This document shows, piece by piece, positions 1 through 64,000 of a DNA stretch of 64,000 nucleotides. Numbering within the stretch: the stretch's first letter is position 1; each line of letters starts with the position of its first letter. Location of the stretch: positions 620,001 to 684,000 of the forward strand of contig NZ_CYUJ01000002.1 in NCBI RefSeq assembly GCF_001299475.1, given 5' to 3'. Both the position numbers and the translations under genes were made by a program. The notes under the pieces were generated by a model. It was not told the DNA's origin. It did no database searches and worked only from the letters and a program-made list of their open reading frames with translations. Source of the stretch: Neofamilia massiliensis. Lineage in GTDB: Bacteria; Bacillota; Clostridia; Tissierellales; Peptoniphilaceae.

Positions 1-24
1 AAATTGAAGTAATTGGAGGATAGT

Positions 25-981
25 ATGAAAAAGAATATTTATGGAGATTTAAGTATTATTTCAGGGAATTCAAACATTCCACTTGCAAAGGACATTTGCA
101 AACATTTAGGAGTAGAGTTAAGTGATACAGCTGTTAACCACTTTAAAGATGGAGAAATCAGCTTAAATATTGCTGACTCAGCAAGAGGGGCTGATGTTTT
201 TATAATTCAACCTACTTCAAAGCCAGTAAATGATAATTTAATGGAGCTTTTAATTTTAATTGACGCCTTAAAGAGGGCATCTGCTGGTAGGATTAACGCA
301 GTTATTCCTTATTATGGCTATGCCAGACAAGACAGAAAGACTAAGGCCAGAGAACCTATCACATCAAAGTTAGTTGCTGATCTACTTGCTACAGCTGGTG
401 CAGACAGGGTTATAACTATGGACCTACATGCTGGACAAATTCAAGGTTTCTTTGATATTCCAGTAGACCATCTTTCAGCACTAGAATACCTATCAGATTA
501 TTTTAAAGATAAGGTACAAGAAGAAGGAGACTTTGTTGTAGTTTCTCCAGACCTAGGAGGAGTAACTAGAACTAGAAAGTTTGCCAACTATTTAAATCTT
601 CCAATTGCTATTATAGAAAAAGTTAGACCAAGACCAAATGAAAATGAAGTTATGAATATCATTGGTGATATTGAAGGTAAAAATGTTATTATGGTCGACG
701 ATATTATTGATACAGGCGGTACAATCTGCAAGGCTGCTGAAGCCCTAAAGAAAAGAGGAGCTAAGAAAATTTATGGAGCTGCCACACACGGAGTATTATC
801 TGACAGTGCAGTAGACAGAATCCAAAAATCAGCCTTAGAAGAATTTGTTATCACTGATACTATTAACCAACCAGAAGAAAACAAAAAATCTAAGATTAAA
901 ATTGTTTCTGTTGGCTGCTTAATTGCCCAAGCTATTGATAGAATCCACAACAACGAATCTATTTCAGTTATTTTTGGTTAA
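25..981 (+). CDS. prs: Ribose-phosphate pyrophosphokinase (PRPP synthetase)
   Basis: Makes PRPP from ribose 5-phosphate and ATP in the cytoplasm, feeding purine, pyrimidine, NAD, His and Trp synthesis. The 318-residue product has the class I Prs length. It shows the early 'NHFKDGE' region, the 'YYGYARQDRK' segment and the PRPP-binding 'VDDIIDTGGT' motif near residue 215. A TTG at 13 is in frame, but GGAGGA at 15-20 is a ribosome binding site that places the start at ATG 25. pth follows after 2 nt, so the two are co-transcribed. Bases 1-12 (ending TAA) could be the last codons of an upstream gene. Later genes of the window use PRPP (hpt). Confidence 0.97.
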   Translation: MKKNIYGDLSIISGNSNIPLAKDICKHLGVELSDTAVNHFKDGEISLNIADSARGADVFIIQPTSKPVNDNLMELLILIDALKRASAGRINAVIPYYGYARQDRKTKAREPITSKLVADLLATAGADRVITMDLHAGQIQGFFDIPVDHLSALEYLSDYFKDKVQEEGDFVVVSPDLGGVTRTRKFANYLNLPIAIIEKVRPRPNENEVMNIIGDIEGKNVIMVDDIIDTGGTICKAAEALKKRGAKKIYGAATHGVLSDSAVDRIQKSALEEFVITDTINQPEENKKSKIKIVSVGCLIAQAIDRIHNNESISVIFG

Positions 982-983
982 GA

Positions 984-1550
984 GTGAAGGTAATAGCGGG
1001 ACTAGGAAATCCAGGCAAGGACTACCAAAGAACTAGACACAACGTAGGCTTTATGGTTATAGATAAGCTTATAGAAAAACTTTCAGCCTCTCCTTTTAAG
1101 ATCAAGCACCAGGCTTTAATTGCTGAAGCTTCAATAAAGGGGGAGAAAGTTCTACTAGTCAAGCCCCAAACCTATATGAACAACAGTGGAGACTCACTAA
1201 GGGAGATTTTAAATTTTTATAAGATCCCTCCTGAAGATTTAATTGTCATCTACGACGATATAGATATTGGATTTTCTACAATAAGAATTAGAAAAAAAGG
1301 TTCAGCAGGCAGTCACAACGGAATGAAGTCAATTATTTACCAAATCCAAGCTGATACTTTTCCAAGAATTAGAATTGGAGTTGGAGAAAAACATCAAGGC
1401 CAAGACCTGGCTAACTTTGTCTTATCAAATTTTTCTAGCGAAGAATTTAAGGAAATAGACAGCGCAGTTGACTATGCAGCCTTGGCAGCCATAGCTATTG
1501 TTGAAGATGGCCTGGACCGGGCAATGAACAAATACAATATAAAGAAATAA
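984..1550 (+). CDS. pth: Peptidyl-tRNA hydrolase
   Basis: Releases peptides from prematurely dissociated peptidyl-tRNAs, recycling tRNA. 188 residues, normal length. It shows the N-terminal 'GLGNPGKDY' motif, the catalytic His19 in 'RHNVGF', and the conserved 'YDDIDI' aspartate near residue 93. The start is GTG at 984, two bases after the prs stop, which suggests translational coupling. The order prs-pth-mfd is the classical Firmicutes arrangement. Confidence 0.97.
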   Translation: MKVIAGLGNPGKDYQRTRHNVGFMVIDKLIEKLSASPFKIKHQALIAEASIKGEKVLLVKPQTYMNNSGDSLREILNFYKIPPEDLIVIYDDIDIGFSTIRIRKKGSAGSHNGMKSIIYQIQADTFPRIRIGVGEKHQGQDLANFVLSNFSSEEFKEIDSAVDYAALAAIAIVEDGLDRAMNKYNIKK

Positions 1551-1555
1551 ATTTT

Positions 1556-1580
1556 AGGCCCATATTATAAGTGGGCCTTT
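1556..1580 (+). terminator. Hairpin after pth, possible weak terminator
   Basis: AGGCCCA (1556-1562) pairs with TGGGCCT (1572-1578), 9-nt loop. Only a short U-rich tail (TTTAT) follows, so termination may be partial and mfd may be read through. Confidence 0.5.
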
Positions 1581-1592
1581 ATAAATAATCGT

Positions 1593-4500
1593 ATGAAAAA
1601 TTTTTTGATAGATCCCTTGCTAGGCCTGGATTCTTATAAGAATCTTCTAGCAGATATAAAAAATGAAAAACAAGTTATTGCAGTTAACGGAGTGTTAGAA
1701 GAGGCTCTAGGCCACTTTATTTACTCTGTATTTTCTCATGGAGAAAAACGAAAGATCTTTATAATTTCCTATTCAGACCTAAGGGCCAAGAGAATTTACG
1801 AAGACTTAAAAAGCCTAGGTCTAAATAATTCCTATTACTTTCCAAAGCGAGAAGATTTTTTCTACAGGTCAATAGCCAGGTCAGCTGATACATCTAATGA
1901 CCAAATAAAGGCCATGTGGGCTTTGAGACATGAAGATGAACTTATAGTTGCCACAGGCTATGAAGGTCTTTTAAACAAGCTAATGACCCCTGACAAGTTT
2001 TCAAAACTTTTTTTTTCTATAAATATCGACGATAGAATTGACCTAGGAGACTTGGGTAAAAAACTTTTACTTGCAGGCTATGAAAATGTTCCAGCAGTTG
2101 AAGGCAAGGGCCAATTTTCTATTCGAGGTGGCATTGTAGATATATTTCCACCTCTAGCAGAAAATCCATATAGGATTGAACTTTTTGATGATGAAATAGA
2201 TTCTATTAGGGACTTTGATGTTCTTAGCCAAAGGTCAATAAATACCCTAGAAGAAATTTATATTTGTCCAGCTGGCGAAAATATTTTAGATGAAGCTGAC
2301 AGACATTTAGCAATAAAGCGCTTGAACAAAGAGCTAAAGGCAACAAAAATAAAAGATGCCAAAGTCCTTGCTAACTTAGAAGGAAAATTTTCTGAACTAG
2401 GAGACAGGCTGGAAAATAAACTTTTTATAAAAAACCTAGACCTTGTTCTTCCCTATATTGACCAAGAAAAACTTGGATCAATTTTATCCTACACTGACGA
2501 AGATACACTTTTTTTCATTGATGAGCCAAGGCGAATTGATGAGTCAGCCTTAGAAAACTATAAGGATTTTAAAAATAGATTTTCAGATCTTTTACTGGCA
2601 GGAGAAGTACTGCCAGGCCATGAAAATTCACTTTACAACTATGACGAAATAATTCCTAGGATTGAAAAGAATACCAAAGTAACATTTTCAAATATTTTAA
2701 GGGACAATAAACACTTTAAGCCTCAGTCAATTTTAAACTTCCACATGAAGGCCATAACTTCTTATAATGGCAGAATGGATATTTTTAAGGAGGAAATTGA
2801 CAGGTACTTGTACAGGGGCTATAAAATAGCAATTTTAGCAGGGGATAAAAAGAGATTAAATAGACTAGACCTAAGTCTAACAAGCCTTGGAGTCAAAGCA
2901 TCTATAGCTGAGTCCTTAGATGAGTCTTTACACTCATCTCAAATTCTTCTGTCAGATTTATCTGTTCGCCATGGTTTTGAATATTCAGACTTAAAATTTT
3001 CTCTAATGAACCAAAGGGAAATTTATGGGTCTTCCCAAAAACAAAAAAAAGCTCCTAGAAAAAAGACAAAAAAAGAAGGGGCCATAACAGACTTTGCAGA
3101 TATAGAAATTGGTGACTATGTTGTCCACGAAAATAACGGTGTTGGAATTTATCAGGGATCTTATAAGCTCCAAGTCCAAGGAGTAACAAGAGACTATATT
3201 TTAATCCAGTACAAGGGAGCAGATAGGCTCTACATTCCTACAGACCAGCTAGGAATGATCCACAAGTATATAGGAACTGGGGAGAAAAAACCTAAGGTCA
3301 ACAAACTAAACTCAGTTGAATGGACTAAGACCAAGATGAAGGCTCAAAAGTCCATTGACGACATGGCAGATGAGCTAATAAAACTCTATGCTGCCAGACA
3401 GGCCAAGGAAGGCCATCAGTTTTCTAAGGACACCCTTTGGCAGGGAGAGTTTGAAGATGCCTTTCCTTATGAAGAAACACAAGGCCAGCTTCAAGCAACT
3501 GCAGAAATAAAAGAAGACATGGAAAAGAAAGCGCCAATGGATAGGCTTCTTTGTGCAGATGTTGGCTATGGCAAAACAGAAGTTGCCCTTAGGGCAGCCT
3601 TTAAGGCAGTAATGGATGGCAAACAAGTTGCGATTTTAGTTCCAACAACTATCCTTGCCCAACAACATTACAACACAATGGTAGAAAGATTTAGAGACTT
3701 TCCAGTGACCATTGGACTTCTATCTCGTTTTAGGTCAAAAAGTCAAATTGATAAGGATATTAAAGGACTTAGAAATGGATCCTTAGACATTGTAGTAGGA
3801 ACTCACAGACTTTTATCAAAGGATGTAGTATTTAAGGACCTGGGCCTTTTAGTTATTGATGAGGAACAAAGATTTGGAGTTAGGCACAAGGAAACACTAA
3901 AAATGTTAAAAGAAAATGTAGACACTCTTACCCTAACTGCAACGCCAATTCCAAGGACCTTACAAATGTCTATGATTGGCATAAGAAATATGTCACTAAT
4001 AGAAGAGCCGCCAGAAGAGAGATTTCCAGTTCAAACTTATTTGGCCGAATACAATCCTTCTATGATTAGAGAGGCAATCCTTAGAGAAATTGACAGAGAG
4101 GGTCAAGTTTATTTCCTTCACAATAAGGTTTCAGACATAGACAAGGTCGCCCTTGAACTTCAGGCCCTAGTGCCAGAGGCCAGATTCTTAGTTGCCCACG
4201 GCCAAATGTCAGAAAGGTCCTTAGAAAATGCCATGATGAGCTTTTTAGAAAGACAGGCAGATGTTTTAGTTTGTACTACAATTATAGAAACAGGCCTAGA
4301 CATTCCAAATGTAAACACAATAATTATAAACGACGCAGACCGCTTTGGACTTTCTCAACTTTACCAACTTAGAGGAAGAGTTGGCAGGTCCAATAAAATT
4401 GCCTATGCCTATATAACCTATCCTAGAGACAAACAGCTAAGTGAAGTTTCAGAAAAGAGACTTACTGCAATAAAAGAATACACAGAGTTTGGATCAGGAT

Positions 4501-5084
4501 ATAAAATTGCCATGAGAGACTTAGAAATTCGTGGGGCAGGAAATATTTTATCCTCTAAGCAACATGGCCACATAGATAATATTGGCTACGACCTTTACCT
4601 AAGTTTATTAGAAGACGCAATGAAAAAACTCAAAGGCGAAGAAGTAAAAGACATTAACGAAACTACAATTGATCTAAATATCGAAGCCTTTGTGCCAGAA
4701 TCTTATATAGGAGACCAAAGACAAAGACTTGAATTTTATAAAAAGATTTCTCTAATAGAAAATGACGAAGACTACTCAGACCTAATTGCAGAAGCCATAG
4801 ACAGATATGGCGATCTGCCAGAGGCAACATCAAATTTAATAGACATATCCCAAATTAAATTTATTGCCAACCAAAAGGGAGTAGAAATAATAAGCGGAGA
4901 CGCAAATAAAATTCGCATAAAATTTAAGGAAGACAAGGTCTTAGACCTAAAATCACTAAACAACCTAATAGCAATTTTTACAAACAAGGTTAGCTTTACT
5001 ACTAAGGGTCAAGCCTCTATTGACCTTAGTCCAGGCAAGTACCCATTAGAAGAATTAAAAGACCTTTTAGGAAATATTGTCTGA
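1593..5084 (+). CDS. mfd: Transcription-repair coupling factor Mfd
   Basis: DNA translocase that removes RNA polymerase stalled at lesions and recruits UvrA. 1163 residues, full family length. Domains in order: UvrB-like N-terminal module (about 1-350), CarD-like RNAP-interaction domain around 500-570 ('GDYVVHENNGVGIY'), RecG-like helicase core with Walker A 'ADVGYGKTE' near 652 and the DEEQ box 'VIDEEQRFG' near 756, motif VI 'QLRGRVGRS', then the TRCF C-terminal domain. No good Shine-Dalgarno is visible before ATG 1593. A hairpin separates it from pth. Confidence 0.97.
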   Translation: MKNFLIDPLLGLDSYKNLLADIKNEKQVIAVNGVLEEALGHFIYSVFSHGEKRKIFIISYSDLRAKRIYEDLKSLGLNNSYYFPKREDFFYRSIARSADTSNDQIKAMWALRHEDELIVATGYEGLLNKLMTPDKFSKLFFSINIDDRIDLGDLGKKLLLAGYENVPAVEGKGQFSIRGGIVDIFPPLAENPYRIELFDDEIDSIRDFDVLSQRSINTLEEIYICPAGENILDEADRHLAIKRLNKELKATKIKDAKVLANLEGKFSELGDRLENKLFIKNLDLVLPYIDQEKLGSILSYTDEDTLFFIDEPRRIDESALENYKDFKNRFSDLLLAGEVLPGHENSLYNYDEIIPRIEKNTKVTFSNILRDNKHFKPQSILNFHMKAITSYNGRMDIFKEEIDRYLYRGYKIAILAGDKKRLNRLDLSLTSLGVKASIAESLDESLHSSQILLSDLSVRHGFEYSDLKFSLMNQREIYGSSQKQKKAPRKKTKKEGAITDFADIEIGDYVVHENNGVGIYQGSYKLQVQGVTRDYILIQYKGADRLYIPTDQLGMIHKYIGTGEKKPKVNKLNSVEWTKTKMKAQKSIDDMADELIKLYAARQAKEGHQFSKDTLWQGEFEDAFPYEETQGQLQATAEIKEDMEKKAPMDRLLCADVGYGKTEVALRAAFKAVMDGKQVAILVPTTILAQQHYNTMVERFRDFPVTIGLLSRFRSKSQIDKDIKGLRNGSLDIVVGTHRLLSKDVVFKDLGLLVIDEEQRFGVRHKETLKMLKENVDTLTLTATPIPRTLQMSMIGIRNMSLIEEPPEERFPVQTYLAEYNPSMIREAILREIDREGQVYFLHNKVSDIDKVALELQALVPEARFLVAHGQMSERSLENAMMSFLERQADVLVCTTIIETGLDIPNVNTIIINDADRFGLSQLYQLRGRVGRSNKIAYAYITYPRDKQLSEVSEKRLTAIKEYTEFGSGYKIAMRDLEIRGAGNILSSKQHGHIDNIGYDLYLSLLEDAMKKLKGEEVKDINETTIDLNIEAFVPESYIGDQRQRLEFYKKISLIENDEDYSDLIAEAIDRYGDLPEATSNLIDISQIKFIANQKGVEIISGDANKIRIKFKEDKVLDLKSLNNLIAIFTNKVSFTTKGQASIDLSPGKYPLEELKDLLGNIV

Positions 5085-5098
5085 TTATTATGTGAAAA

Positions 5099-5128
5099 TT
5101 GCACAAATACAAAAAAACATGTTATAAT
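5099..5128 (+). promoter_or_regulatory. Sigma-A-type promoter for the foldase gene
   Basis: TTGCAC (5099-5104), 18-bp spacer, TATAAT (5123-5128). It sits 26 bp before the foldase ATG, with AAAGGAG in between. Confidence 0.75.
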
Positions 5129-5154
5129 AGTTAGGATTTAAAAAGGAGAGTTAA

Positions 5155-6222
5155 ATGAAAAGAAAAAGTTTATTATTGATTTTAGCCCTTATGCTAGTTT
5201 TAACAGCTTGTGGCAACAAGGGTGCAAAAGACGGAGTAGCAGCAACTGTAGATGGAGTAGAAATTCCACAAAAGACATTTGACCTATACTATGGTATAGA
5301 AAGACAAAGAATAGTTGCACAAATTGGTGAAGAAGGATTAAACCAACCAATGGACAAGCTTGAAAGATCTGCTGGAGAAATTCTAAGAGAAAACATTTTA
5401 AATTCTCTAATCTCTAACCAAGTAATATTAAATGCAGCCAAAGACGAAGACCTTGGCGACATTGATGCTACAGTAGAAGAACAAGTGAAAATGGAAAAGG
5501 AAATGTCTGGAGAAGATATTTTCAAAGAAAATCTTGTAGCAATAGGCCTTACAGAAGAAGAATACAAAAATGTATTAAAAGATAATGCAATTGTAAACGA
5601 GTTTAGAAATAAAAAAATGGAAGGCTATGAAGTAAGCCAAGAAGACAAAGAAAAATTCTTTGAAGAAAACAAAGAAGCATTTTATGAAAGATCAGCTAGA
5701 CATATTCTTGTTGAAACAGAAGACGAAGCCAACAAGGTTTTACAAAGACTAAAAGATGGCGAAGACTTTGCTGAACTTGCAAAAGAACTTTCTCAAGACC
5801 CAGGCTCAGCTGCCCAAGGTGGAGACCTAGGTTTCTTCCCACAAGGTAGAATGGTTGCTGAATTTAATGACTTTGTATTTGGAAATAATGTTGGAGACCT
5901 ATCTGATCCAATTAAGTCAGATTTTGGCTACCATATAATTGAAATTACTGGAGAAAAATCAACTCTTGAAGATTTCACTGAAGAAGTTGAACAAGGAGCT
6001 AAGAGTCAAAAATTCGTAGACGAAATGAAAGACTTAGAGAAAAAAGCTAAGATTAAGAAAATCTACGACGTTTCTAACGAACCAGAATCTATATTAGAAA
6101 AATTAGAAGTTGAAAAAGATATGGAAGAAAATATAGAAGGTAATGTAGAAGAAAATCTTGAAAACCAAGAAGAAAATTCAGAAGAAACTCCAGAAGCTGA
6201 AAAAGAAAATAAAGGAAATTAA
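5155..6222 (+). CDS. prsA: PrsA-type peptidyl-prolyl isomerase lipoprotein (foldase)
   Basis: Extracytoplasmic lipid-anchored foldase that helps secreted proteins fold. A signal peptide ends in lipobox LTAC with Cys19. A SurA-N-like helical region follows, then a parvulin domain at about 181-268 ('ARHILVET', '[14 protein letters not shown]', 'SDFGYHIIE'). The last ~45 residues are a very acidic Glu/Asn-rich tail, unlike the core family. Has its own promoter and terminator, so it is monocistronic. It sits at the Mfd-YabN junction, where clostridia often carry a SurA/PrsA gene. Confidence 0.9.
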
Positions 6223-6233
6223 TTTTATAAAGA

Positions 6234-6260
6234 CCACTGAGATGACCTCGGTGGTTTTTT
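6234..6260 (+). terminator. Rho-independent terminator after the foldase gene
   Basis: CCACTGAG (6234-6241) pairs with CTCGGTGG (6247-6254, one G-U), 5-nt loop, followed by TTTTTT. Confidence 0.9.
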
Positions 6261-6265
6261 GTTTG

Positions 6266-6574
6266 AAAAAAATTTGCAAACAAGAGGAAAAACAAGGGAA
6301 AGGATGATAAAATCAATAAATTTAAAGAGTTAGTGTAAAATATTTGTTGGTAAAAAAGAAAATAAAAACACAAAGAAAGAAGAATAATAAAACTAGACGA
6401 AAAAGTAGCAAGGTCAAAAAAATAATAATTATGGCGGAATAAACATAGAAATATTAAACAAAAGTTCAGGTAAATGGTTGAAACAGTGGTTAAACACAGA
6501 TTTTATAAAAAGTATATAAATTAAAGGAATTCCCTTACCAACAAAACTTGACACTATCTATTAACTCGATATTG
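6266..6574 (+). other. Gene-poor stretch at the left edge of the island
   Basis: AT-rich, no convincing gene. It holds the left copy of the island repeat (6305-6328). A short open stretch runs from 6409 to the stop at 6519; its peptide includes 'NYGGINIEILNK' and 'KWLKQWLNTDF'. It has no start codon with a ribosome binding site and may be a decayed gene end. Confidence 0.4.
6305..6328 (+). repeat. Left copy of island-flanking direct repeat
   Basis: Matches 9069-9092 at 23 of 24 bases (core TGATAAAATCAATAAA). The preceding ~20 bases (A-rich, AAGG-containing) are also similar. The copies bracket the regulator, secreted protein, lipoprotein and IS remnant. Confidence 0.7.
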
Positions 6575-6603
6575 TTGACTTTTGTAGAAAAAAATGGTAA
6601 ACT
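6575..6603 (+). promoter_or_regulatory. Promoter of the small XRE regulator
   Basis: TTGACT (6575-6580), 17-bp spacer, TAAACT (6598-6603), 27 bp before ATG 6631. A second TTGACA lies upstream at 6549-6554 without a matching -10. Confidence 0.6.
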
Positions 6604-6630
6604 AAACTTAACCAAAAAGGAAAAGGTAAG

Positions 6631-6864
6631 ATGATGAGAAATAGAATTGCAGAACACAGAAAACCGTTAGGTTTATCACAACATAGATTAGGTAAAAAAA
6701 TTGGAATATCAAGAATAAGCATAAATCAAATAGAAACGGGAAAGACTGTACCGAGTTTAAAAACGGCAAATGATATAGCAAATGCTTTAGGAGTTTGTAT
6801 GTATCAGATTTTCGATTTAGATGGAGAAGAGACATATAAATGTCATAGCAGTAATTGTTGCTAA
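6631..6864 (+). CDS. Small XRE-family helix-turn-helix regulator
   Basis: 77 residues; nearly all of it is one Cro/C1-type HTH domain ('LSQHRLGKKIGISRISINQ', 'ETGKTVPSLKTANDIANAL'). It resembles the short stand-alone XRE regulators found beside membrane or secreted-protein genes. The C-terminus 'CHSSNCC' is cysteine-rich, so a metal or redox input is possible (inference). Two tandem ATGs (6631, 6634) are possible starts, with AAGG-rich sequence upstream. It precedes a secreted protein and a lipoprotein on the same strand and may control them. Confidence 0.85.
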   Translation: MMRNRIAEHRKPLGLSQHRLGKKIGISRISINQIETGKTVPSLKTANDIANALGVCMYQIFDLDGEETYKCHSSNCC

Positions 6865-6897
6865 GAATTATATGACTTATTTTGTAAAAGTGAGGTG

Positions 6898-7010
6898 ATG
6901 TTAATAAACTATAAAAATCCTCAGAGGTATAAGAACGGCGAATGAGTTATTTTACTACAAATCTTTTTAATGATAGTAATAGTAAAATAGAAGGAGGAAG
7001 AAAATGTTAA
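6898..7010 (+). other. Two overlapping short ORFs between regulator and secreted protein
   Basis: A 15-codon ORF (6898-6945) follows a GAGGTG ribosome binding site. Its TGA overlaps the ATG (6942) of a 22-codon ORF that ends at 7010, inside the start of the next gene. The ATGA overlap could couple translation, making these leader peptides. They may equally be chance ORFs; no family is recognised. Confidence 0.25.
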
Positions 7011-7729
7011 GAAAAAGATTATTTGCTATAGGGATAGCTATTATAATGATGGCAGCATTGATGATTACACCAACCACCAGTGCATTTGCACAGGAAAATA
7101 AAAATATTGATTTGACTAATAGGGAAAATATTTATTACGATGAATCATTGGGAGCAAATGTTATAGCATTTACTCTAAATGAAGATGGTAGCGTTAATTA
7201 CCTTACTAAAACAGAAGCAGACAGTATTACGAAGAATGCTGGAAGTGAAGATATAAAACTTGAAAAAACAAATAGCGATAAGGTCATGCGAAGTGATTAT
7301 AGTAACTGGTATGTATTTAAACAAACGAGTGGACCTACTCGGTATACTGGTTCACTAAAGAAGGTTTCCGCTGATTTAGTTGCTCCTAGAGGCGGGGGAT
7401 CAATTACTAAAATTGTAGGATATGAATCAAAACATTTTTTCTCAGCATCAATTGGTACTCCAGATAAAAAATCTGCAATACAAGCAGGAGCTACTATAGG
7501 TTGGGAATCTTCTGCAAGCACATCTACATCGTATACTGTGAACTTAAGGGCAGGAGAAAAGGGATATATAGGATTTTACCCATACTATAATAAAGTGGTA
7601 GGAAATTTAGAACTTTATGGTAATTGGGGTGATGGCTTGATTAGTACTGAAAGAGGAGTAGCAGGTTATTCAGTAAAATTAACTAGTGATGGAGAAGCTG
7701 ATGGTATGTATAAATTCATATATAAATAA
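7004..7729 (+). CDS. Secreted protein of unknown function
   Basis: 241 residues. Clear Sec signal peptide: basic start, hydrophobic run (residues ~6-22), cleavage probably after 'SAFA' near residue 29. The mature part is rich in Ser, Thr, Gly and aromatics, with alternating patterns that suggest beta structure ('ASTSTSYTVNL', 'GYIGFYPYYNK', 'YGNWGDGLIS'). No catalytic motif or anchor is visible, so it is probably released. A strong GGAGG precedes ATG 7004. Codon use (CGG, CGA, GGG) differs from the neighbouring core genes, as expected of acquired DNA. I do not recognise the family; a secreted effector, inhibitor or bacteriocin-like role is speculation. Confidence 0.8.
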   Translation: MLRKRLFAIGIAIIMMAALMITPTTSAFAQENKNIDLTNRENIYYDESLGANVIAFTLNEDGSVNYLTKTEADSITKNAGSEDIKLEKTNSDKVMRSDYSNWYVFKQTSGPTRYTGSLKKVSADLVAPRGGGSITKIVGYESKHFFSASIGTPDKKSAIQAGATIGWESSASTSTSYTVNLRAGEKGYIGFYPYYNKVVGNLELYGNWGDGLISTERGVAGYSVKLTSDGEADGMYKFIYK

Positions 7730-7746
7730 TCGGAAGTAAAATCAAA

Positions 7747-8139
7747 ATGAAAAAAATATTTATTGGAATTCTTTTGATTAGCTCATTATTTTCTTTAATA
7801 GCTTGTCAAAAAAAGGAAGAAAAAAAAGAACAAAAGTTAGTATATTTAGGTATTGATGCTGAAATACTGTCAGTAAATTATGATGATAAGATACTGACAA
7901 TAGTTGAGACTGAAAATGATAGAAAAGTAATACAAACAGAAGTAAAACTAAACTGTAAAGATTTAGAAATTAACGACAAAATATTTAAAAGCAAGAATTC
8001 AGAAGAGATAGAATTTATAAAATTTAATGATTTAAAAGTAGCTGATATAATTAAAATTAATGTCAGTGAAAAGGAATTAAATAAAGAAGATGAAGAATTT
8101 ATAAATGTTGAGCAAATAGAGCTGATAGAAAAGAATTAG
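7747..8139 (+). CDS. Small lipoprotein of unknown function
   Basis: 130 residues. Lipoprotein signal peptide with lipobox LIAC and Cys20, then a Lys/Glu-rich spacer and a small domain of beta-strand-like segments ('AEILSVNYDDKILTI', 'VADIIKINVS') that recalls a compact OB or beta-barrel fold (weak). It starts 17 nt after the secreted protein, so the two are probably co-expressed. The ribosome binding site is weak (GGAAG). Its stop lies 8 bp from the terminal repeat of the IS remnant. Confidence 0.75.
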   Translation: MKKIFIGILLISSLFSLIACQKKEEKKEQKLVYLGIDAEILSVNYDDKILTIVETENDRKVIQTEVKLNCKDLEINDKIFKSKNSEEIEFIKFNDLKVADIIKINVSEKELNKEDEEFINVEQIELIEKN

Positions 8140-8190
8140 TTTAAAATGGCTCTTTGTCAAATGGTGTTGATGAAGAGAAAAATAACTATC

Positions 8191-8222
8191 AAATGGCTCA
8201 GACAGAAATGTCTGGGCCATTT
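8191..8222 (-). terminator. Hairpin at the 3' end of the transposase gene
   Basis: AAATGGCTCAGACA (8191-8204) pairs with TGTCTGGGCCATTT (8209-8222) around a GAAA loop, one T-G wobble. It overlaps the transposase stop codon and may insulate the IS from neighbouring transcription. Confidence 0.5.
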
Positions 8223-9004
8223 TCAATATACCGAAACTTTTCAAAGACCAAAATTATTCTTTTCTTGTAGTTATAGAAATTTCTATGACCAAAAGCATTT
8301 CTCTTAATAAGCTTAATCTTGTTGATTTTTCCTTCTAATGGGCCATTAGAAAGCTTGTATCTACAAGCATTTAAAATAAACTCCTCATACCTCCTACAAG
8401 TTTCAATTGCAACATTAACATAATGAGAAACCCTAGAATCAAGATTTCTATCAAACAAAGAAGAAAGCATATCAGTATTAGAAAGCCTAATAGCAGCTAA
8501 AATATCCTGAACACATCTGTAATACTTCTCTATAATATGATTAATATCTCTAATAAAAGAAACAATAGAAGCCTGACTCATAAAATTTTTAAAATAAGTA
8601 TACCTTCTAAAATAACTAGTATTTAACTCAAACTCATTTAATAAAAACAACTTCCAATATCTCTTTAAAACCTTGTATTCCTGAGAATCACGAGCAAAAC
8701 CATTCATAACAGAAATCCTAGTCCTATCCAAAGCCCGAGTAAGATTTTGAACAATATGAAACCTATCAAAAATAATCACGGCATTAGGAAAAACAGACTG
8801 AATAAGAGTAATATAAGGCTCATACATATCAATAACAACTCCCTTAACCCTTCTTCTAACCTCGATAGGATACCTTTGAAAATAAGAAATAAGCCTATGA
8901 ATTCTTCTATCAGGCAAAATATCAATAACCCTTCTAGAAACAGCATCCATAAAAATAAAACTCATATTAAAATCAACACTCTTAACCGACTTAAACTCAT
9001 CCAT
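8198..9004 (-). pseudogene. ISL3-family transposase, N-terminally truncated
   Basis: 268 residues from the first ATG; the frame is open up to about 9076, where it meets a stop. It represents the DDE_Tnp_ISL3 domain: candidate catalytic residues D2 ('MDEFKS'), D59 ('VVIDMYEP') and E224 ('GPLEGKINKIK') are all present, as are 'FDRFHIVQNL' and the C-terminal 'FGHRNFYNYKKRI'. Full ISL3 transposases are about 400 residues or more; the zinc-ribbon and HTH that bind the IS ends are missing. Hence inactive in transposition unless complemented. Confidence 0.8.
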
Positions 9005-9068
9005 ACAAATAAACTCAGGAAGAGAAGAAAAATTATTCTTAAAAAAAGAGAAAAAACCAAGGAAAAGC

Positions 9069-9092
9069 TGATAAAATCAATAAAATTAAAGA
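9069..9092 (+). repeat. Right copy of island-flanking direct repeat
   Basis: 23 of 24 bases match 6305-6328. It lies between the truncated IS and the yabN promoter. This may be the native intergenic sequence, duplicated when the island entered. Confidence 0.7.
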
Positions 9093-9099
9093 TTTTCCC

Positions 9100-9128
9100 T
9101 AGACAAATAAGAAAAAATTATGTAAAAT
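9100..9128 (+). promoter_or_regulatory. Promoter of the yabN operon
   Basis: TAGACA (9100-9105), 17-bp spacer, TAAAAT (9123-9128), 16 bp before ATG 9145; the ribosome binding site is GAGGTG. Confidence 0.6.
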
Positions 9129-9144
9129 TAAATTGAGGTGAAAA

Positions 9145-10575
9145 ATGGGACAGATACTAGTAATTGGTTTAGGTTCAACAGATATATCTGCCATATCCAA
9201 AGAGATAAGAGAAAAGTTACAAGGCGATAAGAAAATTTTTGTTAGAACTAAATTTCACCAGGCTCTTAAAGACTTAGAAAAAGATTTTGACCTAAACTAT
9301 CTGGACTTCTTTTACGAAGAAGAAGAGGATATAGAAGAAGTTGATAAAAAAATTGCCAGCTATTTAAAAGATCAGGCTGATCAAAGAGACATAATTTATT
9401 TAGTTCCAGGTTCACCCTTTGTATTAGAAAAGGCAGTGGACTTGATGCTTAAGGAAAATTTAGACCTAGGCTTTATTAACAACCAAGCTGCTTGCGACTT
9501 AGTCCTAGAAAAACTTAAACACATAACTAGTGGATACAAGACAATTTCTGCCAGGGACTATAGCATTTTTAAAGCAGATTATAGCTTGGATCTATTAATC
9601 CAAGAAATTGACGATGAGTATGTCTTAGATGAACTTATAATAAAGTTATTAGACTCTTATCCAGGGTCTACAAGATTTGCTTTAATTAAAGATGCTGGAC
9701 TTTCTAGCCAAGAAATTTATACAGATAGGCTGGAAAATTATTCTAGAAAAATTTATCCCAACCACCAGACATCTCTTCTCATTTATAAGCCAGAAGAAAA
9801 AGTTTATTCCTTTGCTGACTTGTTAGAGACAACAGATACCCTAAGAGGACCTGAAGGCTGTCCTTGGGACATTGAACAAGACCATAAAAGTCTGAGACAA
9901 GATCTTTTAGAAGAGGCCTATGAACTAGTTTTTGCTATTAATAATGATGATGTTGATAATATTTGCGAAGAGCTAGGCGATTTGCTTTTTCAAATTACTA
10001 TTCATTCGCAAATTGCCTATGAAAATGGTGATTTTTCCATATACGATGTCATTAATAGGGTCAATAATAAATTAATTTTCAGACATCCCCATGTTTTTGG
10101 TGATTTAACACTTGACAAATCGTCTAAAGTATTGCAAAATTGGGATAGTATTAAATATTCTTCAAGAGAAGTTAATAAATTTTGGCAAAGATTAGAAGGA
10201 TCTAAGGGAAATCCATCGACCCTATGGGCCTATGATATTATAGACAAGGTAACTAGGATAGGTTTTGATTGGACTAAGAGAGAAGAAATCTTAGCCAAGG
10301 TAAAAGAAGAATATGAAGAAGTTGTAGAAGCCCTCGACTCGCCTGTAGATTTAGAAGAAGAACTAGGTGATTTATTATTTACTGTAGTTAATCTCTGTCA
10401 CTACTTAGGCTATGAAGCTGAGCTTTTACTAACAGCTGCTTGTGAAAAATTCATAGGCAGGTTTAAGCTAATGGAAGATTTTGCTGAAGAGGAAGACCTA
10501 GATATAAAAGAAGTCGGTAGAGACAAGCTAGAAGACCTTTGGCAACTTTCTAAGCGCAAAGAGGAAGTTATATAA
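9145..10575 (+). CDS. yabN: YabN-type tetrapyrrole methylase-like/MazG pyrophosphohydrolase
   Basis: Two-part protein of 476 residues. Residues 1-215 form a tetrapyrrole-methylase-like domain ('ILVIGLGSTD', 'LVPGSPFVLEKAV'). Residues ~225-470 hold two MazG NTP-pyrophosphohydrolase modules, the first with 'GCPWDIEQDHKSL' and the metal-binding 'EEAYE...EELGDLLFQ', the second with 'EEYEEVVEA...EELGDLLF'. MazG hydrolyses NTPs to NMP and PPi and clears abnormal nucleotides; the methylase half has no assigned substrate. It heads the same yab block as in Bacillus (yabN-yabO-divIC-yabR-tilS-hpt-ftsH). Confidence 0.93.
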   Translation: MGQILVIGLGSTDISAISKEIREKLQGDKKIFVRTKFHQALKDLEKDFDLNYLDFFYEEEEDIEEVDKKIASYLKDQADQRDIIYLVPGSPFVLEKAVDLMLKENLDLGFINNQAACDLVLEKLKHITSGYKTISARDYSIFKADYSLDLLIQEIDDEYVLDELIIKLLDSYPGSTRFALIKDAGLSSQEIYTDRLENYSRKIYPNHQTSLLIYKPEEKVYSFADLLETTDTLRGPEGCPWDIEQDHKSLRQDLLEEAYELVFAINNDDVDNICEELGDLLFQITIHSQIAYENGDFSIYDVINRVNNKLIFRHPHVFGDLTLDKSSKVLQNWDSIKYSSREVNKFWQRLEGSKGNPSTLWAYDIIDKVTRIGFDWTKREEILAKVKEEYEEVVEALDSPVDLEEELGDLLFTVVNLCHYLGYEAELLLTAACEKFIGRFKLMEDFAEEEDLDIKEVGRDKLEDLWQLSKRKEEVI

Positions 10576-10610
10576 ATTTATATATAAACTTATAATTTTA
10601 GGAGGTTATT

Positions 10611-10889
10611 ATGAACAAACAAGAATTAGTAGCACAAATTGCTGAAAAAAGTCAAATGACTAAAAAAGACTCTGAAATGGCACTTAATGCCTTCATTGAA
10701 ACTGTCCAAGAAGCTCTTGCTGATGGTGACAAGGTTCAATTAGTAGGATTCGGAACTTTTGAAGTTAGACACAGAAAAGCTAGAGAAGGTAGAAACCCAA
10801 GAAACCCAGAAGAAAAGATTTCTATCCCAGCATCTAAGGCACCTGTTTTTAGAGCTGGAAAAGGCTTTAAAGAATTAGTTAACAAATAA
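10611..10889 (+). CDS. hup: DNA-binding protein HU
   Basis: Nucleoid protein that binds and bends DNA as a dimer. 92 residues with the HU signature 'GFGTFEVRHRKAREGRNPR' and arm residues 'KISIPASKAPVFRAGK'. AGGAGG ribosome binding site 35 nt after yabN. HU between yabN and the S4 protein is common in clostridia (in Bacillus hbs is elsewhere). Confidence 0.96.
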   Translation: MNKQELVAQIAEKSQMTKKDSEMALNAFIETVQEALADGDKVQLVGFGTFEVRHRKAREGRNPRNPEEKISIPASKAPVFRAGKGFKELVNK

Positions 10890-10899
10890 GAGTGATTTT

Positions 10900-10929
10900 T
10901 TAAGGTACATCTTTTTAGGTGTACCTTAA
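10900..10929 (+). terminator. Perfect hairpin after hup
   Basis: TTAAGGTACA (10900-10909) pairs perfectly with TGTACCTTAA (10920-10929), 10-nt loop. A weak AT-rich tail follows rather than a pure T run. It could be a partial terminator or an mRNA 3'-end stabiliser, lowering downstream expression relative to hup. Confidence 0.55.
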
Positions 10930-10945
10930 TTAAAATTTTAGGACA

Positions 10946-11188
10946 ATGAGATTAGACAAATTTTTAAAAATTTCTAGACTGATAAAGAGAAGAACTCTTG
11001 CCAAAGAAGCCTGCGATAATGGAAAAGTTACCATTAACGAAAAGCTAGGAAAAGCTTCAGACAAGGTTGAGGTAGGAGACATATTAAGTATTAACTTTGC
11101 AAATAGAGAAATTAAAGTAAAAGTTATATCTTCTGGCTTAGACTTAGTTAACCCAAAGCCAGAGGACCTTTACGAGAGGTTAAATTGA
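10946..11188 (+). CDS. rqcP: S4-domain ribosome quality-control protein RqcP (YabO)
   Basis: 80 residues, almost entirely one S4 RNA-binding domain ('MRLDKFLKISRLIKRRTLAKE', 'GKVTINEKLGKASDKV'). In Bacillus, YabO/RqcP binds the stalled 50S subunit with RqcH and promotes poly-alanine tailing. The assignment rests on the S4 sequence plus its position between yabN and divIC. It starts at ATG 10946 and ends 16 nt before divIC. Confidence 0.9.
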   Translation: MRLDKFLKISRLIKRRTLAKEACDNGKVTINEKLGKASDKVEVGDILSINFANREIKVKVISSGLDLVNPKPEDLYERLN

Positions 11189-11204
11189 TTTAGGAGCATT
11201 ATCT

Positions 11205-11492
11205 ATGAAGAAGACTGCAAATGGATTAAAATTAATATTTCCACTAATGATTCTTTGCTTATGTTTTATTTCTTTTAAAATTTATAGCCAAAACAAAGAA
11301 ATATCCCAATTAAAAGAAAAAATTTCTTTAAAAGACCAAGCTTATAATGAAATTTCTCAGTCAATTTCTGATTTAGAAGAGGAAATAGAATCTAGCGACT
11401 CTCTATCCTTTGTTGAAAAAATTGCTAGGGATGAATATAAGATGGTAAAGCCTAAGGAAATTATTTTTATAGACAAAGACAAAGATCTATAA
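11205..11492 (+). CDS. divIC: Septum formation initiator DivIC/FtsB-like
   Basis: 95-residue bitopic membrane protein: short cytoplasmic start, one transmembrane segment (about residues 8-26), then a heptad-like coiled coil ('EISQLKEKISLKDQAYNEI') and a conserved end ('VEKIARDEYKMVKPKEIIF'). This matches DivIC/FtsB, partner of FtsL and DivIB in the divisome; both partners are encoded later in the window (52.7 and 60.1 kb). In spore formers yabP and yabQ lie between rqcP and divIC; here they are absent. Confidence 0.9.
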   Translation: MKKTANGLKLIFPLMILCLCFISFKIYSQNKEISQLKEKISLKDQAYNEISQSISDLEEEIESSDSLSFVEKIARDEYKMVKPKEIIFIDKDKDL

Positions 11493-11518
11493 AACTCTAT
11501 AAAAAACTAGGAGGATTT

Positions 11519-11920
11519 ATGGCCGTTAACGTTGGTGAAATAGGTCAAGGCAAAGTTGTAAAACTTACAAATTTTGGTGCTTTTGTAAAATTAGAAGAAG
11601 GTACAGAAGGTTTAGTACATATATCAGAACTGTCAAATAGCTTTGTAAAAAAAGTTGAAGATGTACTTAAGCTAGATGATGAAGTTACAGTAAAAATTAT
11701 TTCAGAAGAAAATGGCAAGTATGCTTTTTCTATAAAACAAGCCCTTGCAAAAGAAGAAAAATCAGCCTACGAAAGTGACTCATTTCTTGGGGCAGACAAT
11801 AAAGGCCTAGACCCAAGTTTTGAAGAGAAGCTTTCCATTTTTATGAAGCAAAGTAACGAAAAGTTACAAGAGGCAAGGACTAGAGAAAACAAGAGAAGTA
11901 ATAAAAAAAGAAGACAATAA
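11519..11920 (+). CDS. yabR: S1 domain RNA-binding protein (YabR-like)
   Basis: 133 residues. Residues 1-72 form an S1 OB-fold ('GEIGQGKVVKLTNFGAFVKL', 'EGLVHISELS'), followed by a charged, mostly helical tail ending in Lys/Arg. It resembles YabR/general stress protein 13, small S1 proteins linked to ribosomes. Good GGAGG site before ATG 11519. Position after divIC supports the name. Confidence 0.9.
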   Translation: MAVNVGEIGQGKVVKLTNFGAFVKLEEGTEGLVHISELSNSFVKKVEDVLKLDDEVTVKIISEENGKYAFSIKQALAKEEKSAYESDSFLGADNKGLDPSFEEKLSIFMKQSNEKLQEARTRENKRSNKKRRQ

Positions 11921-11933
11921 TAAGCTTACAAAT

Positions 11934-11958
11934 GTGATAGATTTTTCTATCACTTTTT
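11934..11958 (+). terminator. Terminator between yabR and tilS
   Basis: GTGATAGA (11934-11941), TTTT loop, TCTATCAC (11946-11953), then TTTTT. It covers the GTG that would otherwise be the longest tilS start, which argues for the downstream ATG. Confidence 0.75.
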
Positions 11959-11966
11959 ATATTAAT

Positions 11967-13340
11967 ATGGAACAAATTTTTTTAGATACTATAGAAAATT
12001 ATAAGTTAATAGAAAAAAATGACACAATTCTCATCGGTTTTTCAGGTGGCATGGATTCTGCCTGCCTTTTAGATTTACTTGTAAAGATTAAAGATGATTA
12101 TAATCTAAAATTAATAGGCTGCCACTTTAACCATCAAGTTAGAGCTGAGGCTAAGAGAGACGAAGATTTTTGCAAAAAGAGATGCGAGGACCTAAATATA
12201 GAATTTTATTCTGCTTCAGGTTCAATGGTGGGCTTTGCTAGGGAAAATAAAATTTCCGAAGAAGCAGCAGGAAGGATTTTAAGAAAAAACTTTTTTAATG
12301 ATATTCTTAAAAAAACAGGAGCAAATAAAATTGCCTTGGCCCACAACTACAACGACCAGGTAGAAACTCTTTTAATGCGAATATTTAGAGGCACAGGTTT
12401 AGATGGCTTAAGAGGCATGGACTATAAAGACGGAAATATAATTAGGCCTATTTTAAATGTAAAGAGAGCTGACATTGAGACCTATATAAAAGAAAATAAA
12501 ATTCCCTATGTTGAAGATCACACAAACTTTGAAAATGCCTATGATAGAAATAAAATTAGAAATTTAATTATTCCCTATATAGAAGAAAGCTTAGACAAGG
12601 AAATTTCTGATCAAGTTTTTAATCTTTCAACTTTGGCTAAAAATGACGTAGCTTTTTTAGAAGAATTAACTGAAGAAAACTTTTTGAATCTTTGCAAAAA
12701 AGATGGCTTAGGAAATATTATTGTTAATGCAGAAGAATATTTAAAGCTAGACAAGGCCTTGAGATATAGGTTAGTTAGAAGAATCTATAAAGACCTTTCT
12801 ACTTATATCAAAGATATTTCCTATAAAAATATTATAAGTATTGATGAACTTTTTTTAAAGACAAGTGGCAAGTTTATAGACAACCTTGGAGACATTAAAA
12901 TTAGAAAATCCTATAATCGGGTAATTTTTGAAAAAAATCCAAGACAAGAGATTTTAAATAATTATATTATCCTAAAAGAGGGTATTAATAATGTTAATGA
13001 AAAGATAAAAATAAAAATAGAAAAGACCAATAAAAAGTCTGCAGGGAAAAATTATTTTACCTTAGCTGTAGAAAGTATTTCTGGTCCCTTAGTTATAAGG
13101 ACTAGGGAAAACGGAGATAGAATTAGGCCCAAGGGTCTAAATGGATCTAAAAAATTAAAGGACATCTTTATAGATAAGAAAATCGACAGGGCCAAAAGAG
13201 AATCTTATTTGTTACTAGCAGATAATGAAAAGATTTTTGCCATTATAGATTTAGTAAAGAGTAAATATTTATATGATGATTCTAAAAGTGGTACTTATGT
13301 ACTGGTAAGCATAGAAAAAGAGGAGGACAAACATGCATAA
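11967..13340 (+). CDS. tilS: tRNA(Ile)-lysidine synthase TilS
   Basis: Converts C34 of the CAU-anticodon tRNA-Ile to lysidine so that it reads AUA; essential. 457 residues from ATG 11967. The PP-loop 'GFSGGMDSACLL' lies near residue 25; 'GCHFNHQVR' and 'ALAHNYNDQVETLLMRIFRGTGLDGLRGM' follow, then TilS C-terminal domains ('RTRENGDRIRP'). A GTG at 11934 is in frame but lies in a terminator stem. Neither start has a clear Shine-Dalgarno. It overlaps hpt by 8 nt. AUA is frequent in this window, which fits the need for this enzyme. Confidence 0.94.
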   Translation: MEQIFLDTIENYKLIEKNDTILIGFSGGMDSACLLDLLVKIKDDYNLKLIGCHFNHQVRAEAKRDEDFCKKRCEDLNIEFYSASGSMVGFARENKISEEAAGRILRKNFFNDILKKTGANKIALAHNYNDQVETLLMRIFRGTGLDGLRGMDYKDGNIIRPILNVKRADIETYIKENKIPYVEDHTNFENAYDRNKIRNLIIPYIEESLDKEISDQVFNLSTLAKNDVAFLEELTEENFLNLCKKDGLGNIIVNAEEYLKLDKALRYRLVRRIYKDLSTYIKDISYKNIISIDELFLKTSGKFIDNLGDIKIRKSYNRVIFEKNPRQEILNNYIILKEGINNVNEKIKIKIEKTNKKSAGKNYFTLAVESISGPLVIRTRENGDRIRPKGLNGSKKLKDIFIDKKIDRAKRESYLLLADNEKIFAIIDLVKSKYLYDDSKSGTYVLVSIEKEEDKHA

Positions 13341-13869
13341 GGATATAGAAAAAATACTTTTTGATAGAGAGACAATTTCTAATAGAGTAAAGGAATTAGC
13401 CAAAGAAATCACTGAAGACTACAAGGGCAAGGACCTTGTTTGTATTTGTTTACTTAAGGGTGGAGTCTTATTTTTAACTGACCTAATTAAAGAAATTGAC
13501 TTAGACCTAGAAATAGACTTTATGGATGTTTCATCTTACGGAGCTTCAACTACTTCATCTGGGGAAGTTAGAATTTTAAAAGACCTAGATGCATCAGTTA
13601 ATGACAGGGACCTTTTAATAGTTGAAGACATTATTGACACTGGAGTTACACTATCTAAGGTTGTTGAGCTTTTAAAGTCAAGGCAGGCCAAGTCTATTGA
13701 AATAGTTTCATTTTTAAACAAACCTGACAGAAGAAAAATTGACATGGACGTCAAGTATATAGGTTATGAAATTCCTGACTACTTTGTAGTTGGTTACGGT
13801 TTAGACTTTGATGAAAAATATAGAAATCTACCTTATATTGGCTATTTAAAAGAAGAGCTATATAAGTAG
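13333..13869 (+). CDS. hpt: Hypoxanthine phosphoribosyltransferase
   Basis: Salvages hypoxanthine/guanine to IMP/GMP with PRPP. 178 residues, PRPP-binding motif 'LIVEDIIDTGVTL' near residue 98, 'CLLKGGVLFLTDL' near 38, C-terminal 'FVVGYGLDFDEKYRNLPYIG'. AGGAGG lies 6 nt before ATG 13333, inside the tilS end, so the genes overlap as in Bacillus tilS-hprT-ftsH. Confidence 0.96.
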   Translation: MHKDIEKILFDRETISNRVKELAKEITEDYKGKDLVCICLLKGGVLFLTDLIKEIDLDLEIDFMDVSSYGASTTSSGEVRILKDLDASVNDRDLLIVEDIIDTGVTLSKVVELLKSRQAKSIEIVSFLNKPDRRKIDMDVKYIGYEIPDYFVVGYGLDFDEKYRNLPYIGYLKEELYK

Positions 13870-13884
13870 AAGAGGAGGTAAAAT

Positions 13885-15774
13885 TTGGGCAAGAGGAGAT
13901 TTGGAATAGGATTTTACTTACTAATCCTAATTCTAATTTATTACGGATTTACATCTTTAAACAATAGTGCCTTGGACAAGGTTTCTACTGTTGACCATAC
14001 AGAATTTATACAACTTATTGAAAAAAATCAAGTCAAAGAAATTGACCAACAAGGGTCTGTGGTCTATTTTTTAACTGCAGATGGAGAAGCTCACAAGACA
14101 ATTGTTGAGCCAGATATTATGGCTAGCTTCTATGATAAGTATTTTGATAAATTTGAAAGCGGAGATATAAAAATTTCCTTTAAAGAAATAAAGGACAACA
14201 CCTGGCAAAGAGATATTTTTACAACAGTTCTAATGATTGGTGGCTTTGCCCTTATTTGGTTTTTCTTTATGCAATCAATGCAAGGTGGCGGCAATAAGAC
14301 CATGAACTTTGGCAAGTCTACAGCCAAGGTCTACACTGAAAAGAAGGACGAAAATGTAACTTTTAAAGATGTTGCTGGCCTCCATGAAGAAAAAGAAGAG
14401 CTAGAAGAAATAGTAGACTTTTTAAAAAATCCTAAGAAATATAATGATGTAGGCGCTAGGATCCCAACAGGAGTTTTAATGGTTGGACCTCCAGGAACTG
14501 GAAAGACTTATCTTTCTAGGGCAGTTGCAGGTGAGGCTAGGGTGCCATTTTTTACAATTTCTGGTTCAGACTTTGTAGAAATGTTTGTCGGTGTAGGGGC
14601 TTCACGTGTTAGAGACCTTTTTGAAAACGCCAAGAAACACGCCCCTGCAATAATTTTTATAGACGAAATTGATGCTGTTGGTAGAAGAAGAGGGGCAGGT
14701 CTAGGCGGAGGCCATGACGAAAGAGAACAAACCCTTAACCAACTTTTAGTTGAAATGGATGGCTTTTCAAAAAACGAAGGAATTATAATTATGGCTGCTA
14801 CAAACAGGGCAGATATTTTAGACCCAGCCCTTTTAAGACCAGGTCGTTTTGATAGAACAGTTTATGTTGGAGTTCCAGATGTTAGAGGCAGAGAGGCTAT
14901 TTTAAAAGTCCACACTAGAAATAAACCCCTAGCAGATGATGTAGATCTTAAAAAAATTGCCAAGAGAACTCCAGGTTTTACACCAGCAGATTTAGAAAAT
15001 ATGATAAATGAAGCAGCCCTTTTAACTGCTAGAGAAAATAGAAATCTAATAACAGACAAGGACATTCACGAGGCTTCAATAAAAGTCCAAGCAGGACCTG
15101 CCAAGAAGTCAAAAATTGTCTCAGACAAGGACAAAAAAATTACTGCAGTTCACGAAGCAGGCCACGCCCTTGTATCAAGACTTTTACCAAACTACGACCC
15201 TGTTGACCTAATAACCATTATTCCAAGAGGCAGGGCTGGAGGCTTTACAGCTTATATTCCAAAAGATGATGATGAGTTTATAACGAAAACTTATTTGGAA
15301 AACGAACTTGTCACACTTTTAGGTGGTAGAGTTGCAGAAAGTTTAGTCCTTAATGAAATTTCAACTGGTGCTTCAAATGATATAGAAAGAGCAACTAACA
15401 TAGCAAAATCTATGGTCCAAACCTTTGGAATGAGTGACAGTCTAGGAACAATTAAGTACGGAACTGATGATGACAATGTCTTTGTTGGTAGGGACATGGG
15501 AAAACCAAGAGATCACTCTGAAGAAGTCCAAGCAAAAATTGATTCTGAAGTCCACAGACTTATTGATGAGGCTTATAAAAAGTGCGAAAACATTATTTCT
15601 AAAAACTTAAACTTGCTAAACAATATAGCAGATGTTCTAATAGAAAGAGAGACAATAACTGGAGCAGAATTTGAAAATATTTTTGCAGGCAAGAACTTTG
15701 ATGGAAGCGAAAAAACTTCTGAAGTAGAAGAAACTTTAGAAGCAAATGAAAACCAAGACCAAGAGAATATTTAA
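13885..15774 (+). CDS. ftsH: ATP-dependent zinc metalloprotease FtsH
   Basis: Membrane AAA+ protease for quality control. 629 residues: TM1 ~8-26, an external domain, TM2 ~110-130, AAA module with Walker A 'GPPGTGKT', Walker B '[11 protein letters not shown]', SRH '[17 protein letters not shown]', then M41 protease with zinc motif 'HEAGH'. The start is TTG at 13885, after a strong GAGGAGG 15 nt downstream of hpt. The C-terminus ends in an acidic tail. Confidence 0.97.
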
Positions 15775-15786
15775 ATACAGAGACTA

Positions 15787-15816
15787 TTTAGAGCTGTCAG
15801 ATTTGGCGGCTCTAAA
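15787..15816 (+). terminator. Hairpin between ftsH and dus
   Basis: TTTAGAGC (15787-15794) pairs perfectly with GCTCTAAA (15809-15816), 14-nt loop. No T run follows, so it is not a standard terminator; RNA processing or partial termination is possible. Confidence 0.4.
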
Positions 15817-15833
15817 CTTATGAAAGGGGACCT

Positions 15834-16802
15834 ATGAAAAAAATAGAAGTAAAAAATAAAGTCATCCTTGCCCCTATGGCTGGCTTTACAGATGGAGCCT
15901 TTAGGACCATAGCCTTTGAATCTGGTGCAGACATTGCCATTTCAGAAATGGTTTCTGCCAAGGCTATGAAATATGGCGACAAAAAAACCTTTGACCTATT
16001 AAAGACATATAGAGAAGAAAAGGAAGTTGGAATTCAGATTTTTGGATCAGACCCAGAAATTTTAGCTTTCGCTTGTAGCTATTTAGACAAGGATCCGAAA
16101 GTAAATTTAATAGACTTAAACCTAGGATGTCCTGCGCCAAAGATTTTTAAAAACGGCGAGGGCTCAGCCCTTTTAGATAATCCAAAAAAAATTTACGAGC
16201 TTTTATCAGCAATGAGAAAGAAAACATCAAAAACTCTAAGTGGAAAAATCCGCCTGGGAATTTCTGATAAAAATAATTATCTTGATCTTGCTAGGGCAGT
16301 TGAAGAAGCGGGAGCAGATTTTATAACAGTTCACGGAAGAACTAGAGATGAGTATTATTCTGGCCAGGCTGACTGGGAGGCTATAGGAAATATTAAAGCA
16401 AATCTTTCAATTCCAGTTGTCGGAAATGGAGATATAGGTTTTGATACTGACATAAAAAAACTGCTTGCAGATTATAAGGTCGATGGTCTAATGATAGGTA
16501 GGCATGCAGTTGGCAGCCCTTGGATTTTTTCTAAGGTCAAGGCTGATCTATTAGGAGAAGAGTATTCTTATCCTAGCATTGAAGAAAAATTTTCTATAAT
16601 GATAGAACATATTAACCTAGCCTGTGACTTAAAAAATGAAAGAGTTGCCATTCCTGAACTGAGAAAGCACTTACATTCATATTTAAAGGGCTTTCCAAAG
16701 GCGGCACAAATTAAAAATCAAATAAATTCAGTTAAGGCTAAGAAAGAATTAATTGAACTTTTGACTTCATATAGAGACTGGTTGTTGACATATGACAAAT
16801 AA
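15834..16802 (+). CDS. dus: tRNA-dihydrouridine synthase (Dus)
   Basis: FMN enzyme that reduces uridines in tRNA D-loops. 322 residues in a TIM barrel: 'APMAGFTDGAFR' at the N-terminus, 'DLNLGCPAPKIFKNGEGS' with the catalytic cysteine near 100, 'VHGRTRDEYYSG', phosphate-binding 'VVGNGDIG' and 'GLMIGRHAVGSPW'. Most like DusB of Firmicutes, which also sits in this ftsH-dus-greA-lysS order. Confidence 0.94.
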   Translation: MKKIEVKNKVILAPMAGFTDGAFRTIAFESGADIAISEMVSAKAMKYGDKKTFDLLKTYREEKEVGIQIFGSDPEILAFACSYLDKDPKVNLIDLNLGCPAPKIFKNGEGSALLDNPKKIYELLSAMRKKTSKTLSGKIRLGISDKNNYLDLARAVEEAGADFITVHGRTRDEYYSGQADWEAIGNIKANLSIPVVGNGDIGFDTDIKKLLADYKVDGLMIGRHAVGSPWIFSKVKADLLGEEYSYPSIEEKFSIMIEHINLACDLKNERVAIPELRKHLHSYLKGFPKAAQIKNQINSVKAKKELIELLTSYRDWLLTYDK

Positions 16803-16879
16803 TCATCTACAATAACTTGAATGATGAAATAAAGGATATAAAAAATTAACTTATTATATAAAAGAGATGAGGTAGAATT

Positions 16880-17356
16880 ATGGTAGATAAAGAATTTTTC
16901 TTTACCGAAGAAGGTTTGAAAAAAACAGAAGATGAATTAGAACACTTAAAATCAGTAGTGAGAAGAGAGGTAGCTGAAAAAATTAAAATTGCCCTAGGCT
17001 ATGGAGATCTTTCTGAAAATGCTGAATACGATCATGCAAAAAATGAACAAGCTAAGGTAGAAGAAAAAATAGCAAAACTAGAAAACATGCTTAGAAATGC
17101 AGTTTTAATAGAAGAAGAAAAAGTTGACAAAACATTAGTAAACATTGGATCAGTTGTAAAAGTTAAAGAGGTTGGAACTGATGATGAAGAAGAGTACACC
17201 ATAGTTGGATCAGCAGAAACAGACCCACTTGAAGGAAAGATTTCTAACGAATCACCTATGGGATCAGCTCTATTAGGGAAAAAAGTTGGAGATATAGCAG
17301 AAGTAGAAGTGCCAGATGGTACAGTAAGTTTTGAAATAGTATCAATAACTATGTAA
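16880..17356 (+). CDS. greA: Transcription elongation factor GreA
   Basis: Stimulates cleavage of backtracked RNA in stalled RNA polymerase. 158 residues: N-terminal coiled coil with the acidic tip ('[16 protein letters not shown]') and C-terminal FKBP-like domain ('[18 protein letters not shown]'). Length is standard. 10 nt upstream of lysS, as in many Firmicutes. Confidence 0.96.
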
Positions 17357-17366
17357 GGGAGGAATT

Positions 17367-19271
17367 ATGGTTAACCAAGATCAAAATCTCAATGAAATCT
17401 TATTATTGAGAAGACAAAGACTAAAGGAACTAATAGAAAGTGGCCACAACCCTTTCGTCCACGAAAGTTATGATGTCAGCCACAAAAGTGATGAGATAGT
17501 AGCAAAGTTTACAGACCTAGAAGAAAAAGAAGTTTCTGTTGCTGGTAGAGTAATGTCTAAAAGAGGCCACGGAAAACTTTTATTCTTAGACCTACAAGAC
17601 TCAAAGGGAAGCATCCAAATTTTAGCGAAAAAAGATATGCTAGAAGAAGTTTGGGACCATGTAAAAAAATTAGACCTTGGAGATATTATAGGGGTAAAGG
17701 GTGACGTTATTAAAACCAATGCAGGTGAAATAACAATTAGGGCAAATGACCTAGTCCTACTTTCAAAGTCCTTACAAATCCTACCAGAAAAGTTCCACGG
17801 ACTTACAGACGTTGACCTAAGATACCGCCAAAGATATTTAGACTTAATTGTAAACCCTGAAGTCAAGGATGTATTCATTAAGAGAAATAAAATCATCAAA
17901 AAGATTAGAGAATTCTTAGACAATAAGGACTTTCTAGAAGTTGAAACACCAATCCTTGGTACAGTAGCAGGTGGTGCAAACGCAAGACCTTTCTACACTC
18001 ACCACAACACTCTCGATATTGATATGCAACTGAGAATTGCCAATGAACTTTTCCTAAAGAGACTAATCGTTGGTGGCTTTGATAAGGTATATGAGATGGG
18101 CAAGATGTTTAGAAATGAAGGTATGGACACTAAGCACAATCCTGAGTTTACTAACATTGAACTTTACCAAGCCTATGCTGACTACGAAGAAATGATGAGA
18201 ATTACTGAAGACCTCTTCGAATATGTAGCTCTTGAAGTTCTGGGAACAGATACAATTAACTACCAAGGTACAGAAATTTGCCTAAAGGCACCTTGGAAGA
18301 GAATAACAATGATAGATGCAGTTAAGAAATATGCTGATGTTGACTTCAATGAAATTGATACAGATGAAAAGGCAAGAGAAGTTGCAAGAGAAAAGGGACT
18401 TGATGTAAATGACAATGATACTTGGGGCAAGCTTCTTTCAGAAATGTTTGAAGAATTCTGTGAAGAACACCTTGTTGAGCCAACATTTGTAATTGGTCAC
18501 CCGGTCGATGTATCCCCACTTGCAAAGAGAAACCCTGAGGACCCAAGACTTACACAAAGGTTTGAAGCCTTTATCAACACTTGGGAATTTGCCAATGCCT
18601 TCTCAGAGCTTAATGACCCAATAGACCAAAGAGAAAGATTTGAAGCTCAAGTTGCAGAAAAGGCAGCTGGGGACGACGAAGCTCACCCAATGGATTCAGA
18701 CTTCATTAACGCAATTGAAGTTGGTCTTCCACCAACAGGTGGACTTGGAATTGGTGTAGACAGGATGATTGTCCTTCTAACAGACCAACCAAGCATTAGG
18801 GACGTACTTCTATTCCCAACAATGAAGCCACTTGGAAAAGAAGTTGCAGAAATAAAAGCAAATAAGGCAGCAGATGACAATGCAAGTGCAAGGATTGACA
18901 TGTCAAAGGTACAGGTTGAGCCTCTATTTGAGGACATGGTAGACTTTGAAGAATTTTCTAAGTGTGACTTTAGGGCAGTTAAAGTTAAAAACTGCGAAGA
19001 AGTTCCTAAGTCAAAAAAACTTTTGAAATTTACATTAGATGATGGTTCTGAAAAAGAAAGAGTTATATTATCTGGTATAAAGGAATATTACAGCGCAGAG
19101 AGCTTAATTGGAAAGACACTGCTTGCAATTTGTAATCTTCCTCCTCGTAAGATGATGGGAATCGACTCAGAAGGTATGATTATATCTGCAATTTGCGAGT
19201 ACGATGGAGAAGAAAAACTTAACTTAATAATGTTGGATGATAATATTCCAGCAGGATCAAAATTATATTAA
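17367..19271 (+). CDS. lysS: Lysyl-tRNA synthetase (class II) fused to a C-terminal tRNA-binding domain
   Basis: Charges tRNA-Lys. 634 residues, whereas typical bacterial LysS is about 490-510. N-terminal OB anticodon domain (~55-160), class II core with motif 2 'FRNEGMDTKHNPEFT' and motif 3 'GLGIGVDRMIVLLT', ending near 'LLFPTMKP' (~490). A linker then leads to a CsaA/EMAPII-type OB tRNA-binding domain (~530-634: 'DFRAVKVKNCEEVPKSKKLLKF', 'GKTLLAICNLPPRKMMGIDSEGM'). The appended domain resembles that at the C-terminus of many MetRS. From base 18813 on, the gene is duplicated at 21447-21905. The second half of this copy's tail uses rarer codons (CGT) than the body. Confidence 0.95.
   Translation: MVNQDQNLNEILLLRRQRLKELIESGHNPFVHESYDVSHKSDEIVAKFTDLEEKEVSVAGRVMSKRGHGKLLFLDLQDSKGSIQILAKKDMLEEVWDHVKKLDLGDIIGVKGDVIKTNAGEITIRANDLVLLSKSLQILPEKFHGLTDVDLRYRQRYLDLIVNPEVKDVFIKRNKIIKKIREFLDNKDFLEVETPILGTVAGGANARPFYTHHNTLDIDMQLRIANELFLKRLIVGGFDKVYEMGKMFRNEGMDTKHNPEFTNIELYQAYADYEEMMRITEDLFEYVALEVLGTDTINYQGTEICLKAPWKRITMIDAVKKYADVDFNEIDTDEKAREVAREKGLDVNDNDTWGKLLSEMFEEFCEEHLVEPTFVIGHPVDVSPLAKRNPEDPRLTQRFEAFINTWEFANAFSELNDPIDQRERFEAQVAEKAAGDDEAHPMDSDFINAIEVGLPPTGGLGIGVDRMIVLLTDQPSIRDVLLFPTMKPLGKEVAEIKANKAADDNASARIDMSKVQVEPLFEDMVDFEEFSKCDFRAVKVKNCEEVPKSKKLLKFTLDDGSEKERVILSGIKEYYSAESLIGKTLLAICNLPPRKMMGIDSEGMIISAICEYDGEEKLNLIMLDDNIPAGSKLY
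18813..18891 (+). repeat. Left copy of 79-bp identical block (lysS 3' region)
   Basis: Identical over 79 bp to 21447-21525 (offset 2634 bp). A second identical block of 71 bp follows (18936-19006 versus 21570-21640); beyond that the copies diverge strongly. This is the junction of the MFS island. Confidence 0.92.
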
Positions 19272-19280
19272 AAGAACACG

Positions 19281-19333
19281 CTAATTATGAAACTGGGGTT
19301 TGTTATGAATCCCAGTTTAAATTTTATAATTAG
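19281..19333 (+). terminator. Two-part hairpin after lysS
   Basis: AAACTGGG (19290-19297) pairs with CCCAGTTT (19311-19318); an outer pair CTAATTAT/ATAATTAG (19281-19288/19326-19333) extends it. There is no T run, so terminator strength is uncertain. Confidence 0.5.
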
Positions 19334-19397
19334 ATTAATAGAAATATTAAACTATACAATAAAACCAATTTAAAAAAAATAAATATTAGATAATCTC

Positions 19398-19433
19398 AGA
19401 CGATAGAAATTAAATACTATATCGTCTTTTTTT
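19398..19433 (+). terminator. Rho-independent terminator in the lysS-MFS gap
   Basis: AGACGATA (19398-19405) pairs with TATCGTCT (19420-19427), 14-nt loop, followed by seven T. Confidence 0.75.
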
Positions 19434-19484
19434 ATACTCAAAAGTTGGAGGATATGATGATGAGGATAAAATTCTATATTAAGG

Positions 19485-19591
19485 CAAATAAAAGGCTTTA
19501 AGATAGAAGATAAAGCTAAATTAAACAAGAAAGACCGTAGCAAAGGTGCAGAGAGATAAATATCGGTAGTCTTCGTCTTGCCTTTTATTTG
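19485..19591 (+). other. Possible structured RNA or gene remnant upstream of the MFS gene
   Basis: Between 19272 and 19681 there is no convincing gene. CAAATAAAAGGC (19485-19496) is the exact reverse complement of GCCTTTTATTTG (19580-19591), enclosing about 83 nt with smaller internal pairings. A GGAGG-preceded short ORF (ATG near 19455, 14-15 codons) ends inside it. No known riboswitch class is recognised. Confidence 0.3.
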
Positions 19592-19622
19592 AATGCTTAG
19601 TTTAACGCGGTAAATCATATAA

Positions 19623-19652
19623 TTGAAAGGAATCTGTGTTATATGCTATAAT
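19623..19652 (+). promoter_or_regulatory. Promoter of the MFS gene region
   Basis: TTGAAA (19623-19628), 18-bp spacer, TATAAT (19647-19652) with an extended -10 (TGC just before it). About 30 bp upstream of the short leader ORF. Confidence 0.7.
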
Positions 19653-19681
19653 TAGGTAGTTAATCTATGCATTAGGAAAAA

Positions 19682-19807
19682 ATGCTTATTCCCCAAAATT
19701 ATACTATAAATTGGCTCCAGGCATTGGAGAATGGGAGATTATTCGAAAAGCGATATTTAGAAAATACTTTTTCGGGATACATTGAAAATGATTTACTCAA
19801 CACATGA
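19682..19807 (+). CDS. Possible 41-residue leader peptide
   Basis: Small ORF between the promoter at 19623-19652 and the MFS gene; peptide starts 'MLIPQNYTINW' and ends 'YIENDLLNT'. Its TGA overlaps an in-frame MFS ATG at 19804 (ATGA), an arrangement that often couples translation. AGGAAAA lies close upstream, a poor ribosome binding site. Inducible efflux genes of the macrolide type often have leader peptides, but this could also be the decayed end of another gene. No family recognised. Confidence 0.35.
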   Translation: MLIPQNYTINWLQALENGRLFEKRYLENTFSGYIENDLLNT

Positions 19808-19833
19808 AAATATTAAATAAGGAGAAAATATAT

Positions 19834-21105
19834 TTGAATTTATTAAAGAATAAATCTTTTATGGCATTTTGGGGTTCAACTACCCTATTACGTTTAGCTT
19901 CAAATATTTTACAATTCGCATTAGCGATTTATGTATTAGACTTGACAGGATCTGCATTGGTTTTTTCAACTGTTCTTTCGGTAATTATTTTTCCGAGATT
20001 GATTTTCACGCCAATTTCCGGGTATTTAGCAGATTGTAGGAATTGTATACATGTTCTACGCTGGTGTGCATTAAGTCTTGTAGTTTTGATGGCGAGTTTT
20101 TTTATAATACACACGGTTATTAAACCATTATCAATACCTCTGATATATATTTTGGTTATTTTTTTGGAAATTTGTGAAACGCTTATTTCTGCATCAGATG
20201 CTAAAGCAATTGTTCTAATAATTGAAAAAGATAAAATTGCTTCGGCAAGTAAATTGTCCTCTCTGGACGATGGAATTGTTGAGATATCATCTCCTGTTAT
20301 TGGCGGATTTGCTTACGGAGTATTTGGTTTAAGTACAGTTTTGTTTGTAGCTTTATTTATAGAGGCAGTTGCATTTTTACTAATGATGATTGTGCGTACT
20401 AATGGAGTTTCTCATTGTGATAAACTCATTGAAAAATCTAAAACTAACATTGTGAGAGACAGTATCACTTCTTATAAAAGTGCAGTTATTTCCATGAAAG
20501 AGTACCCTTTTGTAGTTGGGATAGTGATGTTCGCTCCTCTTTTTAACTTCTTTATTGCACCATTATTTTCCATTGTTGTCCCACATTTTATTCGCATTAC
20601 ACTTAATTCTAATGTTGATGTTTACACAGCCTATAATTTCATTCTTGGTGTAGCGGGACTAATTGCTCCATTTATTGCGATGATGGTAATCAAAAACGAT
20701 GATGAGAAAAAAGCGAATATGAATGGGACATTGTTTTTGGCTGGGATGTTAGTCTTTCTTTCGTTTGCATTAAATTATCTGTTTAATATTCAATCAGAAG
20801 CGTTACTATATATCGTTGTTGGAATTATGGCTATAGCCGTAATAATAATTACTGTAATGAATATTGCAACAACTATTACAATAAAAAGTAAAATTCCAGA
20901 AGATATTCTTGGAAGAATAGTATCTATAATTCAATTATGTGCTGTTGTTGCGATGCCATTGGGACAATTGCTATATGGATATTTTGCAGACAATTTTCCG
21001 GCAACTATTTCTTTCATATTCCCAGCTTTCGGACTTTGTATAACCTATTTAGTAATGCGAAAAACATATGAGCGTTTGGATGAGGATAAAAATGTTAGGG
21101 CTTAA
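19834..21105 (+). CDS. MFS exporter, macrolide-efflux (DHA3)-like
   Basis: About 423 residues and 12 predicted transmembrane segments. It begins 'NKSFMAFWGSTTLLRLASNI', the usual start of Mef/DHA3-type major facilitator proteins, with an MFS loop 'GYLADCRNCIHVLRW'. AAGGAG at 19819-19824 points to TTG 19834; an ATG at 19804 lacks a site but overlaps the leader stop, so it remains possible. Substrate unknown; drug or peptide export is inferred from family. Codons (TTG, CGT, GCG) differ from core genes. It lies inside the island bounded by lysS tail copies, with its own promoter. Confidence 0.88.
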   Translation: MNLLKNKSFMAFWGSTTLLRLASNILQFALAIYVLDLTGSALVFSTVLSVIIFPRLIFTPISGYLADCRNCIHVLRWCALSLVVLMASFFIIHTVIKPLSIPLIYILVIFLEICETLISASDAKAIVLIIEKDKIASASKLSSLDDGIVEISSPVIGGFAYGVFGLSTVLFVALFIEAVAFLLMMIVRTNGVSHCDKLIEKSKTNIVRDSITSYKSAVISMKEYPFVVGIVMFAPLFNFFIAPLFSIVVPHFIRITLNSNVDVYTAYNFILGVAGLIAPFIAMMVIKNDDEKKANMNGTLFLAGMLVFLSFALNYLFNIQSEALLYIVVGIMAIAVIIITVMNIATTITIKSKIPEDILGRIVSIIQLCAVVAMPLGQLLYGYFADNFPATISFIFPAFGLCITYLVMRKTYERLDEDKNVRA

Positions 21106-21262
21106 TTTATCTTATAAAATTTTCAGTGGTATTGATGTTGTACCTGAAAATATTGGTAGAGTTTTATCTGTAAGCAGAAACTCAATATTATTGGCAACTG
21201 CAAGTGGAGAATTAACGATAAGCAATTCTAAAAAAATGATAAATGGTATGCAAAGAATGTAA
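21092..21262 (+). CDS. Short ORF overlapping the MFS 3' end, probably truncated
   Basis: 56 residues from ATG 21092, which follows GAGG and overlaps the MFS stop by 14 nt. The peptide ('GIDVVPENIGRVLSVSRNSI', 'TASGELTISNSKKM') looks like the start of a longer beta-rich protein, faintly like the beginning of DUF2877 proteins. It stops abruptly, followed by a terminator-like hairpin. Probably a broken gene within the island. Confidence 0.4.
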   Translation: MLGLNLSYKIFSGIDVVPENIGRVLSVSRNSILLATASGELTISNSKKMINGMQRM

Positions 21263-21290
21263 CAGAAGAAAATCTTCAAAACAGAAAAAG

Positions 21291-21326
21291 GATGATTAGA
21301 AAAATAAAAATTTAGTCGTCTTTTTT
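21291..21326 (+). terminator. Terminator at the end of the MFS transcript
   Basis: GATGATTA (21291-21298) pairs with TAGTCGTC (21313-21320, two G-U), followed by six T. Confidence 0.65.
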
Positions 21327-21348
21327 GTTTTAAAGAAAGGAGTTATAT

Positions 21349-21438
21349 ATGAAAAAATTAGAGCAAATAAGAAAAGAATCAAAAGAAATAAAAGATAAAA
21401 TTGACTTTTATAGAGATTTAGACAATTATCCAAGGTAG
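21349..21438 (+). pseudogene. 29-codon ORF cut at the island junction
   Basis: A strong AAAGGAG precedes ATG 21349. The highly charged, helical peptide ('KKLEQIRKESKEIKDKIDFY') ends at TAG 21436-21438, nine bases before the right copy of the lysS repeat. It looks like the beginning of a larger gene truncated at the junction. No family recognised. Confidence 0.4.
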
Positions 21439-21446
21439 AGGGGATT

Positions 21447-21525
21447 TTCCCAACAATGAAGCCACTTGGAAAAGAAGTTGCAGAAATAAAAGCAAATAAG
21501 GCAGCAGATGACAATGCAAGTGCAA
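21447..21525 (+). repeat. Right copy of 79-bp identical block (lysS 3' region)
   Basis: Identical to 18813-18891. It marks where sequence homologous to the end of lysS resumes after the MFS island. Confidence 0.92.
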
Positions 21526-21905
21526 AGATTGATATGTCAAAGGTAAAGGTTGAGCCATTATTTGAAGATATGGTAGACTTTGAAGAATTTTCTAAGTGTG
21601 ACTTTAGGGCAGTTAAAGTTAAAAACTGCGAAGAAGTTCCAAAATCAAAAAAACTATTGAAGTTCACCTTAGATGATGGTTCAGGAACAGATAGAATTAT
21701 TTTATCTGGAATAAAATCCTACTACTCAGCTGAAGAGCTAATTGGAAAAACCTTACTTGCTATAGTAAACCTTCCACCAAGAAAGATGATGGGAATAGAT
21801 TCTTGTGGTATGTTATTATCAGCAATAAACGAAAGAGAAGGCGAAGAAGAATTAAACCTTCTAGTTCTAGCAGATAAAATTCCTGCAGGAGCTAAGATAT
21901 ATTAA
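21456..21905 (+). CDS. Duplicated lysS 3' tail: free-standing tRNA-binding domain or gene remnant
   Basis: 149 residues corresponding to the last ~150 of LysS: linker plus the whole CsaA/EMAPII-type OB domain ('DFRAVKVKNCEEVPKSKKLLKF', 'NLPPRKMMGIDSCGM'). The frame is intact to the same 'KIY' ending. The first 79 bp are identical to lysS; later parts differ at many third positions and some residues. Its only ribosome binding site (GAGGGG) lies about 12 nt before ATG 21456, so expression is doubtful. It is followed by a strong terminator. It could be the original lysS end displaced by the island, or a functional stand-alone tRNA-binding protein like Trbp111. Confidence 0.7.
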   Translation: MKPLGKEVAEIKANKAADDNASAKIDMSKVKVEPLFEDMVDFEEFSKCDFRAVKVKNCEEVPKSKKLLKFTLDDGSGTDRIILSGIKSYYSAEELIGKTLLAIVNLPPRKMMGIDSCGMLLSAINEREGEEELNLLVLADKIPAGAKIY

Positions 21906-21910
21906 AAATA

Positions 21911-21954
21911 AAAGCCGATAGATTAAGTTAAGCTTTAATCACGGCTTTTTTTTT
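21911..21954 (+). terminator. Strong terminator after the duplicated lysS tail
   Basis: AAAGCCG (21911-21917) pairs with CGGCTTT (21942-21948), with an inner GATTA/TAATC stem, then a long T run. This may be the ancestral lysS operon terminator. Confidence 0.85.
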
Positions 21955-22062
21955 CTTTATCTAAAATAAATCTTAGCAAACAACTATAAATTTAGAATAT
22001 TTTTAAATTATCTGATAAAATATCAAAGAGAAATATTTTTAATTTGAAAATATGGAGAAAAA

Positions 22063-23145
22063 ATGATTAGAAAAAAAGGCGCAAACACTTTTAGAATAAT
22101 AATAACTTTGCTATTACTAGGATTAATATTACTTGTAACTGATGCATTTATAAATAAAAAAACTTCTTCAAATGGAACAATATCAGACTTAGATAAAAAA
22201 GCTTTAGAAGAATTAAAACTAGTTTATGAAGTAGATAGCCAAAATGGCGATGGAAAGTTTTGGAAGAACTTTAAACTATCAGACCATTGTGTATTACTTA
22301 TTAGCAAAGATAGCCACTATTCTTATTTAATTAACCCAGAAAAAGAACCTAGATCTATATTTGCAAGCAGGCTAAAAATTAATAAAGATAATAAGCTATA
22401 TAAGGAGAAATTTAATGTATATAGAATTTCACGTCTCTATCCAAAACTTTGGCCTACAAAAATTTTTGTTGGAAACTTTAATACCATAGGAAAGACAACT
22501 AATGTTATGAAAAGTAAGGTCTATTATATAAAATTCGACTCTGATAATTTGAATAAAAAATATTCATCTAATCACTTAGTGACTTTTCTATATCATGAGG
22601 CCTTCCATTATTTTATGCAAAACAACTGGCCAGGTGGAGAAAGATTTACTGGCAATTTAGATAAAGATGATTTAGACCTACTAGAAGAAAAATTAAACTT
22701 ATTAGATCAGGCAAAAGTTTTAATTAAAAATAAATCCAGGGACCAAAGTGAGCTAATAAAAGTTGGGGAAAAGATTCTTTCCATAGAAGAAAAGAGAAAA
22801 AAATTAAATTCAGATTATGTTGAAAAAGAAAATATGATGGAAACTGTTGAAGGTACTGCAACCTATATGGGCATTATGGCGTCTAAAGCAGTAGGCTATG
22901 ACTTTGGGCCTATGTATTTTGATAATATTAAGGACGTCCCTTTCTCTGATGTACTGCCGACTTATAAAGAAGGAAAACTAGACCAAGATTTTTTAAGAGA
23001 CAGACTTCCCTATGAAACAGGAGCCCAGATAACACTACTTTTAGATGAATTAGATCCAGAAAAAAATTGGCAGACTTATTTAAATAAACAAGATAAGGAA
23101 AATCCTAAAACACTTTTAGATGCCCTAAAAGAAATTTTGAAATAA
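22063..23145 (+). CDS. Membrane-anchored putative zinc metallopeptidase
   Basis: 360 residues. One N-terminal transmembrane segment (~10-28), the rest outside the cell. It carries HEAFH at residues 178-182 (HExxH: H178, E179, H182) and a candidate third zinc ligand E263 in 'ETVEGTATYMG', the spacing of a gluzincin-like protease. I do not recognise a named family. Ribosome binding site TGGAG before ATG 22063. A DUF2254 membrane protein follows after about 50 nt and may be co-transcribed. Proteolytic activity is inferred from the motif only. Confidence 0.75.
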   Translation: MIRKKGANTFRIIITLLLLGLILLVTDAFINKKTSSNGTISDLDKKALEELKLVYEVDSQNGDGKFWKNFKLSDHCVLLISKDSHYSYLINPEKEPRSIFASRLKINKDNKLYKEKFNVYRISRLYPKLWPTKIFVGNFNTIGKTTNVMKSKVYYIKFDSDNLNKKYSSNHLVTFLYHEAFHYFMQNNWPGGERFTGNLDKDDLDLLEEKLNLLDQAKVLIKNKSRDQSELIKVGEKILSIEEKRKKLNSDYVEKENMMETVEGTATYMGIMASKAVGYDFGPMYFDNIKDVPFSDVLPTYKEGKLDQDFLRDRLPYETGAQITLLLDELDPEKNWQTYLNKQDKENPKTLLDALKEILK

Positions 23146-23194
23146 ATTTTCTAAATTGTATAATTAATATACTAAGAAAAATAGAAGGTGACCT

Positions 23195-24571
23195 ATGATA
23201 GAAAAATTAAAAGTCCTATACGACAACAATAGAAATATTATAAGAATTATAAGGTATACATTTTTATCCTTTGTTCTTTTAATACTTACTTGGTTTTTTG
23301 ACTATAAAAACACAGTTTTAAAATTGAATCTACCTAATATAATGTTACTGTCTCCAGAAGTTACATCATCTTTTTTATCCAACTTAACTGGAACATTTTT
23401 AACTGTATCAACTTTTACTTTTACTACAATTTTAACAGTTTTAAATAAATATTCTGATTCATTTACTCCAAGAATAGTCCAAGACTTTATAGACAAGCCA
23501 AATGTTCTAAGCCTTTTTGGAGTATTTATTGGTGGATTTTTTTATACAGTTCTTTCGCTATTTATGATCCAAAATATAGATAGCGACCTTCCACTAATAT
23601 CTGGAACAATTGGAATATTTTATGCAGTTGCTGCAATGATATCCTTTATCCTCTTTGTAAAAAGGGTTTTAAAGGATATAAAAGTTGGCAATGTAATAGA
23701 AAACCTATATACAAATGCGGCTAATCTTATAGAAAAAGAATCTGAAAGAAGAAGACTAGCAGAAAGATTTTCTGTTGATAAGTGGGAAGCCTCATATAAA
23801 ATTTATGCCAACAAGTCTGGATATCTATATACTATAAATGCAGGCCAGATGCTAAAAATTGTTGATGACTCCAAATACGAAATAATAATTAATAAAAGGA
23901 TAGGCGACTATGTTCTAGACAATATGTACATTGGAGATTTAAATATTTCAGAAGAATTAGACAAAGACCAAGAAGAAAAAATACTAAAAAAAATATCAAA
24001 CAATATTATTATCAATGTAAGAAAAAATGATACAAGAGACTATCATCATGAAATTACAAATATTGTAGAAATTGCTCTAAGAGCTCTTAGTCCAGGAATA
24101 AATGATCCAAATACAGCCTCAGAAGCTATTAATAAAATAGGGATCTTGCTTGGAAAATTATTTTCATCTAAAAACTTTTACCAAGTCTTAGAAGAAGATG
24201 AGTCTAGTAAAATAATATATAACAACTACTCAGCAAAAGAAGAACTAAGTTTGTCTTACAATCAAATTCTCCACTATGGAAAAGATGATCCTGAAGTAGC
24301 CAAGGCAATTTTATCAAGTATATTTATGATATACTATGTTTCAGACCAGTCAGTCCATGAAGAGATAGAAAAGTTTTTCATTTATTGCTACGAAGAATGT
24401 AAGAACGCTATGACAAGTGATGCCTATATAGACCAACTTGATCAAATCTACAAGAACTTTGACGAAAAACGTGACGACTCAATGGACAAAGATGCGGAAG
24501 AAAAGAAGGATGATAAGGAGATTTTAGATTTAAAAAGTATAGCTATAAAAACAATAAAAAGACAAGACTAA
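23195..24571 (+). CDS. DUF2254 family membrane protein
   Basis: 458 residues. Four transmembrane segments in the first ~160 residues, with the family-typical 'SNLTGTFLTVSTFTFTTILTVL' and 'SDSFTPRIVQDFI'. The soluble part follows and includes 'ALRALSPGINDPNTASEAI', a hallmark of DUF2254. Function unknown. The C-terminal ~40 residues are highly charged. AGGTGA before ATG 23195. Confidence 0.88.
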   Translation: MIEKLKVLYDNNRNIIRIIRYTFLSFVLLILTWFFDYKNTVLKLNLPNIMLLSPEVTSSFLSNLTGTFLTVSTFTFTTILTVLNKYSDSFTPRIVQDFIDKPNVLSLFGVFIGGFFYTVLSLFMIQNIDSDLPLISGTIGIFYAVAAMISFILFVKRVLKDIKVGNVIENLYTNAANLIEKESERRRLAERFSVDKWEASYKIYANKSGYLYTINAGQMLKIVDDSKYEIIINKRIGDYVLDNMYIGDLNISEELDKDQEEKILKKISNNIIINVRKNDTRDYHHEITNIVEIALRALSPGINDPNTASEAINKIGILLGKLFSSKNFYQVLEEDESSKIIYNNYSAKEELSLSYNQILHYGKDDPEVAKAILSSIFMIYYVSDQSVHEEIEKFFIYCYEECKNAMTSDAYIDQLDQIYKNFDEKRDDSMDKDAEEKKDDKEILDLKSIAIKTIKRQD

Positions 24572-24704
24572 TTAAAAATTTAACTTTAATGAAAGTTTGT
24601 TTTCACTAAATACAAATTAACTTTGTTTTATTTAAGAATATTAAAAATACCTAATAGCTATCAAGAAAGTTCAATGAAAAGAAACAATCATAGCTTTTAA
24701 AAGT

Positions 24705-24733
24705 TTGACATAAGCTATAAATTTTGCTAAAAT
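24705..24733 (+). promoter_or_regulatory. Promoter of the repeat lipoprotein gene
   Basis: TTGACA (24705-24710), 17-bp spacer, TAAAAT (24728-24733) with an extended -10 TG. Near-consensus, so strong expression is expected. Confidence 0.8.
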
Positions 24734-24767
24734 ATAATTTGATAAAAAAATGGAGGTAAAGTATTAA

Positions 24768-25928
24768 ATGAAAAATTTATCAAAGAGAATATCTTTATTA
24801 TTAGTTTTAGTTTTAGTTCTAACTGTATTCACAGCTTGTAACAAAAATAATGAAGAAGCTAATAAAGAAACTACACCAGTAGAAAATGCTACTGAAGAAA
24901 AAACAGAAGAAAAAACAGAAGAACCAGCTGAAGAAACAACTGAACCAGCAGAAACTGCTGAAACAGAACCTGTAGAAGTTGGCCCGATTGCAAAAATTGG
25001 TTTAGGTAACATTACTTCAACTACTTCATCAAATGATGCTGGCGAAAAACCAGCTAAGGCTCAAGCTGACGTAACAATTGCAGCTGTAGCTTTTGATGCA
25101 GATGGTAAAATTGTTGATGTAAAAATTGACGTTGCCCAAACAAGTGCAAACTTCTCAGAAGACAACATGACAGTTGACATGGATGCTGCTGACTTTAGAA
25201 CAAAAATGGAAAAAGGTCCAGATTATGATATGCTAAAGGCTTCTCCAATAGAAAAAGAATTTGATGAACAAATTCTAGGCCTACAAGAATATTTAATTGG
25301 AAAAACTGCTGAAGAAGTTGTAGGAATTCCTACAAAAGAAAAAGATGAAGGTCATCCAGCAGTTCCAGATGTAGCTGAACTTGAAACAGTATGTACAATA
25401 AACATTTCTGATTTCCAATATGCAGTTAAAGAAGCTTGGGACAATGCTGTTGATGCTAACGGCGCAACAAAACTTGGCCTAGGTATTTTCACTGACGGCA
25501 AGGGAACTGACGGAAAAGATGACAAGGGTGCTAAGGCTCAATTTAACACTTATATGTGTGCTCTAGGTCTTGATGACGAAGGTAAAATCGTTGCTAACTA
25601 TGTAGACACAGTTCAAGCAAAAGTTCAAGTTGCTCTAGATGGAACTGTAGAAACATCTGAAGACGTTCTATCTAAGAAAGAACTTAAAGATGACTACAAC
25701 ATGAGAGATCATTCTGAAATTGGTAGAGAATGGTTTGAACAAATGGAAGACTTCCAAGCCTTTACTATTGGAAAGACTGTAGAAGAAGTTCAAAACATCC
25801 CAGTTAAAGAAAGAGATGAAAACCACAAAAACGTTCCAGACCTTCCAGAACTAGAATCTACTGTAACTATTACTGTAGAAGGTTACCAAAAGGTAATGGG
25901 TCTTGCTAACGACAATGCTAACAAATAA
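24768..25928 (+). CDS. Lipoprotein with two internal repeats
   Basis: 386 residues. Lipobox FTAC with Cys24, a Glu/Thr-rich low-complexity linker (~28-68), then two homologous units of about 155 residues (~70-225 and ~232-386). Each unit has 'K(I/L)GLG', 'DxDGKIV', 'IGKT(A/V)EEV', '(V)PDxxELE' and 'TI' elements. Such units occur in clostridial surface lipoproteins and recall FMN-binding-type domains, but no flavin attachment motif is evident. Strong promoter and good GGAGG suggest an abundant surface protein. Function unknown. Confidence 0.8.
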   Translation: MKNLSKRISLLLVLVLVLTVFTACNKNNEEANKETTPVENATEEKTEEKTEEPAEETTEPAETAETEPVEVGPIAKIGLGNITSTTSSNDAGEKPAKAQADVTIAAVAFDADGKIVDVKIDVAQTSANFSEDNMTVDMDAADFRTKMEKGPDYDMLKASPIEKEFDEQILGLQEYLIGKTAEEVVGIPTKEKDEGHPAVPDVAELETVCTINISDFQYAVKEAWDNAVDANGATKLGLGIFTDGKGTDGKDDKGAKAQFNTYMCALGLDDEGKIVANYVDTVQAKVQVALDGTVETSEDVLSKKELKDDYNMRDHSEIGREWFEQMEDFQAFTIGKTVEEVQNIPVKERDENHKNVPDLPELESTVTITVEGYQKVMGLANDNANK

Positions 25929-25954
25929 GATTTAGCAAAATAAAATTTATTCAA

Positions 25955-25989
25955 ATAGCCTTTTAGATTTTCTAAGAGGCTATTTTTTA
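25955..25989 (+). terminator. Terminator after the repeat lipoprotein gene
   Basis: ATAGCC (25955-25960) pairs with GGCTAT (25978-25983), with additional inner TTAGA/TCTAA pairing, then TTTTTT. Confidence 0.85.
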
Positions 25990-26069
25990 TTAGAAATATT
26001 TTTCACAAATTAAAAGATGGGTATAGGTCAAATAATAAGATAAGTTAAAGAACAACTAAGGAGGTTTAT

Positions 26070-26954
26070 ATGGATACAAAAGAAATATATGAAAAAACGA
26101 AAAGTGTCTCTAAGATAAATCTGTGGAATATGTTTATGACCGCCCTTATCTTTTTCTTAGGTATAGAATTTATTAATTTTATTTTAGATAAAATTTTACC
26201 TACAGAAAGTTATGCAAACTCTATTGAAGTATATCTGCAAGTTCCAAAATCTATTTTTAATGATGTTAGCTATGTAGAATTTGCCTTTGGCAAACCTCTT
26301 ACTTATGGTTTAACTAAAAATATCATTATTGGTATTTTGACTACAATGAGTTTTATGGCTTTAATAATGGCGATTTTAGACTTTGTTAAAGATTTTAATT
26401 CTAATGGAGACAGTGACTTTACCATAACTTTATTTACAGATAACTTAAAGGCCTACAAAGTAGAAATATTTCTTACTGCCTTAGTTTTTACAGGAATTTC
26501 TTCCCTAGTATCGTTAGTTCCTTATGTAGGATTTATAATAGAAATTATTTTAAAGATAATATTATTCTTCGTAGCTTTTATAATTAAGGAAAATAATATT
26601 AGAAATCCCTTTAAATTAATTGTGGAGTCTTTTAAAAGGACGAGAGGTTATAAGTTTGATTTATTTAAACTAATGTTAAAATTTATTGTCCCAATCTTGC
26701 TAGTAGTTCTTTTGTTGGTCTTAGCTGGTTTTTTAAATGTTCATTACTCCTCAATCTTTACAGGAATATTTTTAATTATCTTAACCCTTGTATCTATTAG
26801 AGCATATTTACTTACAAATATAGCCTTTGCCTTAGCCTATGAAGATCTAAGAAGCTATGAGGATTTTAAAAATAATTTTGGCAGAGGGGAAGATCCTTAT
26901 TTAGATGAGGTTGATACAAGAAAAAATCTTGAAGCAGATAATGAAAACTATTAA
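26070..26954 (+). CDS. Polytopic membrane protein, function unknown
   Basis: 294 residues, about six transmembrane segments (near 20-40, 85-110, 133-155, 158-178, 208-230, 233-255). The pattern of a long central 'NLKAYKVEIFLTALVFTGISSLVSLVPYVG' segment and a final 'AYEDLRSYEDF' resembles DUF975-like integral membrane proteins (weak). AAGGAGG before ATG 26070. The next gene begins 21 nt later and has a similar architecture, so this is a likely two-gene operon. Confidence 0.7.
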   Translation: MDTKEIYEKTKSVSKINLWNMFMTALIFFLGIEFINFILDKILPTESYANSIEVYLQVPKSIFNDVSYVEFAFGKPLTYGLTKNIIIGILTTMSFMALIMAILDFVKDFNSNGDSDFTITLFTDNLKAYKVEIFLTALVFTGISSLVSLVPYVGFIIEIILKIILFFVAFIIKENNIRNPFKLIVESFKRTRGYKFDLFKLMLKFIVPILLVVLLLVLAGFLNVHYSSIFTGIFLIILTLVSIRAYLLTNIAFALAYEDLRSYEDFKNNFGRGEDPYLDEVDTRKNLEADNENY

Positions 26955-26975
26955 TAAATAATAAAGGAGAATCAA

Positions 26976-27725
26976 ATGTCATATTCAGAAAATATTAGAA
27001 AAACTCTAAGGCTATTTATGAGAAATCTTGGAACAATTTTATTGGTCTATTTAATTTTAACTCTAATAGGCTTTATCACAGCTAGCACATTAAATATTTC
27101 TTTTGGCTTTAATATTTTAGACAAAAGTAATATTCAATCAATGGCTAAAGATCTTGCAAATGATAGCTCAACTAAATCTTTTTTCTATACTCTTCTTCAA
27201 GGGACTCTGTCTCTTAGTATTTTAGGAACCAATCAAATTGGTCTTTTAAATTTACTTAGAGGTGGAGGATATTCTATAAATGGCCTAGTAGAAATTTTTA
27301 AAAACAATTACAAAGACATTTTGCTAGTGGCCTTTTTAATAACTTTTATTTCAAAACTTGTAGGTCTTATTCCTATACTTGGTGGAATTGTAGCGATTAT
27401 TGCCTCTTTAGCTTTTTGTTTTTCCTTTTTCTTAATTTATGACTTTAAGGCCAAGGGACCAGACAGTTACCTTAAAGGATCAGCTAATATTACTAATGGC
27501 CACAAGCTTAGACTTTTTATTTTAAATATAATTTATGGCTTTGTTCCTATAGTTCTTGGAGCAGTTTTAGTAATAACAAGTATTATTTCAAAAAGCTTGT
27601 CTTTAGGTATTGGTGGAGTTATTGTTTCAATCTTACTTCTAACTTTAACATCACTACTATCAACTATAGGCCAAAGTGTTTATTATGATGAACTAATAAA
27701 AGAAAAAGATCCAACAGCCCTATAA
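26976..27725 (+). CDS. Polytopic membrane protein, probable paralogue of its neighbour
   Basis: 249 residues, about six transmembrane segments. Parts align with the preceding protein: a charged 'IFKNNYKDILLVAFLITFISKLVG' segment followed by 'LIPILGGIVAI' corresponds to the neighbour's 'VPYVGFIIEI' region. Probably acts with it in the membrane. No known motif. AAAGGAG before ATG 26976; the operon ends at a strong bidirectional terminator. Confidence 0.7.
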   Translation: MSYSENIRKTLRLFMRNLGTILLVYLILTLIGFITASTLNISFGFNILDKSNIQSMAKDLANDSSTKSFFYTLLQGTLSLSILGTNQIGLLNLLRGGGYSINGLVEIFKNNYKDILLVAFLITFISKLVGLIPILGGIVAIIASLAFCFSFFLIYDFKAKGPDSYLKGSANITNGHKLRLFILNIIYGFVPIVLGAVLVITSIISKSLSLGIGGVIVSILLLTLTSLLSTIGQSVYYDELIKEKDPTAL

Positions 27726-27731
27726 AGAAAA

Positions 27732-27767
27732 AAGCCCTGGGAAGAAAACCTAGGGCTTATTTTTTTC
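27732..27767. terminator. Bidirectional terminator between convergent genes
   Basis: AAGCCCTGGG (27732-27741) pairs with CCTAGGGCTT (27749-27758), T run on the + side and A run (T on the - strand) on the other. It ends both the membrane-protein operon and tadA. Confidence 0.9.
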
Positions 27768-28206
27768 TTAAGTTTTTAAAAAAGTCGCTGAGAATTTTTG
27801 AACACTGGTCTTCTAAAAGCCCAAAGACAACAGGAAAGGAGTGGTTAAAGCTAGGAAGATTTGAAAGATTAAGGGCAGATCCACAAGATCCCATGCGAGG
27901 ATCCCTTGTTCCAACATAAAGTTTTCTAATTCTAGAATTTAACATGTAGCCTGCACACATGGGACAGGGCTCTAGGGTTACATAGACATCGCAGTCTTCT
28001 AACCACCAAGATCCTAAAGTCTCACAAGCTTGACTTAGGGCTATGACTTCGGCGTGGTAGAGGGAATTATTTTTTTCTATTTTTTTATTGTAGCCTGATC
28101 CAATAACTTTGCCATCTTTAACGACAACACAGCCTATGGGAACTTCATTATTTTTATAGGCCTTTTCTGCTTCCTTTAAAGCCAAAGCCATAAATTTTTC
28201 TTCCAT
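27757..28206 (-). CDS. tadA: tRNA-specific adenosine deaminase TadA
   Basis: Deaminates A34 to inosine in tRNA-Arg(ACG). 149 residues with cytidine-deaminase zinc site: H51 and proton-shuttling E53 in 'HAEVIAL', C81 and C84 in 'PCPMC'. 'NNEVPIGCVVV' and 'RDPRMGSCGS' are typical of TadA. Only minus-strand gene between 9.1 and 43.9 kb; a GGTGG-like ribosome binding site lies just above 28206. Confidence 0.95.
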   Translation of the reverse strand: MEEKFMALALKEAEKAYKNNEVPIGCVVVKDGKVIGSGYNKKIEKNNSLYHAEVIALSQACETLGSWWLEDCDVYVTLEPCPMCAGYMLNSRIRKLYVGTRDPRMGSCGSALNLSNLPSFNHSFPVVFGLLEDQCSKILSDFFKNLRKK

Positions 28207-28336
28207 TTATATCCACCTCAAATTTTATTATTAATGACAAAATTTTCTTTCAAAAGACTTTTTTTATAAGTATAATTATGGTATCATATTTTTAGCTAAA
28301 AAAGAGAGAATTTTCAAGAAAATAAGATAAAATTTC

Positions 28337-28365
28337 TTGCAAGTTTTATCTTTCTATGCTATACT
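28337..28365 (+). promoter_or_regulatory. Promoter of the rpmG-secE-nusG operon
   Basis: TTGCAA (28337-28342), 17-bp spacer, TATACT (28360-28365), extended -10 TGC. About 120 nt of leader precedes rpmG and includes a GGCCCTTTTTTT stretch (28398-28410) that may be a weak attenuator. Confidence 0.7.
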
Positions 28366-28488
28366 AAATTAGATAGAAATAAAGCCATAGGGTTTAGAGG
28401 CCCTTTTTTTATTGAGTGAATTAAAGACTAAATAAAAGATTTTATTTCTCAAAACTTTCAATTAAAATCTATTTATAGGAGGTGCCAA

Positions 28489-28638
28489 ATGGCTGATAGA
28501 GTAACTCTAGCTTGCCAAGAGTGCAAGAACAGAAACTATGTAACTTATAAGAATAAGAAGAACACTACTGAAAGACTTGAGTTGAAAAAATATTGCAAGT
28601 TCTGCAAGACTCACACAAGTCACAAAGAAACTAAATAG
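28489..28638 (+). CDS. rpmG: 50S ribosomal protein bL33
   Basis: 49 residues. '[21 protein letters not shown]' and '[17 protein letters not shown]' hold two CxxC pairs, so this is the zinc-binding (C+) form of L33. GGAGG 5-6 nt before ATG 28489. Its place immediately before secE and nusG is the standard Firmicutes order. Confidence 0.97.
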
Positions 28639-28654
28639 GACAGGAGGGAATTAA

Positions 28655-28858
28655 GTGACTGAAAAAGTTAACAAAGAAGGCCGCATGAAAAGATACTTTA
28701 AGGGAGTAAGAACTGAACTTAAAAAAGTAATCTGGCCAAGTAAATCAGAACTATTAAAATATTCCGCTCTTGTTTTAGTTTTAAGTATTATATCTGCTCT
28801 ATTTATATACTTATTCGACTTTATTATTCACAAGCTTTTAGGCTTAATAATAGGATAA
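28655..28858 (+). CDS. secE: Preprotein translocase subunit SecE
   Basis: 67 residues: an amphipathic cytoplasmic helix ('YFKGVRTELKKVIWPSKSELLKYS') followed by one transmembrane segment ('LVLVLSIISALFIYLF'). Part of SecYEG. GTG start at 28655 after GGAGGG, 16 nt after rpmG. Confidence 0.95.
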   Translation: MTEKVNKEGRMKRYFKGVRTELKKVIWPSKSELLKYSALVLVLSIISALFIYLFDFIIHKLLGLIIG

Positions 28859-28873
28859 TACGAGGGGATAGTT

Positions 28874-29428
28874 TTGACAGAAATTATTAATGAAAGAAAA
28901 GACAGAGACCCAAGAGCAAGATGGTATGTAGTCCACACCTATTCTGGTCATGAGAACAAGGTTAAGACAACTATGGAGCTTATGGTTAAAAACCAAGGCA
29001 TGGAAGACCTTGTACAAGAAATAGAAGTTCCAACTGAAGAACTAGTAGAAACTAAAGATGGAGTTGAAAAGGTAAAGGAAACAAAACTTTATCCTAGCTA
29101 TGTTCTTGTTAAAATGATTATGACTGACGAGTCTTGGTACCTAGTTAGAAATACTAGGGGAGTTACAGGATTTTTAGGACCTGCATCAAACCCTATACCC
29201 CTAACTAAGGAAGAAGAAAAGGCCCTAGGTGTTAAAGAAGTTAGAAGAATTGACTACGACTACCATGTTGGCGATTCTGTTAAGATTATTGACGGACCTT
29301 TTGAAAATTTCTTGGGAGAAATTGAAAGTATTAATAAGGACAAGGAAGAAGTTACGGTTTTCATATCTATGTTTAATAGGGAAACCAAATTAGATCTTGG
29401 TTTTGACCAAGTAGAAAAAGTTCAGTAA
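28874..29428 (+). CDS. nusG: Transcription termination/antitermination protein NusG
   Basis: 184 residues. NGN domain ('ARWYVVHTYSGHENKVKTTME', 'LVRNTRGVTGFLG') and C-terminal KOW ('GDSVKIIDGPFENFLGEIES'). Couples RNAP with Rho or ribosomes; rho itself lies at 35.5 kb. The start is TTG at 28874 after GAGGGG. Confidence 0.96.
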   Translation: MTEIINERKDRDPRARWYVVHTYSGHENKVKTTMELMVKNQGMEDLVQEIEVPTEELVETKDGVEKVKETKLYPSYVLVKMIMTDESWYLVRNTRGVTGFLGPASNPIPLTKEEEKALGVKEVRRIDYDYHVGDSVKIIDGPFENFLGEIESINKDKEEVTVFISMFNRETKLDLGFDQVEKVQ

Positions 29429-29457
29429 TATCGCGATTTAGCGTTATTATATAGAAA

Positions 29458-29486
29458 GTGGGAGGGAAAGACCCGCTAAATACCAC
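29458..29486 (+). promoter_or_regulatory. L1-type regulatory hairpin before rplK
   Basis: GTGG...CCAC outer stem with an inner GGG/CCC stem and an asymmetric internal loop containing GCTAAA. It mimics the L1-binding site of 23S rRNA. The same element recurs before rplA (29927-29953). Translational autoregulation by L1 is inferred. Confidence 0.6.
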
Positions 29487-29501
29487 AAAGGAGGAATTTT
29501 T

Positions 29502-29927
29502 ATGGCAAAGAAAGTCATAGCTATAGTAAAATTACAAATACCTGCAGGAAAAGCTACACCAGCACCTCCAGTAGGAACTGCACTAGGACCTCACGGGGTT
29601 AACATTATGGAGTTCACCAAGTCTTTTAACTCAAAGACTGCTGACCAAGCTGGAATGATTATTCCAGTTGAAATGACAATATATGCTGACAGAACTTTTG
29701 ATTACATTACAAAAGTATCTCCAATGGCAATGCTTATTAAAAAGGAATTAAACCTACAAGCAGCATCAGGTGAACCAAACAAGAAAAAGGTTGGTAAATT
29801 AACCTTAGACCAAGTGAGAAAAATTGCAGAAACTAAAATGCCTGATTTAAATGCTGGATCAGTTGAAGCCGCTATGGAAATGGTTAAGGGCACAGCTAGA
29901 AGCATGGGCGTTACAGTAGAGGAATAG
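29502..29927 (+). CDS. rplK: 50S ribosomal protein uL11
   Basis: 141 residues, standard length. '[29 protein letters not shown]' and C-terminal rRNA-binding '[12 protein letters not shown]'. Part of the GTPase-associated centre. GGAGG before ATG 29502; preceded by the L1-type hairpin. Confidence 0.97.
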
Positions 29928-29953
29928 TGGGAGGATTTATCCGCTAAAACCAC
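29927..29953 (+). promoter_or_regulatory. Second L1-type hairpin, between rplK and rplA
   Basis: GTGG (29927-29930) pairs with CCAC (29950-29953), with an inner GGAT/ATCC stem and a CGCTAAAA-containing internal loop. Nearly the same structure as before rplK. It begins within the rplK stop codon. Confidence 0.6.
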
Positions 29954-29968
29954 AAGGAGGTTATTTAT

Positions 29969-30661
29969 ATGGCAAAAAGAGGAAAAAAATATTTAGAAAG
30001 CGCAAAGCTTTTTGATAAAACAACTAATTACCAGCCAGCAGAAGCTTTTGATTTAGTTACAAAAACTGCAAAAGCAAACTTTGATGAATCAGTTGAGCTA
30101 GCAGTTCGTCTAGGAGTAGACCCAAGACATGCTGACCAACAAGTTAGAGGTACAGTAGTACTTCCAAATGGTACTGGTAAAGACGTTAGAGTGTTAGTTA
30201 TCACTAAGGGCGACAAGATCAAAGAAGCTGAAGAAGCTGGAGCAGATTTTGTTGGTAGTGAAGAAATGGTTGAAAAAATTCAAACTCAAAACTGGTTTGA
30301 CTTTGATGTAATCATTACTACACCAGATATGATGGGTCAAGTTGGTAGAATCGGTAGGATCTTAGGACCTAAGGGATTAATGCCTAACCCAAAAAGTGGA
30401 ACAGTAACTTTTGACGTTGCAGACGCTGTTAAAGAAATTAAAGCTGGTAAAGTAGAATACAGGGTAGACAAACAAGCTATCATCAATGTTGCTATTGGTA
30501 AGGCATCATTTGGACCAGAAAAATTAAAAGAAAACTTTGATGTAATTATGGATGCTATAGTAAAGGCGAAACCAGCTGCATCTAAGGGTAGATACCTAAA
30601 GAGCGTAACTGTTTCAACTACTATGGGACCTGGTATCAAAGTTAATACTTCAGATTTTTAA
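29969..30661 (+). CDS. rplA: 50S ribosomal protein uL1
   Basis: 230 residues. '[24 protein letters not shown]', '[22 protein letters not shown]' are the L1 signatures. Binds 23S helix 76-78 (L1 stalk) and probably represses its own operon through the hairpins described. AAGGAGG before ATG 29969. Confidence 0.97.
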
Positions 30662-30671
30662 TTGAAAGTTG

Positions 30672-30700
30672 TTGACAGAAATAAATTTAAGTAGTAAAAT
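30672..30700 (+). promoter_or_regulatory. Promoter of rplJ-rplL
   Basis: TTGACA (30672-30677), 17-bp spacer, TAAAAT (30695-30700). The transcript begins before the L10 leader. Confidence 0.8.
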
Positions 30701-30722
30701 AGTCTAGAAATTGAATAAATTT

Positions 30723-30775
30723 TGCCGTAGACAGTAGGTGGGCCCAGCCCTTAATTTCCTACCGAGGTCAGATGA
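30723..30775 (+). promoter_or_regulatory. Ribosomal protein L10 leader
   Basis: Conserved GTAGACAGTAGGTGG (30727-30741) and the pairing segment CCTACCGAGGT (30758-30768) of the Firmicutes L10 leader. The L10-L12 complex is known to bind such leaders and repress rplJL. Confidence 0.8.
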
Positions 30776-30787
30776 TTATATATTATT

Positions 30788-30822
30788 AGTCTCTCCTTAC
30801 GTTTACGGTGAGACTATTTTTT
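30788..30822 (+). terminator. Attenuator hairpin before rplJ
   Basis: AGTCTC (30788-30793) pairs with GAGACT (30810-30815), two further C-G pairs beyond a mismatch, then TTTTTT. It probably works with the L10 leader to stop transcription when L10 is in excess. Confidence 0.7.
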
Positions 30823-30836
30823 ATGGAGGTGAAAGA

Positions 30837-31388
30837 GTGAAAGACAGTGTTTTAAAACAAAAACAAGCTGTTGTAGCTGAGATTGAAGATAAAATTAAAA
30901 ACTCTAAGTCTTTAGTAGTTGTTGACTATAGAGGCCTATCAGTTGCTGATGTAACTGAACTAAGAAGCCAATTTAGAGAAAACAACGTTGACTATAAGGT
31001 ATACAAAAATACTTTATCTAGAAGAGCATTTGAAAATCTTGGATATACAGACATTTTAGAACACTTAACAGGACCAAATGCAATTGCATTTTCTATGGAT
31101 GATGCAACTACTTCTGCAAAGGTAACATCAAAGTTTGCAGAAACTAACAACAAGTTAGAAATTAAAGTTGGTATGTTAGGTGATGATGTTTTAGACGTGG
31201 CTGAAATCTCTAAACTAGCGAAGATACCTTCAAGAGAAGTTCTCATCGGAAAATTAGTAGGAAGCTTAAATGCTCCAATTTCTAATTTTGTAAATGTAAC
31301 TCAACAATTAATAAATACACCAATGAGAAATCTTATTCATGTAGCAGAAACGCTAGCTGAGAGAAAGAGCGCAGAATCTGCAGAATAA
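30837..31388 (+). CDS. rplJ: 50S ribosomal protein uL10
   Basis: 183 residues: 'KQAVVAEIEDKIKNSKSLVVVDYRGLSV', 'YKVYKNTLSRRAF', C-terminal helix that binds L7/L12. The frame is open from 30738, but that part is the L10 leader and attenuator. TGGAGG at 30824-30829 sets the start at GTG 30837. Confidence 0.95.
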   Translation: MKDSVLKQKQAVVAEIEDKIKNSKSLVVVDYRGLSVADVTELRSQFRENNVDYKVYKNTLSRRAFENLGYTDILEHLTGPNAIAFSMDDATTSAKVTSKFAETNNKLEIKVGMLGDDVLDVAEISKLAKIPSREVLIGKLVGSLNAPISNFVNVTQQLINTPMRNLIHVAETLAERKSAESAE

Positions 31389-31438
31389 TTGCAGAAAAAT
31401 AAAAATTAATTTAAGAAAAATTTATGGAGGATTAAATA

Positions 31439-31816
31439 ATGAATATTGAACAAATTATTGAGACTATTGATGGTCTAACAGTTGTAGAATTAAACGAATT
31501 AGTAGAAGCACTTCAAGAAAAATACGGAGTATCAGCAGCACCAGTTATGATGGCTGGAGCAGCAGCAGCTGGTGGAGAAGCAGCACCTGCAGCAGAAGCT
31601 GAAAAAGATTCTTATGATGTAGTATTAGCTGAAGTTGGCGGAGAAAAAATTGCTGTAATTAAAGTAGTAAGAGAAGTTACTGGCCTAGGACTAAAAGACG
31701 CTAAGTCTCTAGTAGACGAAGCTCCAAAACCAGTTAAAGAAGGCGCTAGCAAAGACGAAGCTAACGAAATCAAAGAAAAACTTGAAGCAGCAGGAGCTAA
31801 AGTTGAATTAAAGTAA
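31439..31816 (+). CDS. rplL: 50S ribosomal protein bL12
   Basis: 125 residues: N-terminal dimer domain, Ala-rich hinge ('[17 protein letters not shown]', ~40-56), C-terminal factor-binding domain ('[32 protein letters not shown]'). A strong terminator follows; rpoB, its usual neighbour, is absent. Confidence 0.97.
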
Positions 31817-31830
31817 AAAATAATTTTTAA

Positions 31831-31855
31831 AAGTGCCAGTGATGGCACTTTTTTT
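31831..31855 (+). terminator. Terminator of the rplJL operon
   Basis: AAGTGCCA (31831-31838), GTGA loop, TGGCACTT (31843-31850), then a T run. Confidence 0.93.
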
Positions 31856-31979
31856 ATGTCTATATTTTTGTTTCAAAAATATTTAAATAGTAAGAAGTAC
31901 AAATAAAAACACTATTTTAAAAATAAATGAAATGCTTTTAGAAAAACACAAAAACTTGGATAAAATTTCTATTAAAGTA

Positions 31980-32008
31980 TTTAAAATTTCTATTTTTACT
32001 AGTATAAT
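31980..32008 (+). promoter_or_regulatory. Promoter of the XRE-cupin regulator
   Basis: TTTAAA (31980-31985), 17-bp spacer, TATAAT (32003-32008). The ~120 nt before it, 31856-31979, is AT-rich with nothing recognisable. Confidence 0.6.
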
Positions 32009-32023
32009 GAAATTGGTAAATCT

Positions 32024-32040
32024 TACAGTTAATAACTGTA
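32024..32040 (+). promoter_or_regulatory. Perfect 17-bp palindrome, probable operator
   Basis: TACAGTTA-A-TAACTGTA, centred about 24 bp downstream of the -10 element and 39 bp before the regulator ATG. The position suits repression by the gene's own XRE protein (inference). Confidence 0.7.
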
Positions 32041-32078
32041 CATAAACATTCATTATTTTACTAAAAAGAGGAGCGAAA

Positions 32079-32642
32079 ATGTTAGGCAAAAAAATTAGAC
32101 TTTTAAGAAAAAATCAAAATTTAAAACTAAATGACATAGCTGAAAAGTCAGGTTTGTCAGTATCTTATATTTCTCAATTAGAAAGAGACCTAGTTGAACC
32201 TAGTTTATCATCATTAAAAAAAATAGCCGTTGCATTAAATACGCCGATTTATTTATTAATTGACGATACAGAAAATGAAAATATCATCATGAGAAAAGAA
32301 GAAAGACCTAAGATGAGTTTTGAAAATTCTGATACTAGCTATGAAATAGTTTCTACAACTGTTAACAACATAAACTTTTCCCCAAAGATGATGATGGTTG
32401 AATTTATTATTCCAGGAAATGGAGAAGACTCTGGAGACTATGTCAGCCACAGGGCAGAAGAAATTATTATGTTAGAAGTAGGGGAGTTAGAAGTAACCTA
32501 TGGAGATACTGTCTATGATCTAAAGGCAGGAGACTCAATTTATATTCAAGAAAATATTCCCCATAGAATTGTAAACAAAGGCGACCAAGTTGCCAAGGGT
32601 TACTATGTAGTAAGTCCACCTCATATTCCAAAAACTGAATAG
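32079..32642 (+). CDS. XRE-cupin transcriptional regulator
   Basis: 187 residues. HTH at ~5-60 ('NLKLNDIAEKSGLSVSYISQLERD') and a cupin effector domain at ~110-180 ('HRAEEIIMLEVGELEV', 'LKAGDSIYIQENIPHR'). These regulators usually sense small metabolites and control neighbouring transport or catabolic genes. GAGG before ATG 32079. The TRAP-TAXI genes follow directly, so they are likely its targets. Confidence 0.92.
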   Translation: MLGKKIRLLRKNQNLKLNDIAEKSGLSVSYISQLERDLVEPSLSSLKKIAVALNTPIYLLIDDTENENIIMRKEERPKMSFENSDTSYEIVSTTVNNINFSPKMMMVEFIIPGNGEDSGDYVSHRAEEIIMLEVGELEVTYGDTVYDLKAGDSIYIQENIPHRIVNKGDQVAKGYYVVSPPHIPKTE

Positions 32643-32693
32643 ACTTATCTTTTAATTTTCTTAGGATTTACTATTGATGGAGGAAATTTTACT

Positions 32694-34541
32694 TTGAACG
32701 TCAAGTTAAAAAAAGTATTTAACCTGATAGTTTTCTTTTTTGGATTATCAATTATTTTATTAAACTTTTTTCCTAGGCTAGAGACAATTGCCTTTAGGGC
32801 CTACTTTGCCATGGGAATGATCTTTTTAAGATTTTTATTAAAGCTTGCAAAGGATGAAGAGAAAAATATTTTCGACTACATCCTTTCTTTAGGCAGCCTA
32901 ATAGTTTTTTCGTATATTATTTATTTTTTTCCAAGTATTGTAAAATCAGGTGGAATCTTATCTAAAATAGACTTTTTCTTTGGATTTTTAGCTGTGGCTT
33001 TAATTATTCTAGCTGGCTTCAAGTCGTCGAAAAACTTACTTATTTTAGTTTTTATTTTTATTTTATACGCATTTTTTGGAAAATATATGCCTATGGCCTT
33101 GAGTCATTCTGGCTTTAGTCTAGAAAGACTTATTAACCATACTGTTTGGGGTAGCCAGGGAATTTTTGGAATCACTATTGGTGTTTGTGCTTCCTATATT
33201 TTTTTGTTTATAATTTTTGGAGAATTTTTAAATAAGTCTGGCCTGTCTGCCTTTATTAACGATCTTTCCTTGGCTTTAATTGGCCACAAACCAGGAGGAC
33301 CTGCTAAGGTTTCTATTATTGCCAGTGCCTTACTTGGAATGATAAATGGATCTGCAGTAGCAAATGTTGCAACAACTGGCATGATTACCATTCCCCTTAT
33401 GAAAAAAACTGGTTATAAGGGAGAATTTGCCGCTGCTGTTGAGGCATCAGCTTCTACTGGAGGCCAATTTTGTCCACCAATTATGGGAGCAGTTGGCTTT
33501 GTAATGGCTGAATACTTGGCGATTTCTTATTCAAGGGTTATGCTTGCGGCTATTATTCCAGCTCTATTCTTTTATTTTGGACTTTTAGTTGCAGTTCACC
33601 AAAGAGCAAAACTTAGAAATCTTAAGGGCCTAGATAGAGAAGACCTGCCTAAAGTAAATGAAGTTTTAAGAGAAAGAGGATATTTGTCTCTACCAATAAT
33701 TTTAGTTGTAGTTTTAATTATCCTAGGCTATTCGCCAATTTATGCAGCAATGTTTGCAATTTTAGCTACAATTTTAGTTTCCCAATTTAATAAAGATGAT
33801 AAAATTGGACCTAAAGAGTTTTTTGAAGTTATTGTTAAGGCGACAAAGGGAACAGTAAATATTTCTATTTCTTGCTTACTTATTGGAATAATTATTGGCA
33901 TTGTTTCACTAACAGCCTTGGGCCTAAATTTTGGAAACTTAATTATGTCTATTTCAGCCTTTAATAATCTCTTACTAGCAGGAATTTTGACTATGATTAT
34001 GTCTACGATTTTAGGTATGGGAATTCCTGGAGTTGCTGCTTATGTAATTGTCTCATCTGTTGCAGCGCCGATTTTAATAAATATGGGGGCCTTGCCAATA
34101 GTTGCTCACATGTTTTGCTTAATTTATGCCTGCCTGTCTAATATTACTCCGCCAGTTGCCATTTCGTCTTATGTTGCAGCTGGAATTTCTGGATCAGATG
34201 AATTTAAAACTTCTATTGAAGCTGTAAAAATTTCTCTGACAGGTTTTATTTTTCCATTTTTCTTTTTGTTAAATCCTGAGCTTCTCTTAGGGGCAGTAGA
34301 ATTTTCTCCCCTTAGTTTTTTAAGGATATTTATAAGTGGAATTTTTGGAGTTTTTAATATTGCCTGTGCCTCACAAAGGTATTTAGTAAATAGACTTAGC
34401 AGGATTGAATCTATAATACTATTTGTCTTAGGACTTTTATTAGTTGACCCAGGGACCTATACAGACCTTGTAGCCCTTGGAGTTTTTATAATTATTTTAT
34501 TAAAAAATAGGAGAGAAGAAAGAGTTTATGAAAAAATCTAA
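32694..34541 (+). CDS. TRAP transporter fused permease (4TM + 12TM)
   Basis: 615 residues of mostly membrane segments, the length of the DctQ-DctM fusions that pair with TAXI binding proteins. Signature stretches include 'GMINGSAVANVATTGMITIPLMKK', 'EASASTGGQFCPPIMGAVGFVMAEYL' and 'GMGIPGVAAYVIV'. Imports an organic acid or amino acid with Na+/H+; the substrate cannot be read. Start TTG 32694 with TGGAGG ~10 nt upstream. It overlaps the TAXI gene by 14 nt. Confidence 0.92.
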   Translation: MNVKLKKVFNLIVFFFGLSIILLNFFPRLETIAFRAYFAMGMIFLRFLLKLAKDEEKNIFDYILSLGSLIVFSYIIYFFPSIVKSGGILSKIDFFFGFLAVALIILAGFKSSKNLLILVFIFILYAFFGKYMPMALSHSGFSLERLINHTVWGSQGIFGITIGVCASYIFLFIIFGEFLNKSGLSAFINDLSLALIGHKPGGPAKVSIIASALLGMINGSAVANVATTGMITIPLMKKTGYKGEFAAAVEASASTGGQFCPPIMGAVGFVMAEYLAISYSRVMLAAIIPALFFYFGLLVAVHQRAKLRNLKGLDREDLPKVNEVLRERGYLSLPIILVVVLIILGYSPIYAAMFAILATILVSQFNKDDKIGPKEFFEVIVKATKGTVNISISCLLIGIIIGIVSLTALGLNFGNLIMSISAFNNLLLAGILTMIMSTILGMGIPGVAAYVIVSSVAAPILINMGALPIVAHMFCLIYACLSNITPPVAISSYVAAGISGSDEFKTSIEAVKISLTGFIFPFFFLLNPELLLGAVEFSPLSFLRIFISGIFGVFNIACASQRYLVNRLSRIESIILFVLGLLLVDPGTYTDLVALGVFIIILLKNRREERVYEKI

Positions 34542-35496
34542 AAAAATTTTATTTTTGTGTTTAGCCATGAGTTTTATGATTTTAACTGCTTGTTTATCTA
34601 GTGCTGACACAACCTTTATTAACATACCGACAGCATCTACAACAGGCGCCCTTTATCCCTTTGGAAATTCCCTAGCTAAACTTTGGACAGACAAACTTCC
34701 AAACATTAAGGCCAATGTCCAAGCCTCAAATGGAGGCATAGACAATCTAAACTTACTTGAAAAAAAGGAAGCCAATGTTTCTATGGCAGTTGTTTCAAAT
34801 GTCTACCAGGCTTATAATGGACTAGAAAAATTTGAAGACAGGGCCAATAAAAAGATCAGAATCATTGCTGGCCTTTACTATAATCCCAACCAAGTTGTGG
34901 TGACAAAAAAATCTAATATCAATAATCTAGCCGATATAAAAGGCAAGACCTTTGCTCCAGGAATAGCAGGATCTACAACAGAAGAAGAGTCTTCAGTTCA
35001 TTTAAAAAGTGCAGGCCTTACTTATCCTGATGACATTAAAGTCCAATACGTAGGTTTTACTGAAGCCATTGACCTAATGAGAAACAAACAAACTGACGGA
35101 GCTTGGATTATGGCAGGGGCACCAACTTCTGCAGTAACTGAAATGCTAAAGACAACTGATAGTAAGATACTAGAAATTCCAAATGACTTTATAGAAGAGC
35201 TAAAAAAAGATTATCCTTGGTATTCATCTTATACTCTAAAGGCTGGAGTCTATGATGAACTAGAAGAAGACATAAATACTTCAGCTATAAAAATGGTTAT
35301 GTTTACAGATGAAGATATGGACGAAGAAACTATTTATCAGCTAACAAAAACTTTTTGGGAAAACTTAGATAGCTTAAAAGAAAATCACAGTTTTTTAAAG
35401 GACTTGACTCTTGAAAATAGTCTTGAAGATATAGCAGACCTTCCACTCCACGATGGAGCTTTTAGATACTATAAAGAACAAGGACTTATAAAATAG
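34528..35496 (+). CDS. TAXI-family TRAP substrate-binding lipoprotein
   Basis: 322 residues. Lipobox LTAC with Cys near 22, then the TAXI fold: 'INIPTASTTGALYPFGNSLAKLW' (TAXI-type glycine/threonine motif), 'VSMAVVSNVYQAYNG', 'FAPGIAGSTTEEESS', 'DGAWIMAGAP'. Delivers the substrate to the fused permease encoded just upstream. The operon order regulator-permease-binding protein is unusual only in that the binding protein is last. Confidence 0.93.
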   Translation: MKKSKKILFLCLAMSFMILTACLSSADTTFINIPTASTTGALYPFGNSLAKLWTDKLPNIKANVQASNGGIDNLNLLEKKEANVSMAVVSNVYQAYNGLEKFEDRANKKIRIIAGLYYNPNQVVVTKKSNINNLADIKGKTFAPGIAGSTTEEESSVHLKSAGLTYPDDIKVQYVGFTEAIDLMRNKQTDGAWIMAGAPTSAVTEMLKTTDSKILEIPNDFIEELKKDYPWYSSYTLKAGVYDELEEDINTSAIKMVMFTDEDMDEETIYQLTKTFWENLDSLKENHSFLKDLTLENSLEDIADLPLHDGAFRYYKEQGLIK

Positions 35497-35504
35497 GAGG
35501 AATC

Positions 35505-37208
35505 ATGGACCAAGAAAAGAAACCACTAAATGTTCTAAGTGAAAAATCCATTAAAGACCTGAGACAAATTGCCCAGTTTCTTGGTTTAGATGTAAAAGAA
35601 AAAATGACCAAGTCAGACTTAATAGATTTAATTTCTACAAAAAATTTAAATGCAGACATTAAGGGAACTGAAGAAGGAGTCTTTGAAGGAGTAAACCTAG
35701 ATTCTTTAAAATTAGTCGACCTAAGAGAAGTAGCTGAGAAATTAGGCATTGAGGCCCCTTATAAGTATAGGAAAAAAGAACTAAGAGAAGAAATTGATAA
35801 AGTCCTTAAAGAGCAAATTAAACTTGAAAATCTATCTCTAGTAGAACTAAGAGACTTAGCTAAAGAAAAAAATATTGAAGACTATTACAAGTACAAAAAG
35901 CCAGACCTTCTACGCCTTATAAAAAGCAAGCAAGGCCAAGATGATGACCCAGTTGAAAGTACTGATGACCTTGACTATGAAGATGAAAATGACCAAGTAG
36001 AAATCCTAGGACCAAGGCCAACTATAAATGCAGACATAGACACTGAAGACCTTTCAGACAATGCTACAGACTTGTTGGAATCAATGGACGACTTTAATTA
36101 CGTTTCAGGAATTTTAGAAGTCTTAGTTGATGGCTATGGATTTTTAAGAAGAGACAACTACCTAAGCTCTGACGGAGATGTCTATGTATCTCCATCTCAA
36201 ATTAGAAAGTTTAGACTAAAAACTGGCGACAAGGTAGTAGGTGTAACTAAACCACCATCAAATTCAGAAAAGTTTAATGCAATAATTTATATAAAGTCAG
36301 TAAACGACAGGGACCCAAAATACATTTCTAGAAGGCCATCCTTTGACGATCTTACTCCAATTTATCCAAAGGAAAGATTGACCTTAGAAGCAGGGAAAAA
36401 TCCACTGGCACTGAGAATGCTAGACCTGCTTTCTCCAATAGGCAAGGGCCAAAGGGGACTAATTGTTTCCCAGCCTAAGTCAGGAAAGACAACTCTTTTA
36501 AAAATGATTGCAAAATCTATAGAAGAAAAATATCCAGATAGTCATTTAATTGTCTTACTTATAGACGAAAGACCAGAAGAAGTTACAGACATGCAAAGGT
36601 CAGTAGCAGGTGAAGTTGTCTATTCAACCTTTGACGAACAGGCTAAGAACCACATAAAGGTTGCAGAAATGGTAATTGAAAGGGCAAAAAGATTGGTAGA
36701 ATCTAAGGAAGATGTTATAATCTTATTAGACTCTATAACTCGTCTGGCTAGAGCCTACAACCTAGTGACTCCACCATCTGGCAAAACCCTATCTGGAGGA
36801 CTAGATCCACTTTCTCTCTATAAGCCAAAGAAATTCTTTGGGGCAGCTAGAAATATTGAAGAAGGCGGATCACTTACAATTTTAGCTACTGCCTTAGTAG
36901 AGACAGGATCTAGGATGGATGATATAATATACGAGGAGTTTAAGGGAACAGGCAACATGGAAGTTCACTTGGACAGAAAGCTTTCTGAAAAGAGAATTTT
37001 CCCAGCAATTGATATTTATAAGTCTGGAACTAGAAAAGAAGAGTTATTATTAAATGAAGACGAATACAAACTGGCAACATCTATAAGAAGGATCATGGGA
37101 GAACTTTCAACAGCAGATGTTACAGAAAGTATTTTAAAACTTATGGACGAAACTGCCAGCAATAGTGAGTTTATGACAATGGCAGAAAAGACTAATATTT
37201 TTATTTAA
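35505..37208 (+). CDS. rho: Transcription termination factor Rho
   Basis: Hexameric RNA helicase that ends transcription. 567 residues, longer than the ~420 of E. coli Rho. The extra N-terminus holds three Rho_N/SAP-like helical repeats (~9-45, 63-100, 108-145) and an acidic linker. Then comes the cold-shock-like RNA-binding domain ('[16 protein letters not shown]') and the ATPase with Walker A 'QPKSGKTTL' (commonly PPKAGKT) and Walker B '[16 protein letters not shown]'. AGGAGG before ATG 35505. Confidence 0.95.
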
Positions 37209-37237
37209 GTAGATGAAAGAAAATAGGAGGAAATAAA

Positions 37238-38707
37238 ATGGAAAATGTAAGAGTTAGATTTGCACCAAGTCCAACAGGCTATTTGCACATTGGAGGACTT
37301 AGGACAGCCCTATATAATTATTTGTTTGCAAAAAAACATGGCGGTCAATTTATCCTTAGAATTGAAGACACAGACCAAACTAGGTTTGTAGAAGGAGCCA
37401 TAGAAAATTTAATTAATTCTCTTCACTGGGCAGGCATTGACTATGATGAAGGAGTTATAGTTGACGATAAGGGCCATGTCAGCCAAAAAGGAGACCGCGG
37501 TCCCTACATCCAATCTCAAAGACTTGATATCTATAAAAAATATGTAGATGAACTTATAGAAAACGGCTATGCCTACTACTGTTTCTGTAACAAGGAAAGA
37601 CTAGACGACCTTAGAGAAATGCAAAGGGCAGAGGGAAAAATTCCAAAATACGACGGCCTATGCAGGGGAGTTAGCCTTGAAGATGCTAAAAAGAGAATAG
37701 CAGCTGGCGAAGAATATGTAGTAAGACTAAAAATGCCAAAGAACAAAAACCTAGAATTTGATGACCTAGTAAGGGGCCACATTTCTATAAATTCAGATGA
37801 CGTTGATGACCAAGTTTTACTAAAATCAGATGGCTATCCAACCTATCATCTTGCAGTAGTTGTAGACGACCACCTAATGGGAATTACCCACATTGTTCGT
37901 GGAGAAGAATGGATTTCATCAACTCCAAAACACGTCTACCTATACGAAGCCTTTGGTTGGGAAAAACCAACTTTTGTTCATCTTCCAACAGTTTTAAATG
38001 ACCAAAGAAAGAAACTTTCAAAAAGAGAAGGAGACGTTTCAGTAGAAGACTTTAAAAAATCAGGCTATTTGCCACAAGGGCTAGTAAACTATTTGGCCTT
38101 AGTTGGTTGGTCACCAGCAGACAACAGAGAAATCTTTAGCCTCAAAGAAATGGAAGAAGTCTTTGACTTTGACAGAGTTTCAAATGCTGGCGGAATTTTT
38201 GATAGGAACAAATTAGATTGGGTTAACGCCCACTATATGAAAGAATTATCTGGAGATGAAATTTACGACCTAGCAAAACCATATATTTTAGAAGCAGGCC
38301 TAATGGACGAAGACTATTACAAAAACCACAAGGACTGGATAATTTTCTTATTTCAAATTATCCAAGACTCTGTTTCTAACCTAAAAGAAATTCCAGCAGC
38401 CATTAGCTTTGCCTTTGAAGATGCACCAGACCTTGGCGAGGAAGAAAAAGAAATTCTAAAAGGAGAAACAGTTCCTAAACTTCTTCAAGCCTTAGAAGAC
38501 AAGGTATCATCAATTGAAGATTTCACTTTTGAAGAAGCCAAGGGCCTAATGAAAGCCATTCAAAAAGAAACTGGCATTAAAGGCAAAAACTTATACATGC
38601 CAACGAGAATAGTTTTAACAGGAGTCCAACACGGACCAGAACTTGCAAATATTTTATATCTCTTTGGCAAGGACAAAATTTTACAAAGAATTGCCAGGTT
38701 TAAATAA
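37238..38707 (+). CDS. gltX: Glutamyl-tRNA synthetase
   Basis: 489 residues, class I. HIGH-type motif 'SPTGYLHIGGLRTALYNYLFA' at ~10-30 and KMSKS-type 'KKLSKREG' near 265. Probably non-discriminating (charges tRNA-Gln too), as in most Firmicutes; not provable here. AGGAGG before ATG 37238, 29 nt after rho. No T-box leader is present. Confidence 0.96.
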   Translation: MENVRVRFAPSPTGYLHIGGLRTALYNYLFAKKHGGQFILRIEDTDQTRFVEGAIENLINSLHWAGIDYDEGVIVDDKGHVSQKGDRGPYIQSQRLDIYKKYVDELIENGYAYYCFCNKERLDDLREMQRAEGKIPKYDGLCRGVSLEDAKKRIAAGEEYVVRLKMPKNKNLEFDDLVRGHISINSDDVDDQVLLKSDGYPTYHLAVVVDDHLMGITHIVRGEEWISSTPKHVYLYEAFGWEKPTFVHLPTVLNDQRKKLSKREGDVSVEDFKKSGYLPQGLVNYLALVGWSPADNREIFSLKEMEEVFDFDRVSNAGGIFDRNKLDWVNAHYMKELSGDEIYDLAKPYILEAGLMDEDYYKNHKDWIIFLFQIIQDSVSNLKEIPAAISFAFEDAPDLGEEEKEILKGETVPKLLQALEDKVSSIEDFTFEEAKGLMKAIQKETGIKGKNLYMPTRIVLTGVQHGPELANILYLFGKDKILQRIARFK

Positions 38708-38732
38708 CTGGTAGGCTAAAATTTAGCTAAAA

Positions 38733-38761
38733 TGGTACTTTATTAAAGACCAAAATATGAT
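38733..38761 (+). promoter_or_regulatory. Possible promoter of the ECF S-component gene
   Basis: TGGTAC (38733-38738), 17-bp spacer, TATGAT (38756-38761). The start point would fall near 38768, just after the left arm of the downstream hairpin. Confidence 0.45.
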
Positions 38762-38796
38762 ATCCTCTTTATAGATATAAGGAGGATATTTTTTTT
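38760..38796 (+). terminator. Terminator hairpin containing the next gene's ribosome binding site
   Basis: ATATCCTC (38760-38767) pairs with GAGGATAT (38782-38789), 14-nt loop, then T8 running straight into the ATG at 38797. The GGAGG in the right arm is the only Shine-Dalgarno for that gene. It acts as gltX terminator and would mask the site on read-through RNA. Confidence 0.75.
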
Positions 38797-39303
38797 ATGA
38801 GAGAAAGTACAAGTAAACTAACAACACAAAAAATTGCCATCTACGGAATGATGATGGCTTTAACTACAGTTGCAACTATGGTAATTTCTATTCCATCAAT
38901 AGCAACCAAGGGATATATTAATTTAGGAGACGCTCTTGTTATTTTATCAGGCCTAGTCTTAGGACCAGCTGGTGGTTTTATAATAGGAGGTCTTGGATCA
39001 GCTCTTGCAGATATACTTTTAGGCTATGCTTATTATGCGCCATTTACCTTTGTTATTAAAGGCTGTGAAGGACTAATAGTTGCTTTATTATTTAGACAAG
39101 CCTTTAAAAGAAAAATGTCAATCGCTCCAGCAGCAGTAGGTGGAATTTTTATGGCCCTAGGATATTTTGTCGTTGAAATATTTATGTACGATTTTCCAGC
39201 GGCAGTAGCTTCACTTCCTGGAAATATTTTTCAAGGCTTAGTTGGAGCAGGACTTGCTACAATTTTGTACAATGCCCTAGGAGAAAAAATATTTAACAAA
39301 TAA
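38797..39303 (+). CDS. ECF transporter S component
   Basis: 168 residues, about six transmembrane segments: 'KIAIYGMMMALTTVATMVISIP', 'GYINLGDALVILSGLVLGPAGGFIIGGLGSALADILLGY', 'FVIKGCEGLIVALL'. This is the membrane substrate-binding subunit of an energy-coupling factor vitamin importer; it needs EcfAA'T encoded elsewhere. Substrate not determinable; vitamin or precursor likely. Confidence 0.85.
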   Translation: MRESTSKLTTQKIAIYGMMMALTTVATMVISIPSIATKGYINLGDALVILSGLVLGPAGGFIIGGLGSALADILLGYAYYAPFTFVIKGCEGLIVALLFRQAFKRKMSIAPAAVGGIFMALGYFVVEIFMYDFPAAVASLPGNIFQGLVGAGLATILYNALGEKIFNK

Positions 39304-39331
39304 TTTTTTTAACAATATAGGACTTATAAGG

Positions 39332-39370
39332 GTTACGCGAATACAAAAAAACTTTCGCGTAACTTTTTTT
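39332..39370 (+). terminator. Terminator after the ECF S-component gene
   Basis: GTTACGCGAA (39332-39341) pairs with TTCGCGTAAC (39354-39363), followed by seven T. Confidence 0.92.
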
Positions 39371-39380
39371 ATTTTTGCTG

Positions 39381-39409
39381 TTGTACTTTTAAGCTTACTA
39401 TGATATAGT
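39381..39409 (+). promoter_or_regulatory. Promoter of the ribonucleotide reductase gene
   Basis: TTGTAC (39381-39386), 17-bp spacer, TATAGT (39404-39409). The -10 lies in an imperfect palindrome TACTA...TAGTA (39396-39410) that could be a second, weak NrdR box. Confidence 0.6.
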
Positions 39410-39437
39410 AGGTATTGCGAAAATAACTGTGACTAAA

Positions 39438-39453
39438 ACACAATATATAGTGG
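39438..39453 (+). promoter_or_regulatory. NrdR box
   Basis: ACACAATATATAGTGG fits the NrdR consensus (ACACWATATATWGTGT) at all but the last base. It lies 42 bp (four helix turns) from the weaker palindrome over the -10 and touches the GGAGGT ribosome binding site. The nrdR gene is at 62137. Confidence 0.8.
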
Positions 39454-39464
39454 AGGTATGAAAA

Positions 39465-41585
39465 GTGCAAGTTAGAAAAAGAAACGGCAATTTAGTAGAA
39501 TTTGAAGGGGAAAAAATTGTAATAGCCATAGAAAAGGCCATGGCAGAAACAGAAGCAGGCGTAGACTCAGCAGTTTCTAAAGAGATTGCAGAAAAAATTC
39601 AAGAAGATTATAAAAACGAAGCAGAACTTGGCATAGAAAAAATTCAAGACGCAGTCGAACTTGAGCTAATGAAGTTTCGCCCAGACGTTGCCAAGAAATA
39701 TATTATCTACAGGCAAGAAAGGGAAAAACTAAGAAGAGAAGGCTGGGAAATGACTGACCTTCAAAGGGACATCTATGAAAAGAAATATAGATACAACAAC
39801 GAATCCTTTGAAGAATTTTTAGACAGGGTGTCAGGCGGCGACGAAGCCATAAAAAAAGCAATTAAAGACAAGAAATTTATGCCAGCAGGAAGAATCCTAG
39901 CAGGTAGAGGCCTTGCCCTTAGAGGAAAAAAAGTTACTCTTTCTAATTGTTATGTAATGCCAAAGGTAGGCGACTCAATAGAAGAAATTTACGACACTGC
40001 AAAATACCTAGCTAGAACTTATTCATACGGCGGAGGAGTTGGCCTAAACATTTCTAAACTTAGACCAAGAGGAGCTAAGGTTAACAACGCAGCTTCAACA
40101 ACAACTGGAGCAGTTTCCTTTATGGACCTGTTTTCTATGACAACTTCTCTAATAGGAATGAAGGGCAGACGTGGGGCCCTAATGTTAAACATGGACTGCT
40201 CCCATCCAGACCTAGAAGAATTTATAGCAGTAAAGTCAGACCTATCAAAGGTAACATCAGCAAACATTTCAGTTAATGTTGACGATGAGTTTATGCAAGC
40301 AGTTGTAAATGATGAAGTTTACACTCAAAAATTTACTGTAGAAGCAACTGGAGAAAAAATAGAAAAAAGAGTTAATGCCAGAAATCTTTTTAGAGATCTA
40401 GCTTTAAACAATTGGAGAATGGCAGAGCCAGGCATCCTTTATTGGGACAACATAAAAGCTTGGCACCTAATGAGCGAAGACCCAGGTTTTGAATACGCAG
40501 GAGTAAACCCTTGTGCAGAAGAACCACTTCCAGCCTTTGGATCATGTAACCTATCTTCAATAAACCTAGGGGAATTTGTAATCCATCCATTTACAAAATA
40601 CGCCAGATTTGAATTTGAAAAATTTGCAGAAATGGTAAGAAGTGGAGTAATTTATCTAAACGGAGTTTTAGATGAAAATATGAACCTCCATCCACTAAAA
40701 CAACAAAGAGAAGTTTGTAATGATCTTAGACAAATTGGTCTTGGAATAATGGGACTAGCAGACACCTTTATAAAAATGGGCATAGAATATGGATCAGACG
40801 AATCAATATCCCTAATAAACCAAATAGGCAGACTTTTAATAAACGAAGCCTTGAGACAATCAGCCCTACTTGCAAAAGAAGACGGACCATTCCCAGCCTA
40901 TAAAGAAGAATATGTTCTAAAGAGTCCATTTATCCTTCACAATGCAGACGAAGACGTTCTAGAACTAATAAAAGAACACGGACTTAGAAACTCACAACTT
41001 CTAACAATAGCACCAACAGGATCAATATCAACTCTAATAGGTTGTTCAAATGGAGTAGAGCCACTTTTCCAAATTGCCTACACTAGAAAGACAGAATCAA
41101 TCCACGGAGTAGACACCTATTACAAGGTATATTCAGATATAGTAAGAAGATATATGAACGCCAACGACATAGGAAACGAAGAAGACTTGCCAGACTTTAT
41201 AATAACAGCAGACAAACTTGACTATAAGAGAAGAATAAAAGTCCAAGCAGCCTTCCAACAATTTATAGACGCTTCCATTTCATCAACAGTAAATGTTCCA
41301 AACGAATTTACAGTTGACCAAGTAGAAGATTTATATATCCACGCTTGGGAAAATAATTTAAAGGGAATAACAATTTATAGAGACGGCTGTGAAAGATCAG
41401 GAATTCTAACAACAGACTCAACAAAGAGAAATAGAATCGAAGAACTTCAAGAAGAATTAAATAGAGAAATAGCCAAAGAACTAGAAGAAAACCCAGATGT
41501 ATGTCCAATGTGCGGCGGCCCAATGAACCACTCAGGTGGCTGTTCAGAATGCCAAGACTGTGGCTACAGCCCTTGTGCAGTATAA
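39465..41585 (+). CDS. nrdJ: Class II (adenosylcobalamin-dependent) ribonucleotide reductase
   Basis: Makes deoxyribonucleotides. 706 residues: N-terminal ATP-cone (~1-90), then the catalytic barrel with 'LSNCYVMP', 'YSYGGGVGLNISKLRPRGA', thiyl-radical cysteine in 'NPCAEEPLPAFGSCNLSSINL', 'IAPTGSISTLIG'. The C-terminal Cys cluster 'CPMCGG...CSECQDCGYSPC' is typical of the clostridial B12 enzyme. No radical-generating NrdB is nearby, supporting class II. 'NPCAE' replaces the usual 'NPCGE'. GTG start at 39465 after GGAGGT. Regulated by NrdR box(es). Confidence 0.88.
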   Translation: MQVRKRNGNLVEFEGEKIVIAIEKAMAETEAGVDSAVSKEIAEKIQEDYKNEAELGIEKIQDAVELELMKFRPDVAKKYIIYRQEREKLRREGWEMTDLQRDIYEKKYRYNNESFEEFLDRVSGGDEAIKKAIKDKKFMPAGRILAGRGLALRGKKVTLSNCYVMPKVGDSIEEIYDTAKYLARTYSYGGGVGLNISKLRPRGAKVNNAASTTTGAVSFMDLFSMTTSLIGMKGRRGALMLNMDCSHPDLEEFIAVKSDLSKVTSANISVNVDDEFMQAVVNDEVYTQKFTVEATGEKIEKRVNARNLFRDLALNNWRMAEPGILYWDNIKAWHLMSEDPGFEYAGVNPCAEEPLPAFGSCNLSSINLGEFVIHPFTKYARFEFEKFAEMVRSGVIYLNGVLDENMNLHPLKQQREVCNDLRQIGLGIMGLADTFIKMGIEYGSDESISLINQIGRLLINEALRQSALLAKEDGPFPAYKEEYVLKSPFILHNADEDVLELIKEHGLRNSQLLTIAPTGSISTLIGCSNGVEPLFQIAYTRKTESIHGVDTYYKVYSDIVRRYMNANDIGNEEDLPDFIITADKLDYKRRIKVQAAFQQFIDASISSTVNVPNEFTVDQVEDLYIHAWENNLKGITIYRDGCERSGILTTDSTKRNRIEELQEELNREIAKELEENPDVCPMCGGPMNHSGGCSECQDCGYSPCAV

Positions 41586-41597
41586 AAATATAAAATT

Positions 41598-41633
41598 AGA
41601 CCTTAGAGCATATAATTGCTTAAGGTCTTTTTT
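41598..41633 (+). terminator. Terminator after nrdJ
   Basis: AGACCTTA (41598-41605) pairs with TAAGGTCT (41621-41628), inner AGCA/TGCT, then T6. Confidence 0.92.
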
Positions 41634-41715
41634 GTCAATATTATAGACAAATTAAATGCATTTAAAATTTTCTTTTAAAAAGTTGGTGAAATTTTTTATA
41701 TGAATTTACTTGCCA

Positions 41716-41744
41716 TTGAAAAATAGATTTTTTACTTATATAAT
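41716..41744 (+). promoter_or_regulatory. Promoter of the ABC exporter operon
   Basis: TTGAAA (41716-41721), 17-bp spacer, TATAAT (41739-41744). It lies downstream of an in-frame ATG at 41710, which therefore cannot be the main start. Confidence 0.75.
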
Positions 41745-41787
41745 ATACTTAGAAAACAATCGAAATAGATTTAAAAAGGAGTATTTA

Positions 41788-42702
41788 ATGACTATAAAAT
41801 TTGAAAATCTTTATAAGTCTTATGATGACGTGGAAATTCTTCATGGCATTTCTTTTGTAGTTGAACCTGGAAAACCAATGGCCTTTTTAGGTAGAAATGG
41901 AGCAGGAAAGACTACAACTATTAGAGGCTTTATGGATGTATTTAAATTTGATTCAGGTGAGGTTCTCATAGACGGTAAGCCCTTTAAGGTTTCTGATTAT
42001 AAAATTGGATATCTACCAGAAGAACGTGGCCTTTATCAAAAGCATAAGATCTTAGACCAGCTAATTTATTTTTCTAAGCTTAGAGGCATTGATGAAAAAT
42101 CTGCAAAGAAAAATATCTTAGACCTTTTAGAAAAAGTCGGCCTAGAAAAGTACGCCAACAAAAAATTAGAAACCCTGTCTAAGGGCAACCAACAAAAAGT
42201 TCAAATTGTCCAAGCCCTTATGAACGAGCCTGATTTAATTATTTTAGATGAGCCGTTTTCTGGCCTAGACCCAGTTAATTCTAAAATTTTAAGAGACTTA
42301 GTCAATGATTTTTCTAAGGCTGGCAAGTATTTAATTTTCTCTTCCCACCAAATGGGTTATGTAGAGGAAATGTGCGACGACCTAACTATTATAAAAGATG
42401 GGTCTATTGTCATCTCTGATAAAATAAAAAGTATTAAAAAAGAAATGGGCAAGGGCAGGATTTTCTTAGAAGCAGAAAATATGCCAGGTCATGAATTAGA
42501 ACTTTATTTAAAGTCTCAAATGCCTGACTTTGAATATTTGAAAAAAGATAGCGGCCTAATAATAGACTTACAGGGATCAAAGAAAGAAGACTTTTTACAA
42601 AATCTTTTAGACATCCAAGTTCATATAAAGACCTTTGGAGCCTACGAGCCTTCAGTTTATGATATTTTTATTGCCCTAGCAGGAGGTGGCCAAGATGAAT
42701 AA
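41788..42702 (+). CDS. ABC transporter ATP-binding protein (NatA-like)
   Basis: 304 residues. Walker A 'GRNGAGKT' (35-42), Q-loop region 'GYLPEERGLYQKHK', signature 'LSKGNQQKV', Walker B 'LIILDEPFSGLDP'. The C-terminal extension is typical of NatA-type subunits. Start ATG 41788 after AAGGAG; the frame is open upstream to 41710 but the promoter lies there. Overlaps the permease gene by 8 nt. Exported substrate unknown (Na+ or drugs by family). Confidence 0.92.
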   Translation: MTIKFENLYKSYDDVEILHGISFVVEPGKPMAFLGRNGAGKTTTIRGFMDVFKFDSGEVLIDGKPFKVSDYKIGYLPEERGLYQKHKILDQLIYFSKLRGIDEKSAKKNILDLLEKVGLEKYANKKLETLSKGNQQKVQIVQALMNEPDLIILDEPFSGLDPVNSKILRDLVNDFSKAGKYLIFSSHQMGYVEEMCDDLTIIKDGSIVISDKIKSIKKEMGKGRIFLEAENMPGHELELYLKSQMPDFEYLKKDSGLIIDLQGSKKEDFLQNLLDIQVHIKTFGAYEPSVYDIFIALAGGGQDE

Positions 42703-43939
42703 AAGTCTAACTGTATTTTTATACGAGCTAAAGGCAGGATTAAGGACCAAGTCTTTTATAATAACCCTTATCTTTATTATTGTAGGCTTGATAATCGGGT
42801 CTCTAGTTTTAAACTTTTTTATAACTAAGGAAGGTGGACCAAACTTGGGAGCTTTTGGGTCAGAAGAAGGAGACCAAAAAGATATTGGTGTTTTATTAAT
42901 TGACTCTAGCTTGACTCATGCGGACTTAGAAAAAATTTTTCCAGCTTATAAGATTAACAAGGTAAAAGATGCAAGTGACTTAGAAACAAGTTTGCAAAAT
43001 GAAGACCTAGATTTAGGCCTAATAATAAAAAACGACAGAGACTTAGAGCTGGTTTATAATATTGCTCCAGCCTTTCCAACTGATTCTTATGCCATTGAAG
43101 AAGGCCTAAAGACTTATTTTGTAGACAAGGACTTGGAAGCCTATGGAATAAATCTAAAAAAAGTTCAAGAGTTAAAGGACTCTTATAAAATATCAACTAG
43201 TTTAAGATCCTTAAAGGGCAACAACACCGCCACAGTTCCTATTACAATTATTATTTCTGTAATTTTGTATATGCTAATTATTATAAACGGCCAAATGGCT
43301 GCTATGAATGTTGCTAGAGAGAAAAATGACAGGACCATGGAGCTTTTAATTACATCGACAAAGCCTAGCCACCTAATTAATGGCAAGGTCTTTGCATCCT
43401 TTGTCTTGTCTCTAATTATTCTTCTGGCTGTTGGCCTTGGAACTTTTGCTGGATATTTAATTAATAAGGAAGTCATAGGAGATTTTCTTTCTAATATGTC
43501 CTTTACTATTGATCCTATGATTATTGTAATAGCCCTCTTGTATTTTGTTTTAGGCTATATAATGTATCTATATATTTACGCGGCCTTAGGAGCTACAGTT
43601 TCATCTACAGAAGAACTTAGTACAGCTGTTGCACCAATTGCAATGATAGTTGTCTTTGTATATTTTGGAACAATTTTTGCCTTGTCAAATTCTGATCCTA
43701 ACAATGTGCTATTAAAGGTTTTAAGCTTTGTCCCATTTTCTTCAATGTTTACCATGCATGCAAGATACGCCCTTACTCAAGTTCCTATGGTTGAAGTGGC
43801 CATATCCTTTGGCATCTTACTTGTGACAACTATAATTTTATCTTTGCTTTCTGTAAGACTTTATAGGTCAGCTTCACTAAATTATGGAAACAGAAGTAAA
43901 CTTACAAGGGCTTTAAGAAGGGCCTTTAAGAAAAAATAA
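42695..43939 (+). CDS. ABC-2 type permease (NatB-like)
   Basis: 414 residues: a TM segment at ~20-42, a large external domain (~45-170), then five to six TMs with 'NVAREKNDRTMELLITSTKPSHLINGKVFASF', the ABC-2/NatB hallmark. Start ATG 42695, 8 nt after AGGAGG that lies within the ATPase gene; a GTG at 42686 overlaps this site and is unlikely. Confidence 0.92.
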   Translation: MNKSLTVFLYELKAGLRTKSFIITLIFIIVGLIIGSLVLNFFITKEGGPNLGAFGSEEGDQKDIGVLLIDSSLTHADLEKIFPAYKINKVKDASDLETSLQNEDLDLGLIIKNDRDLELVYNIAPAFPTDSYAIEEGLKTYFVDKDLEAYGINLKKVQELKDSYKISTSLRSLKGNNTATVPITIIISVILYMLIIINGQMAAMNVAREKNDRTMELLITSTKPSHLINGKVFASFVLSLIILLAVGLGTFAGYLINKEVIGDFLSNMSFTIDPMIIVIALLYFVLGYIMYLYIYAALGATVSSTEELSTAVAPIAMIVVFVYFGTIFALSNSDPNNVLLKVLSFVPFSSMFTMHARYALTQVPMVEVAISFGILLVTTIILSLLSVRLYRSASLNYGNRSKLTRALRRAFKKK

Positions 43940-43949
43940 ACAAAAAAAA

Positions 43950-43984
43950 TCCTGTTAGAAATTATATCTAACAGGATTTTTTTT
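43950..43984. terminator. Bidirectional terminator between convergent operons
   Basis: TCCTGTTAGA (43950-43959) pairs with TCTAACAGGA (43967-43976); T run on the + side, A run before it serving the - strand. Confidence 0.93.
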
Positions 43985-46865
43985 AATCATCATCACCATT
44001 TCTTCTATTATCAAATATACTACCCTCATAGGAGAAGCCTGGCCCAAATGGACTGTAGTACCAGTCATAGTAGGCGTCTTCTGTATGAACATCGCAGTAT
44101 GATGATGGTAAATAATTTACATCACTTGGAGTGTAGCCTCCATGGTCCTTTGATTTATATGGTTCTTCTCTAACAAAGGCATAAACTGATCTTGTATCAG
44201 GGCAGTATTTAGTTGCTAGCTTGCCAGTTACATTACATACAGTTGCACTTTTATAAGAGTCGTCATATTCTGTTGGTTGGGTTCCATCGACAAATATTTC
44301 GTTAGTACCGTGACCTGCAGAAGTAACTGATTTAGTTCCAAGTTTTCCTGACTTAAAGGAGATGTATTCTTCTACAATACCTTCAGGTCTTTCAAACTCA
44401 GCTATAGGTTCTTTGTCTTCGTGGATTTTTTGAGCTACCTTGTTCCAGAAACTTGATGCTGCATCTGATCCTTCTTCTAGATAGATTGAAGGTGCGTCAT
44501 TGCCAATCCAAGTTCCAATTAGATAATAAGGAGTAAAGCCAATAAACCAAATATCTTCTCTGTTTTGAGTAGTACCTGTTTTACCAGCTGTTGCCATGCC
44601 TTCAAGTTTTGCGTTTTTTGCAGTATATCCGTTTTGCACAACAGTTGTAAGCATGTCCTTCATTATATAAGCCGTTTTGTCATCTGTTATAGTGGTTTTT
44701 TCAGTTGAGTCGTCAATTATAATATTGCCGTTGACGTCTAGAATTTTTGTTACAATTTTTGGACTTATATAAGTTCCATCATTTGCTATAGCTCCATAGG
44801 CTGCTGTTAATTCTAGGGGTGTTAGACCTCTAGTCATTCCACCTAGGGCTAGGGCTGATAGGTTTTCGTCATTTACACTAGGGTTTTCTGCAGCACTTAC
44901 AAAGGAATCTTTTTCAGGATTATCTTTGTTAATGATTCCCATTTTTTCTAAATATTTTATTGACTTGTCAATTCCTAATTTTGAAAGGGCATTTACTGTT
45001 CCTGCATTTGAAGAAATATCTAAGGACATTCTATAGGTAAATAGACCTCTGTAACCCTTATAGGCATTCCTTGGCCAAGGGGCATCATTTACTGTAATTG
45101 GAACGTCATCTGTAATTGATCCTGCTGTAAAGCCTTCTGCTAGGGAAGGATAGTAAACAGCAATAGGTTTTATAGATGATCCAGGTTGACGTCTAGAGTC
45201 TGTTGCTCTGTTTAAAATTGATGTTCCTTTAACATCTCTACCACCAACTAAGGCTATAACGTGGCCAGTTTTGTAGTCCATTATAACTGTAGCAGATTGA
45301 GGTTGTACTATTCCTTCTCTTTGGAAGCTGTAGTAATCTGAAGAAATTTTTAAGGCTTCATTTTCACCTACAACTGAAAAGAGATTTGGATTTTCGTCTA
45401 AGAATCCTTTGGAAATTCTTATGCCACCCTCGTCAGTTTTTACATATTCTTGTCTTGGTATTAAAATCGCACCGAGAGAGTGGGTAACTAAGTTATTTTC
45501 TGCGTTAATAGAATAAACATCGCTAATATCTATATAGTCATCTTTGGCGTGTAAGGTTTTTGAATTAATAATAAGATCGCCATCTACATATTCGTATGAA
45601 GACTTAGGTAACAAGACGTTATATTCACCGTCTACTAAATTTGCTCTCTTATAATAAACTACCTTACCCTTAGAATCTATAATATTTCCAGATTTGTCCC
45701 TAGACCAATCTACTAAGAAAGGTGTTTTAACCTTGCTTGGGTCGCCTACCATAACTTCTGTAAAGTTGTCGTACATATATTCAAGCTCTTCTTGGATATT
45801 TTGATCAACTGTTGAGTAGATTTTTAAACCGTCATTAAATAACTTCTTTTGTGCATCTTGGTAAGAAATGTTATAGTGTTTGGCTAACATTTCTGTCGCC
45901 TGACTTTGTATATAAGATACTGGATAAGAAGTCATATTGTGGAAGGTTTTTTCTCCAGGATTTAAGGCAGTTTCAATATTTTCAGCTAGAGCTTCTTGGT
46001 ACTGGTCTTCTGTAATTTTCTCTAGTTTTCTCATCTGACTAAGGACAGTTTTTTGCCTTTCTACAGATTTTGGATTATAAACTAGATACATTAACTGGCC
46101 GTTAACATCAATTTGACCTAATTGTTCCATTGTATCCTTATCAAAGTTCTTTGCCTCTATTCTCATAAAAGGTTGGTAGTTGGCAGTAGATTTTACAATA
46201 CCTGCAAAGACAGCAGATTCTGCAATTGTAAGATCTTGAACATTTTTGCTAAAGTAAGTTTGGGCAGCCTCTTGAACTCCGTAGGCTCCTTGGCCCAAAT
46301 AAATTTTATTTAAATAGGCTTCTAGAATTTGGTCCTTGCTAAGAGTTTTTTCAACTTGCAAGGCCAAATAAGCTTCATTTAACTTTCTTTCGAGAGAAAC
46401 ATCTGAGCTAAGATACATATTCCTAACAAGCTGTTGGGTTATTGTAGATGCTCCTCTAATTGCTCCACCTTTTAAGTATTCAAAAATCGAAGCTCCAATA
46501 CCAACAACGTCAACGCCAGGGTGAGAAATAAATCTTTCGTCCTCAATAGAAACGAAGGCGTCAATTAGGTGTTTTGGTATTTTATCTATTGTTACAACGG
46601 TCCTATACTCATAATCAGGATTTTGTACTTTCTCTAAAAGCTTGCCTTCAGAATCGTATATTGTCGATGTCTGAGTAAGAGAGGAAATCATTGTAGTTGG
46701 GTCGATTTCTGGTGCGTTTTTTAAAATCGAACTAACTGATGAGCCTACTATCATAGCAGCTAGAGTTAGCAAAATAATAGCTAGTAATAGGACAACTTTT
46801 ATAAATTTTCCTAAAACACTTAAGATGCTAAAAGAATTTTTGTTTTTATATTTATTGTCAGACAC
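43983..46865 (-). CDS. Class A penicillin-binding protein (PBP1A)
   Basis: Bifunctional peptidoglycan polymerase/cross-linker. 960 residues from GTG 46865; the frame extends to ATG 46889, but AGGAGG lies between them and sets the GTG. TM at ~25-50, GT51 domain ('EDERFISHPGVD', 'GASTITQQLVRN'), transpeptidase with SxxK 'PGSSIKPIA', SxN 'SSNAGT' and KTG 'GKTGTTQN'. The long C-terminal tail is Tyr/Asp/Ser-rich and ends in 'NGDDD'. Confidence 0.94.
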   Translation of the reverse strand: MSDNKYKNKNSFSILSVLGKFIKVVLLLAIILLTLAAMIVGSSVSSILKNAPEIDPTTMISSLTQTSTIYDSEGKLLEKVQNPDYEYRTVVTIDKIPKHLIDAFVSIEDERFISHPGVDVVGIGASIFEYLKGGAIRGASTITQQLVRNMYLSSDVSLERKLNEAYLALQVEKTLSKDQILEAYLNKIYLGQGAYGVQEAAQTYFSKNVQDLTIAESAVFAGIVKSTANYQPFMRIEAKNFDKDTMEQLGQIDVNGQLMYLVYNPKSVERQKTVLSQMRKLEKITEDQYQEALAENIETALNPGEKTFHNMTSYPVSYIQSQATEMLAKHYNISYQDAQKKLFNDGLKIYSTVDQNIQEELEYMYDNFTEVMVGDPSKVKTPFLVDWSRDKSGNIIDSKGKVVYYKRANLVDGEYNVLLPKSSYEYVDGDLIINSKTLHAKDDYIDISDVYSINAENNLVTHSLGAILIPRQEYVKTDEGGIRISKGFLDENPNLFSVVGENEALKISSDYYSFQREGIVQPQSATVIMDYKTGHVIALVGGRDVKGTSILNRATDSRRQPGSSIKPIAVYYPSLAEGFTAGSITDDVPITVNDAPWPRNAYKGYRGLFTYRMSLDISSNAGTVNALSKLGIDKSIKYLEKMGIINKDNPEKDSFVSAAENPSVNDENLSALALGGMTRGLTPLELTAAYGAIANDGTYISPKIVTKILDVNGNIIIDDSTEKTTITDDKTAYIMKDMLTTVVQNGYTAKNAKLEGMATAGKTGTTQNREDIWFIGFTPYYLIGTWIGNDAPSIYLEEGSDAASSFWNKVAQKIHEDKEPIAEFERPEGIVEEYISFKSGKLGTKSVTSAGHGTNEIFVDGTQPTEYDDSYKSATVCNVTGKLATKYCPDTRSVYAFVREEPYKSKDHGGYTPSDVNYLPSSYCDVHTEDAYYDWYYSPFGPGFSYEGSIFDNRRNGDDD

Positions 46866-46899
46866 TCTTATCCTCCTAAAATTTTTCAATTATGGTCCT

Positions 46900-46905
46900 A
46901 TTATA
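46900..46905 (-). promoter_or_regulatory. Extended -10 of the PBP1A promoter
   Basis: On the minus strand TGGTATAAT gives an extended -10 (TATAAT) about 35 bp before the GTG; no good -35 is seen. Confidence 0.5.
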
Positions 46906-46997
46906 CCATATTTTCCATATATAAGTATAGAAAAATCCTCTTCAATAAATGTAAATAGCTGGTATGTATGATATAATTAATAAATTAGAGGTGACAT

Positions 46998-48278
46998 GTG
47001 TTAGAAAATTTTACAAGCAAAGAAAGAGTTTTGTTGGTAGGTTTAGACAAGGGGCTTAGAGATTTTGATATAGATGCGTCTATGAATGAACTAGAAGATT
47101 TAGCAAAGGCATCAGGTGCTGAAGTTGTTGCCAGCCTTAGTCAAAGAAGATTTTCTGAAGATTCTTCAACTTTCATTGGTTCAGGCAAGGCAGAAGAAAT
47201 ATACAACTACTGTGAAGACCTAGACATTGATACAGTAATTTTTAATGACGAGCTTTCAGGGTCCCAAGTTAGAAATCTAGAAAAAATTATAGACAGGAAG
47301 GTCCTTGACCGAACTAATTTGATTTTAGATATATTTGCTCAAAGGGCAACTAGCAACGAAGGAAAACTTCAAGTAAAGCTAGCCCAATTAAAGTATAGGC
47401 TGCCAAGACTAACAGGGTCAGGGAAGTACCTATCTAGAACTGGTGGCGGAATTGGGACTAGAGGACCTGGTGAACAAAAGTTAGAAACAGATAGAAGACA
47501 TATACTAAAAGAAATTGACAATATAGAAAAGAAACTGGCAAAAGTAGAAAAAAATAGGGAGACTCTAAGGTCAAGAAGACAAAGATCAGCTCTTCCTATT
47601 GTTGCCTTAGCAGGTTACACTAATGCAGGCAAGTCTACTTTAATGAATGCACTTATAAAAGACGAGGGTACAAGTAAATCTAAGGAAGTTTTTGTCAAGG
47701 ACATGCTTTTTGCATCTCTTTCAACTTCTATGCGCAAGGCAGAATTTAATAATGGAAGGGAATTTTTATTAATTGACACAGTTGGCTTTGTTTCAAAACT
47801 GCCAACAAATTTAGTTGCAGCCTTTAAATCCACTTTGGAAGAAATAAAATATGCATCAGTTATTGTTCAAGTTGTAGATGTTTTAAACGAAAATGTTTCC
47901 ATGCAAATTGAGACAACTAATAAGATTTTACAAGAATTAGAAATTGATGATGTAAGTATAATTTACGCCTTTAATAAAATTGATGGCTTAGAAGACCCAG
48001 TTAACAAAAGTCTTTTAAACAACTACCAGCCAAGTGTTTTCATTTCAGCCAAGGACAAGGTAAACCTAGATGAGCTTTTAGATTTAATTTATGAAAACCT
48101 GCCTTATTCTTTTATTTATGCAAAAATGTTTTTCGACTTTGACAACCAAGACAAGGTCAACTACTTTATAAATAAGTATGGCATAAAAGATGTTGTCTAC
48201 AAGGAAAATGGGGCATATATAGAAGGCGAAATATCTCAAGAAGACTACAATAAATACAAGGAATACGTGATAGAATAA
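46998..48278 (+). CDS. hflX: GTPase HflX
   Basis: Ribosome-associated GTPase that splits stalled or hibernating ribosomes. 426 residues: N-terminal HflX domain ('FIGSGKAEEIYNY'), Gly-rich 'GKYLSRTGGGIGTRGPGE', GTPase with G1 'GYTNAGKST', G3 'DTVGF', G4 'NKID'. GTG start 46998 after AGAGGTGA; an extended -10 TATAAT lies at 46972-46977. The stop touches the next ATG. Confidence 0.95.
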   Translation: MLENFTSKERVLLVGLDKGLRDFDIDASMNELEDLAKASGAEVVASLSQRRFSEDSSTFIGSGKAEEIYNYCEDLDIDTVIFNDELSGSQVRNLEKIIDRKVLDRTNLILDIFAQRATSNEGKLQVKLAQLKYRLPRLTGSGKYLSRTGGGIGTRGPGEQKLETDRRHILKEIDNIEKKLAKVEKNRETLRSRRQRSALPIVALAGYTNAGKSTLMNALIKDEGTSKSKEVFVKDMLFASLSTSMRKAEFNNGREFLLIDTVGFVSKLPTNLVAAFKSTLEEIKYASVIVQVVDVLNENVSMQIETTNKILQELEIDDVSIIYAFNKIDGLEDPVNKSLLNNYQPSVFISAKDKVNLDELLDLIYENLPYSFIYAKMFFDFDNQDKVNYFINKYGIKDVVYKENGAYIEGEISQEDYNKYKEYVIE

Positions 48279-48923
48279 ATGCTTTATAAATCGATTTTAA
48301 AAGAAGGTGTAGACCAGTTTGAAGAGAAGAAGTCTATTTTTATAGGCTATTCTTTGCCAGTTGAAAATGAAGACCAAGCCCTAGCCTTTATTAAGAAAAT
48401 AAAGGATGTGCACAAGGACGCCACCCACAATTGTTGGGCTTATGTCCTAGGAGAAAATAAACTTATCCAAAGATTTAATGACGACGGCGAGCCTTCAGGA
48501 ACAGCAGGACTTCCAATGTTAGAAGTCATTAAAAGAGAAGACCTTACAAATATTGTCTTGGTAGTAACAAGATACTTTGGAGGAACTCTCTTAGGATCTG
48601 GCGGACTTATTAGGGCCTACTCAAAGGGTGCAAAAATCGCCATTGACGCAGGCCAAATTGTGGATATGGCTCCCTATAAACTTGTTTCTTATAAGTACGA
48701 CTACACCTACCATGGAAAGATAATGAATTTAATTGAAAGAGAAAATATTAAACTAGTAGACTCAATTTATACTGATAAAATCGAAATTCACCTTTTACTT
48801 GCTGAAAAAACAGTTGACAAGCTATCAAAAAATCTATTAAATATTACTAGTGGAGAAGTAGAAGAAAAAATTTTAGCAGACAGAATTGAAGCAGAAATAA
48901 ATGGAGACTTAGTATATGGATAA
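48279..48923 (+). CDS. yigZ: YigZ/IMPACT family protein
   Basis: 214 residues. UPF0029/IMPACT domain ('KDVHKDATHNCWAYVLG', 'FNDDGEPSGTAGLPML', 'LVVTRYFGGTLLGSGGLIRAYSKGA') and a C-terminal DUF1949-like ferredoxin fold. Function in bacteria unsettled (translation-related or peptidase). Begins one base after hflX and overlaps nadE by 8 nt. Confidence 0.93.
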   Translation: MLYKSILKEGVDQFEEKKSIFIGYSLPVENEDQALAFIKKIKDVHKDATHNCWAYVLGENKLIQRFNDDGEPSGTAGLPMLEVIKREDLTNIVLVVTRYFGGTLLGSGGLIRAYSKGAKIAIDAGQIVDMAPYKLVSYKYDYTYHGKIMNLIERENIKLVDSIYTDKIEIHLLLAEKTVDKLSKNLLNITSGEVEEKILADRIEAEINGDLVYG

Positions 48924-49632
48924 AACAGTAGAAAGTTTAGTTACTTGGCTGAGGGAAAAAGTAGCAGAAGCTAAGTGTAAGGGAGTTGTATTTGGCTTAT
49001 CTGGTGGAGTTGATTCTGCTGTAGTGGCAGGCCTTTCAAAACTTGCCTTTCCAGATTCTTCCCTAGGTCTAATTATGCCTTGTCATTCCAAAGTAGAAGA
49101 TGAAATAGACGCAAGACTCCTAGCTTCTTCAATGGATCTTAAAGTTGAGAAAGTAGACTTAACTAGGGTTTATGACACTTTATTAGATGAAGCATCAGCT
49201 TCTGAAAATGCTTTGGCCAAGTCAAATATAAAACCTAGACTTAGGATGACAACTTTATACTACTATGCCCAAAGGAACAAATACTTGGTTCTCGGTCCGT
49301 CTAACAAGTCTGAAATGTATGTAGGCTACTTTACCAAACATGGAGATAGTGGCTGCGACTTATTTGTCCTAGCAGACTTTACTAAGGACGAAGTTTATAA
49401 TTTAGCTAGAGAACTGAAGATTCCTAAAAAGATTATAGACAAAAAACCATCAGCTGGCCTAGTATCTGGCCAAAGTGATGAAGAGGACCTAGGTTTTTCC
49501 TACCAAGTTTTAGATTCTTATATTAAGGGAGGACAAATAAATCCTGAAGATAAAGTTAAAATAGACAAGATGCACAGACAAAGTGAACACAAGAGAAAAA
49601 TGCCTGAAAGTTTTAAGAAAGATAAGGAGTGA
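48916..49632 (+). CDS. nadE: NAD synthetase, ammonia-dependent
   Basis: Final step of NAD synthesis. 238 residues; PP-loop 'GLSGGVDSAVVAGL' near 25-38, 'GPSNKSEMYVGYFTKHGDSGCD', 'KKPSAGLVSGQSDEEDLGFSY'. No glutaminase domain, so it uses ammonia. Overlaps yigZ. Confidence 0.94.
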   Translation: MDKTVESLVTWLREKVAEAKCKGVVFGLSGGVDSAVVAGLSKLAFPDSSLGLIMPCHSKVEDEIDARLLASSMDLKVEKVDLTRVYDTLLDEASASENALAKSNIKPRLRMTTLYYYAQRNKYLVLGPSNKSEMYVGYFTKHGDSGCDLFVLADFTKDEVYNLARELKIPKKIIDKKPSAGLVSGQSDEEDLGFSYQVLDSYIKGGQINPEDKVKIDKMHRQSEHKRKMPESFKKDKE

Positions 49633-49637
49633 TATAA

Positions 49638-50381
49638 ATGTCAGGACATTCAAAATGGAGCAATATTAAACATAAAAAAGGTAAGGAAGACGCAAAGAAG
49701 GCAAAGGTATTTGCTAAAATGTCAAGGTACATTACTGTAGCAGCAAGAACAGGAGGTCTGGATCCTGAATTTAATCCAGAATTAAAAGTGGCTATTGACA
49801 AGGCAAAATCTGAAAATATGCCTAATGACAATATTGAAAGAGCCTTAAAGAAAGCTGCTGGCGACCAAGCTGCAGCAGACTTTGAAGAAATTTTATACGA
49901 AGGCTATGGCCCCTCAGGAGTTGCTGTTATGGTAACAGCCCTAACTGACAATAGAAACAGGACAGCTCCAGATGTTAGACACGCCTTTGATAAAAATGGA
50001 GGTAACCTAGGAACTACTGGCTGCGTTTCCTTTATGTTTGACAAGCTAGGAACAATAATTATTGAAAAATCTGATAAGGTTGACGAAGATGACTTAACTC
50101 TCCAAGCCATAGACCTAGGAGCAGACGACATAGAAGTATTAGATGATGCCTATGAAATTACAACTAGCCCAGAAAACTTTTTAGCTGTTAAAAATGGCTT
50201 AGAAGAAGCTGGCTTTGAAATTGCAGCTGGAGAAATTGGCTACCTACCACAAAACTATGTTGACTTAGAAGACGAAGAAGACATAAAGAAGATGACCAAG
50301 TTAATAGATATGTTAGAAGATCACGATGACGTTCAAGAAGTATTCCACAACTGGAATATGCCAGAAGAAGATTGGGAGTGA
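49638..50381 (+). CDS. yebC: YebC/PmpR family protein
   Basis: 247 residues: '[21 protein letters not shown]' start, '[17 protein letters not shown]', '[31 protein letters not shown]'. YebC proteins act as DNA-binding regulators or help ribosomes through proline stretches. AAGGAG before ATG 49638, 5 nt after nadE. Confidence 0.95.
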
Positions 50382-50385
50382 TCTT

Positions 50386-51153
50386 ATTAACCCAGTAGCA
50401 TTTATAAGTATTAATCCAGTAGCATTTACGATTTTTGGCCTACCAGTAATGTGGTATGGAATTTTAATAACAACAGGTATGATTTTAGGTTTTTTAGTTA
50501 TAGAATCTCTTATAGATGAAAAACACAATCTAACTAAGGACCAATTTTTAGACTTTTTTCTAATTTTAATTCCCATATCTGTTTTAACAACTAGACTTTA
50601 TTATGTAATCTTCTATGATTTAGAATATTACTTGGCTAATCCCATTCAAATTCTAAACTTTAGACAAGGTGGAATGGCCATTCATGGAGGAATAATTGGC
50701 GGTATAGTAACGACCCTAGTTTATTGTAAGAAGAAAAATATAAATGTATTTTATCTCTTGGACCTACTTGTACCTGGACTTTCATTAGGTCAGGCCATAG
50801 GTAGATGGGGGAATTTCATTAACCAAGAAGCTCATGGAGGACCAACAGACCTTCCTTGGGGCATAATGGTTGATGGAGTAAAGGTTCATCCAACATTTTT
50901 ATATGAATCTATAGTTACTTTTTCTCTTTTTATATTCTTATATTTTTTCATTAAGAATAAAAAGATAAAATTTAACGGTCAGGCCTTTGGAATTTATTCC
51001 ATAGTCTATTCAACAGCTAGGTTTTTTATTGAAGGACTAAGAACTGATAGCCTATATTTAGGCTCAATTCGAGTTGCCCAATTGGTTTCTATACTAGGGA
51101 TAGTATTAGGCCTAGCAATTTTAAAAATTCAATCTAGAAATAAAGCCCTCTAA
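50386..51153 (+). CDS. lgt: Prolipoprotein diacylglyceryl transferase
   Basis: Attaches diacylglycerol to the lipobox Cys, so it serves the lipoproteins encoded in this window. About 255 residues, seven TMs, signature 'GRWGNFINQEAHGG', plus 'RQGGMAIHGG'. The expected N-terminus 'INPVAF..' has no ATG/GTG/TTG: the only in-frame ATG upstream (50326) lies 55 nt inside yebC and lacks a site, while GGAGTG (50375-50380) points at ATT 50386. The first codons are also tandemly duplicated (24-bp unit). Start therefore uncertain. Confidence 0.85.
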   Translation: MNPVAFISINPVAFTIFGLPVMWYGILITTGMILGFLVIESLIDEKHNLTKDQFLDFFLILIPISVLTTRLYYVIFYDLEYYLANPIQILNFRQGGMAIHGGIIGGIVTTLVYCKKKNINVFYLLDLLVPGLSLGQAIGRWGNFINQEAHGGPTDLPWGIMVDGVKVHPTFLYESIVTFSLFIFLYFFIKNKKIKFNGQAFGIYSIVYSTARFFIEGLRTDSLYLGSIRVAQLVSILGIVLGLAILKIQSRNKAL

Positions 51154-51170
51154 GGCTTTAAAACTCACTA

Positions 51171-51212
51171 AGACAAGGTGAGGGACTTTGGTCCCTTTGC
51201 CTTGTCTTTTTT
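51171..51212 (+). terminator. Terminator between lgt and the dcw cluster
   Basis: AGACAAGG (51171-51178) pairs with CCTTGTCT (51200-51207), inner GGGAC/GTCCC, then T6. Confidence 0.93.
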
Positions 51213-51260
51213 ATATATTTACTAGTAAAAAATAGGCAAATAATGTAATATATAAGCAAG

Positions 51261-51300
51261 AAGTGGTGAAAAGTGGTAGAAAGTAGTTATAAAGTGGGTG
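51261..51300 (+). promoter_or_regulatory. MraZ-binding repeats
   Basis: Four direct repeats of about ten bases: AAGTGGTGAA, AAGTGGTAGA, AAGTAGTTAT, AAAGTGGGTG. MraZ is known to bind GTGG/TGGG direct repeats at this spacing before its own gene; hence autoregulation of the dcw operon. Confidence 0.8.
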
Positions 51301-51324
51301 AATAATCCACAAAAAGGGGAAAAA

Positions 51325-51750
51325 ATGTTTTTAGGTGAATTTAGACATACCCTTGACGCCAAGGGAAGAATTATAATTCCATCAAAGTTTAGAGAAAGCC
51401 TAGGGGACGAGTATGTAATTAGTCGTGGCCTTGATGGCTGCCTTTTTCTATTTCCAATGGAGGAATGGAAAAGCTTTGAAGAAAAACTAAGAACCCTTCC
51501 TATCACTGAATCAAGAGCCTTTGTAAGATACTTTACAGCCTCAGCATCTGACGGATCTGTAGACAAACAAGGCAGAGCTCTAATACCACAAAATCTTAGA
51601 GACGTTGCAAATATCGAAAAAAATGCAGTAATAATTGGAACTCCAAATAAATTAGAAATTTGGTCAGAAGAGCTTTGGGATCAATATATGTCTTCGGATA
51701 TTATGTCCGACGACAATATTGCCAAACAAATGGAGGAGCTTGGCTTTTAA
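51325..51750 (+). CDS. mraZ: Transcriptional regulator MraZ
   Basis: 141 residues, two AbrB-like MraZ modules ('GEFRHTLDAKGRIIIPSKFRE', 'ASDGSVDKQGRALIPQNLRD'). Represses or tunes the dcw cluster through the repeats just upstream. Start ATG 51325 after AAAGGGG; the frame also has an ATG-like start at 51298 inside the repeats, rejected. Confidence 0.95.
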   Translation: MFLGEFRHTLDAKGRIIIPSKFRESLGDEYVISRGLDGCLFLFPMEEWKSFEEKLRTLPITESRAFVRYFTASASDGSVDKQGRALIPQNLRDVANIEKNAVIIGTPNKLEIWSEELWDQYMSSDIMSDDNIAKQMEELGF

Positions 51751-52680
51751 ATGGAATTTAATCACATACCAGTTCTTTTAAATGAGACAATTGAAAATTT
51801 AAATATAAAAGAAGATGGAATTTATGTAGATGGAACTATGGGAGGAGCCAGCCACTCTAGAGAAATAGCTAAAAGACTTACTAGAGGAAGGCTAATTGCC
51901 ATTGACCAAGACATTGATGCAATAAAAAAGGGAACTGAGGTCTTAAAGGACTTTGAAGACAAGGTTACAATTGTAAAATCTAATTTTTCAAACTTAGACC
52001 AAGTTTTAGACGACTTAGGCATAGAAAAAATTGATGGTCTGCTTTTAGACCTAGGAGTTTCTTCTTATCAACTTGACCAAGGTGAGAGAGGATTTTCCTA
52101 CCACCAGGACTTTCCCTTGGACATGAGAATGGACCAAAGTCAAGACCTTAGCGCAAGAGATGTAGTCAATGAATACTCTAAGAAAGACTTAGAAAGAATA
52201 ATATTAACTTATGGCGAAGAAAGATGGGCTAAAAGAATTGCTGAATTTATAGTTGCTGAAAGAAAAGTAAAACCTATTGAAAGCACCTTTGACTTGTTGG
52301 AAGTAATAAAAAAAGCCATACCCAAGGCTCAAAGAATGGACAAGCATCCAGGGATGAAAACCTTCCAAGCCATAAGAATTGAAGTTAACAACGAACTAAA
52401 CATTATAGATAAGACAATTGATATGGGAATTAAAAGGATGAATCCAAAGGGGAGGATGTGTATTATAACCTTCCACTCTTTAGAAGATAGGATTGTAAAA
52501 AATGCCTTTAGATACCAAGAACTAGATTGTATATGCGACCCAAGAGCACCAATTTGTACCTGTGACAAGGTATCTACAATTAAAGTTCTAAGTAGAAAAC
52601 CAATTTTACCAACTAAGGAAGAAATTGAGAGAAATCCTAGATCAAGGTCGGCAAAACTAAGGGTCGCCATGAAAAAGTAG
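51751..52680 (+). CDS. rsmH: 16S rRNA m4C1402 methyltransferase RsmH
   Basis: 309 residues: '[13 protein letters not shown]', SAM site '[12 protein letters not shown]', '[22 protein letters not shown]', '[15 protein letters not shown]', '[14 protein letters not shown]'. Starts on the base after the mraZ stop. Confidence 0.96.
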
Positions 52681-52690
52681 GAGTGATACT

Positions 52691-53161
52691 ATGGCTGAAG
52701 CTGCAAGGAAACTAGAATATCTAGAAGATTATGAAAACTACACAGAGCCAGAAATTAAGGTTCATAATAACTCACAAAACAATATTAATAGCAAGTATAT
52801 AAGGCGAAGAAAAGTTTTTTTAAAAATTGTTTATTCTAGCTTTTTATTTGTATTGCTTGCCTCAGCCATTTTTATCCTTTCTAATTATACTAAAATCACT
52901 GCCTTAAATGTTGAAATAAGAAAATTAGATGCTAAAATAGAACAAGTAGAGAAAGAGCAAATGAATCTTAGGGCGGAAATTGAAAAAATAAAAAGCGAAA
53001 GAGACATTGTCCACGAAGCTAGAACAAAACTTGGTATGGTTTATCCAGACAAGTCTCAAATTGTTTATTTTACCCTAGAAGAATCTGATGAAGTTAATAC
53101 AGACAAGGAGAAAAACTTTATAGCAAGTATATTCTCTACACTTACAGGTAGTTCAAAATAG
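52691..53161 (+). CDS. ftsL: Cell division protein FtsL
   Basis: 156 residues, bitopic: cytoplasmic N-terminus (~1-50), one TM (~52-72 'SSFLFVLLASAIFILSNYT'), coiled coil ('NVEIRKLDAKIEQVEKEQMNLRAEIEKI') ending 'ARTKLGMVYPDKSQIVYF'. Low sequence conservation; assigned by architecture and position between rsmH and the division PBP. Partner of DivIC and DivIB. Confidence 0.85.
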   Translation: MAEAARKLEYLEDYENYTEPEIKVHNNSQNNINSKYIRRRKVFLKIVYSSFLFVLLASAIFILSNYTKITALNVEIRKLDAKIEQVEKEQMNLRAEIEKIKSERDIVHEARTKLGMVYPDKSQIVYFTLEESDEVNTDKEKNFIASIFSTLTGSSK

Positions 53162-53174
53162 ATATGGAGGAAGT

Positions 53175-55529
53175 ATGAAGAAAAATAGTAAGATTAACAA
53201 TAATAGGATTATTTTTCTTCTTATTTTATTTTTTATAGTTACACTTGCAATTGTTGTTAGATTATTTTACTTGCAGGTAATTGACAGAAAAAATCTAACA
53301 AAGAGAGCAATAGAACAGATAAATAGAAGTGAAGAAATTGTTTCAGACAGAGGTTATATATTAGATAAAAATGGAAAAAGGCTGGCTATAAACACAGCAT
53401 CTTCTACAGTTTATTTTAACGGTGGCCAAGATATTGATTCAGCAAATAGAAGTCTTATAGCCAAAGAACTTTCTAAGTCCTTAAACTTAGATGAATTAGA
53501 GCTTTATAAAAAAATTTCTGCTAAGAAGAGAGTAAAAATAGTTCAATGGGTAGACTCAAATGTGGCCATGGAGCTTAGAGAAAAGAACCTAGCAGGAATA
53601 GAAATCGTAGATGGCTTTAGAAGAGTTTATCCCTACCAAACTTTAGCCTCCCATGTGCTAGGCTTTACAAACATTGATGGAGTAGGCCAGTATGGAGTAG
53701 AGGCTTCATATAACTCAAATTTAACAGGCAGTCCAGGTAGGATTTTTAAATCATCTGATAGAAATAATAGACAACTTCCTACAGGAAAGTCTCAAGTCTT
53801 TGAAGCCAACGACGGCCTTTCTGCAGTCCTTACAATTGACCAAGGAATCCAAAAATTTGTTGAAGATGAAACTAAGAAAATAATTTCTGAGTTTCAAGCT
53901 GACAAGGTTCATATTATAGTAGAAGAAGTTGAGACAGGTCATATATTAGCCATGTCATCTTATCCTTCTTTTGATCCTAATGGACCAACTAAAGCAGTAA
54001 GTGACATGCAAGCAGCATCTTGGCTTACAAAAACTGATGAAGAAATCCAAAAAGACTGGTATGATAATTGGAGAAATCCTGTTGTATCAAATATTTATGA
54101 ACCAGGATCAACTTTTAAATTGATTACAGCTGCAGCTGCCATGGAAGAAAATACTAGCTCACCTGAAAAGCAATATTATTGTACAGGGTATATTAGAGAC
54201 ATTAAAAACGCCCCTGTTTTAAAATGCGTCTCCTATAAGGATCCTCATGGAAATATAACCTTGAGGCAGGCTTTAGCAAAGTCTTGTAATCCAAGCTTTG
54301 TTTATGTTAATAGAGATCTAGGAAGAGAAAGTTTTTTAAAATATGTTAAGGCCTTTGGTTTTGGCGAAAAAACTGGAATAGACTTACCAGGAGAAGCCTT
54401 GGGAATTATTCCAACAAGTGCTGATAAGATAACAGAACTAAGTCTAGCTACAATGGCCTATGGCCACGGTATAGCAACAACGCCAATTCAACTTATTAAT
54501 GCAGTTGCCGCAATTGGTAATAACGGACTTTTAATGGAGCCAAGACTAGTAAAAGAACTTGTAAATTCAAATGGCCAAGTTATTAGACCAATTGAAATAT
54601 CAGAAAAAAGACAGGTCATTTCTAAAGAAACAGCAGATAATATGCTTTCAATGATGGCAGAAGTTGTAGAAAATGGAACAGCCTCAAGGGCTAAGTCAAC
54701 ATCTTATTCAATTGGTGGTAAAACAGGAACTGCCAACAAGGTCTTAGAAGATGGAACAGGTTACTATGAAGACCAATACGTTGCATCTTTCGTAGGTCTA
54801 GCACCTATTGAAGACCCAGTTATTGCAGTTTTAGTTATAGTTGACAATCCAAAAGACCAATATTACGGATCAATTGTTGCTACGCCAGCAGGAAAAAATA
54901 TAATAGAGTACACCTTGGAAAATTTAGGTTTACCTAAAAATACTAAGATAAAATCTAGTGAATACACAGATTTAATTAAAGTTCCAGACCTAACAAATAG
55001 GTTAATAGGTGACGGAGGCTCAATTCTTTCTCAAATGGGCTTAAACTACTCTGTTGGTTATGGAACTGTAACAGAAGAAAGTATAATTACAGCTCAAAAA
55101 CCTAAGGCTGGAGAATTTATAGAAAAAGATGAAGTTGTAGAACTAGATTTAGATATAAATAATGGAGAAAGAAAAATAACTCCAAACCTTGAAGGTAAAG
55201 ATGAACAAGAACTTGCAAGACTTTTAGAAGAAATTTCAATTGACTTTAAAGTTGAAGGCCTTGAAGGAGGAGTTGTTGTAGACCAAAATCCTAAGGCTGG
55301 AGAGAAAATTGCACAAGGGGAAACTTTGACTTTGATTTTAGGAGAAAAAGTTGAAGATTCAGTAAACCCTGCATCTAATGGTCTTAAGGACGGTCTTTTA
55401 GAAATTGAAAATGATGAAAATAAAAAGACAATTAAGTCTGTAGAAATTAATGACCTTTCTAACAAAGAGAAAGACAAAGAAGATGAAGATTCTAATTTAG
55501 ATAAAGAAACAGAAGGTCAAAAAGACTAG
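53175..55529 (+). CDS. ftsI: Division-specific class B PBP with two PASTA domains
   Basis: Septal transpeptidase, 784 residues. TM ~10-30, dimerisation domain, transpeptidase with SxxK 'GSTFKL', SxN 'SCN', KTG 'GGKTGTAN'. Two PASTA domains at ~600-660 and ~665-730, then a highly charged Glu/Lys/Asp tail of ~50 residues. In spore formers this spot often holds both pbpB and spoVD; here there is one. Confidence 0.93.
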   Translation: MKKNSKINNNRIIFLLILFFIVTLAIVVRLFYLQVIDRKNLTKRAIEQINRSEEIVSDRGYILDKNGKRLAINTASSTVYFNGGQDIDSANRSLIAKELSKSLNLDELELYKKISAKKRVKIVQWVDSNVAMELREKNLAGIEIVDGFRRVYPYQTLASHVLGFTNIDGVGQYGVEASYNSNLTGSPGRIFKSSDRNNRQLPTGKSQVFEANDGLSAVLTIDQGIQKFVEDETKKIISEFQADKVHIIVEEVETGHILAMSSYPSFDPNGPTKAVSDMQAASWLTKTDEEIQKDWYDNWRNPVVSNIYEPGSTFKLITAAAAMEENTSSPEKQYYCTGYIRDIKNAPVLKCVSYKDPHGNITLRQALAKSCNPSFVYVNRDLGRESFLKYVKAFGFGEKTGIDLPGEALGIIPTSADKITELSLATMAYGHGIATTPIQLINAVAAIGNNGLLMEPRLVKELVNSNGQVIRPIEISEKRQVISKETADNMLSMMAEVVENGTASRAKSTSYSIGGKTGTANKVLEDGTGYYEDQYVASFVGLAPIEDPVIAVLVIVDNPKDQYYGSIVATPAGKNIIEYTLENLGLPKNTKIKSSEYTDLIKVPDLTNRLIGDGGSILSQMGLNYSVGYGTVTEESIITAQKPKAGEFIEKDEVVELDLDINNGERKITPNLEGKDEQELARLLEEISIDFKVEGLEGGVVVDQNPKAGEKIAQGETLTLILGEKVEDSVNPASNGLKDGLLEIENDENKKTIKSVEINDLSNKEKDKEDEDSNLDKETEGQKD

Positions 55530-55575
55530 AATCTATCAAGCAATTAAAGAATGAAATGAAAAAGTAGGTAAGATA

Positions 55576-56532
55576 ATGACTAAATACTATATAGAAAATT
55601 TTGTGATAGCCGCCATTATTTCTTTGGTTTTAGGACCTATCATAATTCCAGAATTAAAAAAATTAAAAATAGGCCAGGCAATTAGAGAAGATGGCCCACA
55701 AAGCCATCTTATAAAAACTGGAACACCTACAATGGGAGGAATTATTTTTATAGTATCTACCCTTATAACCATTTTAGTATTTGGTGTAAATGATAAAGAA
55801 GCAATTCTTTGTACTTTTTCTATGCTTTCCTTTGGTTTAATAGGACTAATAGATGATTATTTAATTGTAGTGAAAAAAACCAACGATGGCTTAAGTGCTT
55901 CGCAGAAGTTTTCTGCCCAAGTTCTAGTAGCTCTTGTTTTAATGTTTCTTAGCACTAAAATAAATGAACTTGGAAACTTATATATACCATTTCTTGGAAG
56001 GGAAACAGTTAACCTAGGAATTTTTTATTATCCTATAACCTTATTTGTGATTTTAGGAACTGTTAATAGTGTAAATCTAACTGATGGTCTAGACGGACTA
56101 GCAGCTTCTGTATCTATGGTTGGCCTAGTTGGCTTTGCAGTAATAAATGTAATACTATCAAAAAATTACCTATCAATGTTTGCTATGGCCTTGGCAGGAT
56201 CCTTATTAGGCTATCTAAGATATAATAAATTCCCAGCCCAAGTTTTTATGGGAGATGTTGGATCTTTAGCTCTTGGAGGTGCCTTTGCAGCTATAGCTGT
56301 AGTTTCAGGAACAACACTTTATCTTCCAATAATCGGGCTAATTTTTGTTGTTGAGACTCTATCAGTAATAATCCAAGTAGCTTCATTTAAACTTAGAGGC
56401 AAGAGAGTCTTTTTAATGAGTCCAATCCACCATCATTACGAAGCCAAAGGTTGGTCTGAAGTTAAAATTGTAAAGGTATTTTTTGCTATAACTTTAATTA
56501 CAACTGTAATTTCTATTTTGGCAATTAGATAG
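55576..56532 (+). CDS. mraY: Phospho-MurNAc-pentapeptide transferase MraY
   Basis: Makes lipid I. 318 residues, ten TMs: 'KTGTPTMGG', 'DDYLIVVKKTNDGLSASQKF', 'NLTDGLDGLAA', 'MGDVGSLALGG', 'MSPIHHHYEAKGWSE'. murE and murF, usual neighbours, are absent before it. Confidence 0.96.
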   Translation: MTKYYIENFVIAAIISLVLGPIIIPELKKLKIGQAIREDGPQSHLIKTGTPTMGGIIFIVSTLITILVFGVNDKEAILCTFSMLSFGLIGLIDDYLIVVKKTNDGLSASQKFSAQVLVALVLMFLSTKINELGNLYIPFLGRETVNLGIFYYPITLFVILGTVNSVNLTDGLDGLAASVSMVGLVGFAVINVILSKNYLSMFAMALAGSLLGYLRYNKFPAQVFMGDVGSLALGGAFAAIAVVSGTTLYLPIIGLIFVVETLSVIIQVASFKLRGKRVFLMSPIHHHYEAKGWSEVKIVKVFFAITLITTVISILAIR

Positions 56533-56543
56533 GAGAAAGTCCT

Positions 56544-57872
56544 ATGGAAGATAAAAAAATTCTCGTTATTGGCTATGGAAAAGCAGGCAAAACAGTAGCT
56601 ATGTCAATGTTAAAAAAATCATGGCAGGTCTTTGTCTACGATGACTTTCTAAAAAATATTTCAGAAAAAGACTTAGACAAAAGAATAAACTTTATTTATA
56701 ACTCTTCAGATGTAATATCTCAAGAGTTTGATTTGCTTGTAAAAAGTCCAGGTATAAAACCAACAAATCCATTAATCCTAGCCTTAAAAAAACAAGGAAG
56801 AAAAATAATTTCTGACATAGAATTAGGATATTTATTCAAAGGTCCAGAAAAACTAATAGGCATTACTGGAACCAATGGTAAGACAACAACTACTAGCTTT
56901 ATAGAGTTTTTTCTAAATAAAAATAATATTAAGGCAAAGGCAGTAGGAAATATTGGCCTTGGGGCAGTAGAAGAGATGATTTTTACTAAAATGGACATCC
57001 TAGCTATAGAGTGTTCATCCTTCCAATTAAATGACATTGAAACTTTTAGGCCAGATATAGCCTTAATAACAAATATAGACAAAGACCATTTAGACTATCA
57101 CGGATCTGAAGAAAATTACATAAGGGCCAAACTAAACTTATTAAAAAACCTAGGCCCAGAAAATTATGCAGTTTTAAATTATGACGATCCTATTTTAAAA
57201 AATCAAGAAGGCCCCTATAAGAAAATTTATTTTTCTTCAAAAAATAAGCTAACTCATGGTTTTTATTATAAGGATGGCTATATAATTTTTGCGAAAAATC
57301 AAGTAGAAGAGAAGCTAATCGACTGTAAACAACTAAAGCTTAAAGGCATTCACAACTATGAAAATATTATGGCAGGACTTGGTGTTTTTTATAGTTTAGG
57401 CTTAAACTTAAAAGACGTTTCAAAAACAGCCTATGAATTTTCTGGAGTAAGGCATAGACTTGAATTTGTAAGAAACTTTAAGGGAGTAGATTATTACAAC
57501 GACTCAAAGGGAACTAATACAGACTCTACAAGAAAGGCCTTGGCTTCTTTTTCTCAACCTATAATTATACTTATGGGCGGCTATGACAAGGGAGAAGACT
57601 TTAGCGGGCTTTTAAAAGAAGCTAAAGATAAAATTAAAGCTCTGCTTGCCTTTGGTCAAACAGGAGAAAAAATTTATGAGACTGCAAGGGATCAAGGCTA
57701 TCAAAATATCTTTTTAGCTCATGACCTTAAAGGTGCTTTTACTAGGGCCCAAACTCTAGCTTGTTCAAATGATTTAGTATTGCTATCTCCAGCCTGTGCT
57801 TCTTGGGACCAGTATAAGTCCTTTGAAGACCGTGGAGATGAATTTGTAAACTTAGTAAACAGTTTAAAATAG
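56544..57872 (+). CDS. murD: UDP-MurNAc-L-Ala-D-Glu ligase MurD
   Basis: 442 residues. P-loop 'GITGTNGKTTTT' near 108-119, 'SSFQL', 'ITNIDKDHLDYHGS', 'YNDSKGTNTDST', 'LSPACASWDQYKSFEDRGDEF'. Adds D-Glu in the cytoplasmic peptidoglycan pathway. 11 nt after mraY. Confidence 0.95.
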   Translation: MEDKKILVIGYGKAGKTVAMSMLKKSWQVFVYDDFLKNISEKDLDKRINFIYNSSDVISQEFDLLVKSPGIKPTNPLILALKKQGRKIISDIELGYLFKGPEKLIGITGTNGKTTTTSFIEFFLNKNNIKAKAVGNIGLGAVEEMIFTKMDILAIECSSFQLNDIETFRPDIALITNIDKDHLDYHGSEENYIRAKLNLLKNLGPENYAVLNYDDPILKNQEGPYKKIYFSSKNKLTHGFYYKDGYIIFAKNQVEEKLIDCKQLKLKGIHNYENIMAGLGVFYSLGLNLKDVSKTAYEFSGVRHRLEFVRNFKGVDYYNDSKGTNTDSTRKALASFSQPIIILMGGYDKGEDFSGLLKEAKDKIKALLAFGQTGEKIYETARDQGYQNIFLAHDLKGAFTRAQTLACSNDLVLLSPACASWDQYKSFEDRGDEFVNLVNSLK

Positions 57873-57884
57873 AAGGGATAGGAC

Positions 57885-59000
57885 TTGGCAAAAAGAAAAC
57901 AGTCAAAATTTTTGTTAGACAAAAGACTTTTAATTACAACTTTAATATTATCAATAACAGGCCTGATTTTAGTCTTTTCTGCATCATCTCCAGAAGCAGT
58001 TTTAAAATATGGAGATGGATACTATTTTGTAAAGAAACATATAAGATTTTTAATTTTAGGCTTTTTTGTCATGTTTGTAGCTTCTAATATAAATTATAGA
58101 ATTTATAAGAAGCTGGCTATTCCAATAATCTTATTTTCTATTTTCTTAAATGTACTCTTGTACACAAAATTTGGTAAGGCAGAGTTAGGCCAGGCAAGGT
58201 GGTTAGAACTTGGAAGTCTACCAAGATTTATGCCATCTGACACCTTAAAACCTGCGTCGGTTATTTTTATGTCTTATTATTTAGAAAAGTTAGGACCGAG
58301 AATAAAAAATTACAAGGGTGTAATATACTCAACCTTCTTTATAATATTATTTTTTGGTCTTGTCTTTATGAATGATATGGGTTCATCTTTAGTTATTTTA
58401 ATATCTTTAGGTTCAATGTTAATTGTTGCTGGAATAAAGTTTTCTTCAGCTGTTACTTTAATAGCTGTAGGAGTTCTCGTTACACTTAAGAGCCTATCTC
58501 TAGAAATGTTCCAATACAGAATGAAAAGACTTGCAAGTTTTTTAAGGCCTTTTGAAAATATGCAAGGGGATGGGATGCAACAGGGAAATTCTATATACTC
58601 TGTTGCCCTAGGTGGCATTAAAGGTGTTGGACTAGGTAGAGGATTTCAAAAGTTTTCCTACATTCCCCATGTTTATAACGACTTTATATTTTCAGTAATG
58701 GCTGAAGAATTTGGCCTAATTGGAAGTCTATTTTTAATTGGACTCTTTTTAAACTACACCTTTGCATCCTTTAAAATAGCAATGAAAATCAGGTCTGAAT
58801 TTGGAAAATTTTTGGCAGTAGGTTTGAGTTTATTAATTTTAAGTCAGGCACTAATTCATATTTGTGTTAATATAGGTTTAGCACCAGTTACTGGAATAAC
58901 TCTTCCATTTATAAGTTATGGAGGAACGTCCCTAATAATGACTATGTTTATGACTGGAATAATTTTAAATATATCTAAAGAAAACAATAGGAGTAAATAA
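57885..59000 (+). CDS. ftsW: Septal peptidoglycan polymerase FtsW
   Basis: SEDS-family glycosyltransferase working with the division PBP. 371 residues, about ten TMs; 'DMGSSLVI', 'YRMKRLASFLRPF', 'GNSIYSVALGGIKGVGLGRG', 'IPHVYNDFIFSVMAEEFGLIGS', 'LPFISYGGTSLI'. TTG start 57885; its stop overlaps the murG ATG by one base (TAATG). Confidence 0.94.
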   Translation: MAKRKQSKFLLDKRLLITTLILSITGLILVFSASSPEAVLKYGDGYYFVKKHIRFLILGFFVMFVASNINYRIYKKLAIPIILFSIFLNVLLYTKFGKAELGQARWLELGSLPRFMPSDTLKPASVIFMSYYLEKLGPRIKNYKGVIYSTFFIILFFGLVFMNDMGSSLVILISLGSMLIVAGIKFSSAVTLIAVGVLVTLKSLSLEMFQYRMKRLASFLRPFENMQGDGMQQGNSIYSVALGGIKGVGLGRGFQKFSYIPHVYNDFIFSVMAEEFGLIGSLFLIGLFLNYTFASFKIAMKIRSEFGKFLAVGLSLLILSQALIHICVNIGLAPVTGITLPFISYGGTSLIMTMFMTGIILNISKENNRSK

Positions 59001-60112
59001 TGAAATACCTAATTACAGGTGGAGGAACTGGAGGACATATTTATCCAGCCCTAGCAATTTTTGATCAAATAAAAAAACAAGATCCTGAGGGAGAATTTTT
59101 ATACGTAGGAAGAAGATCAGGACTAGAAAAAGAACTAGCTGAAAAGGCGGGCTATGATTACAAGGCTGTTAGGATAAAAGGCCTTCCAAGAAGAATAAAT
59201 TTTGATTCTTTAAAAACAGCTCTAGCCTTAGTCCAAGGAATTCACGATGCAAAAAAAATAATAAAGGACTTTCAACCAGATATTGTAATAGGAACAGGAG
59301 GCTATGTTTCTTTTCCAGCAGTTTATGTTGCCCAGAGAAAAAATATTCCAACTATTTTACAAGAAGCCAATGCCTTTCCAGGAAAAGTAAATAGAATTTT
59401 ATCAAAGAATGCTAAAGCAGTAGCCTTGGCCTTTAAAGAAGCAGAGGCGAGACTTGCTACTGACAAGACTTTTATATCTGGAAATCCTATAAGACCAGTT
59501 TTTTTAGATGTAGATAAAAGTGCTGCTAGAAAAAAATATTCTATAAAAGATGAAGAAAAGCTTATTTTATCCTTTGGTGGCTCTGGAGGTCAAGAATCTA
59601 TAAACGACGCCCTTGTTGAAATTTTTCAAAAGCCTATTAGGGAAAATTATAAATACATCCACATTACTGGCAGAGATTACTATGATGAATTTTTAGACCA
59701 GTTAAAAGAAAAAAATATTGAACTGACAGATGCAATTAAAATTTTAGATTACAGCCATGAAATACCAGACCTTCTTGCAGCTGCCGATGTGGCGATTTTA
59801 TCTTCTAGCGCCATATCTCTAGCAGAAGTTTCTTGTGTTGGACTTCCTAGCATATTAGTTCCAAAAACTTATACAGCTGACAACCACCAAGAATTTAATG
59901 CCAGGGCTTTTGAAAATGCTGGAGCCTCTTTTGTAATTTTAGAAAAAGATTTAAATGGCTCAAGTCTTGATCAGGCAATTTCTACGATAGTAGACGACCA
60001 AGAAAAGATGCAAAAAATGGGAAAATGTGCTAAAATTCTCTCAAAGCCAAATTCAACTAAGGATATAGTTGAAAATATTTTTAGGCTCTTAAGAGAGAAT
60101 AATGAAAGATAA
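59000..60112 (+). CDS. murG: Lipid II synthase MurG
   Basis: GT28 transferase adding GlcNAc to lipid I. 370 residues: 'TGGGTGGHIYPALAI', 'GTGGYVSFPAVY', 'QEANAFPGKVNR', 'FGGSGGQESIN', 'SSSAISLAEVSCVGLPSILVP'. Overlaps ftsW by 1 nt and divIB by 11 nt. Confidence 0.96.
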   Translation: MKYLITGGGTGGHIYPALAIFDQIKKQDPEGEFLYVGRRSGLEKELAEKAGYDYKAVRIKGLPRRINFDSLKTALALVQGIHDAKKIIKDFQPDIVIGTGGYVSFPAVYVAQRKNIPTILQEANAFPGKVNRILSKNAKAVALAFKEAEARLATDKTFISGNPIRPVFLDVDKSAARKKYSIKDEEKLILSFGGSGGQESINDALVEIFQKPIRENYKYIHITGRDYYDEFLDQLKEKNIELTDAIKILDYSHEIPDLLAAADVAILSSSAISLAEVSCVGLPSILVPKTYTADNHQEFNARAFENAGASFVILEKDLNGSSLDQAISTIVDDQEKMQKMGKCAKILSKPNSTKDIVENIFRLLRENNER

Positions 60113-60842
60113 TAAATATAAAAGACCAAAGAGAAAAATCAGATATTTTAGAATATTTCTAAGTCTAGTTTTTTTATGCCTTTTAGTTTTTGCCTTTTTA
60201 AGGCTGCCAATTTTTCGAGTTAGAAAAATTTCTGTTACAGGTAATGAAAGACTAGATGAAAGTACTCTTATATCACATTCTAAAGTTTCTACTAGGGACA
60301 ATTTAATATTCTTAAAAAAAGATAAAGTAAGAGAAAATGTATTAACCAATCCCTTTGTTGAAGATGTTGAAGTCAAGAAAAGTTTATTTAAGGGCTTAAC
60401 ATTAGCAGTTAAAGAAAGACAAGCTGCAGCAACTTTACAAATCGGGGACAAGTATCTGCTTATAGATAGCTTTGGAATTATAATAGACGAATATAATAGT
60501 TTAATGTTAAATTTAAGTCTAATTACTGGCATAAAAATAAATGGCCAAATTAACCTAGGCCAAGATATATTTTCCTTTGTAAGTGAGGAAAAAAACAACT
60601 TGCTAAGAGAACTTCTAAATGGAGAAAATATTTATAAATTTAAAAGTGTTAACCTAGAGGAAGACCAGGCAGAACTAGTTTTAAAAGACGGAGTAATTGT
60701 CGCCTTTGGATCTTATAACAAGGTAGACTATAAGCTTAAGGTCCTTGACCTAATGGTTAAAAAAATCGAAGAAGATGGCAGCAAAAATCCATCTATGATT
60801 CTAATGGAAGATGGACCTGTGCCAATATTAGTAGTAGATTAG
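60102..60842 (+). CDS. divIB: Cell division protein DivIB/FtsQ
   Basis: 246 residues: basic N-terminus, TM ~18-38, POTRA ('FRVRKISVTGNERLDESTLISHS', 'NPFVEDVEVKKSLFKGLTLAVKERQ'), then the beta domain. Divisome partner of DivIC and FtsL. ftsA, which often follows, is absent. Confidence 0.92.
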   Translation: MKDNKYKRPKRKIRYFRIFLSLVFLCLLVFAFLRLPIFRVRKISVTGNERLDESTLISHSKVSTRDNLIFLKKDKVRENVLTNPFVEDVEVKKSLFKGLTLAVKERQAAATLQIGDKYLLIDSFGIIIDEYNSLMLNLSLITGIKINGQINLGQDIFSFVSEEKNNLLRELLNGENIYKFKSVNLEEDQAELVLKDGVIVAFGSYNKVDYKLKVLDLMVKKIEEDGSKNPSMILMEDGPVPILVVD

Positions 60843-60893
60843 TTAAAAAACGCAAAAAAACACAGTAAAAGCTAAGAAAATTGTGTATTTTTG

Positions 60894-60922
60894 TTGACTA
60901 ATTTATTATAAAACATTACAAT
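60894..60922 (+). promoter_or_regulatory. Promoter of ftsZ
   Basis: TTGACT (60894-60899), 17-bp spacer, TACAAT (60917-60922). Allows ftsZ to be expressed independently of the dcw operon. Confidence 0.75.
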
Positions 60923-60977
60923 ATAAAGAGGACTATCATATATAAAAATATATTTGATTTATATAAAGGAGGAGACA

Positions 60978-62054
60978 ATGTTGGAATTCGAAGTTGACAA
61001 CGATGGATTTGCAAAAATTAAAGTTATAGGAGTTGGCGGCGGTGGTAATAATGCTGTTAACAGAATGATTGAAAGTGGAGTTAAAGGTGTAGATTTCATC
61101 GCTGCTAACACTGATAGACAAGCATTGAAAGCTTCTTTAGCTAACACAAAACTTCAAATTGGAGAAAAAATTACTAGAGGGCTCGGAGCTGGTGGAAATC
61201 CATCAGTAGGAGAAACTTCTGCAGAAGAAAGCCGTGACGACATTAGAAACTCATTAGAAGGTTCAGATATGGTATTTATTGCAGCCGGTATGGGTGGCGG
61301 AACAGGTACAGGAGCAGCTCCAGTTGTAGCAGATATTGCTAAAGAGCTAGGTATACTTACTGTTGGTGTTGTTACAAAACCATTTTCTTTTGAAGGATCA
61401 AGAAGACAAAGACAAGCTGACAAGGGTGTAGAAGCCCTACTAGAAAAAGTTGATACCCTAGTAACTATACCTAACGATAGACTACTTCAAATAGCTGATA
61501 AGAAGACTTCTGTAAAAGAATCTTTTGAAATGGCTGACGAAGTATTACTTCAAGGTATAACTGGTATTTCAGATTTAATTTCTATCCCATCACTAATTAA
61601 CCTAGACTTTGCTGACGTTAAGTCTATTATGGAAAACAAGGGAATTGCTCACATGGGTATAGGTTTTGCTGAAGGAGACGATAGGGCCCAAGAAGCAGCA
61701 AGGGCAGCTGTAAAATCTCCTCTACTAGAAACTTCTATAGAAGGAGCAAGATCTGTTTTAATTAATATTACAGGTGGCGACGACCTTGGAATCTTTGAAA
61801 TTAACGAAGCAGCTGAATTAATTAGATCTGCTGTATCAGATGATGCAAATATTATCTTTGGTGCAGGCATTGACAAGTCAATGGGAGAACAAATTAAGAT
61901 TACAGTAATTGCTACAGGATTTTCAGAAACTGATAGTCAAGAAGGTCTAGCTAGCATTAAAGATTTAAAGGGAAATACAAAAGATGGAGAATCAAAATCT
62001 AAAGAAGAAATAGATGATCCTACAGTATTACACATACCAGATTGGTTAAAATAG
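60978..62054 (+). CDS. ftsZ: Cell division protein FtsZ
   Basis: Tubulin-like GTPase forming the Z ring. 358 residues: '[14 protein letters not shown]', tubulin signature '[10 protein letters not shown]', '[11 protein letters not shown]' T7-loop region, short linker, and the conserved C-terminal peptide ending 'LHIPDWLK'. AAGGAGG before ATG 60978; an in-frame ATG-type start at 60954 is upstream of this site and rejected. Confidence 0.97.
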
Positions 62055-62075
62055 TATAGTTTTAAAAATTAATGC

Positions 62076-62115
62076 GCATTATTTCATACTTTAGTTGGAA
62101 TAATGCGTTTTTTTA
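62076..62115 (+). terminator. Terminator after ftsZ
   Basis: CGCATTATT (62076-62084) pairs with AATAATGCG (62100-62108), then T7. Confidence 0.93.
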
Positions 62116-62136
62116 TCAAAATAAAGGAGGATAAAG

Positions 62137-62592
62137 ATGAAATGTCCTTTTTGTGGATATATTGACTCCAAGGTTATAGACTCTCGTCCAACAGATGAAA
62201 ATTCAACTATTAGACGCAGACGTGAGTGTTTAAAATGTAAAAAGAGATTTACAACCTATGAAAAAATTGAAAAGGTTCCAATTATAATTGTAAAAAAAGA
62301 TGGAACTAGACAAAGCTACGACAGAGATAAGATTTTAAATGGCTTGATAAGGGCTTGTGAAAAAAGACCAGTATCATTAGATACTTTGGAAAAATCAGTT
62401 GACAACATAGAAAAAACTATTTATAACTCTATGGACAAAGAAATTAGCTCTATGGATATAGGAAACTTGGTTATGGAAGAACTTAAAAAAATTGACCAAG
62501 TAGCTTATGTACGCTTTGCTTCTGTTTATAGAGAGTTTAAAGATATAGACACCTTTATGAAAGAGTTACAGTCAATTAAGGAAGAGGCTTAA
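62137..62592 (+). CDS. nrdR: Transcriptional repressor NrdR
   Basis: Senses (d)ATP through an ATP-cone and represses ribonucleotide reductase genes. 151 residues: zinc ribbon C3, C6, C31, C34 ('[16 protein letters not shown]', '[17 protein letters not shown]'), ATP-cone from ~49. Its target box is seen before nrdJ at 39438. 4 nt upstream of rarA. Confidence 0.97.
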
Positions 62593-62595
62593 TCA

Positions 62596-63903
62596 ATGAA
62601 TGATTTATTTGATTTATCTTATCAAATGAATAGAAAAAATCTAGAGCCTCTTGCAGAAAAATTTAGACCAAAAACCCTAGATGAATTTGTAGGTCAAGGG
62701 CACATTGTTGGTCAGGGTAAGTTATTAAATAGACTTATTTCAGCTGACAGAATTACTTCAATGATTTTTTATGGTCCACCAGGAACAGGAAAGACAACTC
62801 TTGCTTCTATTATAGCCAACACAACCTCAGATAATTTTGTGAAGCTGTCTGCAGTTTCAGCAGGAGTTAAAGACATAAAATCTATAATATCTGTAGCTGA
62901 ATCAGACTTAAAACTTTATCAGAAGAAGACAATTTTATTTGTAGATGAAATTCACAGGTTTAATAAGGCCCAACAAGATGTGCTCTTACCCTTTGTAGAA
63001 AAGGGAATAATAATTTTAATTGGAGCCACAACAGAAAATCCAATTTTTGAAGTAAACAAGGCCTTGCTTTCTAGGTCTAGGATAATAGAATTTAAAGCCC
63101 TTGAAAAAGAAGACTTAGACAAACTAATAGATAGGGTTTTAGGAGACAAGGACAAGGGATATGGAAATAAAAAAATTATTTTTGAGCCAGGAGCTAGAAA
63201 CTATCTCCTTAGCCATGTAGAGGGAGATGGAAGAAATCTTTTGAATACCTTAGAACTTGCTGTAATTACAACGCCTGCAGATGAAGAGGGAAATATTCAC
63301 ATAGACATTGATGTAATTTCTAACTGCATCCAAAATGTAAATCTTCGCTACGACAAAGATGGAGATCAGCACTACAATATAATTTCAGCCTTTATAAAAT
63401 CTATAAGAGGTTCAGATCCAGATGCTGCAATCTATTACTTAGCTCTAATGTTATCTTCAGGTGAAGACCCAAAATTTATTGCAAGGAGACTTATTATTTC
63501 TGCGGCAGAGGACATTGGACTTGCAGACCCTAAGGCATTGACAATTGCAACAGCCTGTTTTGATGCAGTTAATTTTATTGGCATGCCTGAAGGGAGAATT
63601 CCCCTAGCTGAAGCTACAGTTTATTTAGCAACTGCTCCTAAGTCTAACTCTGCTTATGAGGCGATAAACAGGGCCATGGCCTATGTTGAGTCTAATAAGT
63701 CCTTAGAAGTTCCAGAGCATTTAAAAAACATTCATGTTAACAAGGACAAGGCCCAAGAAAAATATAAATATCCTCATGCCTATGAAGGCGCCTATGTTTC
63801 GCAAAAATATTTAGAAAAAGATTTGAAATTCTATGAGGCCAAAGACCTAGGCTTTGAAAAAGATATTGTAAATAGACTTAGAAACCTAAAAAAATTAAAA
63901 TAA
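62596..63903 (+). CDS. rarA: Replication-associated recombination protein A
   Basis: AAA+ ATPase (MgsA/RarA) acting at stalled forks. 435 residues: 'LAEKFRPKTLDEFVGQGHIVG', Walker A '[10 protein letters not shown]', Walker B 'FVDEIHRFNKAQQD', sensor 'GATTENP', C-terminal tetramerisation domain ('SAAEDIGLADP', 'PHAYEGAYV'). Confidence 0.95.
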   Translation: MNDLFDLSYQMNRKNLEPLAEKFRPKTLDEFVGQGHIVGQGKLLNRLISADRITSMIFYGPPGTGKTTLASIIANTTSDNFVKLSAVSAGVKDIKSIISVAESDLKLYQKKTILFVDEIHRFNKAQQDVLLPFVEKGIIILIGATTENPIFEVNKALLSRSRIIEFKALEKEDLDKLIDRVLGDKDKGYGNKKIIFEPGARNYLLSHVEGDGRNLLNTLELAVITTPADEEGNIHIDIDVISNCIQNVNLRYDKDGDQHYNIISAFIKSIRGSDPDAAIYYLALMLSSGEDPKFIARRLIISAAEDIGLADPKALTIATACFDAVNFIGMPEGRIPLAEATVYLATAPKSNSAYEAINRAMAYVESNKSLEVPEHLKNIHVNKDKAQEKYKYPHAYEGAYVSQKYLEKDLKFYEAKDLGFEKDIVNRLRNLKKLK

Positions 63904-63906
63904 TCC

Positions 63907-63935
63907 TAGACAGTACACCGCTAACGTTGTATAAT
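63907..63935 (+). promoter_or_regulatory. Promoter downstream of rarA
   Basis: TAGACA (63907-63912), 17-bp spacer, TATAAT (63930-63935); serves a gene beyond the window. Confidence 0.55.
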
Positions 63936-63966
63936 GTAGTAGTTACGTTTATGACTTTAAAAATAT

Positions 63967-63995
63967 TTGAAGATTTTTAGAGTTTATGATAAAAT
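63967..63995 (+). promoter_or_regulatory. Second possible promoter at the window end
   Basis: TTGAAG (63967-63972), 17-bp spacer, TAAAAT (63990-63995). Same orientation as the one at 63907. Confidence 0.45.
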
Positions 63996-64000
63996 TATTA

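Follow-up and report, generated by a model that had tools for sequence, protein, structure and literature searches.

A probable mobile-element relic between the foldase and yabN genes of Neofamilia massiliensis points to a candidate conserved micropeptide gene

The window analyzed here, a 64,000-nucleotide stretch of the Neofamilia massiliensis genome, holds an island between a foldase gene and yabN. A first-pass annotation had credited this island with a regulator, a secreted protein, a lipoprotein, and a left-truncated ISL3 element, and the open reading frames (ORFs) are as described (Table 1), signal sequences and lipobox being called by eye and by a hydropathy rule only. Upstream of the regulator, positions 6332 to 6593 matched the fetched loci only weakly, over at most 39 bp, and a 30-amino-acid piece, possibly a remnant gene, had no Pfam match.

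Table 1. Features of the island between the foldase gene and yabN (positions in the window).
Feature	Position	Strand	Remarks
Left copy of duplicated native intergenic DNA	6278..6331	.	Core 6305-6328; 46/54 identical with 9042-9095
AT-rich island DNA, frames broken by stops	6332..6593	.	6332-6630 has 25% GC
Xre-type regulator, 77 aa	6631..6864	+	HTH_3, E 1e-14; Cys-rich tail CHSSNCC
Conserved micro-ORF MLINYKNPQRYKNGE	6898..6945	+	Core 6916-6941; the relatives' usual AUG is AUA here (6904-6906)
Exported protein, 241 aa, distantly DUF6060-like	7004..7729	+	PF19535, E 0.0035
Lipoprotein, 130 aa	7747..8139	+	Lipobox rule
ISL3 remnant	8148..9042	-	Terminal inverted repeat kept at 8148; other end lost at 9042
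ISL3 transposase remnant ORF	8198-9004	-	DDE_Tnp_ISL3 by Pfam
Right copy of duplicated native DNA	9042..9095	.	Abuts the ISL3 breakpoint directly

The regulator and its homologues in other genera share 68 to 88% identity (the 11 best loci fetched), and in most of these 11 loci the DNA match of its region starts near position 6594. Full-length YabN, by comparison, is at most 40% identical outside the genus (60 relatives, drawn from a different, partly overlapping genome set). Since the regulator thus resembles its counterparts in other genera far more than yabN does, the comparison supports a horizontal origin of the cassette. Searches of plasmids and phages returned only relatives of the regulator below 60% identity; neither the lipoprotein nor the island DNA from 6280 to 8150 was found in plasmids, and the exported protein was not found in viral contigs. 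The exported protein scores 17.3 bits against PF19535, under the gathering cutoff of 26.5 bits and hence outside DUF6060 membership; two relatives on Clostridioides plasmids, 27 to 28% identical over the alignment, pass the cutoff. Its relatives are few: a sequence search placed them in 2 of 130 family genomes and a profile search in 9 of 249 order genomes, the window genome being counted in both. A sequence search of solved structures gave just two matches (E 0.75 and 0.85), and a single-sequence structure model was unusable (mean pLDDT 37.7). The nearest relatives of the lipoprotein, in genomes G007 and G109, are 47% identical and are surrounded by other genes, among which no exported DUF6060-like neighbor was seen; that the lipoprotein is an immunity protein is a guess.

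The island is bracketed by direct repeats, for which 23 identical positions out of 24 had been claimed; this is the match between 6305-6328 and 9069-9092. The pair is in fact longer, extending ungapped over the 54 bp listed in Table 1, and ungapped alignment of 6223-6630 with 9043-9144 scored 37 at best, whereas none of 300 shuffles exceeded 26. When the DNA from 6223 to 8150 was searched in its own genome, the right repeat was the only other match (E 5e-10). A 16-base core, perfect in both copies, occurs exactly twice in the 1.92-Mb genome, both times at the island; a third genomic place resembles it with one mismatch.

To see what these repeats correspond to, the locus has to be viewed in relatives. 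The genus search gave only two genomes besides that of the window, G001 and G002, both at species distance (yabN 75% and 59% identical) and both incomplete (73% and 64%). Foldase and yabN are adjacent in both, with a short gap and no island between them. In G001, as predicted for an empty site, the gap holds a single stretch that aligns with both repeats, at 26 of 41 columns each (p values from base composition are about 1e-4 and 3e-4 and somewhat optimistic, as the register was taken from the alignment); the left copy is identical to this gap at 31 of 54 positions. The gap in G002 is short and aligns weakly with the repeats. Because one stretch of G001 aligns with both repeats, native intergenic DNA is, on this alignment, present twice in the window. 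It could be argued instead that the ancestor of the genus already had the island and that G001 and G002 lost it, given that only two congeners, both incomplete, were compared. However, the close adjacency of foldase and yabN in both, the far greater closeness of the regulator than of yabN to other genera, and the duplication of native DNA in the window only make this scenario extremely improbable.

The perfect core would also suit attL and attR of a site-specific integrative element that has lost its integrase, and in other genomes a homologue of the regulator adjoins a serine recombinase gene (L109) or lies about 7 kb from a tyrosine integrase (L106). Such an origin of the repeats is nevertheless unlikely. 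An attP site normally has only the core in common with attB, but here the similarity runs ungapped for 54 bp and both copies align with the native gap of G001 over 41 columns. Furthermore, the site lies past the foldase gene, an Rfam scan of positions 5000 to 10700 gave neither a tRNA nor any other family at the gathering threshold, and Pfam and family-model searches of the four main island ORFs found no integrase or other recombinase.

At the right end of the island, the transposase remnant matches PF01610 (E 8e-46) and positions 129 to 369 of the 370 in NF033550 (210.5 bits, cutoff 180). The ISL3 remnant is 97.4% identical to an intact 1491-bp resident copy, which bears an 8-bp target duplication (AGAAAAAT); the window copy lacks one end, with about 596 of the 1491 bp lost. 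Its truncation point had been said to coincide with the right repeat, and indeed homology to two other resident copies ends exactly at 9042. The two repeats differ at 8 of 54 positions, against 23 of 896 between the remnant and the intact copy (p 1.8e-4). Outside one mosaic block the remnant is 99.5% identical to the intact copy, with 4 differences in 764 positions (p 9e-8 versus the repeats, the block having been picked after the fact). Because the remnant is less diverged than the repeats, the deletion that cut the element short seems to postdate the duplication, although a diverged donor could alternatively be the source of the eight repeat differences. A later deletion, running from the transposase interior into the right repeat, explains the coincidence, since such a deletion itself fixes where the right repeat starts. 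Hence, of the proposal that native DNA was duplicated on entry, the duplication holds, whereas a single entry event for duplication and ISL3 truncation is not supported.

Taken together, we favor, with somewhat better than even confidence, a two-step explanation, including the cassette function discussed below, in which the island reads as stranded mobile-element cargo, that is, a relic. In the first step, a cassette of Xre regulator, micropeptide, exported protein, and lipoprotein would have entered the gap between foldase and yabN, so that native DNA, at least about 50 bp of it, came to lie on either side, for instance by Campbell-type integration of a circle or by illegitimate recombination aided by homology. 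In the second step, an ISL3 element would have inserted just past the lipoprotein gene, and a deletion from the transposase interior to the right repeat would then have stripped the rest of the island, the order of these events being our inference. That no integrase or relaxase was found among the four main island ORFs counts against this explanation, as does the long imperfect duplication, and we know of no insertion mechanism for which such a duplication is typical.

The cassette also contains a short ORF between the regulator and the exported protein. Its product has the core NPQRYKNGD, in extended form Y-x-NPQRYKNGD, and the ORFs of this kind mostly have 10 to 23 codons, the one at L119 reaching 38 amino acids; the gene is too short for a family-library query (minimum 20 residues). 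A degenerate pattern matched the core 28 times among 130 family genomes, 22 of which carry it (reversed pattern, none), and the core also occurs in three viral contigs and in further families of the class. When 391 class genomes were searched without regard to codon position, 12 sites turned up in 8 of them. One match, L153, was dropped as a chance occurrence within a long frame. The hits are related by descent, so that p values overstate their independence, and L128/L140 and L145/L154 are probably the same sequences in duplicate. No copy of the 63-bp micropeptide region was found in plasmids or phages, and the strings NPQRYKNGD and NPQRYK had no matches in the open-access papers searched. In the window, the usual start codon is lost and the last core residue is E instead of D, so that this copy may be decaying.

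It is conceivable that the conserved stretch is not a peptide gene but a DNA site for cassette exchange. A 27-base core is conserved amid flanks that vary on both sides, and its Arg codon ends in G at all 35 sites, even though AGA is the commoner codon, hinting at constraint on the nucleotides themselves. Coding was judged only on the codon-position-blind set, as the degenerate family pattern permits third-base variation by design, and in this unbiased set third positions account for 20 of 23 substitutions. An in-frame start codon with a Shine-Dalgarno-like pentamer precedes 32 of 35 cores by a loose rule, the exceptions (L121, L123, L145) including the window's own, and a Tyr codon two residues ahead of the core is conserved although the pattern did not require it. 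A DNA site is therefore quite unlikely.

Downstream of the micropeptide core, an exported-type ORF begins within 20 to 200 nucleotides at 31 of 36 sites, compared with 87 of 1218 control positions (home-made rule); it was missed at L111, L112 (beside masked sequence), L125, L128, and L140. An Xre-like translation lies upstream at 23 sites, and none was seen within 500 bp at the other 13, among them L122 with just 27 bp to examine. Keeping one of each duplicate pair leaves 30 of 34 and 21 of 34, respectively. Bacteriocins and proteases are among the exported proteins encoded downstream. Of the seven contexts fetched, four contain MobA_MobL, DUF3847, or a serine recombinase (L104, L107, L109, and L110, the last also with a VirD4-like fragment below cutoff), while L139 carries tape-measure and major tail proteins and L140 a major head protein. 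At L105 and L107, the Xre homologue leads directly into another gene, without a micropeptide.

The close succession of regulator and short peptide gene at many sites recalls ComRS and arbitrium, in which a signaling peptide is paired with a sensing regulator. That the adjacent Xre protein senses the micropeptide is, however, very unlikely: the 77-amino-acid regulator matches only an HTH and has no peptide-binding repeat domain of the RRNPP type, at least two Xre types accompany the same core, and 13 of the 36 sites have no detected Xre protein at all. Rather, the small regulator would control a short operon in which translation of the peptide precedes that of an exported effector, and a partner, either a membrane protein or a lipoprotein, might confer immunity. 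Because one core pairs with different regulators and unrelated exported proteins, our preferred reading is that the peptide acts on conserved machinery in cis, for example, as a ribosome-acting leader setting cargo expression, a proposal to which we give a little less than even weight. In single-structure folding, the RNA that follows the micro-ORF showed no special structure (mean z -0.32 across 35 sites, with three under -2), an argument against classical attenuation. More generally, the chances seem evenly balanced that this nearly invariant peptide is a previously undescribed part shared by the mobile elements of the class, serving control or coupling of unrelated exported effectors in integrative elements and phage structural-gene regions alike; its function is inferred, and we know of no description of a shared micropeptide as part of mobile-element cargo.

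The island itself is an ordinary relic, but it points to a conserved micropeptide gene. If real, the peptide would serve as a tag when mobile elements are searched for exported effectors and bacteriocins, even for those without a recognizable domain, and would offer a new principle of small-peptide control to test. A further lesson is that a repeat boundary matching a truncated insertion sequence can arise by later deletion rather than by entry.

How does the island compare with known systems? With the ISL3 family (PF01610, NF033550) it shares the transposase domain and the terminal inverted repeat, and the intact resident copy has the 8-bp target duplication, but the window copy is partial and at most a putative mover of the island. 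The erm, cat, and tna leaders, which are ribosome-acting leader peptides, likewise have a conserved amino acid core, encoded by a short ORF that has a ribosome site of its own and precedes the gene under control. In contrast to them, the micropeptide sites have no common RNA folding signal downstream, arrest is hypothetical here, the alternative structures between peptide and gene that define an attenuator were not found (mean fold z -0.32, 35 sites), and the core resembles no leader known to us. As for lactococcin 972, the window's cargo has no PF09683 match, and the micropeptide was not found in about 500 bp upstream of two Staphylococcaceae loci of this bacteriocin; yet it precedes PF09683 proteins at three sites (L114, L141, and L142), and at L107 a membrane protein and an ABC gene come after the Xre homologue, with the ABC gene scoring best, though below cutoff, against TIGR03608. 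Finally, integrative mobilizable or conjugative elements and prophage morons carry bacteriocin or effector cargo. Although the main ORFs of the window's island yielded no gene for transfer or integration, the module of Xre regulator, micropeptide, and exported protein in relatives has MobA_MobL, DUF3847, recombinase, or phage structural genes in its vicinity.

The island between the foldase gene and yabN is absent from both other genomes returned by the genus search (G001 and G002), in which the foldase gene and yabN are present with a short gap alone between them. These congeners are other species (yabN 75% and 59% identical) with incomplete genomes (73% and 64%), and the gap of G002, which aligns weakly, supports absence of the island and no more. 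The first-pass annotation had placed 24-base repeats around the island and predicted that an empty site would hold one copy. The repeats are there, identical at 23 of 24 positions, as part of a longer ungapped 54-base pair with 46 matches and 8 differences, whose flank-versus-flank score of 37 compares with a maximum of 26 in 300 shuffles. The 16-base core of the repeat occurs exactly twice in the 1.92-Mb genome, both times at the island, and at one further place with one mismatch. At the congener level the empty site also looks as predicted: a single stretch of the G001 gap aligns in register with both repeats (31/54 left, 32/54 right), with 26 of 41 positions matching each repeat in the shared part. 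Since the right repeat runs natively into yabN and the left belongs to unbroken DNA that follows the foldase gene, we conclude that the island is flanked on both sides by copies of some 50 bp of native DNA. The proposed duplication of native DNA therefore stands, on the single G001 stretch that matches both copies, while the tying of the ISL3 truncation to the same event is not supported.

That truncation does coincide with the right repeat, as had been noticed. The ISL3 element in the window retains its end at 8148, and its homology to an intact 1491-bp copy in the same genome, which is flanked by the 8-bp duplication AGAAAAAT, ceases at 9042, the first base of the 54-base repeat; the match to a second resident copy ends at the same base. 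A deletion from the transposase interior into the right repeat would account for the coincidence. Over 896 bp there are 23 differences between the element and the intact copy, of which 19 fall in a block at 8492-8623, chosen after the data were seen, and only 4 elsewhere. This mosaic structure suggests gene conversion with another ISL3 variant. The repeats are more diverged than the ISL3 pair (p 1.8e-4 overall, 9e-8 without the block), so that, if repeats and ISL3 evolve at similar rates, ISL3 would have arrived after the duplication; this comparison could be distorted if ISL3 copies have undergone gene conversion with one another or if one repeat came from a diverged donor. Both the order of events and the route by which the island entered are inferred. 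Two more broken ISL3 copies lie elsewhere in the genome (contig C3, 408183-408984 and 944212-944466), one interrupted by stops and a frame change, the other a short fragment.

Features of the island and its flanking repeats
Feature	Position	Description
Left repeat, 54 bases	6278-6331	
Left repeat, 24 bases	6305-6328	
Xre regulator	6631-6864	77 aa; HTH_3
Micro-ORF	6898-6945	MLINYKNPQRYKNGE; in conserved DNA after Xre gene
Exported protein	7004-7729	remote DUF6060 relative, below cutoff (17.3 vs 26.5 bits)
Right repeat, 54 bases	9042-9095	
Right repeat, 24 bases	9069-9092	

Some match to the Xre regulator is found in 123 of 130 family genomes, as expected for an HTH protein; close matches are scattered, with identities of 68-88% at the 11 loci fetched from other genera. 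The DNA match extends 52 to 154 bp beyond the Xre gene in six of these (L093, L094, L095, L097, L099, and L100) and resumes as a separate match in two more (L098 and L102), beyond which the neighbouring genes differ. MobA_MobL, DUF3847, or a serine recombinase lies near Xre in four of seven fetched contexts (L104, L107, L109, and L110; scores stay under the cutoff for DUF3847 in L107 and for a VirD4-like match in L110). Full-length yabN, by comparison, is at most 40% identical outside the genus (60 relatives, from a different genome set). Because Xre is far closer across genera than yabN and sits in mobile contexts, the cassette is most likely foreign, and mobile elements of other genera share it. 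Relatives of the exported protein are few (2/130 family and 9/249 order genomes, window genome included), and Clostridioides plasmids carry relatives 27-28% identical (16 records). In both plasmids examined (L071 and L072, 3147-4149), the DUF6060-type gene is followed by a gene for a small two-helix membrane protein, possibly forming an effector-immunity pair. Two genomes of another genus encode relatives of the lipoprotein (47% identical), in different surroundings, and both also hold a close Xre with the micropeptide at a separate place.

The micropeptide itself recurs beyond the window. A degenerate NPQRYKNG(D/E) pattern gave 28 sites in 22 of 130 family genomes, where the reversed pattern gave none, plus two viral contigs. 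Searching with one exact 27-base sequence (up to 3 mismatches, blind to codon position) gave 12 sites in 8 of 391 class genomes, seven already in the first set, against none for its reversed control. Relaxing the viral search brought in L154, a true site, and a match in L153 that was dropped as chance. Two pairs among the resulting 36 distinct sites are probably the same sequence twice. One main alternative to a coding role is that the conserved stretch is a DNA exchange site. Third codon positions take 20 of 23 substitutions (p 1.6e-7 if independent; 9 of 11 when distinct changes are counted once), and the peptide reads NPQRYKNGD with variants NPHRYRNGD, NPQRYRNGD, and NPQRYKNGE. An in-frame start lies close ahead of the core, and under a loose rule 32 of 35 sites have an SD-like pentamer before that start; the micro-ORFs mostly span 10 to 23 codons (38 in L119), and a Tyr two residues ahead of the core, not demanded by the pattern, is about 90% conserved. 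All 35 tabulated sites use a G-ending Arg codon, although AGA is commoner than AGG in ten window genes (125 versus 48), a hint that codon choice or the nucleotide sequence is constrained in addition to the peptide. Unusual RNA folding downstream was not found (mean z -0.32 over 35 sites, three below -2), and neither NPQRYKNGD nor NPQRYK matched in an open-access full-text library, which excludes preprints and most subscription papers.

The window copy departs from this pattern. Relatives have a good SD and AUG (L118, for example, with GGAGGTGGTGTTAATGAAC) where the window reads GAGGTGATGTTAATAAAC: AUA replaces the usual AUG, and the sole in-frame AUG, two codons upstream, was judged too close to the SD-like stretch. 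The copy is one of the three sites lacking the pentamer under the loose rule, and its core ends in E, not D. Together with the truncated ISL3, the lost AUG and the E for D fit a decaying relic.

Across the sites, the coding-like micro-ORF is conserved ahead of exported-type genes: a home-made rule for export-type N termini picks out such an ORF, beginning 20-200 nt downstream, at 31 of 36 sites; among control positions from the same loci it does so at 87 of 1218. At 23 of 36 sites the 500 bp upstream contain an Xre-like translation, and at least two types occur. Most of the 20 translations compared end in a Cys-rich tail; in the small Xre regulators of these cassettes (L104-L110 and the micropeptide loci), most of which have it, the tail is a possible metal-binding or redox-sensing element. 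We presume that Xre controls the cassette operon, that the micro-ORF is translated, and that its peptide has a role. In two viral contigs the cassette lies among phage structural genes, where L139 encodes tape-measure and major tail proteins, and L140 encodes a major head protein and has, closest to its Xre, a gene that matches a PHROG with no known function. By eye, the L139 tail region (2387-9366) holds more exported-looking genes (235 aa, a lipoprotein-like 203 aa, and 163 aa, the last with a zinc-protease-like motif), moron candidates clustered around the tape-measure gene. The other main alternative concerns the peptide's action, which may be in trans. Among 20 downstream proteins searched, three are Lactococcin_972 (L114, L141, and L142), and others match DUF6973 (L113), C92 amidase (L127), M10/M12-type metalloproteases (L117 and L135), and a C70/C39-type cysteine protease (L151); two have below-cutoff matches only and ten no match. 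That one core accompanies different regulators and such unrelated cargo suggests that the peptide acts on machinery that is conserved, the simplest candidate being the ribosome on which it is made.
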